Source: Nitzschia sp. DOCU1 (taxonomy: Eukaryota > Bacillariophyta > Bacillariophyceae > Bacillariales > Bacillariaceae). From it: a DNA stretch of 64,000 nucleotides. Under the pieces are notes generated by a model, which saw nothing but the letters and a program-made list of their open reading frames with translations, was not told the origin of the DNA and searched no databases. The translations under genes were made by a program, and so were the position numbers. Shown here in pieces: positions 1-64,000 of the stretch. Every line of letters starts with the position of its first letter. Positions within the stretch are counted from its first letter, which is position 1. The stretch is taken from contig OX595994.1 in NCBI GenBank assembly GCA_951394045.1, forward strand, positions 1,860,001-1,924,000, given 5' to 3'.

Positions 1-3000
1 CAACGTAGTAGTAGTAACATCCGAAAATCGACATCGCGCGAGGAGGTGAAAGCGTTTGTGACTCAATTGACTGTTGCCCAAAGTGCTCGAGTCAGTCTAT
101 TGCATGTTCAAACTTATCGAGTCACGGGCATATGTCTGCTGGACATTTGTCCTGCAAAATTCATACTATAGACATTAGCTTACCTTTACGGGACAACAAT
201 CCGTGATCCACACGAGAGATGCAGGACAAAATGTCCCGGAAAAGTTTGTCTGATCAAATTTCCCCCTATGTAAAATAGCGCTAATTTGATCATTCGAACG
301 ATCATTAGAACTTCACAGGACAAATGTCCTCCATTCAATTTTGGACTCCAATGACTCACTTTTTCAATGACTGGGCACGACGCTATTTGGCCCTCGATGA
401 TGGAGGCGGTGGCCTCCAATCAATCATCCCGATTGGCGACCGTTTTCGGATCAACGTCGTTTCAACCCAAATGTCGTTGTCGGAAGCATGACACAATATC
501 TCTTAACGGGATTAATTTGTGACTCCGCCCGTATCCACATTTAGCTGTATTATTGAAACTCCGTCATCGCTGCTAGAATAGTCCTACCACACTGCACTAG
601 TGCCCCAAAATTCTACATTCTATGCTGTACCAGGGCGTCGCATTAGATTTTGCCTGCTACTTGATTTCGTGTTACTACAGGCGTTTGTAGTGACGCAGCT
701 GCGCCATTTCGTTCGTTTTACTCGAATTTGTGCAAAAAATTGGTGCGACTCAGTATGCCCTAGTTACGAGTGCTTTCGAAAGTTTCAGTAGGCAACTTAC
801 TTCAATTAGATACAATAGACGTGAAATACTATGAGATTTGTTGCTTAGCTTTTGTTGATCGATTGTTACTACAGCCGAAATCGAACTAGTTGTTGTCACT
901 TCGCTATCGCGTAATTTTCACGCTGACGACCGTCCGGTTGACTCATCGGACCGTATAGTTGACTCATTGGACTGCCATAACTACTGTGAATAGCGTAGCC
1001 ACCAGGAGCTTTATAAACATTTCAATGCAGCAGTCAGCTCTCTTATCATAGTCGAAAAATTGGTTACAGCTATTTGTAGCTAAACGAGGGTTTTACCAAC
1101 ATTACGGCTGTTGGGAGCGTCCAAGATGCCGGTTGAAATCAGTTGACTCGTTTGACTAGATTTACTACAGGGGAAAGCAACGTAACCAGCGGCTTTAGCA
1201 ACAGTTTACTTCGACAAATGTTTCAGGAATGCCTTGATTAACAATACAGTATATCTACTTTAACATAATGAGTGGTCTGTGCAGGATGACGAGCTGTTTA
1301 AAGTATTGTCGAAATGTGGCTCACCATCTTCGCGCGCGTGGCACCGGCGCTCTTCCGTCAAGTAGTAAGTGGTAAAGGTAGGCGATTGGGCCGATGCTGC
1401 CCATACGAAAAGAAAAGTGCTGACTACGCCGAAAACATTGGTGTGCGTCATAAAAAAGGTTTCTAGTCTGATTGGTGGTTATGGTAGTAACAAAGATAGG
1501 CAAATGTGGATACGGAGGTATCCACAGCATTGACTATCGGGTCCTGCCTTGGAAAACGGCAACTTTACAGGCGACGTCTTTTTTGCATTGATTGAGCCAG
1601 CTAATTGCAAAATCTGAGGTCGGCGAACAGAACTAGTTGTAATGAGTAGTAGCACCAGTAATGAGTATCTATAATACCTAATAATATCATTGGCGTTGTC
1701 TCGTCATCGTCAACGTAGTAGTAGTAACATCCGAAAATCGACATCGCGCGAGGAGGTGAAAGCGTTTGTGACTCAATTGACTGTTGCCCAAAGTGCTCGA
1801 GTCAGTCTATTGCATGTTCAAACTTATCGAGTCACGGGCATATGTCTGCTGGACATTTGTCCTGCAAAATTCATACTATAGACATTAGCTTACCTTTACG
1901 GGACAACAATCCGTGATCCACACGAGAGATGCAGGACAAAATGTCCCGGAAAAGTTTGTCTGATCAAATTTCCCCCTATGTAAAATAGCGCTAATTTGAT
2001 CATTCGAACGATCATTAGAACTTCACAGGACAAATGTCCTCCATTCAATTTTGGACTCCAATGACTCACTTTTTCAATGACTGGGCACGACGCTATTTGG
2101 CCCTCGATGATGGAGGCGGTGGCCTCCAATCAATCATCCCGATTGGCGACCGTTTTCGGATCAACGTCGTTTCAACCCAAATGTCGTTGTCGGAAGCATG
2201 ACACAATATCTCTTAACGGGATTAATTTGTGACTCCGCCCGTATCCACATTTAGCTATATTATTGAAACTCCGTCATCGCTGCTAGAATAGTCCTACCAC
2301 ACTGCACTAGTGCCCCAAAATTCTACATTCTATGCTGTACCAGGGCGTCGCATTAGATTTTGCCTGCTACTTGATTTCGTGTTACTACAGGCGTTTGTAG
2401 TGACGCAGCTGCGCCATTTCGTTCGTTTTACTCGAATTTGTGCAAAAAATTGGTGCGACTCAGTATGCCCTAGTTACGAGTGCTTTCGAAAGTTTCAGTA
2501 GGCAACTTACTTCAATTAGATACAATAGACGTGAAATACTATGAGATTTGTTGCTTAGCTTTTGTTGATCGATTGTTACTACAGCCGAAATCGAACTAGT
2601 TGTTGTCACTTCGCTATCGCGTAATTTTCACGCTGACGACCGTCCGGTTGACTCATCGGACCGTATAGTTGACTCATTGGACTGCCATAACTACTGTGAA
2701 TAGCGTAGCCACCAGGAGCTTTATAAACATTTCAATGCAGCAGTCAGCTCTCTTATCATAGTCGAAAAATTGGTTACAGCTATTTGTAGCTAAACGAGGG
2801 TTTTACCAACATTACGGCTGTTGGGAGCGTCCAAGATGCCGGTTGAAATCAGTTGACTCGTTTGACTAGATTTACTACAGGGGAAAGCAACGTAACCAGC
2901 GGCTTTAGCAACAGTTTACTTCGACAAATGTTTCAGGAATGCCTTGATTAACAATACAGTATATCTACTTTAACATAATGAGTGGTCTGTGCAGGATGAC

Positions 3001-3595
3001 GAGCTGTTTAAAGTATTGTCGAAATGTGGCTCACCATCTTCGCGCGCGTGGCACCGGCGCTCTTCCGTCAAGTAGTAAGTGGTAAAGGTAGGCGATTGGG
3101 CCGATGCTGCCCATACGAAAAGAAAAGTGCTGACTACGCCGAAAACATTGGTGTGCGTCATAAAAAAGGTTTCTAGTCTGATTGGTGGTTATGGTAGTAA
3201 CAAAGATAGGCAAATGTGGATACGGAGGTATCCACAGCATTGACTATCGGGTCCTGCCTTGGAAAACGGCAACTTTACAGGCGACGTCTTTTTTGCATTG
3301 ATTGAGCCAGCTAATTGCAAAATCTGAGGTCGGCGAACAGAACTAGTTGTAATGAGTAGTAGCACCAGTAATGAGTATCTATAATACCTAATAATATCAT
3401 TGGCGTTGTCTCGTCATCGTCAACGTAGTAGTAGTAACATCCGAAAATCGACATCGCGCGAGGAGGTGAAAGCGTTTGTGACTCAATTGACTGTTGCCCA
3501 AAGTGCTCGAGTCAGTCTATTGCATGTTCAAACTTATCGAGTCACGGGCATATGTCTGCTGGACATTTGTCCTGCAAAATTCATACTATAGACAT
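1..3595. repeat. Tandem array of a 1710-bp unit
   Basis: Bases 1-1710 recur at 1711-3420, and the first 175 bases recur again at 3421-3595, after which the sequence diverges. The two full copies are nearly identical; one difference I noticed is G at 547 versus A at 2257. The array continues to the left of the window, so its copy number is unknown. No convincing coding sequence is present: the longest frames are 60-80 codons and are shadows. The unit contains clustered dyads (141-330) and several TGACTCA heptamers. It could be a satellite or a non-autonomous transposon array. Confidence 0.95.
141..330. other. Cluster of GGACA-N2/3-TGTCC dyads in the 1710-bp unit
   Basis: Three dyads lie within 190 bases: GGACATTTGTCC at 141-152, GGACAAAATGTCC at 224-236 and GGACAAATGTCC at 318-329. 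The same trio recurs in copy 2 at +1710, and the first one recurs in the partial third copy at 3561-3572. A GATCAAATT/AATTTGATC inverted pair and an imperfect palindrome around TTCGAA lie between the second and third dyads. The array ends 23 bases after the dyad at 3561-3572. The first two dyads extend to an inverted pair (GGACAtttGTCCTGC and GCAGGACAaaaTGTCC) that could be terminal or subterminal inverted repeats. Function is unknown. Confidence 0.6.
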
Positions 3596-4155
3596 CATTT
3601 TCAGTCCAACAAACGACGCGTCAAACAAGGTGAGAGGCAAATACGCGGAGCCATATTAGCCTTCACTAGACATGAAATGAGGATAATTCTATCTAGCCTT
3701 TTCGACACCTTTGTCATTCACCATCACGGTGCTTGTTGGTAACGATAGCTTCCTGTTCATCGGAACGAATCGTTTGCGTTTTTTGGTGACGCGAGCCATC
3801 TTTTGCTGTGACGTTTTGGACGTCCCTTGCTCGTCGCGGCCAATTTTTCTGCTCGCACATAAGCGGGTGATGGCAAGGCGAGATGCGAAGTCCAGTAACG
3901 AGAGGTCTCTTCTCCACGAAACGAAGAAGTTTTTGACCGTTGAGCCCGCCGCATGCCGACGGGTGCGCAGTGCGGTGTGTGCCCGCCCGAAATATGTGAC
4001 GATGACGACGCGGCACGAGAAGGCGCAGCGGCAACAACAAAGCAAGAAAGACCCCTCGTATTGTTGTCGGAAAACTCGAATCCTAAAGCGAAGAGCTATT
4101 GCACACCAGGCTTTTGATAGTGGTGAAACTAAGCCAGCGTTGTGCAACTTCCGAA
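3596..4155. other. Spacer between repeat array and DIX-like gene
   Basis: This is 560 bases between the end of the tandem array and the ATG of the next gene. Open frames on both strands (about 3689-4235) overlap each other and begin at TTG, so I do not accept them as genes. The stretch presumably holds the promoter and 5' UTR of the downstream gene. Confidence 0.5.
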
Positions 4156-5078
4156 ATGACGACGATCCGGTGAGTTTTGTAAGGCGGCCGCCAAAGCAAG
4201 GAGGTATCGGCAGAGGTCGCTCGAGTCCACCGTAGCGAACGAAGGAAGGATAAGCGCGACAATGACCTCTTTGTGCATTGTTCAGGGTATCCGAATCGGC
4301 ACATCACTCACATTCACCTCTTTGTTTATCTTTTGTGGTTTCTTGTCGTAGTTATTTCATTCCCGAAGACGGAGACGAAGAGCTCCATCCAAATGTCTTT
4401 TTGGCTCCGAAACCCCGTCAACCGGGTGCTCCTCCCACTCTTCAATCGGTCCGTGACGCCTTTCCTTTGCCTGGCCACTATCACTTTCGCTTCAAGAGTC
4501 CTTTGTTCCCAGGAGCCGACCGTGAAAAGGGCGCCATGGCTGTGTGGATGGATGTCACAAAGGATCAGCAGCCCGTCCCGACTTGGAAGAACAACATTGT
4601 CGCCAAGGTCACTCGATTGAGCATGGAAGAAGAGGACGACGATGATGATGACGATTTTGGACATCACCATCATCACCATAATGTGCATACCCCGGCCTCG
4701 GCTCCGGCGGCCGCTCATCATTCTCGAGCTCCATCTTCTACAGGGTCGGGAGATCATTTGGATATGCTCTTTGATGGACCTTCCCCACAACCCCCACCAC
4801 AACCACATCAAGCTACCCCACCTAATTTGTTTGATGCACAACCTCCTCCCTCGGCTCCCTCGACGGGTGGTTCCTTGTTGGATTTTGGGGCTCCCGCACC
4901 TTCGCCGGCCGTGCATTCGGATTTCTTGGGCATGACACATCAGGCACCGCCCCCACCCCAGCAACAGCAATATCAACAGCCACCGCAACCACCGCAGCAG
5001 CAACGACCACCCCAGCAAAGTTTCAATAGCTATGCAAAACAAGCACAACCCTTTGGAGATTTAGGCGGGTGGACTTAA
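4156..5078 (+). CDS. DIX-like domain protein with proline/glutamine-rich tail
   Basis: The model has two exons. Exon 1 is only 14 nt (4156-4169) and exon 2 is 4352-5078; the 182-nt intron begins GTGAGT and ends TAG. Splicing gives MTTIRYFIPEDGDEE as the N-terminus and 246 residues in total. Residues 1-90 fit the pattern of a DIX (Dishevelled/Axin) head-to-tail polymerisation domain: an opening beta strand, a central YHFRFK strand, then VWMDVTKD followed by a P....I..KV ending. The rest is disordered: an Asp run, a His run, then Pro/Gln-rich sequence with DMLF, NLFD and LLDFG motifs that resemble clathrin/adaptor-binding peptides. The unspliced open frame starts upstream at TTG inside the intron, so the spliced model is preferred. 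DIX assignment is by pattern; a scaffold or endocytic role is inference. Confidence 0.7.
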
Positions 5079-5406
5079 GAATAGGAATGAGAGTGCTGCT
5101 TTGTGATGCGCGGAACAATATCTCGACAACGACGACGCACAAATGTAGTAAACAGTTTAAGTCACCTATTCCTTGCTTTCTCTAGGATTTTGGAACAATA
5201 GCCTTGCTAGCAAGCTGAAAAAGAATCTAGGAATGTTCAAGCCGTTGCTGGTATTTTGTGGTTCCATCGTAACATGGTAGGGCCGTTCGTTATGAACGGC
5301 CGCACGTGCACTGAAACGCATAGTATAAAGAAAGCAGCAACGGTTACTCACTATCCAGCTAAACAATAGCCTCGTGAGCATCGTTTCTTGTCATCTACTA
5401 GAATTA
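5079..5406. other. Convergent 3' spacer with perfect 8-bp hairpin
   Basis: This spacer lies between two convergent stop codons. It contains a perfect stem-loop, GGCCGTTC at 5281-5288 and GAACGGCC at 5294-5301, with a 5-base loop. It could be an RNA structure in one of the 3' UTRs; no other feature is visible. Confidence 0.5.
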
Positions 5407-6444
5407 TTAGGGCGTAGCACTTTTGTTGTCACTGCCTGTACTTGTAGTATCCTTTTGGGAGACTACGGCATCAATAATGTCGTCGTCGCTGCTACTTTCT
5501 TGCTTTTGAAATTGTCGCTTTTGCAATTGTTCCAATTCTTCTGGGGTGGTAATCGGTGGTCCACTCACTGAGATTTCTGGTCGTGCCGGTAATCCATCAT
5601 CATTGCGCCAGGTTCGAAAACCGTCTTCACCATCTTGATAGACCTCGCCTTGAAAACCCACCATGGCCGCTTTGACATGGCTAGGATATTTTGTCTTGTT
5701 CTTTTTAGAGTATTGCCATTCGGCCGAGTGGACAAATTTTTGGAGTTTGATGGCAGGTCGATTGTAGGCAACATCCATTTCGGAATCGCCGGGAGCCACC
5801 CAAACTTCGAGTGCGCCATTCCCCCGATGAGGATACAATTCTAATGGCCTAAGGTGGCAGGCATGCCGTTCAATCATGGGATACAAACGATGAATGCATT
5901 CTTCTAACGAAACATCCGAGACACGTGCCACCTTGCCAGTATACCAAAAGACTTGCTTGTCGACCGGATCTCGTACATAGACATCATTCGTAGCTTCAGG
6001 TCCACCCGCTTCTCGAATGGCAAAAAACGTTTGATGAGCTCGTTGAACAATACGAGGTTCATACATCATGTCTGGTGGACAAGGAGTATATTGTCGGGGT
6101 CCTTTTCCTGTATCCTTGTCGTCGTCGTCATCCAAATCGTCCAAAATAAGATCCCATTTACTGGGTTGACGCCAAAGAGCTGTGGAATGGAAATGTTGCT
6201 GCTGCTGTAGGAGCTGTTGCTGTGACTTGCCGACGGCAATACGGCGACAATGATTGGTTGCACGATGAGTATTTAATAACGGAGAAAATGCGGAGTTAAC
6301 CGAACATTGGGATAAAAGAAGCAGCAGCAGCAAAATGGTCGGAATAACTCTAGGTGCGGCTGCCCCCCGCTTCCAGCGGGACACGGGGCGGCTCGTTGTT
6401 CGCCATTGCATTTGAGGGCCCAGCGCCATTATGATATTCATCAT
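5407..6444 (-). CDS. Plastid-targeted protein of unknown function
   Basis: A 345-residue protein starting at ATG 6444. Residues 1-52 form a basic N-region, a long Leu run (about 37-45) and then SVNS-AFSP. This fits the diatom bipartite plastid presequence, in which a signal peptide is followed by an ASAFAP-type cleavage motif with Phe at +1. A Gln run and an Asp run follow (about residues 75-110). The folded part (about 115-310) carries DVYVRDPVDKQVFWYTGK, LEVWVAPGDSEMDV and AAMVGFQGEVYQDGEDGFR. The C-terminal 45 residues are Ser/Asp/Gln-rich and probably disordered. I do not recognise the family. The targeting inference is fairly firm and the function is open. The gene is convergent with the DIX-like gene and intronless in this model. 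Confidence 0.8.
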   Translation of the reverse strand: MMNIIMALGPQMQWRTTSRPVSRWKRGAAAPRVIPTILLLLLLLSQCSVNSAFSPLLNTHRATNHCRRIAVGKSQQQLLQQQQHFHSTALWRQPSKWDLILDDLDDDDDKDTGKGPRQYTPCPPDMMYEPRIVQRAHQTFFAIREAGGPEATNDVYVRDPVDKQVFWYTGKVARVSDVSLEECIHRLYPMIERHACHLRPLELYPHRGNGALEVWVAPGDSEMDVAYNRPAIKLQKFVHSAEWQYSKKNKTKYPSHVKAAMVGFQGEVYQDGEDGFRTWRNDDGLPARPEISVSGPPITTPEELEQLQKRQFQKQESSSDDDIIDAVVSQKDTTSTGSDNKSATP

Positions 6445-8358
6445 TCTATTATTCTAGATGTCGATCGAAAATGGAATCTTTGCAAAGCAATAGAATGGTT
6501 CGTGTCTCTCTTATGGAGAATAAGATCGTCGTCGACCGATATCGAAAGAAATCTTGTTCTCATGATTTTTTGATGGCCCTCCTCCTTCCACGATAAAAGA
6601 GTCCCGATATCCTTTTTGTGACGTCATCCCCCGGTCGATGATCAGACCGTCTCAATCATCTGCGGCTCCCTGCTACTACCAGACTATCCCTCCGGTACTA
6701 TAGAGAGAGAGACGATGTAATAGGTAGGAACTTCTAGCATACTATGAAACATCCATCAATTTATCGTCGGGATAGAATACTTTTGATGGCCGGTAGTAGT
6801 AGTAGGCCTGGCTCATGACCCCTTCTTCTTGGAACAACCATCATTTGGTGTGCTGCTTCTTCTTGCTGCTCCACTTGAAAACAACTCCCATGCCCTCTCT
6901 GGTATTACTCTAGTAGCGCCGCCTGTGTAGCATGTGGTTGTTGTGGTACTACCCAAGAGAGGGCGGTGGACGCAGTTTTCTGTCTGCTGGATTACTTTAA
7001 CCAACGGCATCATCATTCTCGGCGATGAATCAAGAAGGGTATCATTGAGCTCATAGCAGCTACTAGCTAGTGTAGTTGTCCAACAAGCAGCCGTTAGTAC
7101 TACAGCCAAGTGTCTTGGAAAGACCCGAGACTAAACTCTTCAAACCAAAGTTTTGCCTGTAAGAGCAAGATCGATGTAAACTCAATCAGCCGGTCGAATA
7201 GACCTTTTCAAAAATAACTTTTCTTGTACTATAGTTAGAGTAGATTCATGCACCGCGCTCTGATGTACTTTTTTGGACAACTTGTTTGTTGGTGGGGAGT
7301 AAAAAAAAGAATCTGGGTGATATTCAAATTTCCGTCTTCTTGTTTCGCTTCGGAGGCATCCCTGAAACTAGTCGTTTGGATGAGAGGCTGGCGACCCCAG
7401 GAGGGTTTGAGTCGAAGACGGACGGCTTCATCTCAGATGTGATGATTTGTTCTCCGATGGAAACTCAGGACAGGTAAAGTCCACCCCGCAGATTCCCATC
7501 TTGCTGGGCTTTGTCATCAACGTCAGATAGTTGAAGAAGGAACGACAGGAAAGTCGAAACGCCTCATCAAGGCAATTTGCGGCCGTCTTGTAGTGTTTGG
7601 GCTTGAGTGGGCGGCAAGTTTGGGGTCATGTCGATGACTCTCGACGCATCAGCAGATCTGTGATTCCACCACCACAACTGGGACTAGTCACACGCAGTCG
7701 TCCATGGTTGTCACGGGGTTGTCACCAAAACAAACACACCTTTCCAGGGACATGCTACAAACAACGACAAAGGAGAGGCCGTAATGGCTACTACTGCAAA
7801 ACGAAGGCACAGATGTCGAAATGATGCGGTCATGGTCATATTTTTTGGAGTTGATGGTCGATCGGCGTGCGGGCGAAACTTTTCCCGCGCGATTTTGGCC
7901 AACGAGAGAGTGCTATTTCTCAGCGGGAATGGGATATTGTGGGGAGAGAAATGATTGGCTTCCCGCCCCGCGTCCAAGATGACAAATGCAGCCGTTGAAA
8001 ATAAGGAATAGCCAGCCGTTCACAAAACCGTCGGCTTCGAAACACTGGGAGCATCCTTATGAACGAAAATTCTTTGGGCAAGAGTATCTACTCCTCCCGC
8101 GCTTTGATTTATCTGTGTATCTAACTCTGTATATTAGATCTTCCATAATAACCTTAGACGATATGCCCTCTTGGAAAAGTTATTTAGATGCAACGGCAGT
8201 ATCTTCTCCCGCCAAGAACCATAGCTCCCCAATTTGAAATCCCGAATTTTTAACCTTGGTTCCGCTTCGCCTTTTTGTCGTGGAGACGAAACAAAAAAGA
8301 TATATCCTTTGGCTCACTTGTGTGCTGCTGCAGATATCGCCCTCTCTGATCCAGCAAG
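6445..8358. other. Long divergent intergenic region
   Basis: This is 1.9 kb between two divergently transcribed genes, so it must hold both promoters. Small open frames at 6813-7109 (-) and in 7248-8237 start at non-ATG codons or lack recognisable content. TAGTAG-type short repeats are scattered through it. I see no RNA gene or transposon. Confidence 0.5.
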
Positions 8359-9336
8359 ATGAAAGCTGTTGTTGTTGTTGTTAGCTCCCTGTTGAGTCTG
8401 CCCTTGGCGTCGGGTCTCCGTGGTGAACTCGGAGCAAGACTCACCCATCGTAACCTCAAGGAGACAGATACTCAACTAGCTTGTGCCAATGCCATTGATC
8501 TCATCCCAGACGACTACGTGTGCGAGTGCACGGACCTCAATGTCAATCAAACTCTGTTGAGTTGTTTGGATACGACTTGTACGTACTGTAGTTCTGACTC
8601 CAGCGTTTGCGGTAGCGGCATGTACGAGGAAGTCTTTGGTTTGCTGGGTGCGACCGACTTAGTTTCTGAGACATTCATGTACTCCAAGTCCTTGAATGAT
8701 ACTGTGACTATTGGATTGTCGGATTGTGAACTGGACGAAGTCACGGGGGAATCCGTATGCACTTCGTGCACTGTCATGGTCAACGATGTCGAGTGTGATA
8801 CCTGCGTCCTTCAAAACTGTACCGAAGGCTCCAATGCTGGTGTGTCTGTGCCAGTCTTTAATTGCGAGGGGGCTCTCGTTGATTTGTGCACGGATGACGC
8901 CGTGTACTCGGGAGTCTTTCAATACTTGTCCACCGCTCCGGGAGAATTTGAAAATTGCACCTTGACGACGGAGGCTCCCTCGGGCATTCCTTCGGTATCG
9001 CCCACGGATACCCCCTCGGCCATTCCTTCGGATATGCCTTCGTTGATGCCGTCTCAGTCTCCCACAACGAATGCCCCCACCATTTCGGCCGCTCCTACTT
9101 CGAATTCCACCGAGACCATGTCTCCGGCTCCCACCCCTGGTGAAGCTGCTTCTACGGGTACCCCTGGTGAAGCTGCTCCTACTGGTACTCCCGAAGAAAC
9201 CACAACAGGCGAACCTGTTGTTTCCCCGACACAGGCGCCTTTTACCTTTCCTCCTAATGGCAGCACGGCGCCTGCTCGGGGTGGCAGCGTGGTGGCAACG
9301 ATGGCCATTATTGCTGCCTTGTTTTTCATGTGGTAA
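8359..9336 (+). CDS. Secreted Cys-rich surface protein with PSxxPS stalk
   Basis: A 325-residue protein with ATG at 8359. Residues 1-19 are a clear signal peptide. An RNL tripeptide (HRNLKE, about residues 31-36) follows and fits the RXL endoprotease site known in diatom biosilica-associated proteins. Residues 40-200 are Cys-rich with many N-x-S/T sequons, including CTYCSSDSSVC and CTSCTVMVNDVECDTC. About residues 207-245 are a PSxxPS/PTxxP tract typical of diatom extracellular proteins. An Ala/Thr/Pro spacer and a hydrophobic C-terminus (about 306-325) follow, which fits a membrane anchor or GPI signal. A cell-wall or surface location is a strong inference; molecular function is unknown. The long open frames on the opposite strand are composition artefacts. 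Confidence 0.85.
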   Translation: MKAVVVVVSSLLSLPLASGLRGELGARLTHRNLKETDTQLACANAIDLIPDDYVCECTDLNVNQTLLSCLDTTCTYCSSDSSVCGSGMYEEVFGLLGATDLVSETFMYSKSLNDTVTIGLSDCELDEVTGESVCTSCTVMVNDVECDTCVLQNCTEGSNAGVSVPVFNCEGALVDLCTDDAVYSGVFQYLSTAPGEFENCTLTTEAPSGIPSVSPTDTPSAIPSDMPSLMPSQSPTTNAPTISAAPTSNSTETMSPAPTPGEAASTGTPGEAAPTGTPEETTTGEPVVSPTQAPFTFPPNGSTAPARGGSVVATMAIIAALFFMW

Positions 9337-9593
9337 AACCTGATGCATGTATGATAAGAAGCAACAAACGTTCTTGGATTCTGTGTAGGGTAGAATCCTG
9401 TACTTATATAATATTTACAATGGTTAACAGGGTGCGACTATTGCATAGTGTTTGTGGTACTACATTTTGGATGTGGACATTGACAATGGTTAACATTGCA
9501 TAGTGCTTGTGGTACTAATTTTGGATGTGGTAACTAAAATATGATGGAATAGTGTGAACTGTTCTGTGTTCGACCATTCGACAGACTCTTGGA
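9337..9593. repeat. Local imperfect tandem duplication in 3' spacer
   Basis: A segment reading CAATGGTTAACA, then TTGCATAGTG.TTGTGGTACTA and TTTTGGATGTGG, occurs at about 9418-9473. It occurs again at about 9484-9531 with small indels. The two copies lie between the 3' ends of two convergent genes. They are non-coding. Confidence 0.75.
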
Positions 9594-10871
9594 TTAGTCC
9601 ACCAGTTTCTGCTTCTTCCGCTCTGCGGACATGTGCTCTTTAAACTTGGTGACTGCCCACGCGCCTGCGAAAAAGCCAGGAAACCACGCCAAAATGACAT
9701 CGGACAATCCTGCCGCTGCCTGGAAGAGAGCCGCACCTGGACACCATCCCGTCAATCCCCATCCGATTCCAAACAAAGCAGCTCCGGTCACCAACTCAGC
9801 ATCCACGGTCGTCGACGTGGGAATCGCAACGTCAGCGCCCACAAGAGATCGGTCTCGTCCGCTAACAAATTGATAGCCCAGCGCACTAAAAACGAGAGCG
9901 GAGCCCATGACGGCGATCAAGGTTGGATCCCACCCGCCAAGGGCGAGGCCACCATCGTCCTTTGCGCGGATAAGAAAAGGCGAGATATCCAAGAAATCGT
10001 TGATTTTGGATTTCCGAGTCATACCTCCAATTTCGAGTGCCATGGCTGCCAAAAGGCCTGAAAGGGCGGCGCCCCACTCTTTGCGTTGTTGATTCCTGGG
10101 CAAAGAGGAAGACTTCTGATGACCGCTGGTCATCGCCGTTTGCCTCAGGAAAGAAGGGAGAGCTAAACTGACCACGGTTGTGGTAGCCATCGCTCCCAGC
10201 AATTTGCTATACGCGGGAAGTGTGTCAGTACGAAGGAAAGATGCATATTTTGACCACGGTGCATTCACGTTGATCGCCGCAGCTGTGATCATACTAAATG
10301 CCATGAAAATGGGAACCGCCACCATGCTACGCCGGGACATGCGGGCCAAACCAGAAATTCCATGCCCCAAGGTGCACCCATTTCCCAATTTGGTTCCAAT
10401 TCCGGTTAGAGCACCGCCCAAGATATGGGCCACGGTGCTAGCAATAGGAACTTCTCCGGATGTTTCTAAGCGATGATCTCGAGTGGCATCTTCAACGTGA
10501 TTGACATAGAAATTGACGGTCAACATAAAGGCAGAAAGCCAAACTAGCTGCCAAGAATGGGATTTGGCTGACGGCGACGGTGTTGAAGAAGAATGCTGGA
10601 AGGATTCTCGTCGAAGGAGGTTTAACCCAACGGAACTCATGATGCCACTAATACCAAGAACGTCCCCATTCAGGACCAACAAACTGGCAGCGGAGAGTCC
10701 TATGATAAAATACGACACAAGAAACAAGAACTGTGTTGAGGAACCCCTTGTCCGACGTCGGCTGGCGGCGACGGGGTCGTCAGCGCGCGGCATCAAGCGG
10801 CGGCAGCAGTTAACCTACTCACCAAGCATGGATCCACCCAACATGCCGGTTAAAGGAGTAAACAAGCTCAT
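9594..10871 (-). CDS. YeeE/YedE-type sulfur-compound transporter, copy 1
   Basis: The model is two exons. Exon 1 is 10823-10871 (49 nt, encoding MSLFTPLTGMLGGSML plus one base). A 123-nt intron (GTGAGT...TAG) follows, then exon 2 at 9594-10699, giving 384 residues. Splicing restores the family N-terminus FTPLTGMLGG..GLSAASLLVLNG, which the unspliced frame lacks. The diagnostic repeats are GNGCTLGHGISGLARMSRRS in the middle and GWGLTGWCPGAAL near the C-terminus. Several hydrophobic segments indicate a polytopic membrane protein. Bacterial YeeE imports thiosulfate using conserved Cys in these two motifs; eukaryotic substrates are less certain. A paralogue lies 1.5 kb away in the same orientation with the same intron position. 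Copy 1 has a longer Ser-rich loop after SVGLNLL. Confidence 0.88.
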
Positions 10872-12369
10872 TGTCGTTGATCACTCAATCAGTCAACTGC
10901 GTGGTAAACACAGTCGAACTTATGTTGCAAATATATGACACCACACTTCTTCGTCTGCGGCCGCTGCTGCTGGTGCCTGTTCTTCTTCTTATCATCCTCA
11001 AGAAGACACCAGCACGAGCACACCAAAAAGTTCTTCGTCGGCCATTCTGTTGTTCGTATTCCATTGGCCGTAGAAACGAGTCAAAGTCGGTGAGACAGTA
11101 TTGCATGATGGATGGCATTCGAAAGAGTACACTGTTGAGGATAGTCAAAAATCGGGCGAAGCCGACTTGGTTGAGTCGAGTCGAAGGAAAAAGCCGCGAG
11201 CAAGCCGGCAATCAAGACTAAGAACCGCCGGGCGGCTAGCGTTGGGAACGACGAGACAAACTATACGACATTGAGGAAGTTGGGACAAGAAGATCCGGAA
11301 CAGAGAAAGGAGAAGAAGGAAGTACCGGCAGAGGATGGCTGGTTGGTGGTGAAGCCACGTAGGAAAGCTACGTGGGCGGAAATAGTAGCGACGAGGAGTG
11401 CAAAATGCACCACGTCGACATCACGAACTAGCAACCCCGGTAAGTTTGTTTCAAACTCATTGTCTTGAAACAATCCCGTTATTAGTACGAAAGTTTCATT
11501 GACCTCCTTCTTCTAGCCAAGCTCTAGGAGTCGTACGATATCAAAAGGACTAAGAGTATCGACGTCGACCTAGGATTTACAACATACACACAGCAATTTG
11601 AGGGTTCTGCATTCGGAAAGAGTAAGTTTACGCAGGGTTTCAGAATATCGTGCGAGATGTCTGGAACCAATGGCCCCACTCAGCACATTGAACCAGTTCA
11701 CACAATATTATGCCCGGTAGTATTTGTGCGTGATAACAGTGGTTTGCAAGACAGGGTATCTTTACAGTCGTTGAGGGCGGAGGAATATCCGTATAAAAAG
11801 AAATATCAAAACGTCATTGCCTCATCATCCGGCCGATGATCAGACGATATCTTGTTTTCGGAAAAAAGGGGTGTCGTCCTTTCCCCACGAGGAGCTACTC
11901 TAGTAGACGACGGATGAATAGCTACAAGTAGTTCGAAACGTCTCCAACCAAAGCTTTTGCAGCAAATATTTCATCATCGGATACTATCACTGGGGCTAAC
12001 AAGGACGACATTAAGTACTAGTGCTGCTGGTAGTAGTACTAGTAGTCGTGAGCAGTAGTACTCTCGAGTAGTTCTTGTTCGTGCTACCAGCTAACTGTAG
12101 ATAGAGCGTAGTACTACTGCCACCTTTTAACTAGTATAATCCTACGCATAGATATGAGTAGTCAACATTGGCTGTCTAAAATACGCAACCACGATCGCGC
12201 TGCTTGAATTCTGCTGCATGGTAGTAGAATCCATTACTTCTTGATATTGATACTATACTATACGTCAACGCCGTGCGACCATTCCATTGTGGGAGCGTCG
12301 TCGGGTGCCTCAAACATGTGTAGTGATACTCTCTTTCTTCTGCAATAACCTTTATAGAATGCATACAGT
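10872..12369. other. Spacer between the two YeeE paralogues
   Basis: About 1.5 kb upstream of copy 1 and downstream of copy 2. A TATA-like AAATATATGAC lies near 10929-10939, 60 bases before the copy-1 ATG. An open frame at 11271-11468 (+, 65 codons) is basic and unrecognised. Around 12020-12080 there are runs of TAGTAG/ACTAG. No transposon or RNA gene is recognised. Confidence 0.45.
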
Positions 12370-13585
12370 CTAGTCCATTTTTTGTTGCTGCCACTCTGTC
12401 ATGTACTCTTTGATTTTGGTTCCTGCCCACGCGCCTGCAAAAAAGCCAGGAAACCACGCCAAAATAACATCCGACATGCCTGCCGCTGCATGATAGAGAG
12501 CCGGTCCTGGACACAATCCCGTCAAGCCCCATCCGATACCAAACAAGGCAGCGCCAGTTACCAATTCGGCATCCACAGTTGTGGATGTAGGAATCGCAAA
12601 GTCATCTCCTACCAGAGATCGTCGTCGACTGAATTTCTTCATATAGGCCCATCCAGGAACAAATTGATATCCTAACCAACTGACAGTGACAGCGGAACCC
12701 ATAACGGCAATCAAGGTAGGATCCCCCAAGCCATAACCGCCACCCTCCTTGGCGCGAATCAGAGTGGAAATGTCCAAGAAATCATTGACTTTGGATTTTC
12801 GAGTCATGCCCGAAATGACCAATCCCAAGGCGGCAAACACAGCCGAAACCGCGGAGCCCCACACTTTGCGTTGATGTTGGGGCAATGGTTCTTCGGTTGT
12901 TTGTCTCAGGAGACCCAAACTCACGACAGCCGAGGTAACGACAGTACCCAACATTTTACTGTACGCGGGAAGTGTGTCGGTACGAAGAAAGGCTGTATAG
13001 TTGGACCACGGCGTATTCACGTTGATCGTTGCTGCTGTAATCATACTAAAGGCCATGAAAATAGGGACTGCCACCATGCTACGTCGGGACATGCGGGCCA
13101 AACCACAAACACCATGCCCCGAGGTACATCCATTTCCCATTTTGGTTCCAAGTCCTACCAACGCACCACCCAAGACATGGGCCACGGTACTCGCAATCGG
13201 AACTTCTCCCGATGTTTCTAAACGATGATCTCGAGTGGCATCCTCCACGTGATTGACATAGAAATTGACCGTCAACATAAACGTTGAAAGCCAGACTAAC
13301 TTCCAGTGGGATTTGGACGAATGAAAGGATTCTTTCAAGTTCAAGCCAACAGAAGTCATGAGGCCACTAAAACCAAGAATGTCACCATTCAAGACTAGCA
13401 AACTGGCAGCGGAGAGACCTGTAATGGAGCAACACGATACAAAAATACGACACGAAGCAACATGTGTTGAGGTCTTTTCTTGCGATTTGTTTGTGGCTGG
13501 CGCACGTCGAGCAGATTTCATGTCGTCGTTACCTACCAATCATGGATCCCCCCAATATGCCGGTTAAGGGAGTAAACAAACTCAT
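12370..13585 (-). CDS. YeeE/YedE-type sulfur-compound transporter, copy 2
   Basis: Two exons: 13537-13585 (49 nt, encoding MSLFTPLTGILGGSMI plus one base) and 12370-13418, separated by a 118-nt GTAGGT...CAG intron. The product is 365 residues. It has the canonical GNGCTSGHGVCGLARMS motif and GWGLTGLCPGPAL. It is closely similar to copy 1 throughout, for example in NFYVNHVEDATRDHRLETSG and AIPTSTTVDAELVTGAA. The intron position and phase (phase 1, inside the Gly codon before LSAAS) match copy 1, so the pair arose by tandem duplication of an intron-bearing gene. Copy 2 retains an extra Cys (GHGVCG) that is Ser in copy 1 (GHGISG). The transported ion is not determined by sequence; thiosulfate or a related sulfur species is the family expectation. 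Confidence 0.88.
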
Positions 13586-14132
13586 GGTCGTCAATCGCTT
13601 TCGTCAGTCAGTCAGCTATATATACGTAATAGGATCCTGCAAATGAAAGAAGTCAAACTTTGTCATGGTCGTGTCGCCGGCTGCTGGCGGCTGAGATGTG
13701 TTGTCAAACGATATCCAAAGTACGATAGGAAAGTGGCGAGCCGCTTCGCATTCTCCTTCCATCCGAGGGCGAAGCTGGACAGACATACATACGCCCAATA
13801 TTGGACCTGACGACGTACAAACGGTACGTGGTTGTGTCACGATATTTTGGCGAGTTCCCGTCCTTCGGAAGCAGCAGCTGCCTCCTAGCTACGATGAAAA
13901 CGATGAACCCATCATTCATGGATCAGGAAATGCGAAGACTGACTATTGCGTTGAGGATGAAAGGATGACAATCAATCAAAGAATGAATGAGAAGTGAGAC
14001 ATCCGGGGCGAAGTGGATACGACCGGCGGATAGTCTTGATATCAATCAATCAATATGCAACGACGACGACGGAACCAACCTTCCGCAGCAATGGATAAAT
14101 AAAAAGCACAAACAACACAGCAATTATGAAAC
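13586..14132. promoter_or_regulatory. Divergent promoter region
   Basis: This 547-base gap separates the divergent YeeE copy 2 and LRR gene. TATA-like sequences sit near both ends: AGCTATATATACG around 13615-13627 on the YeeE side, and GATAAATAAAAAG around 14092-14104, about 30-40 bases before the LRR gene's ATG. An ATCAATCAATCAAT run lies near 14040-14054. Promoter assignment is by position only. Confidence 0.4.
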
Positions 14133-15701
14133 ATGAGCAACATCTTCTCCCTTGTCACGACGAGTCTGAACGAAATGAGATATGTACACAACAGTAGTTC
14201 TCATTGGAATATTCCAGAAAGTGGGGTACTTGCTCTGAATATCAATGAGCAACAACACCTGTTGGACGAGCACATTTTGCACAAATTGAACGAGTTGAAA
14301 CGATCCAGTCGTCAACAAGAACAACAGTTCGATACTATTTGTCTAGCGGGATTTTGTGGGGATGACATTGAATTGAGTCCTAGGGTAGCGACGGCACTCT
14401 TGGACTTTTTTCGGCAACACACCACCCAACATTGGAAACGGCTAGTATTGGTGCGTTGTCGCGTCAATTCGCAATTGTGTAGCGTACTACAACAAATCCA
14501 ACGATTGTTTCCACAAGTCGAAGTCAAAGATCCCATTGGTAGCGAAGACTGGGGTGCACAACAACTCTTGTCAAGCTTGTGTCGTGGTAATTCCACCTTA
14601 GAGCATTTGATCCTTGGGCCATCGACTGCCCCACGAGTCATGGCCTTGGATGCATCGGCAGCAGTAGAATTGAACCACATTCTCATTGACAAGCACAACA
14701 ACAACAACAACAATGGATCATGCCTAAAATGCTTGGAATTACATCGTGTGGCGTTGAGCCCTGAATGTGTGGCCGTTCTAGCACAAGGCTTGCAATGCAA
14801 TCATTCGCTGCTAACGTTGGTGTTGCACAATTTGAATCCTACTCCCTTTCCCCGCGTCTTTCCGGATGCCTTGGTAAAAGCACTGGCGGGTCATCCCACT
14901 CTACAAACTCTTAGTTTGGAGTATTGCTGTCTATCACAAGCAAGTCTCGAGGCTTTGCACGAAGTGTTACGACATGACTCGTGTCACATAAATAGTCTTT
15001 CCTTCAAGGCATGCTGGACGACGGAAAGTAGGGTGTTTCGACTGGGCGAACCCGGTATTCTCGAGCCACGTTTGGTAGTTGAGGTAATAAAAGACGCCCA
15101 TTCTCTCGAATGCCTATCGCTCGAGTTGAGTCAACTCGGAACCGAGGGTTTGGCCGAATTCTTGGATAGTGTCGTTGATAGTTGTCCTCGACTCGGGGAT
15201 ATCAATTTGCGTTTTTGTGGCATCGAAGAGCCGTTTTGGAAGAATGCACCGAAGTCACGCTACCGACGACAACTACAACGGCTCAATCTCGCTGGAAATC
15301 CTCTCTTGGAACAAAATCGCAAACGATCCATTTCGGCGTTTGATGACGACATGAAAGAACTATTGCGGCAGTACCCCGCACTTGGTGAAATTGTGACCAC
15401 AGACTATTACTCTGTCGGGGCCTTTTCTCTTTCTACTAATCGGCTCTTGGCATTCAACTATGTGGGTCGGGGTCGATTGGACAGCAAGTCGGTACCACCC
15501 AGCTTGTGGCCACAATTGCTAGGGCGAGTGGAACGGGCGACTGCCAATTCGTACTTTTTGTTGTCGCAAAGTGCCTGGCTCAGTTCTCAGTTGCATACAT
15601 CTTGCTTTGCTTCGGTACTCTTTAATCTCCTAAGGGAGCATCCCATGCTAGTGACCAAGGAGGCTTGCCGGCGCCGGTCGCGAAGAAGAAATCGCAAATG
15701 A
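14133..15701 (+). CDS. RNI-type leucine-rich repeat protein
   Basis: A 522-residue intronless protein starting at ATG 14133. From about residue 60 to 410 it shows repeated LxxLxLxxxxL-type units, for example LKCLELHRVALSPECVAVLA, LQTLSLEYCCLSQASLEAL and LECLSLELSQLGTEGLAEFL. These have the roughly 28-residue spacing of ribonuclease-inhibitor-like LRRs. An Asn run (about residues 189-195) sits in a loop between repeats. The C-terminus is a non-LRR helical tail ending in a basic RRRSRRRNRK cluster. No signal peptide, kinase or F-box is visible. Such LRR proteins are numerous in diatoms and usually of unknown function. The retrotransposon is inserted 174 bases after its stop. Confidence 0.8.
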   Translation: MSNIFSLVTTSLNEMRYVHNSSSHWNIPESGVLALNINEQQHLLDEHILHKLNELKRSSRQQEQQFDTICLAGFCGDDIELSPRVATALLDFFRQHTTQHWKRLVLVRCRVNSQLCSVLQQIQRLFPQVEVKDPIGSEDWGAQQLLSSLCRGNSTLEHLILGPSTAPRVMALDASAAVELNHILIDKHNNNNNNGSCLKCLELHRVALSPECVAVLAQGLQCNHSLLTLVLHNLNPTPFPRVFPDALVKALAGHPTLQTLSLEYCCLSQASLEALHEVLRHDSCHINSLSFKACWTTESRVFRLGEPGILEPRLVVEVIKDAHSLECLSLELSQLGTEGLAEFLDSVVDSCPRLGDINLRFCGIEEPFWKNAPKSRYRRQLQRLNLAGNPLLEQNRKRSISAFDDDMKELLRQYPALGEIVTTDYYSVGAFSLSTNRLLAFNYVGRGRLDSKSVPPSLWPQLLGRVERATANSYFLLSQSAWLSSQLHTSCFASVLFNLLREHPMLVTKEACRRRSRRRNRK

Positions 15702-15874
15702 GGAGCGTCTCAATGGTGTACACTATTGCAAATCAGCTAGTACTACCACTGCAACTACTACTAGTATTCCAAAAGAAGATCTTCTCGCTTTTCCATCCAG
15801 AAACTGTGTTTCAAATACACACCCGTTAGTGAGTGAGCAGGTCTATCTGAAATTGTAGCATCGCGAATTATGGT

Positions 15875-16016
15875 TGTGATGCGCCACGTGTCTCTTACGC
15901 ACCTCTAGACTGACGTACGAGGATGTCAAACCTCATTCAAGATCGCTCGTCGGCATCCATGCCTACTCGTAGCCCTTATAATAATGGATAGTTGATTGCT
16001 TCACACGCGTAGTTCA
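15875..16016 (+). repeat. 5' LTR of Gypsy element
   Basis: 142 bases starting TGTGATGCGCCACGTGTCTC and ending GCGTAGTTCA. By eye it is identical to 20708-20849. It contains a CACGTG E-box-type hexamer (about 15884-15889) and TATAATAATGGA near its 3' part as a candidate promoter core. Confidence 0.93.
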
Positions 16017-16141
16017 CTCTGAATTCAGAAGCAAGTTCGCGTACAATCTGTACTATCCGCTACGTAAGGAAAATCGAAAATCGATTCACCTGTCAAGCTA
16101 TTACCATCCTCTCTCTATTGCGAGTTTGTCTAACTTCTCAC

Positions 16142-17368
16142 ATGAATCCTTCGGCTACTGCTGCAGCTACTCGAGCGCCTGTCATTCCGCTTCGATCGGA
16201 GTTGACTATGGCAGAAGTAAGGCATGCACATGTTGTTCATACGGTGAACATTGGCACGGCAGCCAATCCGGTTCGTGAGAAACGTAAAATGGAAGTTCCA
16301 ATGGCCGATAAGCTCAATATCGAGCTTATTCTTCGGACCGTTGAAGAATTCAACGATGTCGCAAGCGCCGGGCGACTCAACCTGACGAATGGACCGCTCA
16401 GGTTTGCCAAGTTTCGCGAATGCCTCGGTGGCCCGATTCGTGATCAGTGGGACGTCGTCAAGGTTCTACAAGAAACAGAGACCTTAGACACATTCAATGC
16501 GGCTATTGCGGATTTTATTTCGAAGTTCCTACGGGACTCCGATCTAATGAAGCAGAAGTTGTACATGGATACGACGCCCAAGCCGTTCCGTCTCTCTTGC
16601 AAGGAACTGGCTGCAAGATACATGTTTTTGAACAATCTTATGAGGTGGTTTCCCTCGGCGAATGGGAACAAGCCTTACGATGACAACGCCCTCAAGTTTC
16701 TCTTTCATACAGCGATGCGACAGACTTGGAAAGACAGCTTTGCGCGGAGCAATCTGAACTTTCAGTCGTCTTTTGAGACGATTGTAGATTACTTTGCGGA
16801 GCAGGAAGAAATTGAAAACCGCATTCGCAACAACAACAATGATACACGTGGTGGCCGGGGGCGTGGTCGCTATCAAGGAAATCAAGGACGCGGCTTTCAA
16901 GGCCGTGGTTACTATCGTGGTAATTATCAAGGACGAGGCGGTTACTATGGCGGCTATCAAGGCCGCGGTAATTACCCTCAACATCAAGGAACTCCAGGAA
17001 ATGTGGCATACGCTACACCTCCGAATCAATATCGTCGTTTGAACACCCCTCCTTCTCGTGTGTCGACAGGATCACAAGGTTCTAGTCAATCTCCGGGGCG
17101 TTTTGCCGGTTACCCTGGACGTTTTGGCGGAAACCGTGGTGGCGGTCGTTTTCAACGAGTTGCTGTTCAAGGCGCCCACTATGTGGATGATGGCGCTGGT
17201 TACGAAGAACACCCAAATGAAAACAGTCAGGGTCAAGACAATTATTTGGCGAGCTCTAACGATCCTCCAAATGAAGATTATCAAGAAGAAATTCAAGATC
17301 AAGGAGCTTACTTTGCCGATGGGTATGGCGAAGAAGAAGAAGAATACTACGGCGAAGAACAATGGTGA
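16142..17368 (+). CDS. Gag-like protein of Gypsy element
   Basis: The first ATG of the frame is at 16142 (the open frame itself starts earlier at TTG), giving 408 residues. The N-terminal half (about residues 60-235) is helical and capsid-like, with FRECLGGPIRDQWDVV and FLFHTAMRQTWKDSF. The second half has RGG/GYQGRG repeats (about 240-360) and then an acidic tail ending EEEEEYYGEEQW. No CCHC zinc knuckle is present; only two Cys remain and neither is in a knuckle. RNA binding is therefore probably through the RGG region. The frame ends in a single TGA, and the downstream pol frame is the same frame, which implies stop-codon readthrough for the fusion. Confidence 0.82.
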   Translation: MNPSATAAATRAPVIPLRSELTMAEVRHAHVVHTVNIGTAANPVREKRKMEVPMADKLNIELILRTVEEFNDVASAGRLNLTNGPLRFAKFRECLGGPIRDQWDVVKVLQETETLDTFNAAIADFISKFLRDSDLMKQKLYMDTTPKPFRLSCKELAARYMFLNNLMRWFPSANGNKPYDDNALKFLFHTAMRQTWKDSFARSNLNFQSSFETIVDYFAEQEEIENRIRNNNNDTRGGRGRGRYQGNQGRGFQGRGYYRGNYQGRGGYYGGYQGRGNYPQHQGTPGNVAYATPPNQYRRLNTPPSRVSTGSQGSSQSPGRFAGYPGRFGGNRGGGRFQRVAVQGAHYVDDGAGYEEHPNENSQGQDNYLASSNDPPNEDYQEEIQDQGAYFADGYGEEEEEYYGEEQW

Positions 17369-17395
17369 CGAACAAGTCTACAGGTCGATGCTCTC

Positions 17396-20300
17396 ATGGG
17401 AGAGGGTACTTTCGACATGGATTATGTGCCCGTTACTACCTTATCATTTGAAAACGAAAATAAAAATTATACATTGCATGTTCTATTGGACTCAGGATCT
17501 ACTACTTCATGGATTAAACGATCAGTCCTACAGGGGAAAAATTTACAGTCCTTCAAGGTCCCCGCCATCACAGGGTCTACGTTGGCGGGTAACTTCAAGG
17601 CAAATGAAGCGATATTACTCAAGGATACAAAACTGCAAGAATTGGATCCACATCGAACTGTGGTCAACATGGAACTCCATGTGTTTGATGCACCTTGTCG
17701 GTACGATGCTGTGATTGGCCGCAAAGTGTTGATTGAACTAGGTATTATCCTGGATTTCAAACAGAAGATTATTGAATGGGACGATAAGATCTTGCCCATG
17801 AAGGAAAATAAGATGGTGTCCGGTCCCACTCTTTCTAATCCTAATGACGACCTTTATAGGTCTGACACGATTGGAAGAGTTGATGCTTCGGGCTATCATT
17901 CGAAGACGATTTCAGAGAGTAATTATGGAAAGGTCGATGTGACGGAAGTTGTAAATGCGTGCTCTCACCTGTCGTCTTCTCAGAAACGAGATCTTAAACG
18001 AGTTCTACAGAAGTATACGAAACTATTCGATGGAACGTTGAAAGTTTTTCCAAATGAGCAAATTGATTTGGAGCTGGATCCTACCGTTCCAGCTTATCGT
18101 GCTCGCACGTATCCGGTGCCTCGAACGCATTTGGACGTGTTCAAGAAAGAACTAGATCGATTGGAAAACGAAGGTGTTCTGTCCAGAACTGGTCCATCAG
18201 AATGGATCGCGGGATCATTTATTATCCCCAAGAAAGATGGCAGCGTTCGTTGGATATCGGATTTCCGAGCCTTGAACAAAGCGATCAAGCGCAAGGCGTA
18301 TCCGATTCCACGCATTGGCGATATCCTTTCTCGTCGAACAGGGTATAAATTTCTGACAAAATTGGACATTTCAATGCAATACTACACCTTCGAACTTTCG
18401 GAAACGGCCAAGAACCTCTGCGTTATTGCTACGCCGTTTGGCTTGTATCGGTACAATCGTCTTCCTATGGGATTGTCGATTAGTCCTGATGCTGCCCAAG
18501 AAATAATGGAGCGAGTTCTTGCAGCCGTCAAAGACATTGAAATCTACATCGATGACATTGCTTGTTTTAGCAATTCTTGGGAAGAGCACATTGCGTTGTT
18601 GGATCAAGTTCTAACGATTTTGGAACAACATAATTTCACGATCAACCCGAGGAAGTGCGAATGGGCAGTCAAAGAAACTGACTTTCTAGGTTACTGGCTT
18701 ACGCCGACAGGAATAAAACCTTGGAAGAAGAAAGTTGATTCGATCCTCAAGATGCAAAAACCCAAGAACGTTAAAGAACTTCGATCGTTTCTTGGCTTGG
18801 TCAATTTCTATCGAGATATGTGGCCAAGGCGTTCTCATGTCCTCGCCCCGCTTACAGCGCTTACGGGCAAGACTACTTTTGAATGGACGCCTGCGTGTGA
18901 CAAGGCTTTTGAAGAAATGAAGTCGCTAGCGGTTATGGATACTCTACTTCGATATCCGGATCACAACAAGGGTTTTTCGATCGAAACTGATTCCTCGGAT
19001 TACCAATTGGGTGCGGTGATCCTGCAAGAAGGTCATCCAGTTGCATACTACTCTCGCAAGTTGACGGCGGCCCAGATGAATTATACAACGATTGAGAAAG
19101 AACTTTTGAGTATTGTCGAAACTTTGAAAACGTTCCGAACAATGCTCTACGGTGCGAACCTTGATGTTTACACCGATCACAAGAATCTTACTTACTCCAT
19201 GACTCAGTACACCACACAACGTGTCTTGCGATGGCGATTGTTATTGGAAGATTTCGGGGTTACCTTTCATTATAAAAAGGGCAAAGACAATGTTGTGGCT
19301 GATGCCTTGAGTCGTGTTCCGCGTGCAGACGATGCGTCTCCCACGGTTGGGGAGAGTACGACTTCAACAGAGTCGTTCGAAGAAACAAAACGCGATGAGT
19401 ATTATTGCGGACCGTGCGAGGAACCAAATTGTGCACTTACCGATTGTCTGCTTTTCTTACCCCGTTTCGATAATGAAGAGCGATATCCATTCAATTTCGA
19501 AACTATCGCACATTACCAAACGTCGGATGAGACATTGCAAACCCTATTGCGGGAAGATCCGAACAATTATAAAAAACGTCCAATGGGCGGAGCAGATGTA
19601 ATCTGCGTCGGTGAATCCGACTCTGGCGAAGCCAGCGGGCTGATTGCCTTGCCCCGGACAATGGTGGCACCAATATTGAAATACTACCATGGCCTGTTAG
19701 GTCACGCCGAAGCGGCGACGAAGTTGGAAAAGACTGTGCGAAGACACTTTTCACACCCAAACATTGGTATTGAAGCAAAAAGGTTGATTGATGCATGTGA
19801 TATCTGTAAACGAATGAAACACTCACGTTTGAACTACGGCGAATTGCCGATTCGAGAGATTTCTCATGTCCTCCCGTGGCAACAGGTTCATGTGGATATG
19901 ATTGGACCGTGGAAATTGAAGGTTAACAAAACGAATGTTGAGATCAAGGCTCTCACATGTATTGAGCCGGTGCTGAACTTACTGGAGATATTCAGATGCA
20001 ATGACAAAAAAGGGAACACGGTTGCTCGAGCCTTTGAAAACGGGTACCTTTCCCGCTATCCTCGTCCTATTGAATGCGTCCATGACAACGGACCCGAATT
20101 CATCTGCGAAGAGTTTCAATCTTTGCTCAAGAAAGCTGGTATTCGCAAGAAGCCCACAACATCGAATAATCCTCAAGCCAATGGTGTCATTGAAGCCGTG
20201 CACAAAACAGTTGGACAAGTGCTTCGAACTTATATGGAGCTCAAACCTCCGCAACGACAAGACGAAGTTGATATCATGGTTGAAAGTGCATTGGCTACGG

Positions 20301-20665
20301 CGATGTTTGCCACACGTTGTTCTGCTCATCTTTCGTTGGGTGGTTTCTCTCCTGGTGCTCTTGCGTTCGGTCGCGATATGCTCTTGGACATTCCTCTCAT
20401 CGCAGATATTCAGACCTTGACACAAGCACGGCAAGCCCAAATTGATAATCGATTGTTGCGAGCCAACAAGAAAAGAAGACCGGTTGATTTTCGTGTTGGA
20501 CACCAAGTTTACTTAGAACGGCCTCGGAAACCTGGTGATAAATTGCGCCCTCTGTTTACTGGCCCTCATGAGATCACACGTGTTCATGCGAACGGAACGG
20601 TAACACTTCGACGTGCTCCTAACTTGATGGAACGCGTTAACATTCGACGCATCAAACCGGTTTAA
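17396..20665 (+). CDS. Pol polyprotein of Gypsy element (PR-RT-RH-IN)
   Basis: The frame is open from 17369, directly after the gag TGA; the first internal ATG is 17396 (1089 residues). Protease has LLDSGSTTSWI near residue 30. Reverse transcriptase (about 215-420) has LTKLDISMQYY and the YIDD active site (about 383-386). RNase H (about 515-640) contains FSIETDSSDYQLGAVI and VYTDHKNLTY. Integrase has an H-x4-H...C-x2-C zinc finger (HGLLGH...CDIC). Its DDE core has VDMIGPW, HDNGPEF and the Glu in NGVIEAVHK. A basic C-terminus (RRIKPV) shows no obvious chromodomain. All key catalytic residues are present, so the element looks coding-competent. Confidence 0.92.
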   Translation: MGEGTFDMDYVPVTTLSFENENKNYTLHVLLDSGSTTSWIKRSVLQGKNLQSFKVPAITGSTLAGNFKANEAILLKDTKLQELDPHRTVVNMELHVFDAPCRYDAVIGRKVLIELGIILDFKQKIIEWDDKILPMKENKMVSGPTLSNPNDDLYRSDTIGRVDASGYHSKTISESNYGKVDVTEVVNACSHLSSSQKRDLKRVLQKYTKLFDGTLKVFPNEQIDLELDPTVPAYRARTYPVPRTHLDVFKKELDRLENEGVLSRTGPSEWIAGSFIIPKKDGSVRWISDFRALNKAIKRKAYPIPRIGDILSRRTGYKFLTKLDISMQYYTFELSETAKNLCVIATPFGLYRYNRLPMGLSISPDAAQEIMERVLAAVKDIEIYIDDIACFSNSWEEHIALLDQVLTILEQHNFTINPRKCEWAVKETDFLGYWLTPTGIKPWKKKVDSILKMQKPKNVKELRSFLGLVNFYRDMWPRRSHVLAPLTALTGKTTFEWTPACDKAFEEMKSLAVMDTLLRYPDHNKGFSIETDSSDYQLGAVILQEGHPVAYYSRKLTAAQMNYTTIEKELLSIVETLKTFRTMLYGANLDVYTDHKNLTYSMTQYTTQRVLRWRLLLEDFGVTFHYKKGKDNVVADALSRVPRADDASPTVGESTTSTESFEETKRDEYYCGPCEEPNCALTDCLLFLPRFDNEERYPFNFETIAHYQTSDETLQTLLREDPNNYKKRPMGGADVICVGESDSGEASGLIALPRTMVAPILKYYHGLLGHAEAATKLEKTVRRHFSHPNIGIEAKRLIDACDICKRMKHSRLNYGELPIREISHVLPWQQVHVDMIGPWKLKVNKTNVEIKALTCIEPVLNLLEIFRCNDKKGNTVARAFENGYLSRYPRPIECVHDNGPEFICEEFQSLLKKAGIRKKPTTSNNPQANGVIEAVHKTVGQVLRTYMELKPPQRQDEVDIMVESALATAMFATRCSAHLSLGGFSPGALAFGRDMLLDIPLIADIQTLTQARQAQIDNRLLRANKKRRPVDFRVGHQVYLERPRKPGDKLRPLFTGPHEITRVHANGTVTLRRAPNLMERVNIRRIKPV
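19345..19357 (+). other. Internal duplicate of the polypurine tract (possible central PPT)
   Basis: GGTTGGGGAGAGT occurs here inside pol, between RNase H and integrase, in the codons for VGES. The identical 13-mer occurs at 20696-20708, forming the 3' polypurine tract at the LTR border. Placement is like central PPTs of some retroelements, but function is inferred only. Confidence 0.45.
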
Positions 20666-20695
20666 AGATTTCACCAACGATTCGATGCTTCTCAT

Positions 20696-20707
20696 GGTTG
20701 GGGAGAG
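20696..20707 (+). other. 3' polypurine tract
   Basis: GGTTGGGGAGAG ends immediately before the TG of the 3' LTR, where plus-strand priming is expected. Confidence 0.75.
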
Positions 20708-20849
20708 TGTGATGCGCCACGTGTCTCTTACGCACCTCTAGACTGACGTACGAGGATGTCAAACCTCATTCAAGATCGCTCGTCGGCATCCATGCCTACT
20801 CGTAGCCCTTATAATAATGGATAGTTGATTGCTTCACACGCGTAGTTCA
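20708..20849 (+). repeat. 3' LTR of Gypsy element
   Basis: 142 bases identical by eye to the 5' LTR at 15875-16016; begins TG directly after the polypurine tract and ends CA. Confidence 0.93.
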
Positions 20850-21224
20850 GGTCTCAACAAACTAGCATATCTATCTATGAGACATACCTATAAATGTTGG
20901 TAAGTTTCATTTCCTCGCGATCGCCCAAAAGCGGTGCGTTGATGACCATGGCGATGGTGCGACGACGATGACACTTCCAATCTTTCGAGTCGCCGCCTTC
21001 TTTGTGGCGCTGCTATCATTATCATACGAGTCCCGGGGCTCTGCCAACGCGGCTTTTGTACTTTAGGCTTCACGGGCGTGTGGTGGGTGCTGATTCTGCT
21101 GCTGATATTATTTATTGGACACTGACATTATCATCAGCTATTCGCAAAAACTCCATCCTAGCCTTGAAAGACACTACATCATCGGGTGCTTGCTATTCCA
21201 TAGAAACAAAACAAAGTAAACAGT
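20850..21224. other. VPS41 upstream region truncated by retrotransposon
   Basis: These are the 375 bases between the 3' LTR and the VPS41 start codon. They are expected to hold the VPS41 5' UTR and core promoter. The retroelement, in the same orientation, has replaced or displaced whatever lay further upstream. No other feature is recognised. Confidence 0.5.
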
Positions 21225-24200
21225 ATGTCGAAGGAAAAGCAATCTTTGGCGGTGGATACTTTGGAAGAAACAGAACGAGACGTCCAGAAACAGGTTTCCA
21301 TTGTCACTCCACAAGCCTCAGCACAAGCAACAGATGAAACCTTGACGGCAGCCTCCAGTGAAAATGAAACGGATGACTGGGCCGAGATTTCTGCGTTACC
21401 GTTATTGAAATACACCACCTTGACGGGTGTGGCCCCTCGAAAACTAGCCTCCGGCAATGACAGTCGACGACTCGAAAGACCTTGTACTTGTACGGCCGTT
21501 GCACAAGTATTAATGTATCCCGCCGATCCTACGACTGCGGCCTTGACATTTCTCGAGTCTACTACTTCTACTACTCCAGCATCCGTGGACGAGGATGATG
21601 AGGCGGTCAACATGTCGGCACTGCTGAGTAGTGATTTATGGAAACAACCCCACATGGTCATGGCCATGGGCTGGGAAACTGGAACCGTATCCTTGGCAAG
21701 TGTCAAGAATAATATTCAAGTCAAGCTGGAACAATCGCCGGGCAGTAGTAATGATTCCATGTCCAATATTACTACTGCAACAAATTCAGGAGTCGGTGGA
21801 AGTGCTACTAGTAGTAGCAGCAACATGCACTCGTCATTGACGATTCGAGAAGGAGGTGGAAGTGAATCTGCACCACCACCACCGACCGTCGATGTGAGTA
21901 TGGATTCGACAGGTACCTTGTTGGCTGCCATTGATCAGGGAGGCACCTGTTGTATTTGGGAACTCAAGTATACTCCTAGCTTGCAACATCAACAGCAGCA
22001 AGTCGTGGATGTGATGGCGGATCAAGGAGATGTGACCAGCACTCCGCCCGCAGTCACTGCTGCGGCGGCGCCGTCATCTACTACTAGTACTACTACCAGT
22101 ACTCCTGCTGTCTCCTCCAACAAGGGCAGCAGCAGTGGTGGTGGAGGCATGTTTTCTAGTTTCATGACAAAACTAACGGGACTCCCACCCACTCCCGAAG
22201 CTGAAGTACAGACTCAGTCAACAACAACAGCACCAACATCGTCTACACCAGCACCAACACCATCTACTACTACTACTCGAATGATTACTGTACCTTGCTT
22301 GGCAGCCTCTATTACGTCCACATCCCGCATTACATATCCTTCGCATTGGAAGCCACCGACTTGTCTCGTGGTGGATCCACGCAAGGCTGGAAAATCCTTG
22401 GTGGTTGGATTTCAAGATGGACGTTTGTTATGGACCAAACGCTATGGTGGAGGTTTATTATTTCAACGACGCAATGATACCGTTTTATATCAAGGAGGAG
22501 CAACAGGGGCAGGGCCTACTAGTAGTACAACTACAGAAGGAGGCTTGTCAGACTATCATCAGGCTACTGCTACTAGTAGCAACTATGCTGGTATTGAATG
22601 TGTGGCATGGAGAGGCAACATGGTAGCGTGGGCCGATGCCAGTGGGATCAAGTTGTTGGATATTGAAACGTTGACTCGGATTGCACATATTGATCGACCG
22701 ACGGGAGCGCGAGCCGCCTTGTATCCATCGTTGCGCTTGGGATTATTAAGGCCGCATTTGGTATTTGAAACTAGCTCCAATCTATTGGTGGCATGGGGTG
22801 ATTGTCTCATGAATATGGAACTCAAGGAATCTCCCACGCCGGGGGATGGTACCAGCATTGCTATGAGACGGACAGTGCAATGTACCATGGCGTGGGAATT
22901 GGATTGTGTCGCAATGGGGGTAGCGCCATTAAATGGGGAACATGTTGTGATACTGGGTGCAATTCCTCCCAATGAAGAAGAAGAAGAAGAAGGCGAAGAA
23001 GAAGAAGACGCGGCCAATGAGGATGGTAAACATTCCGCACCACCAGCAGCAGCAGTTCCAGCCTCTCCTCGCCATGATCATAGGAACGAGCTGGAAGTTC
23101 AGATTGTCTCACGAACAGATGGAACGATTCAATACGCTGACATTTTGCCCCAAGAAGTGGACGTGCCTACGTGGCTCGAGAGTAGCTTTGCCTTGCCGCG
23201 TATGGAGAATTCAAGCGAATGGAATGAGTTCAAAGCATGGTCGGGACGGCTAGATGACACTTTTGATTTGAATCTGTTGACGGGTGGTTCGGGAGGTACT
23301 GGCTCCATGGATGCAGGAGTACCACCACCAGCTCCCCCGGCGGAACCAACAACCCCAGAACGTGTCCACAGCCACGAAACTCCGGCTGTCGCCGGCAGCA
23401 ACCAAATTGTTGCGCCAATCTCATCCAATACTGGCGGCGGCAGTCCTGGGAGACCACGCAACAAATTCGTGGACTCTCATTTGCAATGGAACTTGAAATC
23501 CATCACCTTTGCCGACGAACTCGAACAAAAGATGGACGATGACTCCGATCAAGACAGTGTGGATAGCGACGACTATGGATTTGTCCTACGACCACTAGAG
23601 TTGTTGGACGATATCGCAGATTCTTTGGACGTCATGGCGACCCCTCCCATTATGGTAATAGCCTCGACATTTGACTTGGTGGCGGCGACTCTTTGTAACG
23701 TGGATGACGCAGTCGAACACGCGCTCGTAACCCAGAATCGACCTGCGCTTGCCTTGAAACGGGCTTTGCAACATCGTCGGCAATTGCGGCGCTACAAAGT
23801 GTCCGACCTTGTGCAACACTACCTCGAAGCACTTCTCTGTTTGTCACCCGACGGTGCTGGTGTGGAAACCTCTTCGCTTTCTTTGCGGAGAATGAAGTTG
23901 GCTATTCAGGCCATGCCCGTATTGCTAGGCGGTCGACTTGATCAATGGACCAAGTGGGCGCAAGAATTGGAAAAGTTGCCGGGTGCCTTGTTTCTGCTCC
24001 AGAGCCATTTGCCGGTACGGGATCCTGTCTTGCCCCCGGCACTTTATGAACAAGTCTTGCGCGGAATGCTAAAGGAGTACGAAGGGCTGGCTAGAGAAGG
24101 CGAGAGCAACCGTACTGTGGCTCTGGACAAGGAGGCAGCTCATCACGTGTTGGAAAGTCTCTTGGCGTGGGGACCCACAAGAGGACTGAAAGAGTACATC

Positions 24201-26057
24201 AAAATCTTTCAATCCAGTAGACGCAAGGGTGACAAATCCGTTGTCGAAGCGCTCAGACGGGCGGAAGTCGCTCTGCAACGCCGGTACCTCCAGACGGCGT
24301 CTGGGTACCTCAACTTTCCAATCAGTCAAGTTTCGCCAGATGAACAAATTCCAAGCAATACGCTCCCCCGATACGATGCTCATAACGACGATTCTCAAGA
24401 TACATTGTTTCAACTTGAGAATGTTATGAAATGGGTGGCACCCCGCACCCCGCTGGTCGCCCGAAAGCTGGAACTAGCGGGCGAAGCGGCTGAGTCCCAA
24501 TCGCAGCTTGTGCCTAACGATCGTGTTTTCCTGGAAGCAATGGCTCGTCTACGAATGATGCAATGTCGATTCGATTTAGCTTTACAAGCCTATCTGGCGA
24601 TCGGGGCCTGCCATTCTCCAGTTTCCATGGTCGAACTGGAGTCTCGGGCAAAAAGCGTTTTCCAGGGAGGAACTTCCAAGGCGGAGCAGCCGATCCAGAT
24701 TGAAGATACAAACTACGAGTATGTCTTGGGATTGGTGGAGAATCATCATCTTCATCGGTTATTGCTAGATAAAGACTTTATTGTCAAGAACGAGGGCGGT
24801 GAAAAGACGAAGTTCGGTCCCTTGTTTGCCTTGTTGCGCCTGGTGGGCTTGTCGCGCGCCGGAGACTTTTTGATGCAACACTGCGTCGCGCCCGAACTAC
24901 ATGCTGATGCGGGGCCGGGTTTATATGACTCCTCGGACGACTCTAAGGAATCCCAACGATCTGAGACACTTCCCATGGATTTGGTGGTGGCTCAACTTGA
25001 ATCCAGCCCCCCGTTGATGTATTGGTACCTGAATTTGGTGTTTACGAAGAAGGCAGAACTTTATATCAAGTTCCCAAACAATTCAATCCCACCAGATGCC
25101 GTGATTGAGCTCCATCGAAAGCACTTCCAATTACATTTGGATTTCGCCGGCGATGCGAAAGACTCAGCAAAGGTCCTATCGGGGATTGAAACTTACAAGG
25201 TGGAGGCCACCACGACACCCTTGTTGTCGTTTCTCAAGGTAGGAGCAAAATGGGACACTTCTTTTCGTTCCACTACTTTACTTTCTCACTGATGCATTTT
25301 GCTCGTGCGACAGGCAGCACTTCCGCTGGGTGGAATATCTCCTATCGATGCTCGGCGGCAGCTGGAAATCCTTAGAAGCGAGGAGGCTAGTGGCTCGGAT
25401 GAGGACGTCGACGAGGCAGAAGGAAGCGCGATGTCTCAGAGTTTTGCCTTGGAACTGGCGCACGTCATTGAGCACTACAGCGAGGAAACCGAAGTCGAGG
25501 CCGAAACTATCCTGGATTTGCTTCTCGAGGGCGCCAAGTCTATCATGCTAGGAGTGGCGTACGCTCAGAGGCAGCGAGAATATTCAGCGCTATTGTGGGA
25601 CAAGCTCATTCGCCATTGTTTGCCGTCGTCTGACGGACGAACGGGGGACGGAATGTTGTTTGGGACTCTCTTGGAAGCAGCAGCGTTGTCGGGTGCAGAT
25701 TTGGCTCGCTTGGTGTCCAAAATCCCTCCTGGCATGGTTGTTGAAGGATTACGACCTCGTCTTGTAGCAGCGGTGGCGGATTATCGACTCAAAGTAGACA
25801 TTCACCAAGCCGCCACAGCTGCGGCATCTGAAGAACAAGTGACGTTGATTCGAGAAGTGGCTCACAGGTCGCGACGAGGAGCAAGATTTGTCTTCCCCAG
25901 GGTAGAGGAATCCAGAGCAAGGCAGATAGCTGGATCCCCTTCGGAATCGAAATTCGACGAATCTGCATTGGACCAACCCGCCATTCTGCCCAGGAATCTC
26001 CGACCAATTGAACGACGTCAATACCACACCCTGGCGTTGTCCCTGCCTTTGCGATAG
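21225..26057 (+). CDS. VPS41: VPS41, HOPS tethering-complex subunit
   Basis: Two exons, 21225-25238 and 25314-26057, with a 75-nt intron (GTAGGA...CAG) joining TTLLSFLK to AALPLGGISP; 1585 residues. About residues 55-650 are a divergent beta-propeller with large Ser/Thr-rich insertions (DVSMDSTGTLLAAIDQGGTC, LVVGFQDGRLLWTK). From about residue 800 the sequence follows the VPS41 clathrin-heavy-chain-like solenoid. Matching landmarks include VQHYLEALL, AMPVLLGGRLDQWTKWAQEL, LPPALYEQVL, PLLSFLKAALPLGG, LARLVSKIPPGMVVEGLRPRL and VADYRLKV. VPS41 works in the HOPS complex, which tethers late endosomes and other vesicles to the vacuole via Rab7/Ypt7. The usual C-terminal RING-type zinc region is absent: no Cys/His cluster follows the solenoid. 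The propeller is about twice the normal size because of the insertions. Confidence 0.87.
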
Positions 26058-26132
26058 CGTCCCACAAGTTCTTCGTGAAGCCAATTAGAAATACAAAAGT
26101 GACCGTTTACTTTGCTGCACTTGGCATTTTCT

Positions 26133-27752
26133 TCATCCGACAGAAATGGAACCATACAGAGCCTCCATGGCCTGGCCAGCGGATGGTGGATGCCGTCGCG
26201 TAGTTGACATCGAGGTAGTTGGGACCATTTCTTCTTCTGCACATTCTTCGACGGGAGCCTTGGACAAGAGGCGCTGGTCCAGCCTTTCGTCGTTATTGCC
26301 CGCCGTATCATCCATTCCTTCTCGTTTCCGAATCGCCAATCGAACCGCATGCCAGTCCGTAGCGTAAAAGTCCCATACCAAGTACAGATTCATGACAATG
26401 TAGGGATAGAAAATACACGTCCAGGCCATTTCAAGACCACCACCGCCCCGAATTGCAAAAAAATACATGCCCGGCAAAGAGGCGCCCCACAAGCAAATAA
26501 TGGTAACTGTGCCAAACTTCCATTGATGGCCAAGAGCGGTCGCAATGCCCATGTTGATACCGTATACGCTTAGATTGAAAGAATACACGCAGACTTTCCA
26601 CCAGATCCGGTGACAGCCTTGTTGAATGTCGGGATCATTGGAAAAAATATGCACAATCCAGGATTCCCCATAATACATAGCCGTTGACAGGGCACCAAAT
26701 AAGGTTGCGCTGCCGATAAGTGTCGCGACGGTCAACTGTTGGGCTTTTGGAACCGAATGCGGAAGTATGGCACCCAATCGGACAGTCAGCGCAATACCGA
26801 TACTCCAAGGCACCATGAAGGCCACCATTAATACTTGCGTGGGAATGGTGTGGACACTCAGTGGAATGACGCCCAGAGTTCCAATCAATAGACTCAACAA
26901 TTCCCAATAAATCCATTCCGAGGTCGCCAACATGCCCCCAATACCGAGTACGAGATAGTGCCGTACCAAATCCCATTGTAGTATATATCGCCAATGAATT
27001 GGATTGGGCCAGGTGCCGGGAGTATAGGGCTGTTTCCAATACAAATAGGATATTAGCAACAAGGCTTGCGACGCTTGAAACAACACAATGGCCCATGCCG
27101 ATCCCAAATAGCCTGCAGCTCTTGTCAGTACTTCCATTCCCAATGGCAGTATTACGAGACAGGATACACCACAAACGTAGAGGAGTGGTCGTAAGATGGA
27201 CTGCGCCGACAAGAACTTCCAAGTGACATTGTACAAGGCATAAAAGGGTAATGCCAGGACATAGACACTATACCACTGATATGCTACTGCTGTCACTTGC
27301 ACATCTTCTCCCACCCATGTCATCCATGCCGTAAATTTCCACAATAACAAAGTATTGAGTGGCACAATGACTACCATCAAACTCGTCAACAATCCTCGAA
27401 TGGCAATATATCCGACTTGTGCTAAATTGCCAGCCGCAAAGGCTTGAGGCGACAACGTATCTGCTGCCGTATACAATCCCGACAGCAGACTGAGCTGAAA
27501 CAAATTTCCCATTAGGACAGCCAATGTAAAGCCACTCAAATAGGTAGGTCCAAAGGCACGGCCGACATAACTGGCACAGACAAAATTCGGAAGAACACCA
27601 CCGAGTTGGACCACAAAGGTCGGAAGTGCCAAATCCCATAATAACAAACGAGCTTCCTTCTTGTAGTCGTAGTTCCAATCCACAAAAGATTGATCATGGT
27701 CATCTTGTTTTGTTACCGCCATATCCCCCGTTATGGGCGTTGTCTCGTGCAT
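26133..27752 (-). CDS. MATE family efflux transporter
   Basis: The first ATG of the frame is at 27752 (the frame opens at GTG 27785), giving 539 residues; Met 27722 is an alternative start. About 12 hydrophobic segments span residues 30-470. MATE features include LPTFVVQLGGVLPNFVCASYVG in the first helix region, LYTAADTLSPQAFAAGN (the TALDTLCGQAFGA-like signature after helix 2) and PLSVHTIPTQVLMVAFMVPW in the second half. MATE proteins export organic cations or metabolites using H+ or Na+ gradients at the plasma membrane or vacuole. The C-terminal 65 residues are a hydrophilic tail. The gene converges on VPS41 with 75 bases between stop codons. No intron is needed. Confidence 0.9.
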   Translation of the reverse strand: MHETTPITGDMAVTKQDDHDQSFVDWNYDYKKEARLLLWDLALPTFVVQLGGVLPNFVCASYVGRAFGPTYLSGFTLAVLMGNLFQLSLLSGLYTAADTLSPQAFAAGNLAQVGYIAIRGLLTSLMVVIVPLNTLLLWKFTAWMTWVGEDVQVTAVAYQWYSVYVLALPFYALYNVTWKFLSAQSILRPLLYVCGVSCLVILPLGMEVLTRAAGYLGSAWAIVLFQASQALLLISYLYWKQPYTPGTWPNPIHWRYILQWDLVRHYLVLGIGGMLATSEWIYWELLSLLIGTLGVIPLSVHTIPTQVLMVAFMVPWSIGIALTVRLGAILPHSVPKAQQLTVATLIGSATLFGALSTAMYYGESWIVHIFSNDPDIQQGCHRIWWKVCVYSFNLSVYGINMGIATALGHQWKFGTVTIICLWGASLPGMYFFAIRGGGGLEMAWTCIFYPYIVMNLYLVWDFYATDWHAVRLAIRKREGMDDTAGNNDERLDQRLLSKAPVEECAEEEMVPTTSMSTTRRHPPSAGQAMEALYGSISVG

Positions 27753-28349
27753 AACAAACAATAACGCGTGACAGCAAAACCACACTCACAGGAATCCACG
27801 CGACAACGGAGTTCGTCGGCGTAAAAAACAACCTTGATTCTCTAAAAAATCCAAATCCAAAACGAAAACGCCAATGTCAATACGACAGACAGACAGTGTA
27901 GTGGTGCTTTCCATACGAATACAGGCGGTCAGTGCCAAAGCGAGGAAACGACCACTGCACAAACGCCCAGTAGTTGACGGCGAGAAAAGAAAAGTAGGGT
28001 GTCATGTGAAAGATTCGATTCGATGTGTGGTCGAGGCGTGGTACTGGTAGTGACGTCATCGGTAACGATCGGGCGAGTGAGTCGAAGAGACTAAGACTAA
28101 AGACTTTCAATACTAAAAAACGCCCGGCGTGCTGTACGATACCGAGCGCGCCCACCAAACGCGTCATTGCACCACATTGACCACAATTGTCGAAAAAACG
28201 ACAACATGTTGTTCCGTGACAAAATGCGATTATGACCTGTTGAGAATGATTCAGAATATCTGATTGTTGTTGTAATTAGTCAAGAAACAACCAAGAGTCG
28301 ACAGCTGCCTATTACTACCACTATCGATGGTGGTGCTGCCGTCCCCAGC
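27753..28349. other. Upstream region of the MATE gene
   Basis: About 600 bases upstream of the MATE start and of the HSF relic on the other strand. No additional gene is seen. Confidence 0.4.
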
Positions 28350-29314
28350 ATGTTCTTGGTGACAACGATGAAACAAGAAGAAATACTGACATTTTCCCCA
28401 GCGGCCGAGCCACCCGCTCATTCCTTCGTGTCGGGCTATCACTTATGCTTATGTTTTCCGTCACCATTCTTGTTGCTATCCTCTCCCGTGCAGTTTGAAT
28501 TCCCTTTCAAGCTTCATCGTCTCCTGGACGATGCGGCGCTCGACGCAAACGAGGAGGCTAACTTGTCCTCTTGGCTTCCTCACGGACGAGCCTTCAAAAT
28601 CCACACGCGAAAAGCATTTGAGGCATTGATCCTACTGCGCTACTTCGGCCCAGCCAGCCCCCAAGTTCTTCTGAAGCATGCAGCGTCAGCTGGCAATATA
28701 CGGCTTCGAACTTGTCAGGGACCCTCTCGACCAGGACGTAGGAGCCTAGTACCGACATTCTCTGATGATCCGAGGTAAGCCTCGCTCAGCTCTGCACGGC
28801 CAAAGGTGCGCCAACAAGTTAAGGTGGCGGGAGCAAGAAGACAGCACCAACAAGGCTGCTGCGAGGAAGCGCAGGTTGTGTCGCGGATGTTGTTCCGGGT
28901 TCCAAAATCCTCTCCACAAGAACATAAAAAGAAGAAGAGGACTGATGTTACGCCACGGAGCTTGGCCCTCGTATGTTGGTCCACCCCCAGACGCAGGAGC
29001 AATGCATTACCCCCTCGCGAAGCACGGTGTTGTTGGAAGATCAAGCAGTCGAAGAAGTGGGAGAAGATAATCAGAAGAATGATTTGCTGCAGTTCGCCAT
29101 TGAAGCAAACGACTTTCTCGCCTCTCGGGAGGCTAGTTATTCTACTAGGTTCTTCAAAAACTACTGTGACTCACCAAGGCCCATAGCTAGTACCAAACCG
29201 GTCGTGTTTGCAGCAGCAGGTGCTGCCAAACAACAACGAGAAGAAGGCCCTCGCGTATTCTATCCCCTATTTGAAGACAGTGATGGAGGAGCCGATACTG
29301 TCCTCAATTCATAG
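28350..29314 (+). pseudogene. Broken heat-shock-factor (HSF) gene
   Basis: The reading frame starting at ATG 28350 encodes an HSF-type DNA-binding domain start: FPFKLHRLLDD, then SSWLPHGRAFKIHTRKAF and LRYFG. About position 28675 the homology moves to another frame (MQRQLAIYGFELVRDPLDQ, the HSF recognition-helix region). A TGA precedes it at about 28672 and a TAG interrupts it at 28747-28749. The homology then continues as RHSLMIRGKPRSALHGQRC. A further frame at 28973-29314 gives a plausible C-terminal part. At least two frame changes and two stops make it a pseudogene; diatom HSFs are a large family, so loss of one copy is tolerable. No splice pattern that removes all the lesions is apparent. 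Confidence 0.75.
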
Positions 29315-29777
29315 TATGTTGCTCGTATCATCATCTCGCTCATTATTATGATACACTTGATCTCGATTGATCTTGAAACCTTGTGCCTCGTGCCAATCCT
29401 TCCAATATCGATCGACCAAGAGTGAGGATGGCTCTCCAGCAAGTACTACCAAGAATGTTCGAATCACTCGGGTGGTTCAAGATCAAAGTCCACGAACTCT
29501 AGTGGTAGTGGCAGCTCGCTGTGTCCGAGTCCTCTTGCCTTCCTGTTTCTTGTAACTCCAGAGAATCATAATATTGATCGATCTTAAAGAACGTTCTCGG
29601 GCGGTTCAAGATCAAAACCCGCGAACTCGAGTGGCAGCTCGCTGCTTCCGAGAAAGGAGTCCGCCTTCCTCTTGCCTTGCCTTTTTCTTTTGTGACCATT
29701 TCTGTGGCCCTGGTACTCCACAGCGAAGTCCTGAAGAGTTTCGAGGCTCCAATAAACAAACTGCAGCAGCGGCTGAC
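29315..29777. repeat. Degenerate duplicated fragments of the neighbouring gene's 3' part
   Basis: Two related segments (about 29453-29530 and 29586-29655) share GG.GGTTCAAGATCAAA, CG.GAACTC.AGTGG and CAGCTCGCTG..TCCGAG. On the minus strand the second reads TFFKIDQYYDSLEL, close to TFFKIDQVYEFLELRD of the intact gene ending at 29778. They are therefore decayed partial copies of that gene's C-terminal coding region. Confidence 0.65.
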
Positions 29778-31025
29778 CTACTTCGCACTGTCGTTGGGCC
29801 AACAGGAATAACTCATCTTGTTCTGTTTCGTCCTCATCCCAATTGCGAGGAGCGCGAAGCTACCGCCATAATTGCACTCCAAGCACGTCTCTGTACAGTC
29901 CCTCTTCGTACATGTCGCAAACTGGGAAGCTTTCTCGGCTAGAATCAAATCAATTGCAGCCGTCTCGACGGGGTCTCGCAATTCCAGAAACTCATAAACT
30001 TGATCAATCTTAAAGAACGTTTCCTTTTCGAGTAGCATTTGGAGAGCGTTTTGTGCGTCATTTAATTCGGTCATATTTTTGGGGCCCCTCCATGTTCTTT
30101 TTACATTCGTTGAAAGACTTGAGAGCAGCAGGAATTTGGTGGTTCCTTGTGTAGATGGGGGTGACGATTGAGCAGCAATTTGCTCTTGGACGCTTAGGAT
30201 TCTTATGGCACACTCTGTATAATTCATGTTCGCGCGTTCGGCTCTCCAATGAATTGCATGGAATTGTTGACCTTGTTGGATGCCGAACATTTGTAATGCT
30301 GAAGCTGCCTTCTCGTACAGACGTGAATGAAAGTCAAACTTCTGGGCTTGAAGGCGTACATCTCCTTCGTACAATGCAAACCTCTCACCATTCTGCCCTT
30401 CTTGTGGTGGAATTATCCACATTTTTGAAAAATCAAACTTCCCAAGAGAATGTATCGTCAACACAACAAGCTTTCCTTTCGATACCACCAAGTCTAGCGC
30501 CTTCTGCAGTTGTAAACTCGATTCGTTGTGGGCGTCATCGGGGATGCTGGAAGAACTATTTGCTCCAACTTGGCACGGGCATGCTGGATGCGGACACGAT
30601 CTCTTCGACAAACACATGTGCATGATGACCGTGGATGATGATTCTGACAGCGGCTCGAATTCCTCTAGACTAGTCCACGAAACCTCAGGATCGAACGTTG
30701 ACTTATCCAGCACTTCAAATAAAAGCAGATTTCCTTTGTGCCCTACCAGCCGTCCATTAACAATCCCAGGCTCGACCACTGTCGCATTCAGTTTTTTTGC
30801 AACGGCCTCCAATGCCGACAGAGTTTTCTCCCATCCAGACATGCCCTCTGCCCAGGACTCGACGTATATGATCAAACCACCCGAGGAGGCGACTTCTTTT
30901 GACGATGATCTCAAAATCAACGAATTGCCACCATTGGTGTAGGTGATCAGCTTGACCAATACGAGAAACAGGCAAGCAAGCAGGCCAATCAGAGAATACT
31001 TCGATAGCTCTCGCATTCTTACCAT
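29778..31025 (-). CDS. Type II membrane glycosyltransferase-like protein (O-fucosyltransferase-like)
   Basis: The frame opens at TTG 31046; the first ATG is 31025 (415 residues), with another Met at 31016. After a short N-tail there is one hydrophobic segment (YSLIGLLACLFLVLVKLI, about residues 8-26), consistent with a Golgi type II anchor. The lumenal part includes GGLIIYVESWAEGMSGWEKT. About residue 255 it has FHAIHWRAERANMNYTECA, which resembles the H(L/W)RxE/D substrate-binding motif of GDP-fucose-dependent O-fucosyltransferases. Further on, AAIDLILAEKASQF fits the D....A..F segment near the end of that fold. Paired Cys near the C-terminus (CTKRDCTETCLEC) suggest disulfides. Family assignment is tentative. 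Decayed partial copies of its 3' end lie just downstream. Confidence 0.6.
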   Translation of the reverse strand: MVRMRELSKYSLIGLLACLFLVLVKLITYTNGGNSLILRSSSKEVASSGGLIIYVESWAEGMSGWEKTLSALEAVAKKLNATVVEPGIVNGRLVGHKGNLLLFEVLDKSTFDPEVSWTSLEEFEPLSESSSTVIMHMCLSKRSCPHPACPCQVGANSSSSIPDDAHNESSLQLQKALDLVVSKGKLVVLTIHSLGKFDFSKMWIIPPQEGQNGERFALYEGDVRLQAQKFDFHSRLYEKAASALQMFGIQQGQQFHAIHWRAERANMNYTECAIRILSVQEQIAAQSSPPSTQGTTKFLLLSSLSTNVKRTWRGPKNMTELNDAQNALQMLLEKETFFKIDQVYEFLELRDPVETAAIDLILAEKASQFATCTKRDCTETCLECNYGGSFALLAIGMRTKQNKMSYSCWPNDSAK

Positions 31026-31152
31026 CCCCTGTAGTACACTATCCAAATAACAAGATTAGAAAGTAACCTTGGTCGCTGATGGTGCCGATGATGAAGGATA
31101 CGAGCAGTCGTTGCCCCTCGTTCTTCTTCGCACCACACATCATCCGCATCAT

Positions 31153-31238
31153 TGTGTTATTTCTCCCAACGGCCGCGTTCTCATTTTTTAGTTTCTGCAC
31201 ACGTGTGTTATTTCTCGCAACGGACGCGTTCGCATTAT
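31153..31238. repeat. Direct duplication at left border of the 1530-bp array
   Basis: TGTGTTATTTCTCxCAACGG followed by xCGCGTTCxCATT occurs at 31153-31187 and again at 31204-31238, 51 bases apart. The second copy runs directly into the first 1530-bp unit. Confidence 0.7.
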
Positions 31239-31240
31239 TA

Positions 31241-34200
31241 TGGCATACCCCCCCCCACGTAGCTAGCTCAAGTTTTATGAAGAAAAAAGGGGGAAAAAGA
31301 AGGAAAAGAATTCGAAACCAAATGACCGCCTCTAAACGAGCATAATTACTACCAAACAATGTATTTTAACGACCAATTTAGCAAGGCAAAAAATGGCGTG
31401 CCAGCGTGCGCGCATTCATGCCATTTTGGCCTGCTGCCGTACAGTATGAGTGCAGATCTTTCCGACACAAAAGCACAATGACGGCGTCGACGATTGTGAG
31501 TGCTGTAGTAAGTATTTCTTACCCCCGTTTATTGCAATCGATCAACAACTTATCGAAGCCTATTCGAGCCGCTTCTCTGGTTATTACAGCTCGTTTTGGC
31601 GGAGAATGGTTCTAATTTCACGAGGCAAGGATTTGATGAAAATTCCTCGTCGACCGACGAGGTTGTGGACGCGGCTATCGCTCGTTAGAGGACGATTCAG
31701 AAGGAACAAACCAGGTAAATTGTTGCTCGTGTTATTATAGATACGTCTATTGTTTTGGATCTTTTGTAAAGCTCTAATTCGTGACGCTAACGCCGCCTTT
31801 ATTTTTATTGCATCTATGTCTTCGGGCTCCTATTATCATCTTCGGATGCCATCACGACGCTGCCTTTGGTTTGCCGATCGATTTCAAAGACACTGGAGAC
31901 GATGGAAAGGTCGTGGGACTCTACAATCAACCATCTTGGTGGTACCATCGTCGGCTCTTAGCGGGATGCTCTTGAACGCCTGCGACTGTGTTGTTAGACG
32001 ATGGTCATTTTTCGAAAAAGAATGTTCTACAATCATTCTGGCGGGGTTTCTAGGGTGGTGGTAGTCTTCCACTATTCCTCTGTCGCGGGTACTGCAAGTG
32101 GTATGAATAGTACATCCCACTTTTGATGTAGAACGACTCGTATTGGGGCAGTCAGAGAGCCTCGGCTGAGGGAACAACAACAATGACTTTGAGAACCCAA
32201 TAGCGGACAAATTATATTCAAAGAGCTATTATTTGTAGACCTCTAAACGTAGGAACATCTTGGAATAGGAATAGCTAGACAAAGTGTGGTGTGATATGGA
32301 TTTTGAACTTGTCATACAGTGCACTTATCACACGACAATTGCTAATATTACGAGATTACTAAGTCGCCGAGATTGATTGCTACGAACCTATAAACCTGGC
32401 AGCGCCTGGCTATGGTAGTTAACTATATATCCTCAAAATCGCAGCACCGTAGTCATTCTATAGCCAAATCTAGTTGCGAAATGCTCAACACCCTCTTTTG
32501 GGCTGTTTTGGAAGCTTTTCGCGCGATGTCTCGTGTTAAGAGTTTTTGGATTTGCGGGATTTTTTGTGGCTAAACGAGGCAGGTTTTGGCAATATATTTC
32601 GTGATTTCGCATTTCCGGCGCCTTTGTGTCAAGACCCTAGCAGTTTATTCCGGAACCCTAGCAGCTTATTACGAAAAAAACATGAAAAGAGGGCTCTTTT
32701 GGACGGAAACAGCGTAGTTCTGTCAGAACCCTACCAAGTACTACCTACGTGGCCGACGGTTGGCCATTATTGGCATACCCCCCCCCACGTAGCTAGCTCA
32801 AGTTTTATGAAGAAAAAAGGGGGAAAAAGAAGGAAAAGAATTCGAAACCAAATGACCGCCTCTAAACGAGCATAATTACTACCAAACAATGTATTTTAAC
32901 GACCAATTTAGCAAGGCAAAAAATGGCGTGCCAGCGTGCGCGCATTCATGCCATTTTGGCCTGCTGCCGTACAGTATGAGTGCAGATCTTTCCGACACAA
33001 AAGCACAATGACGGCGTCGACGATTGTGAGTGCTGTAGTAAGTATTTCTTACCCCCGTTTATTGCAATCGATCAACAACTTATCGAAGCCTATTCGAGCC
33101 GCTTCTCTGGTTATTACAGCTCGTTTTGGCGGAGAATGGTTCTAATTTCACGAGGCAAGGATTTGATGAAAATTCCTCGTCGACCGACGAGGTTGTGGAC
33201 GCGGCTATCGCTCGTTAGAGGACGATTCAGAAGGAACAAACCAGGTAAATTGTTGCTCGTGTTATTATAGATACGTCTATTGTTTTGGATCTTTTGTAAA
33301 GCTCTAATTCGTGACGCTAACGCCGCCTTTATTTTTATTGCATCTATGTCTTCGGGCTCCTATTATCATCTTCGGATGCCATCACGACGCTGCCTTTGGT
33401 TTGCCGATCGATTTCAAAGACACTGGAGACGATGGAAAGGTCGTGGGACTCTACAATCAACCATCTTGGTGGTACCATCGTCGGCTCTTAGCGGGATGCT
33501 CTTGAACGCCTGCGACTGTGTTGTTAGACGATGGTCATTTTTCGAAAAAGAATGTTCTACAATCATTCTGGCGGGGTTTCTAGGGTGGTGGTAGTCTTCC
33601 ACTATTCCTCTGTCGCGGGTACTGCAAGTGGTATGAATAGTACATCCCACTTTTGATGTAGAACGACTCGTATTGGGGCAGTCAGAGAGCCTCGGCTGAG
33701 GGAACAACAACAATGACTTTGAGAACCCAATAGCGGACAAATTATATTCAAAGAGCTATTATTTGTAGACCTCTAAACGTAGGAACATCTTGGAATAGGA
33801 ATAGCTAGACAAAGTGTGGTGTGATATGGATTTTGAACTTGTCATACAGTGCACTTATCACACGACAATTGCTAATATTACGAGATTACTAAGTCGCCGA
33901 GATTGATTGCTACGAACCTATAAACCTGGCAGCGCCTGGCTATGGTAGTTAACTATATATCCTCAAAATCGCAGCACCGTAGTCATTCTATAGCCAAATC
34001 TAGTTGCGAAATGCTCAACACCCTCTTTTGGGCTGTTTTGGAAGCTTTTCGCGCGATGTCTCGTGTTAAGAGTTTTTGGATTTGCGGGATTTTTTGTGGC
34101 TAAACGAGGCAGGTTTTGGCAATATATTTCGTGATTTCGCATTTCCGGCGCCTTTGTGTCAAGACCCTAGCAGTTTATTCCGGAACCCTAGCAGCTTATT

Positions 34201-37200
34201 ACGAAAAAAACATGAAAAGAGGGCTCTTTTGGACGGAAACAGCGTAGTTCTGTCAGAACCCTACCAAGTACTACCTACGTGGCCGACGGTTGGCCATTAT
34301 TGGCATACCCCCCCCCACGTAGCTAGCTCAAGTTTTATGAAGAAAAAAGGGGGAAAAAGAAGGAAAAGAATTCGAAACCAAATGACCGCCTCTAAACGAG
34401 CATAATTACTACCAAACAATGTATTTTAACGACCAATTTAGCAAGGCAAAAAATGGCGTGCCAGCGTGCGCGCATTCATGCCATTTTGGCCTGCTGCCGT
34501 ACAGTATGAGTGCAGATCTTTCCGACACAAAAGCACAATGACGGCGTCGACGATTGTGAGTGCTGTAGTAAGTATTTCTTACCCCCGTTTATTGCAATCG
34601 ATCAACAACTTATCGAAGCCTATTCGAGCCGCTTCTCTGGTTATTACAGCTCGTTTTGGCGGAGAATGGTTCTAATTTCACGAGGCAAGGATTTGATGAA
34701 AATTCCTCGTCGACCGACGAGGTTGTGGACGCGGCTATCGCTCGTTAGAGGACGATTCAGAAGGAACAAACCAGGTAAATTGTTGCTCGTGTTATTATAG
34801 ATACGTCTATTGTTTTGGATCTTTTGTAAAGCTCTAATTCGTGACGCTAACGCCGCCTTTATTTTTATTGCATCTATGTCTTCGGGCTCCTATTATCATC
34901 TTCGGATGCCATCACGACGCTGCCTTTGGTTTGCCGATCGATTTCAAAGACACTGGAGACGATGGAAAGGTCGTGGGACTCTACAATCAACCATCTTGGT
35001 GGTACCATCGTCGGCTCTTAGCGGGATGCTCTTGAACGCCTGCGACTGTGTTGTTAGACGATGGTCATTTTTCGAAAAAGAATGTTCTACAATCATTCTG
35101 GCGGGGTTTCTAGGGTGGTGGTAGTCTTCCACTATTCCTCTGTCGCGGGTACTGCAAGTGGTATGAATAGTACATCCCACTTTTGATGTAGAACGACTCG
35201 TATTGGGGCAGTCAGAGAGCCTCGGCTGAGGGAACAACAACAATGACTTTGAGAACCCAATAGCGGACAAATTATATTCAAAGAGCTATTATTTGTAGAC
35301 CTCTAAACGTAGGAACATCTTGGAATAGGAATAGCTAGACAAAGTGTGGTGTGATATGGATTTTGAACTTGTCATACAGTGCACTTATCACACGACAATT
35401 GCTAATATTACGAGATTACTAAGTCGCCGAGATTGATTGCTACGAACCTATAAACCTGGCAGCGCCTGGCTATGGTAGTTAACTATATATCCTCAAAATC
35501 GCAGCACCGTAGTCATTCTATAGCCAAATCTAGTTGCGAAATGCTCAACACCCTCTTTTGGGCTGTTTTGGAAGCTTTTCGCGCGATGTCTCGTGTTAAG
35601 AGTTTTTGGATTTGCGGGATTTTTTGTGGCTAAACGAGGCAGGTTTTGGCAATATATTTCGTGATTTCGCATTTCCGGCGCCTTTGTGTCAAGACCCTAG
35701 CAGTTTATTCCGGAACCCTAGCAGCTTATTACGAAAAAAACATGAAAAGAGGGCTCTTTTGGACGGAAACAGCGTAGTTCTGTCAGAACCCTACCAAGTA
35801 CTACCTACGTGGCCGACGGTTGGCCATTATTGGCATACCCCCCCCCACGTAGCTAGCTCAAGTTTTATGAAGAAAAAAGGGGGAAAAAGAAGGAAAAGAA
35901 TTCGAAACCAAATGACCGCCTCTAAACGAGCATAATTACTACCAAACAATGTATTTTAACGACCAATTTAGCAAGGCAAAAAATGGCGTGCCAGCGTGCG
36001 CGCATTCATGCCATTTTGGCCTGCTGCCGTACAGTATGAGTGCAGATCTTTCCGACACAAAAGCACAATGACGGCGTCGACGATTGTGAGTGCTGTAGTA
36101 AGTATTTCTTACCCCCGTTTATTGCAATCGATCAACAACTTATCGAAGCCTATTCGAGCCGCTTCTCTGGTTATTACAGCTCGTTTTGGCGGAGAATGGT
36201 TCTAATTTCACGAGGCAAGGATTTGATGAAAATTCCTCGTCGACCGACGAGGTTGTGGACGCGGCTATCGCTCGTTAGAGGACGATTCAGAAGGAACAAA
36301 CCAGGTAAATTGTTGCTCGTGTTATTATAGATACGTCTATTGTTTTGGATCTTTTGTAAAGCTCTAATTCGTGACGCTAACGCCGCCTTTATTTTTATTG
36401 CATCTATGTCTTCGGGCTCCTATTATCATCTTCGGATGCCATCACGACGCTGCCTTTGGTTTGCCGATCGATTTCAAAGACACTGGAGACGATGGAAAGG
36501 TCGTGGGACTCTACAATCAACCATCTTGGTGGTACCATCGTCGGCTCTTAGCGGGATGCTCTTGAACGCCTGCGACTGTGTTGTTAGACGATGGTCATTT
36601 TTCGAAAAAGAATGTTCTACAATCATTCTGGCGGGGTTTCTAGGGTGGTGGTAGTCTTCCACTATTCCTCTGTCGCGGGTACTGCAAGTGGTATGAATAG
36701 TACATCCCACTTTTGATGTAGAACGACTCGTATTGGGGCAGTCAGAGAGCCTCGGCTGAGGGAACAACAACAATGACTTTGAGAACCCAATAGCGGACAA
36801 ATTATATTCAAAGAGCTATTATTTGTAGACCTCTAAACGTAGGAACATCTTGGAATAGGAATAGCTAGACAAAGTGTGGTGTGATATGGATTTTGAACTT
36901 GTCATACAGTGCACTTATCACACGACAATTGCTAATATTACGAGATTACTAAGTCGCCGAGATTGATTGCTACGAACCTATAAACCTGGCAGCGCCTGGC
37001 TATGGTAGTTAACTATATATCCTCAAAATCGCAGCACCGTAGTCATTCTATAGCCAAATCTAGTTGCGAAATGCTCAACACCCTCTTTTGGGCTGTTTTG
37101 GAAGCTTTTCGCGCGATGTCTCGTGTTAAGAGTTTTTGGATTTGCGGGATTTTTTGTGGCTAAACGAGGCAGGTTTTGGCAATATATTTCGTGATTTCGC

Positions 37201-40200
37201 ATTTCCGGCGCCTTTGTGTCAAGACCCTAGCAGTTTATTCCGGAACCCTAGCAGCTTATTACGAAAAAAACATGAAAAGAGGGCTCTTTTGGACGGAAAC
37301 AGCGTAGTTCTGTCAGAACCCTACCAAGTACTACCTACGTGGCCGACGGTTGGCCATTATTGGCATACCCCCCCCCACGTAGCTAGCTCAAGTTTTATGA
37401 AGAAAAAAGGGGGAAAAAGAAGGAAAAGAATTCGAAACCAAATGACCGCCTCTAAACGAGCATAATTACTACCAAACAATGTATTTTAACGACCAATTTA
37501 GCAAGGCAAAAAATGGCGTGCCAGCGTGCGCGCATTCATGCCATTTTGGCCTGCTGCCGTACAGTATGAGTGCAGATCTTTCCGACACAAAAGCACAATG
37601 ACGGCGTCGACGATTGTGAGTTCTGTAGTAAGTATTTCTTACCCCCGTTTATTGCAATCGATCAACAACTTATCGAAGCCTATTCGAGCCGCTTCTCTGG
37701 TTATTACAGCTCGTTTTGGCGGAGAATGGTTCTAATTTCACGAGGCAAGGATTTGATGAAAATTCCTCGTCGACCGACGAGGTTGTGGACGCGGCTATCG
37801 CTCGTTAGAGGACGATTCAGAAGGAACAAACCAGGTAAATTGTTGCTCGTGTTATTATAGATACGTCTATTGTTTTGGATCTTTTGTAAAGCTCTAATTC
37901 GTGACGCTAACGCCGCCTTTATTTTTATTGCATCTATGTCTTCGGGCTCCTATTATCATCTTCGGATGCCATCACGACGCTGCCTTTGGTTTGCCGATCG
38001 ATTTCAAAGACACTGGAGACGATGGAAAGGTCGTGGGACTCTACAATCAACCATCTTGGTGGTACCATCGTCGGCTCTTAGCGGGATGCTCTTGAACGCC
38101 TGCGACTGTGTTGTTAGACGATGGTCATTTTTCGAAAAAGAATGTTCTACAATCATTCTGGCGGGGTTTCTAGGGTGGTGGTAGTCTTCCACTATTCCTC
38201 TGTCGCGGGTACTGCAAGTGGTATGAATAGTACATCCCACTTTTGATGTAGAACGACTCGTATTGGGGCAGTCAGAGAGCCTCGGCTGAGGGAACAACAA
38301 CAATGACTTTGAGAACCCAATAGCGGACAAATTATATTCAAAGAGCTATTATTTGTAGACCTCTAAACGTAGGAACATCTTGGAATAGGAATAGCTAGAC
38401 AAAGTGTGGTGTGATATGGATTTTGAACTTGTCATACAGTGCACTTATCACACGACAATTGCTAATATTACGAGATTACTAAGTCGCCGAGATTGATTGC
38501 TACGAACCTATAAACCTGGCAGCGCCTGGCTATGGTAGTTAACTATATATCCTCAAAATCGCAGCACCGTAGTCATTCTATAGCCAAATCTAGTTGCGAA
38601 ATGCTCAACACCCTCTTTTGGGCTGTTTTGGAAGCTTTTCGCGCGATGTCTCGTGTTAAGAGTTTTTGGATTTGCGGGATTTTTTGTGGCTAAACGAGGC
38701 AGGTTTTGGCAATATATTTCGTGATTTCGCATTTCCGGCGCCTTTGTGTCAAGACCCTAGCAGTTTATTCCGGAACCCTAGCAGCTTATTACGAAAAAAA
38801 CATGAAAAGAGGGCTCTTTTGGACGGAAACAGCGTAGTTCTGTCAGAACCCTACCAAGTACTACCTACGTGGCCGACGGTTGGCCATTATTGGCATACCC
38901 CCCCCCACGTAGCTAGCTCAAGTTTTATGAAGAAAAAAGGGGGAAAAAGAAGGAAAAGAATTCGAAACCAAATGACCGCCTCTAAACGAGCATAATTACT
39001 ACCAAACAATGTATTTTAACGACCAATTTAGCAAGGCAAAAAATGGCGTGCCAGCGTGCGCGCATTCATGCCATTTTGGCCTGCTGCCGTACAGTATGAG
39101 TGCAGATCTTTCCGACACAAAAGCACAATGACGGCGTCGACGATTGTGAGTGCTGTAGTAAGTATTTCTTACCCCCGTTTATTGCAATCGATCAACAACT
39201 TATCGAAGCCTATTCGAGCCGCTTCTCTGGTTATTACAGCTCGTTTTGGCGGAGAATGGTTCTAATTTCACAAGGCAAGGATTTGATGAAAATTCCTCGT
39301 CGACCGACGAGGTTGTGGACGCGGCTATCGCTCGTTAGAGGACGATTCAGAAGGAACAAACCAGGTAAATTGTTGCTCGTGTTATTATAGATACGTCTAT
39401 TGTTTTGGATCTTTTGTAAAGCTCTAATTCGTGACGCTAACGCCGCCTTTATTTTTATTGCATCTATGTCTTCGGGCTCCTATTATCATCTTCGGATGCC
39501 ATCACGACGCTGCCTTTGGTTTGCCGATCGATTTCAAAGACACTGGAGACGATGGAAAGGTCGTGGGACTCTACAATCAACCATCTTGGTGGTACCATCG
39601 TCGGCTCTTAGCGGGATGCTCTTGAACGCCTGCGACTGTGTTGTTAGACGATGGTCATTTTTCGAAAAAGAATGTTCTACAATCATTCTGGCGGGGTTTC
39701 TAGGGTGGTGGTAGTCTTCCACTATTCCTCTGTCGCGGGTACTGCAAGTGGTATGAATAGTACATCCCACTTTTGATGTAGAACGACTCGTATTGGGGCA
39801 GTCAGAGAGCCTCGGCTGAGGGAACAACAACAATGACTTTGAGAACCCAATAGCGGACAAATTATATTCAAAGAGCTATTATTTGTAGACCTCTAAACGT
39901 AGGAACATCTTGGAATAGGAATAGCTAGACAAAGTGTGGTGTGATATGGATTTTGAACTTGTCATACAGTGCACTTATCACACGACAATTGCTAATATTA
40001 CGAGATTACTAAGTCGCCGAGATTGATTGCTACGAACCTATAAACCTGGCAGCGCCTGGCTATGGTAGTTAACTATATATCCTCAAAATCGCAGCACCGT
40101 AGTCATTCTATAGCCAAATCTAGTTGCGAAATGCTCAACACCCTCTTTTGGGCTGTTTTGGAAGCTTTTCGCGCGATGTCTCGTGTTAAGAGTTTTTGGA

Positions 40201-40420
40201 TTTGCGGGATTTTTTGTGGCTAAACGAGGCAGGTTTTGGCAATATATTTCGTGATTTCGCATTTCCGGCGCCTTTGTGTCAAGACCCTAGCAGTTTATTC
40301 CGGAACCCTAGCAGCTTATTACGAAAAAAACATGAAAAGAGGGCTCTTTTGGACGGAAACAGCGTAGTTCTGTCAGAACCCTACCAAGTACTACCTACGT
40401 GGCCGACGGTTGGCCATTAT
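31241..40420 (+). mobile_element. Six head-to-tail copies of a 1530-bp TIR unit
   Basis: Units begin at 31241, 32771, 34301, 35831, 37361 and 38891. All six are full length and differ at very few positions (for example T at 37622 and A at 39272). Each unit starts TGGCATACCC...CCACGTAGCTAGCT and ends CTACCTACGTGGCCGACGGTTGGCCA, followed by a TTAT spacer. The ends are an imperfect terminal inverted repeat, matching at about 19 of 26 positions without gaps. The left subterminal sequence (TTTTATGAAGAAAAAAGG and the following A/G tract to GAATTCGAA) resembles that of the 5.27-kb element at 57654. Internal frames are under about 110 codons and not recognised. This looks like a non-autonomous TIR element amplified in tandem. 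Confidence 0.85.
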
Positions 40421-40991
40421 TATTATTTTTGCGGTGGGGAGGTTCGAATCCTGCGATTCAAAGGTTTTGGGAACCATTCCAGTCGCTTGAATCGAATCAA
40501 TCCCCCCGGCGGCACGGGCGGGATAAGAAATGCTCCTCCTACCGGTACGCGGGTACGGAAGGCGAAGACGCTTATTTATCATAGAGGGTGAAGGTAGAAA
40601 ATTCCGCTAATTCGGGGCATATCATAGTCGTGGTGTCTTATCCTTCTACTTGAGGCAGAATATTTACATAGCCCCTCATCTTGGAGAATGCAGCATCGCT
40701 TCGGTTCATTACTACTCGGAATTCCAAAGATTCTACCAACAATTATTGTACCACTTTGGAGTTTCCGACATTGCGACATTATTCGGAAAATGAATATGCC
40801 CCAACCAAGATTCCCTTTCTTGGGATGGACACTTTGGCTGCACATTTTCGGCGGCGGCACGACGCTGAGAAAAACGACCCAGTTGCTTCGTGCCCTTGCT
40901 GAACACATCTTCTCCCCGTCGCTGGTCTGCGATTAAATCAGCAAAGTAGAAAGTAAAAAGACGACAGATTTGTACAAATCGAAGAAGAAGA
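40421..40991. other. Spacer upstream of the large surface-protein gene
   Basis: About 570 bases between the right end of the array and the next ATG. Overlapping 60-110-codon frames on both strands around 40579-40936 are not recognised. A GGTTCGAATCC string at about 40440-40451 looks like a tRNA B box, but no cloverleaf surrounds it. Confidence 0.45.
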
Positions 40992-41027
40992 ATGAAGAGC
41001 AACCTGTTTCAGCATGCTAGCACTACT

Positions 41028-41063
<36 letters not shown>

Positions 41064-44000
41064 CCAGAGGATAGCAAGAACAAGGACGAGCGGCGCCGGG
41101 GGCAGCAGGCCCAGGGGGAGAGCCGCAACAGAAATGTGGGGGGCTCAGAAGCGGAGCGGCAACAGCATCATGTCCAGCCTAACCAACTAGGAAGGGTACT
41201 GAGACGTCCGTTCGGGAATATCCTCCGTCTTTGCTGTCCTCGTTCTTCTTTCAGTGGTGGTGGTGGAGCTGCTAGGAGGGCGCCGGCTACGATGATCATC
41301 ATGGCCATACTTTTAGTAATTTGTGTGCTGGTGCTGGTCATCGTCCGATCCTCTCTTATTATTAGGATGAGATTGTGGTTTTCTGTCCGTCTGCCCTCCT
41401 TTATTGTTGATCATGGGGAAGAAGAAGCCAGGATCGGCATCATCAACGTGATGAGGACGACCTTTTTTGCACCACCTACCACCATCACACTACTACTAGT
41501 GAGAACTGCTGAGGATGACGAAGAGGTCTTTGTTCAGCAGCAGCAAGCGGATGATGAATCCGACCACTTTCCTCACGACACTAGTCGAGGACTTGAAGCA
41601 GAAAGCGGCTGTGTTCTCTCAGAGCCAACACCTTTTGTCTTCCATCTGCTCGTAGAGCTCAGCAGTCCGCAAGACGCATGCATTGGTACTGCTGCCACCG
41701 ATGGCACATTGAACGTTTTGGGCGAAAACGACGAGGAAGAAATCCAGAATGCCATATTGACGACTTTCACACTATTGGCAGAGCGATATTGTGATCCGTA
41801 TTTCCGCAAGGTCTCTAGTGTCGAAATCGTACGGCAAGGAATTTCCCCTTCTGCTCAGTCACCGTCGTCATCGCCGCAGCAGCCTGACGGCTCGTCGTTG
41901 ACTTTGGAAATCCAGGTAATGGGGACGCTGCGTTGCGAAGAGTCTGAGGAGGGCTGCAACATTGACAAAATCGGCTTGTTCGATTTGCCTCAGGGAGGAC
42001 AAGTAGATCTTCAACAACAGCAGGAGCCAACCTGTTTGTGTCTCGCGTCAAACAACACCACTAACAATACCACATCTGCCGTCGTAAGCAACCGAGGACC
42101 GACCGAGTCGGAGTTTATGGAAAGGTTCGGTTTGTTATTGGACGTTTTGGGTCCATCCCTCGAATGCTCCGATCTTCAAGTGGCCGACTGTGCATTTGGC
42201 ACGGTTTTCCAGTCGGCTATTGTAATCACTTTTGCCGACCCCGAGGCGGCCAGAAATGCGACAAATCGTATTCAATCAGAGGCATTGAGCACGTTGACTG
42301 ACCTTACGGCCCCGGACGACCCCGATGTTTGCTACCCGGAATTCCGGGTCTTCCAAAGTGTCAATGTTGTGTTCCAAGAAGCCCGTCGCCAGCTCCAGCA
42401 AACGGGCGACGGCAATGCAGATGGAACACCGTTTCCCAGTACGCTGTCTCCTGCAAATGCAAGCGAAGAGTTACTCAATGTCACCGTCGCTCCGTCCCAG
42501 TCACCCACACCTTTGTTCGATGCTGCACCCACGGCCCCGCAACTGACCGCTGTCCTCTATGTCAACGGATTTTGCTCCGAGTGTGGAAGTGAAATCTTCT
42601 TGAACAACGACGTAAGCGCAAGACGACGACGTCATCTCGGAGCATCGTTCCAAGACGCCATGGAGAATCGCCAATCACGTAATCTTCAAGCTATCACCAA
42701 CATAACGGCCACATCCAATTGTTTCTGTCCCATCGACTCCATTATTGTTGAGGGAGGGCATCTCCCGGCGATCGAGCAATTCAAAACAACTCTGGAAGAG
42801 CGAGTTCAACTCGAGATCACAGAAATCCAAGAAGTGGACCCAAATGACATCTTCGTGGATGGCAACATGGGCAATGGCACGTATCGTTACCCTTGTACCG
42901 ATGTAGTCTCGACATTCAAGAAAAATGTCACGTTGGAGCTACAGGTTACATGCGGTTCGGCTGCGCTGTCTGACGACGATAAAAACTGGATCAACTTGGC
43001 CTACGCCAGTGCCTACAATGGCCTTCGAAGTACGGTATGTGATCCATTCAACTTGGAGGTGACTTCCGCCAATGTCGTTGAAACAGGAGCATTGATGACC
43101 GACGGCGTTAGTTTACCACTCAAAATCGAAGTAACGGTGGACTGCCTCGGCTGCGATCCGCTTGACACCAACGTTTACGGATTCCCACAATCCCCGATAG
43201 AACAAGCTTCGACGACAGGATCCGAAGGTGTAGCACGACGATTTTTGTACGAAGAAGGAGGAACATGCACGTGTAATTCAACACTGCCCCGGCGTGCCCC
43301 TTCGGAAGCTGAAGTCACCGACGCCCTTGGCGTATACTTATCGCAGCCTGATGAGGACGTTGGTCTAGCATCATGCATCGGAAATGTTTCAACATGTGAC
43401 TTTGGCACGAGTTTCGCGTCCAGTGCTCTTCTTGAAGTCGCATCCAACAGTTCCCTCGGTGTGGTTGATCCCCAGGAAATAGCAAATGTCTTGCAGATGG
43501 CGTTTACAAAAGCATTGAACAGGTTGGTTGGAGGCGGTAACTCCACAATCTGCAACCCTTTGTTTGGCTTGGTGACAGATACGGCGGTGTTCCTTGATTT
43601 CGTCTACAACAGCGTAGAGAGTCATGTCAATGAGACGGCAGCAAGGCGTCAACTCCAAGACGTGACGACTGAGGCTCCCGCATCTAATTCAACCTTTGTT
43701 TTCTCATGGGACGTGCCTTTGCCAAACATCAGTAACGCTCCTACCGCGGCTCCAAGTACTCGAGCAGATGATGACACCGAGGTTTTCCTACTATCTTCAA
43801 CTGGGTTGTGCAATGGCTGTCCGACGGAACTGATATTCAGCAACGCGGCGAGTGGTCGTCGACGAATGGAAGATCAGGAGATCAACCTGCTAGGCGGTAC
43901 TAGTCCTCCCATGGCTGGGTTGCGGTTCTTGGAAGACATCACTGGGGCAAAACCAGAATCAGATTGCTACTGTCCGATCGGATCGGTAGAGATTCCAACC

Positions 44001-45968
44001 GATTTCCAGCAAATCTCGCTCCTCGAAGTCATCCAAGAAGAGATTGCCAAGCTCAATAGCACAATCACAGTAATAGGAGCAGAATCGGGTATTACGAAAG
44101 TCGAGTGTGCCGAAGAGACATCGTTTTCAACGACTATCGACTTCGCATTTTCGGCCTTCGAGTGGGTTGTCGACAACGAAGGTGACGTTCAAGGCCTGGG
44201 CGATGCAATCGCATCTGTCTACAATGAATTGGTGGGAAATTTCTGCGACGAGTACTTCCGAAATTCCATCTCGTTGACGTATGTCACTGGAAGCTTACAG
44301 CGTGTGGCTGTGACAGGGCAGAGGCACAATAGGGACTTGCAGAACACGCAAGGATGTTTCAATTATCATGCAGCATTCAACGTGGCTGGACTTTGCCGTG
44401 GTTGCCAAGCCCTTGGGACCCCGATCCCACTCTTTGGCAACAGCACGGTCAATCGACGCCTTGTCGAGGACAGATCCCCGCATCTATCAAGGTACCCCCG
44501 ACGACTTCAAGAAGAAACCGGGTCGACATGTATTTGCGACAGCAAGTCCATTTCTCAGCGAAGCGCCCCTAGCTTGGGTGCGATTCGGGCTGGATTAGAA
44601 GCGTTGATCCCAGATCCGTTACCATGGTTGCGCAATCCCTCGATTTGTGGCGTGCCAGTTGAGGTCGAGGTTCCTTGTCCTCTAATACCTTCAGGTCCCT
44701 CAACCATCATGACTGCAAAGTTTTACGCTCGGCGCAATGATGACGGGTGTTTGACGGCGACGGACTTACAGCAAATGGCAGCATATTTCTCCGATGCTTT
44801 CAATTCATTGATGCAACAGGAACGCTACCCATGCGAGCCACAGTACCTTCAAGTCTCCAATGTCGTCGTTGACCAGTCCACTCTTGGGGGCTGCCGACGC
44901 CGTCGAGAAATGCTGAGAGGTACCAAAATTGACGAAGAAGAGTCCCAAAGAACTAGCAGCGATGCTAGGCGTCTCCGGCGGGATTTTGATGAAATATCGG
45001 CATCCATGACTGTCACTGCCAACATTTGGGCGACGAATTTAGCTGCAATTCTTGCCGGCGAGAGCCTTACTGTGAGTGCTGCTGCAGCCAGTATAATAAC
45101 AAGAAGCGGGGGAATCTATGAAGTAGAAACCGGAAAAGCTACCCACTCTCCCAGTGCTATGCCATCCGCCTTTCCAAGTGAATTTCCATCGGGCTTTCCA
45201 AGCATGTTCCCATCTGAATTCCCCACCGAAGCACCGACGTCATACACTGGCACGAATGCTCAAGTCGAAGCTTGGTGCGAATCATTCGCTGGTACACCAG
45301 ATGCATGCTGTGAACGCCATCCCAATTGGCTTTCGGAGCCTGCCTGCTATTGGGGTGGCGTCGCCACCGTCTTCAAAGGATCGTGTAATGGTAGGTCTGC
45401 CTGCAACTTTGGAGACCCATCATCACGATCCATCAGCGTGGGTCCCAAATCTTGTAATGGTTCTTGGGCGTGCAACCTACTTGGTGCATTGAAAACCACT
45501 CTCATATCGATCGACGCCGACTCGTGTAATGGACTGCAAGCGTGCGAACGGCTTGCTTGGAGTTCGGGCAAAACGATTGTCATTGGGACGAGCTCCTGCA
45601 CATTCGATAGGGCCTGCTGGTACATTGGAACATCAAAAGCCACGTCTGTTTCTATTGGCGATAACTCTTGTTTAGACGAACACTCATGCGGGGGTGTGGG
45701 TCGGTATTCTGCCGAATCCATACAAATTCTGGATTCGACATGCACAAAACCATATTCGTGCAATATTGTGGGCTATTTCAACGCCATTTCGATTGTGATT
45801 CGCGACTCTGCCTGCACGATTGATTGGGCATGCGACCGTGTGGGTGATGATAATGCCACTTCGGTGGATATTTTGAAAAATGCTTGCACCTCTGCTCCAC
45901 AGATCTGCAGGAATCAAGACGGCGCGGGAGCTGTGCAGTGCAGCGGTAATTCCTGTACTCTTGTTTAG
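40992..45968 (+). CDS. Giant modular extracellular protein with RXL sites and 24-residue Cys repeats
   Basis: 1658 residues, ATG at 40992, no intron needed. A poly-Ala run (GCA repeat, about 41029-41063) lies in a charged N-tail; one hydrophobic anchor (about residues 103-122, MAILLVICVLVLVIV) follows. The bulk (about 200-1370) repeats a module with motifs such as ERYCDPYFR, NCFCPIDS/DCYCPIGS, TCTCN/TCICD and GFCSECGSE/GLCNGC, with many N-glycosylation sequons. RXL-type sites mark module ends: ARRQLQ twice, RRHLG, SRNLQ, NRDLQ, NRRLV, PRRLQ. A PSAFPSEFPSGFPS tract follows at about 1386-1416. The C-terminus has about eight 24-residue units (SCNGxxAC...ISI), fitting a right-handed beta-helix. 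It is probably a surface or cell-wall protein cleaved at RXL sites. The enzyme, if any, is unknown. Confidence 0.85.
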
Positions 45969-46156
45969 ACGATAGTGGAATATTAGCAATCTTCTTGACG
46001 AATGGAATAGACAAGCAGACTCCGCGGAACATGCGTGTAAAGGTGCCCGCTTCAACTAGCCCCCTACTGCTAGAACGAGAGATGATGAATGAGTTAGTGG
46101 TGTACAAACTAGTAGTTAAAAGAGCCGACCCAAGGGTGTATCTCACCGTTGCTTCG

Positions 46157-47044
46157 TTACATGCTAATCACTCGTCGCTGTTGCTTGGTCGTCGCCTTTT
46201 CTTCTGTCGCCTTGTCGCTTCCTGTTCCATCTCCTCCCTGGAGCACAGACTTTAGTAACTGTTCTTCGGGGGATTCTTCTTCCACCACGACAATGGATCG
46301 TTGAGATTCTTCCCATGCTTGTTGCATTTCCTTGATTCGTCGTTCTTCGTCAGTCAAGGTTAAATCACCAATCTTAGCTTGAAGTTGCTGTTGAAGAGTG
46401 GATTGAATGGCTGTTTTTATATCGTTGCTAGTAGTAGGAGATGACTTGAAGAATGACGGTAATCGTTTCCCTCCTGCGTTTTCATCGCTACTGGGCTGCA
46501 GTTCTTGAGCACACTTGGCCGCCAATTCCTCTAGAGTTCCTGGTTGTAACAAATCACGCAAAGCGGCTTGATAAGCATCTCGCTGTTCGGCTGCTACTTG
46601 TAATTCACTTTCCAGTAGCCGCTTTTCCTTGGTGCGCATATACAAATTATGTGCCAAAATGTACGCTAGCAAAACAGCACCCACATTGATCCAGGAATGC
46701 GAATGTCGCCTCAGGGGATCCGTCAAGCGTCGCCACACACTTTTCTGGAGTTTTTGCTCCAAGCGTTCGGCGGCTCGTTCTCTGACAATATCCAATTCTT
46801 TTTGCAATTGTGCCATTTGCAACAAAGGATCATTCTTGGCGGCTTTCAAAAATTCTTGCTTGGCCTTGGCGGGAGACGGAGGCAATGGTGGCTTGTTTTG
46901 ACTACTAGAAAGTAAGGGACCCCGAGAAGAGGAATACCACTGGGGGCGAGTGACAAGCCCCAATCGGCAAATTGGATCCACTACTGTCTGTTTTCGTGCC
47001 ATTAACAGCTGGGTGGTGGCAGATGAACGGCATAGGAATTTCAT
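46157..47044 (-). CDS. Putative mitochondrial single-pass coiled-coil protein
   Basis: 295 residues, ATG at 47044. The N-terminus (MKFLCRSSATTQLLMARKQ...RPQWYSSSRG) is basic, Ser/Arg-rich and free of acidic residues until about 23, consistent with a mitochondrial presequence. Residues 60-108 form a helical, charged coiled-coil segment. A single hydrophobic stretch (about 117-135, INVGAVLLAYILAHNLYM) follows, then another long coiled coil (about 138-180). The C-terminal half is Gln/Glu-rich (QSTLQQQLQAK, DEERRIKEMQQAWEE) and probably extended. I do not recognise a family; an inner-membrane structural or tethering role is a guess. It is divergent from the downstream PC-esterase-like gene. Confidence 0.7.
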   Translation of the reverse strand: MKFLCRSSATTQLLMARKQTVVDPICRLGLVTRPQWYSSSRGPLLSSSQNKPPLPPSPAKAKQEFLKAAKNDPLLQMAQLQKELDIVRERAAERLEQKLQKSVWRRLTDPLRRHSHSWINVGAVLLAYILAHNLYMRTKEKRLLESELQVAAEQRDAYQAALRDLLQPGTLEELAAKCAQELQPSSDENAGGKRLPSFFKSSPTTSNDIKTAIQSTLQQQLQAKIGDLTLTDEERRIKEMQQAWEESQRSIVVVEEESPEEQLLKSVLQGGDGTGSDKATEEKATTKQQRRVISM

Positions 47045-47565
47045 GTTGTCGAGTTCTTGCGGCGATCAATTACCGTCACGGAGGGTTAACAAGCTAGCTA
47101 GATAGTCTCAAACCGCCTATTGCGCTTTGAAGAATAGTGGTAGTGGGTTGACAATAAGAGTTTGCAGGAGAGAAAAAGGCGGCAATCACAAACTTTCTTT
47201 TGTGGCCACTCATCATGGCCGATGCAGGCAGTGTGTGCTGTGATGTGATGGAGAGGAAAGAAACGCGATGTGGACGCAGATGTAGGTATCTACATACATA
47301 GGTATGTAGCACAGATATCAGTTTGTCTGCGCGCGAGCAACTCCCGCCATATTTGAATGACGTGAATGAATTTTCGACAGCTGACCAAACTTCCACAAAG
47401 CGACGGCCTCCGTCAGCGCAACTACCGGTATGCCTAGCCTGTTTGGGGTTCCGTAGACCAATGCTGCCTTTTTCTTCCGACGCCCTATGGGACAAAGCTA
47501 ATAGCGCGTATTGACTCTAATTAGTGCCGCTGTTACTCTACACGCAAAAAAGGGATGAAAAATGA
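47045..47565. promoter_or_regulatory. Divergent promoter with TACATAC/GTATGTA dyad
   Basis: 521 bases between divergent start codons. It contains a 7-bp dyad TACATAC (47291-47297), ATAG, GTATGTA (47302-47308), with a related GTAGGTATCTAC just before it. The same half-sites form a perfect palindrome at 51076-51087 upstream of the alpha-galactosidase gene. Confidence 0.4.
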
Positions 47566-48956
47566 ATGAATCATCGAATCATGGTGCTGCTGCAACAACA
47601 ATCACCACCACGGAGCCAAAAAAATTTGGTATTGGTAGCACGTCGCATTGCAGGTCTTGGCCTGATTGCACTTGTGGTCGTCATTAGAAATGTGGAAATC
47701 GTCAAGGAGTGGAACAAATGGTATGGGAATTCGTTCGGGGGGGAAACGAGGAAAAGGACAGGATCTCTCCTCAAGCCAGCAGCATCACCACCAATAAGAA
47801 GTGATCATGAAAAAAGTGAAGACGCGGCGAGTGGTATCCAAGGCCGATTTGATAAAGACCTTCTTCTTCGGCAGGAAAAGAATCTTCAGCTTGCGGATGT
47901 CCATGGCCGCTTCCCCCAGTGTTTTCTGGACGTCGAAAACCGCGATGGTTTTGCAACGACCTTTCTGGGACGAGTGAGTACCAAGTATGTGCGAACCAAT
48001 CGGACCCCTCCCTACGACCACGTGTCATGTTTCATCATGAAAGCGCGCTACAATTGTGCCTATCCAGCACCAGGCGACAAGGACAACAGTCAACAACCAC
48101 GGGCCCATAACTATAAGTTTCTGTTCAGGGACAAGACTTTGCTTACAAGAAGCAGCTGGTGTGATCTGGACGATCTTGTTTATTGGATTGGTGGTCCCGT
48201 CGGGCTCGGCCGAATTTGCAAAGGGAAACCAATAAGCAGGAGGACGAACCATATCGAGTCTATATCCAAGGAGACTCACGACTTCGGCAAGTCTTCGAGT
48301 CTCTAGTATGTCGGTTCACTGATCAAATCACAGACCTTGTCCTGTCCAAGGGCGGCATGGCAGTGGACAAAGTCGCCGCACCGGTGTTTGTACAATTCTC
48401 ATCCTCCTCAACGGGAACGGAAAAGTCACAGTTTAACAACTCTTACAACCTCAAGGGTCTAGAAAAGATTCGAGAGCTGGGGTGCCATGGTGGAAAATCA
48501 AAGGACATGCCACCCTTCTATCGACCAAATACGACCATTCCTGCCTCCTGGGACGACTGCACGGATAGTCTCGCGTCGGTAGAGTTTGGACATTCGATTC
48601 GTTTCTTTTATGCATTCCGCCCACACAAATATAACGATGCCGCGATCCAAGCAGGATATCGTCAAATTGGGCTGACATCGTCAGGTGAACAAGGGAAAAA
48701 TGAAACGGTGGACGTGGTTGTGGTGAACCATGAAGAGATGAAATCTGTCAGATTCCTCAATGAGAAGAGTAGGAGGCTCAGTTGGGATGACTTGGTGCAG
48801 GCAATGTATGATATTCAATCGAAACATCTTGGACGGTACTTTGGGGCCGACAATCCATGGATTTGGAATCCACCCGACATAGTTCATCCTTGTATGCCTG
48901 GCATTCCAGATGATGAAGCCAACTTGCTTCTTTTGGGTCTACTCGGAGGCGTGTGA
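47566..48956 (+). pseudogene. PC-esterase (TBL/Cas1-like SGNH) gene with a frameshift
   Basis: The first frame (47566-48306) gives an N-terminal hydrophobic anchor (about residues 24-41) and FLFRDKTLLTRSSWCDLDDL. The second frame (open from 48183 to 48956) gives YRVYIQGDSRLRQVFESLVC. This contains the catalytic GDS block of PC-esterases (PMR5/Cas1p SGNH family, which acylate or deacylate cell-surface glycans). It then carries DIVHPCMPGIPDDEANLLL with the matching DxxH motif. The two halves need one change of frame at about 48195-48243. A 44-nt GT...AG joint (48199-48242) would work arithmetically but is too short and has a weak donor, so a frameshift (mutation or sequence error) is more likely. 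Both catalytic motifs are intact. Tentatively a broken gene. Confidence 0.6.
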
Positions 48957-49519
48957 TGATGACACTTCACGATCAGTTAGCTGAAAATTACTCGTTTTGG
49001 GCTAGTAGGAGGAGGTTCCAAGAAGTGGACCGAATGGAACGCCGGAACCGAGCGAAAAGCTACTACAAAGTGCTCTGGGAACAAGGATCAACGTACCCAG
49101 TAAGAATCTACTAGCATGACTGGCGAGGTAAATGAGTAGAAGATTTACTGAGCATATCGCGGGTTTCGAAGCAAGGCGTCTTGATAAACTGGTTTGTAGG
49201 TATGCGGTAGATACTGGAACTCGGAGTCTGCCACGGCCGCACTGATTGTTATTTGCAATTTGCCTTTGGCATCTTCGTCGTCAGGACGATCACCCATCTC
49301 TCTATCATCCATGACGAGGCAAAGTTCGTGCGCACGATGATGATGAGACCCGCGATCGACGCGTGAAAGAATTACGTGGACGTAGTTCATTATAGCTCTT
49401 TGTTGTAGCGAAGAACGATCAGGGGGGATGAAGAACAATGCAAATAGTAGTTCCGGGATTCTAGTATAATCCGTAGTACCTGGTAGCACCATGTTGTTCT
49501 ATTCTTTGTAGTCTTTCTA
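48957..49519. other. Convergent spacer with possible small gene
   Basis: This lies between the PC-esterase-like gene and the alpha-galactosidase stop. On the minus strand a 115-codon frame with a proper ATG (49492 to 49145) starts MVLPGTTDYTRIPELLFALF. Its first 23 codons keep their frame, apart from one-codon length variation, in the inverted duplicate near 53790-53860. It may be a small gene or only the alpha-galactosidase 3' UTR. Confidence 0.3.
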
Positions 49520-50998
49520 CTAGAGCGTTGAACGACTAGTAGTACTTGGCACTCGAACCACTTTGAACATGGCTACGCTACTCTCATCCACCAGCGCAGA
49601 AAAGTCATTGTGAAAGACACCTAGATCTTGTCGCAAGATCAAATCCCGGACGGTAAAGGAATACCAGCCGTCATCGCCGTCAGGGTGGGGCGGCGGTAAG
49701 TGTCGATTTGGATCAAAGGTAATTCTTTGTTTCCAAAAGATGGTATTGATATTTTCCAACAAGACGGCCCAAGAATCGGATGTGCCGGGCAAGGGAGACT
49801 CATCTTTCTGTTGCCAGTTTGACGGCATTAATTCTCGAATCCATACTCGTGTCGTTCCATTGGTTTCCGCCACCCATCCCTGTCGTCCCAAGGCATCTTG
49901 ATTGACCGCAATAATATCCTCATTGAGTAGAATAGCCTTGCTTTCTTTGGATATCGTTCGCAAATCTGTAGATATCATGAGTGGCGCCGCCAGTATAGCC
50001 CAAATGGCAAATTGCGCTTGTTGTTCCGACAAGCTCAAACCAGGATTTCCCACCATGAGCATGTCGGGATCATTCCAACCACCCCTTCCGGCGGCTCGCA
50101 CCAATACATCGTCGGGGCTAGTGCGTGCATAAAAGTTGACAATGGTAGAAATGGATGCCCAGCTGTCAAAGACGTCTTGATAATTGCGCCAGGTATTGCA
50201 AGTTTGTTTGATTCCAAAATTCAAATAGTCGGGATCTTCCCAATGATGGAATTGTTCATAATAATCGTTCGGCCAACTGCAAGAATACAGAATCGCCCGA
50301 CCTGTTTGATTGAGGGCTTTTCCAAACGCTGGATAAGTCACATTGAAATTGGATTCATTGGCATGACAAGCATCGACTTTGATCGAATCAATTTCAAAAT
50401 CATGCGCCAAGGTTTGTGCATCCAACTCGAAGTGTCCCTCAAAGCCAGGATATCCGACACATGTTTGCGTGCCAATATCGCCATACAAGCCCAATTTCAA
50501 GTCCCACGAGTGTAGAGTTCGTGATAAATTTAACAATCCATGTGGAAATCTCGTCCAGTCTTCCACTAATTTGCCCGTGACGTTGGAGCGTTCGGGGGCA
50601 CTCCAACAATCATCAATATTCACATAAACATAACCGGCCGCTTGAAAGCCGTGCTCCAACAAGAGTCGACCTTGCTGTATGTAGAATGTTTCCGAAATGC
50701 AAGTGTCCGGGAATCGAGTGCAATTGACTTGACATCCAAATCGTTCCCAGGACATCCAACCCATGGGTGGCGTCAAGGCGAGGCCATTATCGAGGGAATG
50801 AACAACGATGCGGTCAGGAAAAGCTACTAGTAACGCCAGCAGGAGGAGATACGTAATAATACATGACATTGCAACTGTTTGGTAGGGACCATCATCCCAT
50901 AGTCGATGACATAGATGTCGATGGGATGTGGAGTTGTCATCGTGTCGCTTTTTGGATCTTTTGGAGAATATGTGTTCTTCGGCCAGCAGGGACGTCAT
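49520..50998 (-). CDS. GH27 alpha-galactosidase
   Basis: 492 residues from ATG 50998; Met44 at 50869 begins an obvious signal peptide (MSCIITYLLLLALLVAF), so translation may start there (449 residues). The mature enzyme opens with LDNGLALTPPMGWMSWERFGC, the GH27 signature. Further landmarks are YVNIDDCWS, LGLYGDIGTQTC, DSIKVDACH (catalytic nucleophile Asp in the KxDxC context) and GRGGWNDPDMLMVG (acid/base Asp in the WNDPDM context). All are intact, so it should hydrolyse terminal alpha-linked galactose (or N-acetylgalactosamine) in the secretory or vacuolar pathway. The C-terminal beta-sandwich is present. A truncated inverted copy of the 3' part lies at 53284-53745. Confidence 0.93.
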   Translation of the reverse strand: MTSLLAEEHIFSKRSKKRHDDNSTSHRHLCHRLWDDGPYQTVAMSCIITYLLLLALLVAFPDRIVVHSLDNGLALTPPMGWMSWERFGCQVNCTRFPDTCISETFYIQQGRLLLEHGFQAAGYVYVNIDDCWSAPERSNVTGKLVEDWTRFPHGLLNLSRTLHSWDLKLGLYGDIGTQTCVGYPGFEGHFELDAQTLAHDFEIDSIKVDACHANESNFNVTYPAFGKALNQTGRAILYSCSWPNDYYEQFHHWEDPDYLNFGIKQTCNTWRNYQDVFDSWASISTIVNFYARTSPDDVLVRAAGRGGWNDPDMLMVGNPGLSLSEQQAQFAIWAILAAPLMISTDLRTISKESKAILLNEDIIAVNQDALGRQGWVAETNGTTRVWIRELMPSNWQQKDESPLPGTSDSWAVLLENINTIFWKQRITFDPNRHLPPPHPDGDDGWYSFTVRDLILRQDLGVFHNDFSALVDESSVAMFKVVRVPSTTSRSTL

Positions 50999-51730
50999 GT
51001 GGTTGGTGGCCGGCAGGCTCCCTCGGAGGCGTCAGGATGATGTCATCATCAAATAATAGGTATTATGTACTCTAGGTATGTACATACATATGCTGCGAGC
51101 ATGGTCTTTCGCGGATCGCATCCTCGAAAAGCGACAGCCACTCCCTCTAGTAGCTCTACTAGTGAGAGACTATTCTACGACTTGGTGTGGTGCTACGATA
51201 CTCATGCATTGAGAGAAGGATCCTACTCTTGTAGTAGTGGTGCAGCAGCGAGAATGATGCCATGTGCCACAAAGGAAAGAGTCCACGAGCGATGATCCAG
51301 AACATGAGGATTTCGCGCCACAACGGATCCAAAAGATCGTGTCTACGATCGACGAGCAAGTCAATTTATCTCATATTACGGCACATCGTGAGCTACCGTC
51401 GATAGCGGATGAGAACAATCTCTCTTTTGACTCTCATAACTTCGATGACATCAGTCTGCGATTGCAGGCTTTACAAAGTGTACTCTTTAAGGAGCACGGG
51501 ACGATGACCATTTATTCTGAGTTTGGCAGTACTTTTTATTTGTATCTAACTAGCTTAAATAGTTCATTCAATCTGCAACAAGCTCACATGTCCTCCTACA
51601 CTCTCCTGGTATCAGCCCGCCGTACGACTAATCGCCTACTTGGTGAAGAAGGTACAACATGACTAGGAGGGCGTGACTCGAGCATTAGTACTACACTCTA
51701 GACGCGTCATATAGGAATGGAAATAAGTCT
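50999..51730. promoter_or_regulatory. Upstream region of alpha-galactosidase
   Basis: 730 bases between the alpha-galactosidase start and the UBAC2-like stop, both on the minus strand. A perfect 12-bp palindrome GTATGTACATAC is at 51076-51087. A 132-codon frame at 51264-51662 (+) starts at GTG and has no recognisable content, so it is not called. Confidence 0.4.
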
Positions 51731-52636
51731 TTATCCCATTAATAGTCGATCGGCCGCACGTTCCACATTATTATTGGTTTGTTGCAAGGCTTGTCGGACT
51801 TGATCTTCCGGAAAACCCATGGCCGTCAATTGTTCAATCGCTTCTGGCGAGGGCGGTTGGGGTGGAGATGGTGCTCGAGCAACAGGTTGCTGCTGCTGTT
51901 GTTGTTGTTGTCTTCGACCCCGTGGAACGTCCATATAGGGTGCATGTTGTTGTTGCTGCATGGCTGCTACTACCAATGGCACGTAAACTTTGGGAGGCGG
52001 ATCCAAAAACAAGAGTCCCCCGAAAGATTCCCATGGCAATCCATTGACTAGGATGTCTGGCAATGTCAGTGGAAGATAGTGTGGCACTACTCCAAAATAC
52101 AAGGCTGCCACAAGAAACCCCTCCACACCCGGAAGAATTGACGCCATGCCTTGGGACGCCAATAAATAGACTGCCCAGATAAATTGCAGGGCTTTTTCAC
52201 TCAGTGCCATGCCTAGCACAGACACAAATCGAGGATAGAGACGAGGAACAAATCTGATATACCAATACAATATGGCACCCATCCATGGATACGGACCCGA
52301 CGCCAAGTGGACATCGTCATCTCCCAGGGCCAGCAAGTTCCGCCAGGTCCACTCGAAAAGTGCCGCGCCTCCAGTAATCCAAAGCAACCACACAATCAAT
52401 TGTCGACTGGACAATTCTCTCTCTAGATACTTTAACTGCTGTGCCAAGAACAGCAAGCCCATGACTAATTCACCCGTCGAATCGAACCAAAACAAGGAGG
52501 ATTTGTTTTTGGACGAAAGAGCCACGTGGCCGACGACCCATACAATACAACATAACTTCGTGATCGGTGCTCCTTCAAACAATGGCTGTTGATGTGTTGA
52601 GGGCGGGATAGCCGTAGTAGCGGTAGCGGGGGGCAT
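51731..52636 (-). CDS. UBAC2-like rhomboid pseudoprotease with UBA domain
   Basis: 301 residues, ATG at 52636. Residues 25-200 contain several hydrophobic segments in a rhomboid-like arrangement (FDSTGELVMGLLFLAQQ, WRNLLAL, LPLTLPDILVNGLPWESFGG) without a catalytic GxSG/H pair. A low-complexity Gln-rich linker (about 225-255) precedes a C-terminal UBA domain (about 263-300: EAIEQLTAMGFPEDQVRQAL...VERAADRLL). This order, an inactive rhomboid followed by UBA, is that of UBAC2, an ER membrane protein of the degradation machinery that binds ubiquitin chains. The ER-associated role is by family analogy. A CAG/CAA run encodes the polyglutamine linker. Confidence 0.82.
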   Translation of the reverse strand: MPPATATTAIPPSTHQQPLFEGAPITKLCCIVWVVGHVALSSKNKSSLFWFDSTGELVMGLLFLAQQLKYLERELSSRQLIVWLLWITGGAALFEWTWRNLLALGDDDVHLASGPYPWMGAILYWYIRFVPRLYPRFVSVLGMALSEKALQFIWAVYLLASQGMASILPGVEGFLVAALYFGVVPHYLPLTLPDILVNGLPWESFGGLLFLDPPPKVYVPLVVAAMQQQQHAPYMDVPRGRRQQQQQQQQPVARAPSPPQPPSPEAIEQLTAMGFPEDQVRQALQQTNNNVERAADRLLMG

Positions 52637-53283
52637 GATGATGAGTCAAGTCTCAAGTAGTAGTGGATAGCTTGATATGCGATAGTACTGTGCAAACACA
52701 AGACGAACTGTCTGCATCGCCCATGTCTCTCGCGCTTGTCTGTTTCTCTCTTCCGAACTCGCCGTCGCATGGGCATTCGGATAAGTCATATTTTTTTCGA
52801 CTATGATCATACTACGGCGAGCGTCCGTCCGCCACACCGTGGCCATTTTAGGCCCACCGCTATCTTCCGGACAGGCTGTTTTGGACGCGTATTTTCTCTG
52901 CGATTGTTGGGCACTGCTTTAAACGCTTACCGTTAGCTTCTAGAATTGCCCTTTCTTCAGAGGCGTTATTTCTGTTGTGATTGTGGGGCACTTGCCACGG
53001 CACGTACGTCTCCCAGTCTACCCGAAATCGATTCGTAGCGACTAACTAATAATAGCAACCTCTTTCAGATCACAAAGAAAGCAACCACTCGGCCTCTTGT
53101 TACTGTTGGTCGTCACCGAGACGCCGAATCGTCGGACGACAGGCTAGTAGCAGCTAGTAGTACCAATTGACCACGAAACCCGGTGGGAGCTTCTTGTACT
53201 CTAGCAGCTTCTTGATCGTCAACTAGTACAGCCTCCTATTTCTCCGGCCATTGCTACTAGTAGTAGCGCCAATGATGGATATT
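52637..53283. other. Upstream region of the UBAC2-like gene
   Basis: About 650 bases before the galactosidase fragment. They presumably hold the UBAC2-like promoter. Short GTAGTAG/CTAGTAG runs occur near 53150-53270. No gene is seen. Confidence 0.4.
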
Positions 53284-53745
53284 TCGAGTTGGATGCACAA
53301 ACCTTGGCGCATGATTTTGAAATTGAAATCCAAAGAAAGCAAGGCTATTCTACTCAATGAGGATATTATTGTCGTCAATCAAGATGCCTTGGGACGACAG
53401 GGATGGGTGGCGGAAACCAATGGAACAACACGAGTATGGGTTCGAGAATTAATGCCGTCAAACTGGCAAAAGGAAGATGATTCTCCCTTGCCCAACACAT
53501 CCGATTCTTGGGCCGTCTTGTTGGAAAATGTCAATACCATCTTTTGGAAAAGAAGGATTACCTTTGATCCAAATACACTTGCCGCCACACCCTAACGGTA
53601 ATGGCGGCTGGCATTCCTTTACCGTCCGGGATTTGATCTTGCGACAAGATCTAGATGTCTTTCGCAATGACTTTTCTGCGCTGGTGGATGAGAGTAGCGT
53701 AGCCATGTTCAAAGTGGTGGTTCAAGTGCCAAGTACTACTTTCTA
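53284..53745 (+). pseudogene. Truncated inverted copy of the alpha-galactosidase gene
   Basis: The sequence corresponds to the minus-strand gene at 49520-50998 but is on the plus strand. A 43-base piece matching FELDAQTLAHDFEI (source about 50388-50431) is joined directly to the part encoding SKESKAILLNEDII and onward. About 430 bases are missing between them, including the WNDPDM acid/base region. The catalytic KxDxC block lies in or next to the deleted part. The C-terminal part is then well conserved (ALGRQGWVAETNGTTRVW) but broken by a frameshift near 53590, after FDPN, before SFTVRDLILRQDL resumes in another frame. Similarity continues past the stop into the 3' flank to about 53950. Non-functional. 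Confidence 0.88.
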
Positions 53746-54481
53746 GTCGTTCAAAGATCTAAAAACACTACTAGTAAGAATTGAACAACATGCTACCAGG
53801 TACTACGAATGACTCTAGAATCCCGGAACTACTATTTGCATTGTTCTTCATCCCCCCATGATCGTTCATAGCTGCAGCAAAGAGCTTACTTGCACGTAAT
53901 TCTTTCACGCATCGATCGCGAGTCTCATCATCATGCCCTTCGCATCGCATACACCATAGAAAAGTGAGATGCGCGTGAAAGGCACGTGCAGTAGTAAAAC
54001 TTCGTTCAATTCCTGCATAGTAGCGCACGCAGCAACGACATGACAGCAACAGAGGAATCGAACACATTGTGCATGATCAACTACTCGGTTTGATGGTATC
54101 AGCACGACCGAGCATATCTTGGATGTTGCATTAGTAAAAGTCGCCTCAGTTCCTCCAGCACTGATTTTACTACTACGAGGCATATCAGCATCAACCTTGA
54201 TGAGACAACAACAAGAACACTAAAACCACCAAACAAGCACCAACCAAGGCGTAAACTATTTTCGGGTGTTCTCAATCATTCATCTTGCATGACCGACTCC
54301 CCGGTCTGGTATTCACGATCGATGACAAAGTGTATGCATCTTGTACGGTCCAAGATCAATCATATCTTGTATGAGCACCCGGCATCGCCATGGCCCTCTG
54401 GTGGTGGCGTACACGAAATGGATCTCACAAAATCCAAGTCAAGATTTCTTACCCACCGCTGTCTAACCAAGCAACATCAAC
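53746..54481. other. 3' flank of duplicated galactosidase and promoter of next gene
   Basis: The first 200 bases still resemble 49320-49510 in reverse orientation. The rest, to 54481, shows no gene and should contain the promoter of the following CDS. Confidence 0.5.
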
Positions 54482-55108
54482 ATGGCCCCTCGAGACAACA
54501 ATATCAACAACAGCAACAATGGCATCCGCTTTGCAGGGAAGATCCCACTCTCGCCCAGCACTAGCCACAACGACGACGACAACAACCAGCCGCCGACCCG
54601 AAAGAAATCTGTCTCGTTTCATCCAAAAGTCCAGGTGAAAAACGTTCTTCATCATCAGGACTACACCCCAGAGGAACGAGCCAAGTGCTGGTTTAGCGAC
54701 GAGGATTTTAATACTATCTATTCCACTATACAAGTCGACTTGTGTCGACTGAATGAAAATGCTTCCATTGACTTTGACCATCAACAAGACGAGGACCGCT
54801 GGTGTGCCAGGGGTTTGGAACGACTGGTATCATCCAAGGCGGCTCTGTGCCGAAGAAAACGTACATCCGAGTCGATTCGTGCAGTTGTCGACTACTATCA
54901 AATTGCTTTAATGTGCCGAAGGCATACTAGTGGGGCCACCAACAACAACAAGCAGAGCATCATCATGATTGACCCAGAACGCTTGGTCGAAATATACTCT
55001 CCGTACACGAAACGGGCAGGCCGATCGGCCCGCAGTGCTGGGGTCCGGGACGCTGTGGCAGCTTCCATTGCACGTTGGCCGAGTCCAACATGCTTTTCGA
55101 CCGAATAA
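54482..55108 (+). CDS. Conserved diatom-type protein of unknown function
   Basis: 208 residues, ATG at 54482, one exon. After a disordered Asn/Asp/Pro N-terminus (1-40) comes KKSVSFHPKVQVKNVLHHQDYTPEERAKCWFSDEDF. This is followed by a helical, charged region with DEDRWCARGLERLVSSKA, and then VVDYYQIALMCRR. The pattern V(S/R)FxPxVxVxxxLHxxDYxxxExxxxWFSDxDF with a later C.RGLE block is one I associate with a multicopy stramenopile family lacking an assigned function. No signal peptide or membrane segment. The C-terminus is Ser/Arg-rich. Confidence 0.7.
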   Translation: MAPRDNNINNSNNGIRFAGKIPLSPSTSHNDDDNNQPPTRKKSVSFHPKVQVKNVLHHQDYTPEERAKCWFSDEDFNTIYSTIQVDLCRLNENASIDFDHQQDEDRWCARGLERLVSSKAALCRRKRTSESIRAVVDYYQIALMCRRHTSGATNNNKQSIIMIDPERLVEIYSPYTKRAGRSARSAGVRDAVAASIARWPSPTCFSTE

Positions 55109-55564
55109 GTCACCAGATGAAAGTGACTCTTTTCTTTATTCTGATCGGAGGCAGGATAGTCCTCTTTGGGACGCAAGAAGAAGATCAGAGTGACAGGGTG
55201 CAGAACGGGGGCGACCTTGAAGAACTACGCCTTCAATGATTTGCCATCTGAGGCGACCATGAAAGCTAACGCCCGTCTCTGTCGAGTCGGTGAAGGCATC
55301 GGCGAGTTGAATCATTGGCGATAACCCCCAACCAACAGCAAACGTTTAGAACAAGCCTGGCTGGCAGAAACTTGTTTCAGCGCTTCTGCCATTTAGAATA
55401 ACTCCAAGCAAGGAAGCTTTTACGCATCGACAAGAACTTTACTATGGATTATTATTGAAACTCTTTTTAATATGACTGCGCTTTTCGTCGCGGGTACAAT
55501 TATCATTTTATAGTAGCATGATGACCGTCCTCGTGTGGTGTTGTTGGTTGACAAGAACAAAAAG
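55109..55564. other. Convergent spacer
   Basis: 456 bases between two convergent genes. No RNA gene, repeat or coding frame with a proper start is recognised. Confidence 0.45.
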
Positions 55565-56992
55565 TTACCTAATAATATAGGGCTCTTTGGATCTGTGAAT
55601 TCCTCCTTGACGAAGCAACGAGAAATATACGGAAACAAAACTAGCAGAGTGGTCGTCGGCGTCGTCTTCTTCGTGCAGTGTTTCGTATGCGGTCGCTTTC
55701 TGCTGTGAATTTGTGCTTAAAGCGCTCCTACCCTTCTTAGACGCGGAGCGAGGTGTGGTAAAGGCCGGGTCGAAGACAAGGGCAGTGTCCATGAGTAGCA
55801 AGCCAGCAGACGGAACGAGGAGACGGACGGGCGTGGGTGGTGGAGGAGCAGGGGAAGCATGATAGTCTTCGGCGTCGTAGTTCTGGCGCTGGTAGTAGAC
55901 GGAGCCGTCACGCGGTGCGACGCCCGATCTTGTGTCAGTCGTGGTACTTGGTTGTTGTGCCCACATATGTGGTGCCCCACCACCTGAGTCGTCAACAACC
56001 GCTGAAAAAAGGTTTCCAGAATAGAGGTGGGGGACTTTTGACGACAATACTAAGGAGGAGGGTAAAGGAGCCTGAGGGTATCTGTCATCATCTTCCTCGT
56101 GATATCGTGAATCGGCAGGCGATGGCGAGAAGACGACCGAATCCTGATTCTTTCTGGCCCTCTTGCTGCCATTCTTGTGGTTCACCGTTTTCGATTCATT
56201 GACGGCCTGTCTAGCAACAGTTTGTTTTGACGAGGGAAATGACCATCGATACTCCACTTCGTCAAAGTCGTCTCCGTTTTTGTGCTCGCTTACTCTCCGT
56301 TGTTTTCTTTTCTTGGCCATCCCCTTCCCAGCGGTAGTAGTAGTAGGCGACCTTTCTTGCAGCTGCGCCTCTTCGTCTTCTTCAAGAAGTTTACTGACAG
56401 TAGTAGAGCCAGACAGCGCGGTGGAGGAGTTGTTGGTAGTAGAGGAACCAGCAGAAGAATTGGCCCTCTTCAACAATTTACTGCTGGGCAATTTATTCTT
56501 CGACCTCCCCTTCTTCTTCTTTTTGGCATCATATAGTATCTGTTCTTCCAATTTTCTTCGCCGGTGCTCCATGAGAAGTGCACAATGAAGCTTATCTTCC
56601 TCTTGTCTACGTTGCTCGTTATCAAGCTGCTTTTGACGCTTTAGAAGCTCCTGTCCGGCAGCCTTTTGGAAGCTAAAGGCGGACGGTCTCTGGTTCTTTG
56701 CCTCCGATGGTCGTTGAGGCGGCGGAATTATAACACGATCGTCTCCCATCATTGGTCGTTGTCCTTGTACTGGCAGAGAAGTCGAATGACCGCGAACGTC
56801 GCTAGCATCAGCACCAGTGGGGGTAGGGATAATAGGCGCTCTGGTGCTATCCTTCTTGCTAGTAATCATGGCACTTCCGACGCCTGGAGCAGGTGCTGCT
56901 GGTGAAGAAGCGCCGTCTTCTCCCCCTACAATTTTGTAGTTTTTGTTATCGGCAGTCATGGGGAAAGAAACGGCGGTGTTGTGATTAAACAT
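55565..56992 (-). CDS. Low-complexity, probably nuclear protein of unknown function
   Basis: The open frame begins at GTG 57079; the first ATG is 56992 (475 residues, MFNHNTAVSFPM...). An upstream exon cannot be excluded. The protein is largely disordered. A Glu/Arg-rich helix (about 110-165: KRQKQLDNEQRRQEEDKL, EHRRRKLEEQILYD) runs into a Lys cluster (AKKKKKGRSKNK) that looks like a nuclear localisation signal, with another at KKRKQRRVSEHK. Ser/Thr/Asn-rich stretches separate these. A more ordered C-terminal piece (RLLVPSAGLLLMDTALVFDPAF, FVSVYFSLLRQGG) follows. I do not recognise it. Confidence 0.6.
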   Translation of the reverse strand: MFNHNTAVSFPMTADNKNYKIVGGEDGASSPAAPAPGVGSAMITSKKDSTRAPIIPTPTGADASDVRGHSTSLPVQGQRPMMGDDRVIIPPPQRPSEAKNQRPSAFSFQKAAGQELLKRQKQLDNEQRRQEEDKLHCALLMEHRRRKLEEQILYDAKKKKKGRSKNKLPSSKLLKRANSSAGSSTTNNSSTALSGSTTVSKLLEEDEEAQLQERSPTTTTAGKGMAKKRKQRRVSEHKNGDDFDEVEYRWSFPSSKQTVARQAVNESKTVNHKNGSKRARKNQDSVVFSPSPADSRYHEEDDDRYPQAPLPSSLVLSSKVPHLYSGNLFSAVVDDSGGGAPHMWAQQPSTTTDTRSGVAPRDGSVYYQRQNYDAEDYHASPAPPPPTPVRLLVPSAGLLLMDTALVFDPAFTTPRSASKKGRSALSTNSQQKATAYETLHEEDDADDHSASFVSVYFSLLRQGGIHRSKEPYIIR

Positions 56993-57653
56993 TTGTTTCC
57001 TGCAGGAGCTTGGAGAGGTTGTTGTTGTAGGACCGCCACCAACAACGATAGTAGTACTATTAACTTGTGGCGATTTCACTGCTGGTCCTCTTGTACTACT
57101 TAGATCGCTTTTTTTAGTAGGAGGAGGTCAGGTTCTTCTTGGTGCTGTGGCGACGAATGACCGCGGATCTTGTCAAGTGACTAACGCTGGTGCGGTGTGA
57201 GGATACAAATGTCGGATGGTCGAAAGTAGTACCACTTTTGGTGATCTGCTGCGCTGATGATCATGCAACAAGAAAGAAGAAGAATGATCAATAACGAGCG
57301 AGGACAGCAGGAGTCAGAAAATGGTGCTCTAGGGGGCCTTGCCAGGGTTAGTGTCAACAGGTGAATAACACCACCTGCTGCTATTCGACAATGAGACCAT
57401 CGCACCTTGTTCTTTCCTGCAGAAATCAGCCACCAGAACAATGTCCTCGTCCTCTCCCCTGCTGCTGCTGAATGGAAGCGTCGCTTGTCCTCGTCAGCAC
57501 CAACGAGAAGCAACAACAGCGGCCTTTAACACAACAATCTAGGGCAAAAGTCCACCAAGCGGGAGCAACGAAAACACAAAGTGGGGAGACAGCAGCGCTG
57601 GTGGTCCACTTCGGTTTTCTGCACTTCTATGAAATACCGGTAGTAGTAAAAGA
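56993..57653. other. Spacer before the TIR transposon
   Basis: 660 bases containing the likely 5' region of the preceding minus-strand gene and the left flank of the transposon. A minus-strand frame at 57181-57516 is not recognised. The four bases before the element are AAGA. Confidence 0.45.
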
Positions 57654-57660
57654 GGGCTTA

Positions 57661-57681
57661 TGTCCGGTCACGTAGGTAGCT
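57661..57681 (+). repeat. Left terminal inverted repeat core
   Basis: TGTCCGGTCACGTAGGTAGC plus T. Its reverse complement, with one mismatch, is at 62899-62919. The part CACGTAGGTAGCT is shared with the ends of the 1530-bp unit. Confidence 0.85.
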
Positions 57682-57915
57682 AAAATTTTATAAAGAAAAA
57701 AGGGAAAAAAAGAAGAAAAGAATTCGAAGAACAAAAGGAAGGCAATAATCCGTCATCCTAAATAACAAGGGCTACATTTTAAGGGGACACAAAAAACGCA
57801 TCTTCGGCGTGCCGACGCCGACGACCTACCCCGATACTAAAACGACAGGCCGAAGCATCAAGATGTTGTGACAATGGGTTTCATGGAGCGGCACATGCTG
57901 TGCATTATTTTGTTA

Positions 57916-58338
57916 CTACCACGAAGGAAATAAGGAGTCAGGCTCAAGCTGTCCATTGGCCATTCGAATACGTTTCCACTGTGCTTTCATATCTCGAGAG
58001 CGAATTGTCTGGCCGGATACATCACCTTCGTTGTAGCCCCGTGGCACCTGCCAATATTTGTATCGCTTTGCTTCTGGCACAATGCAATATTCCTTTGAAT
58101 TCGGAGGGGCGGATCGTTTGTGGTTTTTGCCACTACGCTCCCACCCACACCGGTAACATCGCTGGGGTTCCCGCTCCCGCTTGTTTTCAGCTTGTTTTTC
58201 TGCAACCAGCACTGGGCCAGGACCCGGCATCAACAAATGAGCTGGGCGATTGTGGCTTGTCGGGTGTGCCATCTGGAGTTCTGGTGGGCAAACAACGAAA
58301 TGCTGGCGTTCTGATGGATCTTGAAGTGCTGCCGCCAT
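57916..58338 (-). CDS. Zinc-knuckle-like extension of the transposase after an in-frame TAG
   Basis: 140 codons (ATG 58338) lying in the same frame as the transposase, separated from it only by TAG (58345-58347) and two codons. It encodes RCYRCGWERSGKNHKR, a CxxC...H cluster that looks like a zinc-binding knuckle. A conserved-looking block then reads EYCIVPEAKRYKYWQVPRGY and ends with a basic helix. It is probably the natural C-terminus of the transposase, reached by readthrough, or cut off by a nonsense mutation. The second element copy (63193-63615) has the same TAG and one substitution (His to Pro in the other frame's view). A separate small protein is the alternative. Confidence 0.55.
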   Translation of the reverse strand: MAAALQDPSERQHFVVCPPELQMAHPTSHNRPAHLLMPGPGPVLVAEKQAENKREREPQRCYRCGWERSGKNHKRSAPPNSKEYCIVPEAKRYKYWQVPRGYNEGDVSGQTIRSRDMKAQWKRIRMANGQLEPDSLFPSW

Positions 58339-58344
58339 GGGTTC

Positions 58345-61300
58345 CTACAGAGCTGGGGGTTGTTGTAGTGGTTCTTTAAATTGGATGTGAGTTGCCGCTT
58401 CATTGAAATGCTCACGTATACAAGCCACGCCTCGTCTAACAGTTGTCGTTTGCCAAACTCCAGTTCCAGGAAGTGACAAACTTGCAAGCTGTCTTTCTGT
58501 TTGCTGTCGATTAATCTTCTTCTCCAGTTCTTTGTGGTGTTCTTTGAGAAGTTGCGTAGTTTTTGAGAATAGTCGTTTCCTCTGCTCCATTGGCTTGAGA
58601 CGCTCATCCCTGGCTCTTGCATTATGAGCAACGCACAAAGCATCATAGTCAACCACGGTGTATCGTCCATGTTGCTGCCCCCCAGAGAATCTTGGCAGGA
58701 GCTGCAAAAAAAGCTCGCAATCATCTGCAGTCATTTTAGTTACGGGTACGTCCATGGGCCGGTTGAGTTCGTCATCACTGTCAATGCCCAAAGCTGTGGT
58801 AAGTTTTGCAACAACTCCATCTTCGTTTTCTGCTCGTAACAACCAAATCGCCTGACTCATGATATTTTCACTGTTCCCCCCGGTACCACATGCAGATGGA
58901 TCCACCAAATGAAGCACCTGCCGTACAATTGGGATGTAATGACTCTCTCCAGATGATGCAAAATCATTTGGATTGAGCAAATCTCCAAATAGCTGGTCCT
59001 CTTCATGAATATCGGCTGACACCTGCATCGAGTGGATTGTTTCATGCTGGTAGTACTCTGCGTAGCGATCGGTTGTGAAGCCACGTTCCACTGCACGATC
59101 ATGGTTCCAACGGTGAACGAACACGGCAAGAAGGCAAACCGCTAAAAGGGGGGAGCTGAAACTTGCCCGGAGAATGTCCCGAAGGTGTCGATGGAATCCT
59201 TCTAACTGCGAAGTCCCTCGGATACAGTGTAAGAATTTCTTTCCATTCGGATCCGTCGTGAAATAGTAATACTCAACATCCTTTTCATCGGATACGCAAC
59301 CTTTCCTAACATGCCGTAACAGGTTACGGAACTCAAGCCAGCTTTGATGGGAAAACAGTGGCTCATCCGTCTTATGGTCCTTGATGTTTGCGGCGAACTT
59401 ACATACAGAGATCAATCGCCCCTCGAGGACTTTTGGTTCTGGGATTAAACGTTCAATATCATCAAGGATCTTTCCGCTCGGACAAGCCATTCGTCGCTCA
59501 GCTTCTTTCACCGCCTGACCAGCGTTACCTGACCACTTTTTGCCCTTTTCGGATTCCAATTTTGCTGCCAACTTTTCAGTCTCTTCTTTGATGCGTTTTG
59601 GGTTTGGAATCAAGATGGCATCTCTGAGAAGACCGCTCGCCTCCTCATAAAAGCCATGGGCTTTTTTCCACGTTTTCATTAGCTTATTTAGATAATGAAA
59701 TGCATCTCCTTTGATTCCATTTCGTTGGAAGACATCAACCCCACGGTGGACATGGATTGTGCCGTTCGTTTGTTGCTCAATCAAGACGAAACCTAGGCTG
59801 TTACTTGGAGTTTCTGGTTCGGGCTGGCGATCAGGGTATTGCTCCAAGGTCGTGCCATCAGGAATTGCCCCTGTGGCTCCAAGCTCACCCAATAATCCTT
59901 CAAGAGTCATCTCGTGTGGCTCTACCTCAGCAATGGCTTCAGGGCCAACACCGGTTTCTGCAGCAATAGCATCCGCATTGGCATCAGAGCGGGGGTCAGC
60001 ACCCAGATCTTCCTCTGCGACCCTCTGAACAGTATTGAATCGGAGCGTTGCCATATCAAGGTCACCTCGATTCGACAATGTCATTCGGCTTCTTTTCCAA
60101 ACAACAGATAGATTCCTTGTAATAGCATCTGCAATAGTGATACTTTCCGTTCCCAAGTGAGGAGGGGTGGGAACCAATGCAGCCCCATTAATAGCCAGAA
60201 CAATTTTGACTTTTATACGATCGAACGTGTGCTCGCGTCGTTCGAGTCCAATTACCTCCTTCAGCTGAAACTCTGCTGACTCTACTTGCCCATAGGCAAC
60301 GACAGTGTTAGATGTTGTTCCAAGCAGACGCACGACAGGGAGTCCCTTAAGCTCCTCTCTGGTAGGCTTGTAATGTACATTTTCAAGCTCCTTCACTTTT
60401 TTGTAGAGCTCAAGGCTAATCCATGCGTCTAGTGCGGCATAGTTCACGCATTCCTGTGGGAGTGTGGCCGCACTCCAACTGGACCGTGCAAGGGACTTGT
60501 CAACACGACGGCCAAGGAAGTTTGCAGCCATATCGCTGAGGCCTTTTTTCTGTTTCCAAAATAGTAGGGATGCTTTCTCCGCAATCTGCACACAATCACC
60601 CACATTATGCGTGGTTCCGACAAACTCTGCTGGGAATGATTTTTTCAGTCTTGTCACGTCCCCTTTCACCCCAACGCCAACGAGCAAGGAATTCTTATGA
60701 GTCAATATACGAAGCAATGTACTGTTGTATTGACACCAAGTAGAGACATCAACAGTATAATTTACGTTGCCTTCACGTAGTATCATCTCCGGGAATGTTC
60801 GCCGGAGAGAAATAACAAGAACTCTGGTTGTGTTGCCAAATTCCACTGCAAGCTGCAGCGTTTCTGGGAACTGCTCCTGGCGCGATTGAGTGGATAGCGA
60901 GTCCCACTCGATATCGAAGCCAATTGGTACCACGTGCATAGCGGCATCCAAATGTTCCAAAATTGGAACGGCGGACTCTAGAAATCCTCCTTTAGTTGTG
61001 ACAAAGACCGGGTGGACTGGTAGCTGGGCCAACGGTAAGTTTTGTTCAAACTGATCTGCCCTTGGCGGCACCGGATCCCTGTCCCCCAGAGTGGGCATGG
61101 CTCGCACAAGCATGTTGTACTCGTGGCAGCAACTATCCGTATAGAACAGTCGCACGTCCTCGTAGCCGTGGATATTGTAGCGATGTTGTATCCCTTTAAG
61201 AATCGACTCCATTTCATCATAGTCTCCAGCTCGTACAAAGTTGATTGCAACGACCTGATTGTACTCGTTCATCACTGTATACACGGAGTCAAAAGCTCGA

Positions 61301-62613
61301 ACAGCGGTAGTATCAGCCCCCTGCACAAAAACAAAACGAATGACTTTGTAGGACTTGTCGCCACAGAGTACACGCCCAGATACCAACTGGAGACACCGTT
61401 CATAATATGGCAGGAGATTTAATGCTCGAAGGAGAAAATGTTTTTCCAAATATTGCCTCAATGGTATTTCAGCAACCACGTCTTGAACATTTAGCTTCAA
61501 TGCCTTCTCATGCTCCACTCTGCTCATAATGAACAGGGAGCTCTGCACCGTTTTATTCTTACGGTACGCATCAATCCTTTTCAAAATCTTGTAGAAAAGA
61601 TTCTGGCGATGGCTAACAGCTTTCTTCCTTATAGAAAGGAATGAGGATTTCAGCGCAGCTTGCTCAAAAATTTCGTCACTGAAAGCACGAGTAATTGCAC
61701 GTCGCTTTGTAACAACTAGATCAAGCATATCTCGAATGTCGTCAGTCAAAAATCGCATGACGTCAGGATCATGCCCAGCAAAGTAGTAGGCATGGTCACT
61801 TGCATCGCCTATTTGGTCCTCACTTTCCCCACTGTCCCCACTGGAACTATTCTGAGCTCTTCTTATTTTACAGTAGTAGCGACTGCTAAAGAAGAAGCCA
61901 GCTGTCCCATCTTTATCATCAAATGTCCGGACAAAATTGTTGTAAAAAGAATCCCGGCATGTGCATGGATTGCCATCAGGTGCTGGGTCGAATCCATGCC
62001 ATTTGCAGGGCATGCATCCTTGGAAAAGCATATGAGGCCTTGTCCTATCAGGCGCAAAGAAGATGATGCGAGCAAACTGCGGGGCAAGGAAATCTGCTGC
62101 AGTTGGATTTGGGAGCATGGTTGGGTCGCCCCATTGGTACTCAAATGTAGTCCAATCAAAGCGTTTGACTCCATCGTTTGAACGAAAGAATTGGTTTGCC
62201 TGGCGCGATCCGGCTTGCATGGATTCCCGAAGCTTGGACATAAGTTTGCCGACTTTTAATCGGAAGATTACTGGAACATTGCTCATCACCACGCCTGGTA
62301 GTGGGTCATCGTCTGTTGGCGGAGGGAACCCACGGCGGATACCCTCAGACTTTCCGCCAATTTTCCCTGGTGGTTCCTCGTGATCGTCTTGTGCATTTGC
62401 GTCCATCGGAGTATTCAAAACGGCAACAGTTGGCGGCACTGACGATGGTCGTTCTTGTGGCTTTGCCATGAAAAAGTCTCGCCTCCGTGCTGCAAGTTGT
62501 TCATGCTCTCGCCTTTTATCACGTGCAATTTCAGCGTCCGTTCGTCGATTGTACCCCGTTCCTCTCTTCCTTCCGCGGCCATTTCCGCACCTGTTGTCGT
62601 CGTTGGTGGCCAT
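58345..62613 (-). CDS. DDE-type transposase with inserted DEDDy 3'-5' exonuclease domain
   Basis: 1422 residues, ATG at 62613. A basic N-tail is followed by a Cys-containing region (GCMPCKWHGF...CTCRDSF...YYCK, about 199-249), probably zinc-binding. The transposase-like core has GDKSYKVIRFVF (Asp419), YTVMNEYNQVVAINF and LFYTDSCCHEYN (Asp493). Then comes a complete WRN/RNase D-type exonuclease (about 530-745): FDIEW (Asp567, Glu569), VGVGVKGDVTRL (Asp652), YAALDAWISLELY (Tyr725, Asp729). After it the transposase fold resumes: KGDAFHYLNKL (about 970) and RGTSQLEGFHRHLRD (Glu1138), followed by RWNHDRAVERG. All five DEDDy residues and plausible DDE residues are intact. The frame is uninterrupted, so the element may be active. 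The superfamily is not one I can name confidently. Confidence 0.82.
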   Translation of the reverse strand: MATNDDNRCGNGRGRKRGTGYNRRTDAEIARDKRREHEQLAARRRDFFMAKPQERPSSVPPTVAVLNTPMDANAQDDHEEPPGKIGGKSEGIRRGFPPPTDDDPLPGVVMSNVPVIFRLKVGKLMSKLRESMQAGSRQANQFFRSNDGVKRFDWTTFEYQWGDPTMLPNPTAADFLAPQFARIIFFAPDRTRPHMLFQGCMPCKWHGFDPAPDGNPCTCRDSFYNNFVRTFDDKDGTAGFFFSSRYYCKIRRAQNSSSGDSGESEDQIGDASDHAYYFAGHDPDVMRFLTDDIRDMLDLVVTKRRAITRAFSDEIFEQAALKSSFLSIRKKAVSHRQNLFYKILKRIDAYRKNKTVQSSLFIMSRVEHEKALKLNVQDVVAEIPLRQYLEKHFLLRALNLLPYYERCLQLVSGRVLCGDKSYKVIRFVFVQGADTTAVRAFDSVYTVMNEYNQVVAINFVRAGDYDEMESILKGIQHRYNIHGYEDVRLFYTDSCCHEYNMLVRAMPTLGDRDPVPPRADQFEQNLPLAQLPVHPVFVTTKGGFLESAVPILEHLDAAMHVVPIGFDIEWDSLSTQSRQEQFPETLQLAVEFGNTTRVLVISLRRTFPEMILREGNVNYTVDVSTWCQYNSTLLRILTHKNSLLVGVGVKGDVTRLKKSFPAEFVGTTHNVGDCVQIAEKASLLFWKQKKGLSDMAANFLGRRVDKSLARSSWSAATLPQECVNYAALDAWISLELYKKVKELENVHYKPTREELKGLPVVRLLGTTSNTVVAYGQVESAEFQLKEVIGLERREHTFDRIKVKIVLAINGAALVPTPPHLGTESITIADAITRNLSVVWKRSRMTLSNRGDLDMATLRFNTVQRVAEEDLGADPRSDANADAIAAETGVGPEAIAEVEPHEMTLEGLLGELGATGAIPDGTTLEQYPDRQPEPETPSNSLGFVLIEQQTNGTIHVHRGVDVFQRNGIKGDAFHYLNKLMKTWKKAHGFYEEASGLLRDAILIPNPKRIKEETEKLAAKLESEKGKKWSGNAGQAVKEAERRMACPSGKILDDIERLIPEPKVLEGRLISVCKFAANIKDHKTDEPLFSHQSWLEFRNLLRHVRKGCVSDEKDVEYYYFTTDPNGKKFLHCIRGTSQLEGFHRHLRDILRASFSSPLLAVCLLAVFVHRWNHDRAVERGFTTDRYAEYYQHETIHSMQVSADIHEEDQLFGDLLNPNDFASSGESHYIPIVRQVLHLVDPSACGTGGNSENIMSQAIWLLRAENEDGVVAKLTTALGIDSDDELNRPMDVPVTKMTADDCELFLQLLPRFSGGQQHGRYTVVDYDALCVAHNARARDERLKPMEQRKRLFSKTTQLLKEHHKELEKKINRQQTERQLASLSLPGTGVWQTTTVRRGVACIREHFNEAATHIQFKEPLQQPPAL

Positions 62614-62926
62614 TGTATGCCAATACCACGGTCAGTCCATTGATGAAATGATAAGTTTGTGTGTGACTATTCCATGCGATTTGTTGTTGGAAGCAGGCGT
62701 TGGTGGAGCAGGACCGCGGCGTTGGGTTCAGTGACGTCGAGAACTGAGAATAATGACTTTCTAAATGATGTTTTACACTTTTTGGAGCAATCCTATTGGT
62801 GGCCTGTTGGTGGCTTACACTTTTCTGACGGGTTAGAATCGGCCAAAATGGCTTGTTTATGATAATTCTGAGGCCTTTTTGTCAAAGGCTTACACTTGAG
62901 CTACCTACGTGGCCGGACACTTGCCT
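62614..62926. other. Promoter side and right TIR of the transposon
   Basis: About 310 non-coding bases upstream of the transposase ATG, ending in the right TIR (core AGCTACCTACGTGGCCGGAC, 62899-62919). They should hold the transposase promoter. Confidence 0.6.
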
Positions 62927-62930
62927 AAAA

Positions 62931-64000
62931 GGGCTTATGTCCGGTCACGTAGGTAGCTAAAATTTTATAAAGAAAAAAGGGAAAAAAAGAAGAAAAGAAT
63001 TCGAAGAACAAAAGGAAGGCAATAATCCGTCATCCTAAATAACAAGGGCTACATTTTAAGGGGACACAAAAAACGCATCTTCGGCGTGCCGACGCCGACG
63101 ACCTACCCCGATACTAAAACGACAGGCCGAAGCATCAAGATGTTGTGACAATGGGTTTCATGGAGCGGCACATGCTGTGCATTATTTTGTTACTACCACG
63201 AAGGAAATAAGGAGTCAGGCTCAAGCTGTCCATTGGCCATTCGAATACGTTTCCACTGTGCTTTCATATCTCGAGAGCGAATTGTCTGGCCGGATACATC
63301 ACCTTCGTTGTAGCCCCGTGGCACCTGCCAATATTTGTATCGCTTTGCTTCTGGCACAATGCAATATTCCTTTGAATTCGGAGGGGCGGATCGTTTGTGG
63401 TTTTTGCCACTACGCTCCCACCCACACCGGTAACATCGCTGGGGTTCCCGCTCCCGCTTGTTTTCAGCTTGTTTTTCTGCAACCAGCACTGGGCCAGGAC
63501 CCGGCATCAACAAATGAGCTGGGCGATTGTGGCTTGTCGGGTGTGCCATCTGGAGTTCTGGGGGGCAAACAACGAAATGCTGGCGTTCTGATGGATCTTG
63601 AAGTGCTGCCGCCATGGGTTCCTACAGAGCTGGGGGTTGTTGTAGTGGTTCTTTAAATTGGATGTGAGTTGCCGCTTCATTGAAATGCTCACGTATACAA
63701 GCCACGCCTCGTCTAACAGTTGTCGTTTGCCAAACTCCAGTTCCAGGAAGTGACAAACTTGCAAGCTGTCTTTCTGTTTGCTGTCGATTAATCTTCTTCT
63801 CCAGTTCTTTGTGGTGTTCTTTGAGAAGTTGCGTAGTTTTTGAGAATAGTCGTTTCCTCTGCTCCATTGGCTTGAGACGCTCATCCCTGGCTCTTGCATT
63901 ATGAGCAACGCACAAAGCATCATAGTCAACCACGGTGTATCGTCCATGTTGCTGCCCCCCAGAGAATCTTGGCAGGAGCTGCAAAAAAAGCTCGCAATCA
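62931..64000 (-). mobile_element. Second, window-truncated copy of the 5.27-kb transposon
   Basis: The sequence repeats 57654 onward at +5277 with near identity (for example GTGGGC at 58281 versus GGGGGC at 63558). It contains the post-TAG extension (63193-63615) and the C-terminal end of the transposase frame, which stops at 63622 and runs off the right edge of the window. Same orientation as the first copy, so head-to-tail. Confidence 0.9.

Follow-up and report, generated by a model that had tools for sequence, protein, structure and literature searches.

A diatom transposon with an exonuclease inside its transposase carries one-sided 6-bp tandem junctions that suggest copy-out movement

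We analysed a window of 64,000 nucleotides from Nitzschia sp. DOCU1 (contig OX595994.1, positions 1,860,001 to 1,924,000) and found that it holds a transposon, broader than the transposase frame that it carries on its minus strand (Table 1). A sequence-only reading of this DNA, which gave no strand, had described the frame as uninterrupted and as encoding a DDE transposase whose core is split, after the second Asp and ahead of the Glu, by a complete exonuclease of WRN-like type; both statements hold, and all the motifs that it quoted are located in the protein. GDKSYK starts at residue 418 (D419), FYTDSCC at 490 (D493), DAFHYL at 970 (D970xxH973) and TSQLEGFH at 1134 (E1138), giving a DDE triad with DxxH after the second D. 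The exonuclease sits between the second D and the DxxH motif, with FDIEW starting at residue 566 (D567, E569), GVGVKGDVTRL at 646 (D652) and YAALDAW at 725 (Y725, D729), and matches DNA_pol_A_exo1 in Pfam (E 9.1e-14, residues 563-741). Its DEDDy residues and fold are of the WRN/RNase D type; with the WRN exonuclease domain it shares the fold and all five DEDDy residues, whereas the WRN domain is joined to a helicase and the diatom domain is embedded in a transposase. Of the 85 aligned proteins, that of the window included, 67 cover every one of the ten catalytic columns, and 62/67 keep all ten residues. The Pfam scan of the window protein returned zero transposase matches, and the DDE core is assigned from motifs, conservation and fold.

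The frame terminates at an in-frame stop (58345-58347), which shortens it relative to its family; beyond the stop the same frame runs on to a CCHC-type zinc finger, kept at the C-terminus of an open relative (L004, 1539 aa). Towards the N-terminus lie C200, C203, C217, C219 and C248, in the place where some relatives carry DUF6729, with a spacing that differs from that of C389, C394, C429 and C432 in the published Dada CCCC zinc finger (PMC3706591). The element has terminal inverted repeats that reach its ends (GGCTTA...CTTGCC), outside which lies the 8-bp duplication. Additionally, the tandem junctions noticed earlier are real, and copies 1 and 2 differ at 2/5259 bases between their TGTC ends.

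Table 1. Features of the element and its transposase in the window
Feature	Position	Strand	Basis or remark
Whole element, copy 1, 5271 bp; A end (downstream) left, B end (upstream) right	57655..62925	-	Inverted repeats, flanking duplication, copy 2
Left target duplication TAAAAGAG	57647..57654	.	Right partner TAAAAGCG beyond the window, after copy 2; 7/8 equal
A-end terminal inverted repeat	57655..57684	+	Inverted-repeat comparison
CCHC-type zinc finger, same frame, beyond stop	58084..58158	-	Sequence of frame
Transposase-exonuclease frame, 1422 codons	58345..62613	-	Open frame and motifs
DxxH motif and core second half with E1138 (residues 960-1165)	59119..59736	-	Motifs, alignment
WRN-type DEDDy 3'-5' exonuclease domain (residues 527-749; activity predicted)	60367..61035	-	Pfam, alignment, fold
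DDE core, first half (residues 411-500: D419, D493)	61114..61383	-	Motifs, alignment
N-terminal Cys cluster, place of DUF6729 in some relatives	61870..62016	-	Residues C200-C248
B-end terminal inverted repeat, ending CTTGCC	62896..62925	-	Inverted-repeat comparison
6-bp spacer TAAAAG between tandem copies	62926..62931	.	Equals the 6 duplication bases adjoining the B end
Tandem copy 2, start; continues past window end	62932..64000	-	Match to copy 1

The fold of the core was taken from a relative that lacks most of the exonuclease (P0030) and was folded in place of the window protein because the 50 structure matches listed for the window model were exonuclease-domain proteins (exonucleases, polymerases and others with such a domain). 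Using Foldseek with the core of P0030, itself about 20% identical to the relatives of the window family P0002-P0005 and distinct from the window protein, we observe that ISCth4 of the IS256 family is the best solved-structure match listed, ranking above Hermes, with a weak E of 0.14; 0/78 matches fall below 0.001, and, under the ranking rule of the tool, the third ISCth4 row ties with the integrases.

We related the element to Dada transposons by the published descriptions of their features. Common to both are the DDE triad, the DxxH motif, the C-terminal CCHC finger of the family and the placement of the DEDDy exonuclease, which PMC3706591 describes between the second D and DxxH in members from Laccaria bicolor and Ectocarpus siliculosus and, in the sections drawn on here, reports for these members only. 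The same article proposed 3'-end processing for the domain. The arrangement, which the sequence-only reading had called little described, has been known as a design since 2013, and it is the DNA features of the element that look new. In zebrafish, the likeness extends to Dada-U1, for which tandem copies are described as separated by 6 bp and flanked by 8 bp; one such pair, on chromosome 3, is U1A-U1A and another, on chromosome 12, is mixed (U1A-U1B; PMC3706591). The differences are several: the diatom element has one long open frame, unlike Dada; its terminal inverted repeats reach its ends, whereas Dada-U6 and Dada-U1 are described with subterminal ones only; and its duplication is 8 bp, against a published 6-7 bp, with 8 bp left possible for Dada-U1 (PMC3706591). 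Furthermore, Dada elements insert into small RNA genes according to the same source, whereas for the diatom element we found no such target, only a weak AT-rich preference.

Across the genome, the 8-bp target duplication is exact at 24/28 loci. Among the empty sites rebuilt for 27 of these loci (C14:1904646, one of the 28 scored, was left out of this test) no two are alike and none contains a tRNA gene (0/27), with 23/27 being 98-115 bases long and thus too short for longer RNA genes. ARAGORN, run on 20 loci and the window, and Rfam, run on 12 loci of 10 kb (0 matches), placed no RNA gene at any insertion; the single tRNA found (L026 9362) lies approximately 3 kb away from the repeated stretch. 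A search for terminal ends with at most 1 mismatch counted 152 ends and listed 100, and exact end patterns then listed 70 B and 76 A ends, so that a few diverged ends escaped. Ten listed ends fall outside the locus set (C1:5539316, C2:5050912, C2:5064603, C4:74480, C6:3271194, C6:3448731, C7:2815320, C9:290565, C15:289145 and C17:4671), and a further homologous element group is present at C10:431k-460k and C1:2779k (L025-L028).

The tandem arrays provide the most informative evidence. We identified 15 distinct head-to-tail arrays in the diatom genome with 34 spacers, 30 of which are 6 bp long and none 8 bp (0/34). In 11/15 arrays the spacer equals the six duplication bases adjoining the upstream (B) end, whereas in 0/15 does it match the six adjoining the downstream (A) end. 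The two duplication bases that go missing vary (AG, TT, TA, TC, AT, CT, GG), so no microhomology rule accounts for them. Four arrays break the rule, with 6-bp spacers foreign to their site at C4:3730k and C15:1329k, 7 bp at C8:172k and 10 bp at C14:1679k, and we read these as arrays that putatively moved as units or as imprecise junctions. Additionally, one of the three spacers of the C12 array is 5 bp, and at C11:1945k one flank only fits. Before counting we dropped C1:3841k, which has the same flanks as C1:3869k and obeys the rule at 2/2 junctions, as well as C1:3847k (partial end), C14:1903140 (without an adjoining B end), C16:1427k (compound) and C1:4086653 (degenerate end). One additional array belongs to a far family. 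In the open-access literature we found no report that treats this 8/6 rule as a signature of junctions in a eukaryote.

The one-sided 6-bp signature suggests copy-out movement, a route known chiefly in bacteria. On balance we favour a Dada-related diatom transposon whose RNase H (DDE) core appears to resemble that of the IS256 family and which uses an IS256-like asymmetric strand transfer, a mechanism read from resting sequence alone. The transposase would cleave the A end first, and the A-end 3'-OH would attack flanking DNA at a distance of 6 nt from the B end, either in the same element or in its sister copy. As for copy-out/paste-in elements, this would yield a B-6bp-A junction in the form of a figure-eight, a circle or a tandem dimer. 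A junction formed with, or recombined into, a resident copy would give a local tandem array, and one pasted elsewhere a new 8-bp duplication. The exonuclease would most likely act on a 3' end that this process exposes, by our guess either the flank 3'-OH that would prime copying or a displaced 3' strand. ISCth4 shares with the diatom element the 8-bp A/T-rich duplication and the 6-bp junction spacer derived from a single flank, and moves by copy-out/paste-in (PMC7780238). It differs in being bacterial, with a short transposase and, in the parts of that report cited here, no exonuclease reported; moreover, it uses either end as donor (5 vs 3 of 8 products; PMC7780238), whereas the diatom arrays show one polarity in 11/15 cases and the other in none. 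KolobokP (PMC9587614), a eukaryotic DDE transposon that likewise belongs to the C/DxxH group, also has an additional nuclease and forms multimers, and its authors likened its excision to copy-out-paste-in. However, the nuclease of KolobokP, unlike that of the diatom element, is a homing endonuclease of the His-Me finger type, its units share long terminal direct repeats and its target, as in Kolobok, is TTAA, as described in the same article.

The wider generalization is more tentative, and we hold it somewhat less probable than not: that eukaryotic Dada-type elements move by copy-out/paste-in in the IS256 manner, so that one and the same end always attacks, 6 nt beyond the other end, the 6-bp array junctions are a fossil record of this step, in the present branch the WRN-like exonuclease built into the catalytic domain processes the copy-priming 3' end, and the 6-bp 'duplication' of some Dadas is a spacer, the true one being 8 bp. 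If our reading of the arrays is right, the bacterial copy-out/paste-in pathway reaches a eukaryotic DDE superfamily, the 6-or-8 bp ambiguity left in 2013 is settled for the diatom lineage, and an exonuclease under selection within a transposase gains a testable place in the reaction. We found no account in the open-access literature of how exonuclease-bearing Dada-like elements move, and the 15 distinct arrays with their 30 six-base junctions offer an experiment-free readout of the attacking end, the target end and the distance.

Other routes to the same arrays were weighed. Cut-and-paste across sister copies, in which the A end of one chromatid is repair-joined to the B end of the other, the latter keeping 6 nt of flank, with neither circle nor copy-out, would yield identical arrays, and we regard it as unlikely though deserving of attention; it requires cleavage precisely 6 nt out at just one of the two ends and lossless joining in 24/34 junctions, and the fold ranking (weak E of 0.14) puts ISCth4 above Hermes. 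Replication slippage or unequal exchange could amplify an existing pair, and the near identity of the window copies fits this, but it leaves unexplained why the spacer of a first pair should be missing the same two positions, always from one side; as the builder of the arrays in place of the transposase it is very improbable. Kojima & Jurka argued from zebrafish tandem copies, one pair being of two families, that the true duplication of Dada-U1 is 6 bp and that each tandem copy inserted independently at the end of one already in place (PMC3706591). The mixed U1A-U1B pair with its 6-bp spacer cannot be an in-place self-duplication and counts against the mechanism that we favour. The diatom sites are all different and still carry exact 8-bp duplications, and independent 8-bp insertion beside a copy should produce a spacer of 8 bp or additional bases; a true duplication of 6 bp is contradicted for the diatom genome by the exact duplications at 24/28 loci and the lack of 8-bp spacers, and we give this explanation hardly any credence.

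A part for the exonuclease in making the clean junctions was suggested by the sequence-only reading; in the form weighed here, the enzyme would trim two bases off the 8-bp flank. Two duplication bases are indeed missing at rule-fitting junctions, and the domain is carried by 7/7 in-genome proteins scanned, including that of the window. However, the same spacing, 6 bp between copies and 8 bp flanking them, is described for Dada-U1, while PMC3706591, in the portions used here, mentions the exonuclease for Laccaria and Ectocarpus alone, and the ISCth4 transposase alone in vitro gives 6-8 bp spacers (PMC7780238). The trimming account is thus improbable, and the exonuclease is probably not the creator of the tandem junctions. 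Sequence comparison nevertheless indicates that the domain is under purifying selection, on small change counts, with 3 non-synonymous and 7 synonymous changes between the C10 and C3 copies. Between the window copy and family 2, where dS is saturated, dN is 0.40 in the exonuclease and lower in the two DDE halves, at 0.30 and 0.28.

Junctions between tandem copies were searched for as two element ends lying 18 bp apart (6 bp per end plus 6 bp between), a pattern returning 75 rows in the host genome, namely 32 junctions, each appearing on both strands, and 11 non-junction rows. All 32 junctions are head-to-tail. For scoring, the two junctions of a duplicate array were removed and four of other lengths added, giving 34 junctions in 15 arrays. 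We found that the spacer is 6 bp long in 30 of 34 junctions and 8 bp in none; the array at C8:172k has a 7-bp spacer, that at C14:1679k a 10-bp spacer, and one at C12 a 5-bp spacer at one of its three junctions. The spacer repeats the six bases of the duplication that adjoin the upstream (B) end, relative to the transposase gene, in 11/15 arrays, a rule obeyed at 24/34 junctions; it matches the six by the downstream (A) end in 0/15. The rule tracks element orientation, not genome strand, with four fitting arrays lying one way and seven the other, and a family sharing 28% identity with the query over the matched stretch shows both rule and polarity again, at C15:380k. The array at C11:1945k fits on its left flank only. 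At C4:3730866-3733571 and C15:1329705-1338032 the outer 8-bp duplications are perfect and the 6-bp spacers are foreign to the site, as if pre-formed whole arrays had transposed as units.

The combination of an 8-bp, A/T-rich duplication and a 6-bp flank-derived spacer is shared with ISCth4 of the IS256 family, in which, according to the accessible text of PMC7780238, the 3'-OH of one end attacks the flank just beyond the other, junctions hold 6-8 bp of flank and integration is best with a 6-bp spacer; IS256 spacers are cited there as 5, 6, 7 and 19 bp. ISCth4 also ranked first, among the matches listed, in a separate Foldseek search with the predicted core of a relative (P0030), at a weak E value of 0.14. 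By this scheme the downstream end would be the donor, its attack falling 6 nt outside the upstream end, and the product would be either circular or formed by joining sister copies directly, both of which fit the sequence. In zebrafish Dada-U1, tandem copies are separated by 6 bp and flanked on the outside by 8 bp, in one U1A-U1A and one mixed U1A-U1B pair, and its authors picked a 6-bp duplication in 2013, conceding that 8 bp was possible (PMC3706591, in part). The diatom data favour an 8-bp duplication plus a junction spacer over a 6-bp duplication, although the mixed zebrafish pair cannot be an in-place self-duplication.

The window family and its relatives share inverted repeats, with ends GGCYTA-TGTCC... 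and ...GACA-NNNNCC. Across 28 loci (13 single insertions and 15 arrays, one duplicate array removed), the 8-bp duplication outside the ends is exact at 24, with 7 of 8 bases at three and 5 of 8 at one; in a deeper family, another three elements carry, by eye, exact duplications GCGATTGG, GAAAGATC and GGTTTTCT. Targets are AT-rich, with a weak G-A-A-W-W-T-T-Y trend of at most 0.44 bits per position (27 sites), and in the 27 rebuilt empty sites we found no common sequence and no tRNA (0/27). Published Dadas with clear ends, as far as the accessible part of PMC3706591 describes them, occupy small RNA genes and make 6-7 bp duplications; we therefore file the diatom element as Dada-related, outside the canonical Dadas.

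Coordinates of the element and other frames in the window
Feature	Position	Strand
Reverse transcriptase/integrase frame	17396-20665	+
Vps41-like frame	21225-25292	+
Alpha-galactosidase frame	49520-50998	-
Whole element, copy 1	57655-62925	-
Transposase-exonuclease frame, uninterrupted, 1422 codons	58345-62613	-

The only Pfam domain found in the window protein is DNA_pol_A_exo1 (residues 563-741, E 9.1e-14), flanked by a DDE triad and a DxxH motif. We aligned 85 proteins, including the window protein, and scored ten catalytic positions (three transposase, five exonuclease, two DxxH); 67 cover every one of these positions, and 62 of the 67 conserve the full set, arranged as D-D-[DEDDy exonuclease]-DxxH-E, bearing out the sequence-only reading that the exonuclease sits inside the DDE core. 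The 62 include named proteins from four diatoms (Cylindrotheca closterium, Discostella, Thalassiosira exigua and Skeletonema). One pavlovophyte and three fungal proteins are changed at one of the ten positions, an Armillaria protein lacks two catalytic residues and has a third changed, P0072 has the DDE residues without the exonuclease, and the weak matches P0084 and P0085 are without transposase residues. The same triad and DxxH motif define Dada transposons (Kojima and Jurka, PMC3706591, in part), and that source already places a DEDDy exonuclease, likely for 3'-end processing, between the second D and DxxH in Laccaria and Ectocarpus Dadas; the main claim of the sequence-only reading is therefore a rediscovery, and the view that the design is little described is not supported.

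The exonuclease is the most constrained part compared between close copies, by dN/dS on small counts: 0.125 against 0.327 for the whole frame between the window copy and a 97%-identical relative at C3, and 0.037 against 0.153 for the preceding 544 codons between loci L018 and L020. When the window copy is compared with family 2, open-frame relatives in the same genome, the exonuclease dN of 0.40 exceeds that of the DDE halves (0.30 and 0.28). The exonuclease was found in 7/7 in-genome proteins scanned, and this presence, with the constraint between close copies, indicates that it is in use, its activity being predicted. A proposed relation to the clean tandem junctions is doubtful, since analogy with Dada-U1 and ISCth4 suggests that a 6-bp junction need not involve the exonuclease; tentatively, the enzyme would act on a 3' end exposed in copying or repair.

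Both window copies stop after codon 1422; the C3 relative has no stop there, but has one at codon 982. Family-2 copies are open over 1558 codons on C2 and in three tandem copies on C15. The 1.4-kb arrays look non-autonomous, judging from L116, the one copy read, whose longest frame is at most 127 codons. Within the same inverted-repeat family, the 6.5-kb element L115 (G000:C1:3426850-3433400) contains a frame of 1560 codons, gag-pol-like by eye and apparently a retroelement nested within the transposon. DUF6729, a Pfam domain for which no mention by name was found in the open-access literature searched, is N-terminal in P0009, P0072, L022 and L025, and in the metagenome relative P0016 (2367 residues) an OTU-type protease domain precedes DUF6729 and the exonuclease. 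Elsewhere, 18 stretches of the host genome match silicon transporter genes, which makes the host very probably a diatom, and an identical 21-bp tandem repeat occurs at window positions 928-972 and 2638-2682, a hint of local duplication at a distance of 1710 bp.
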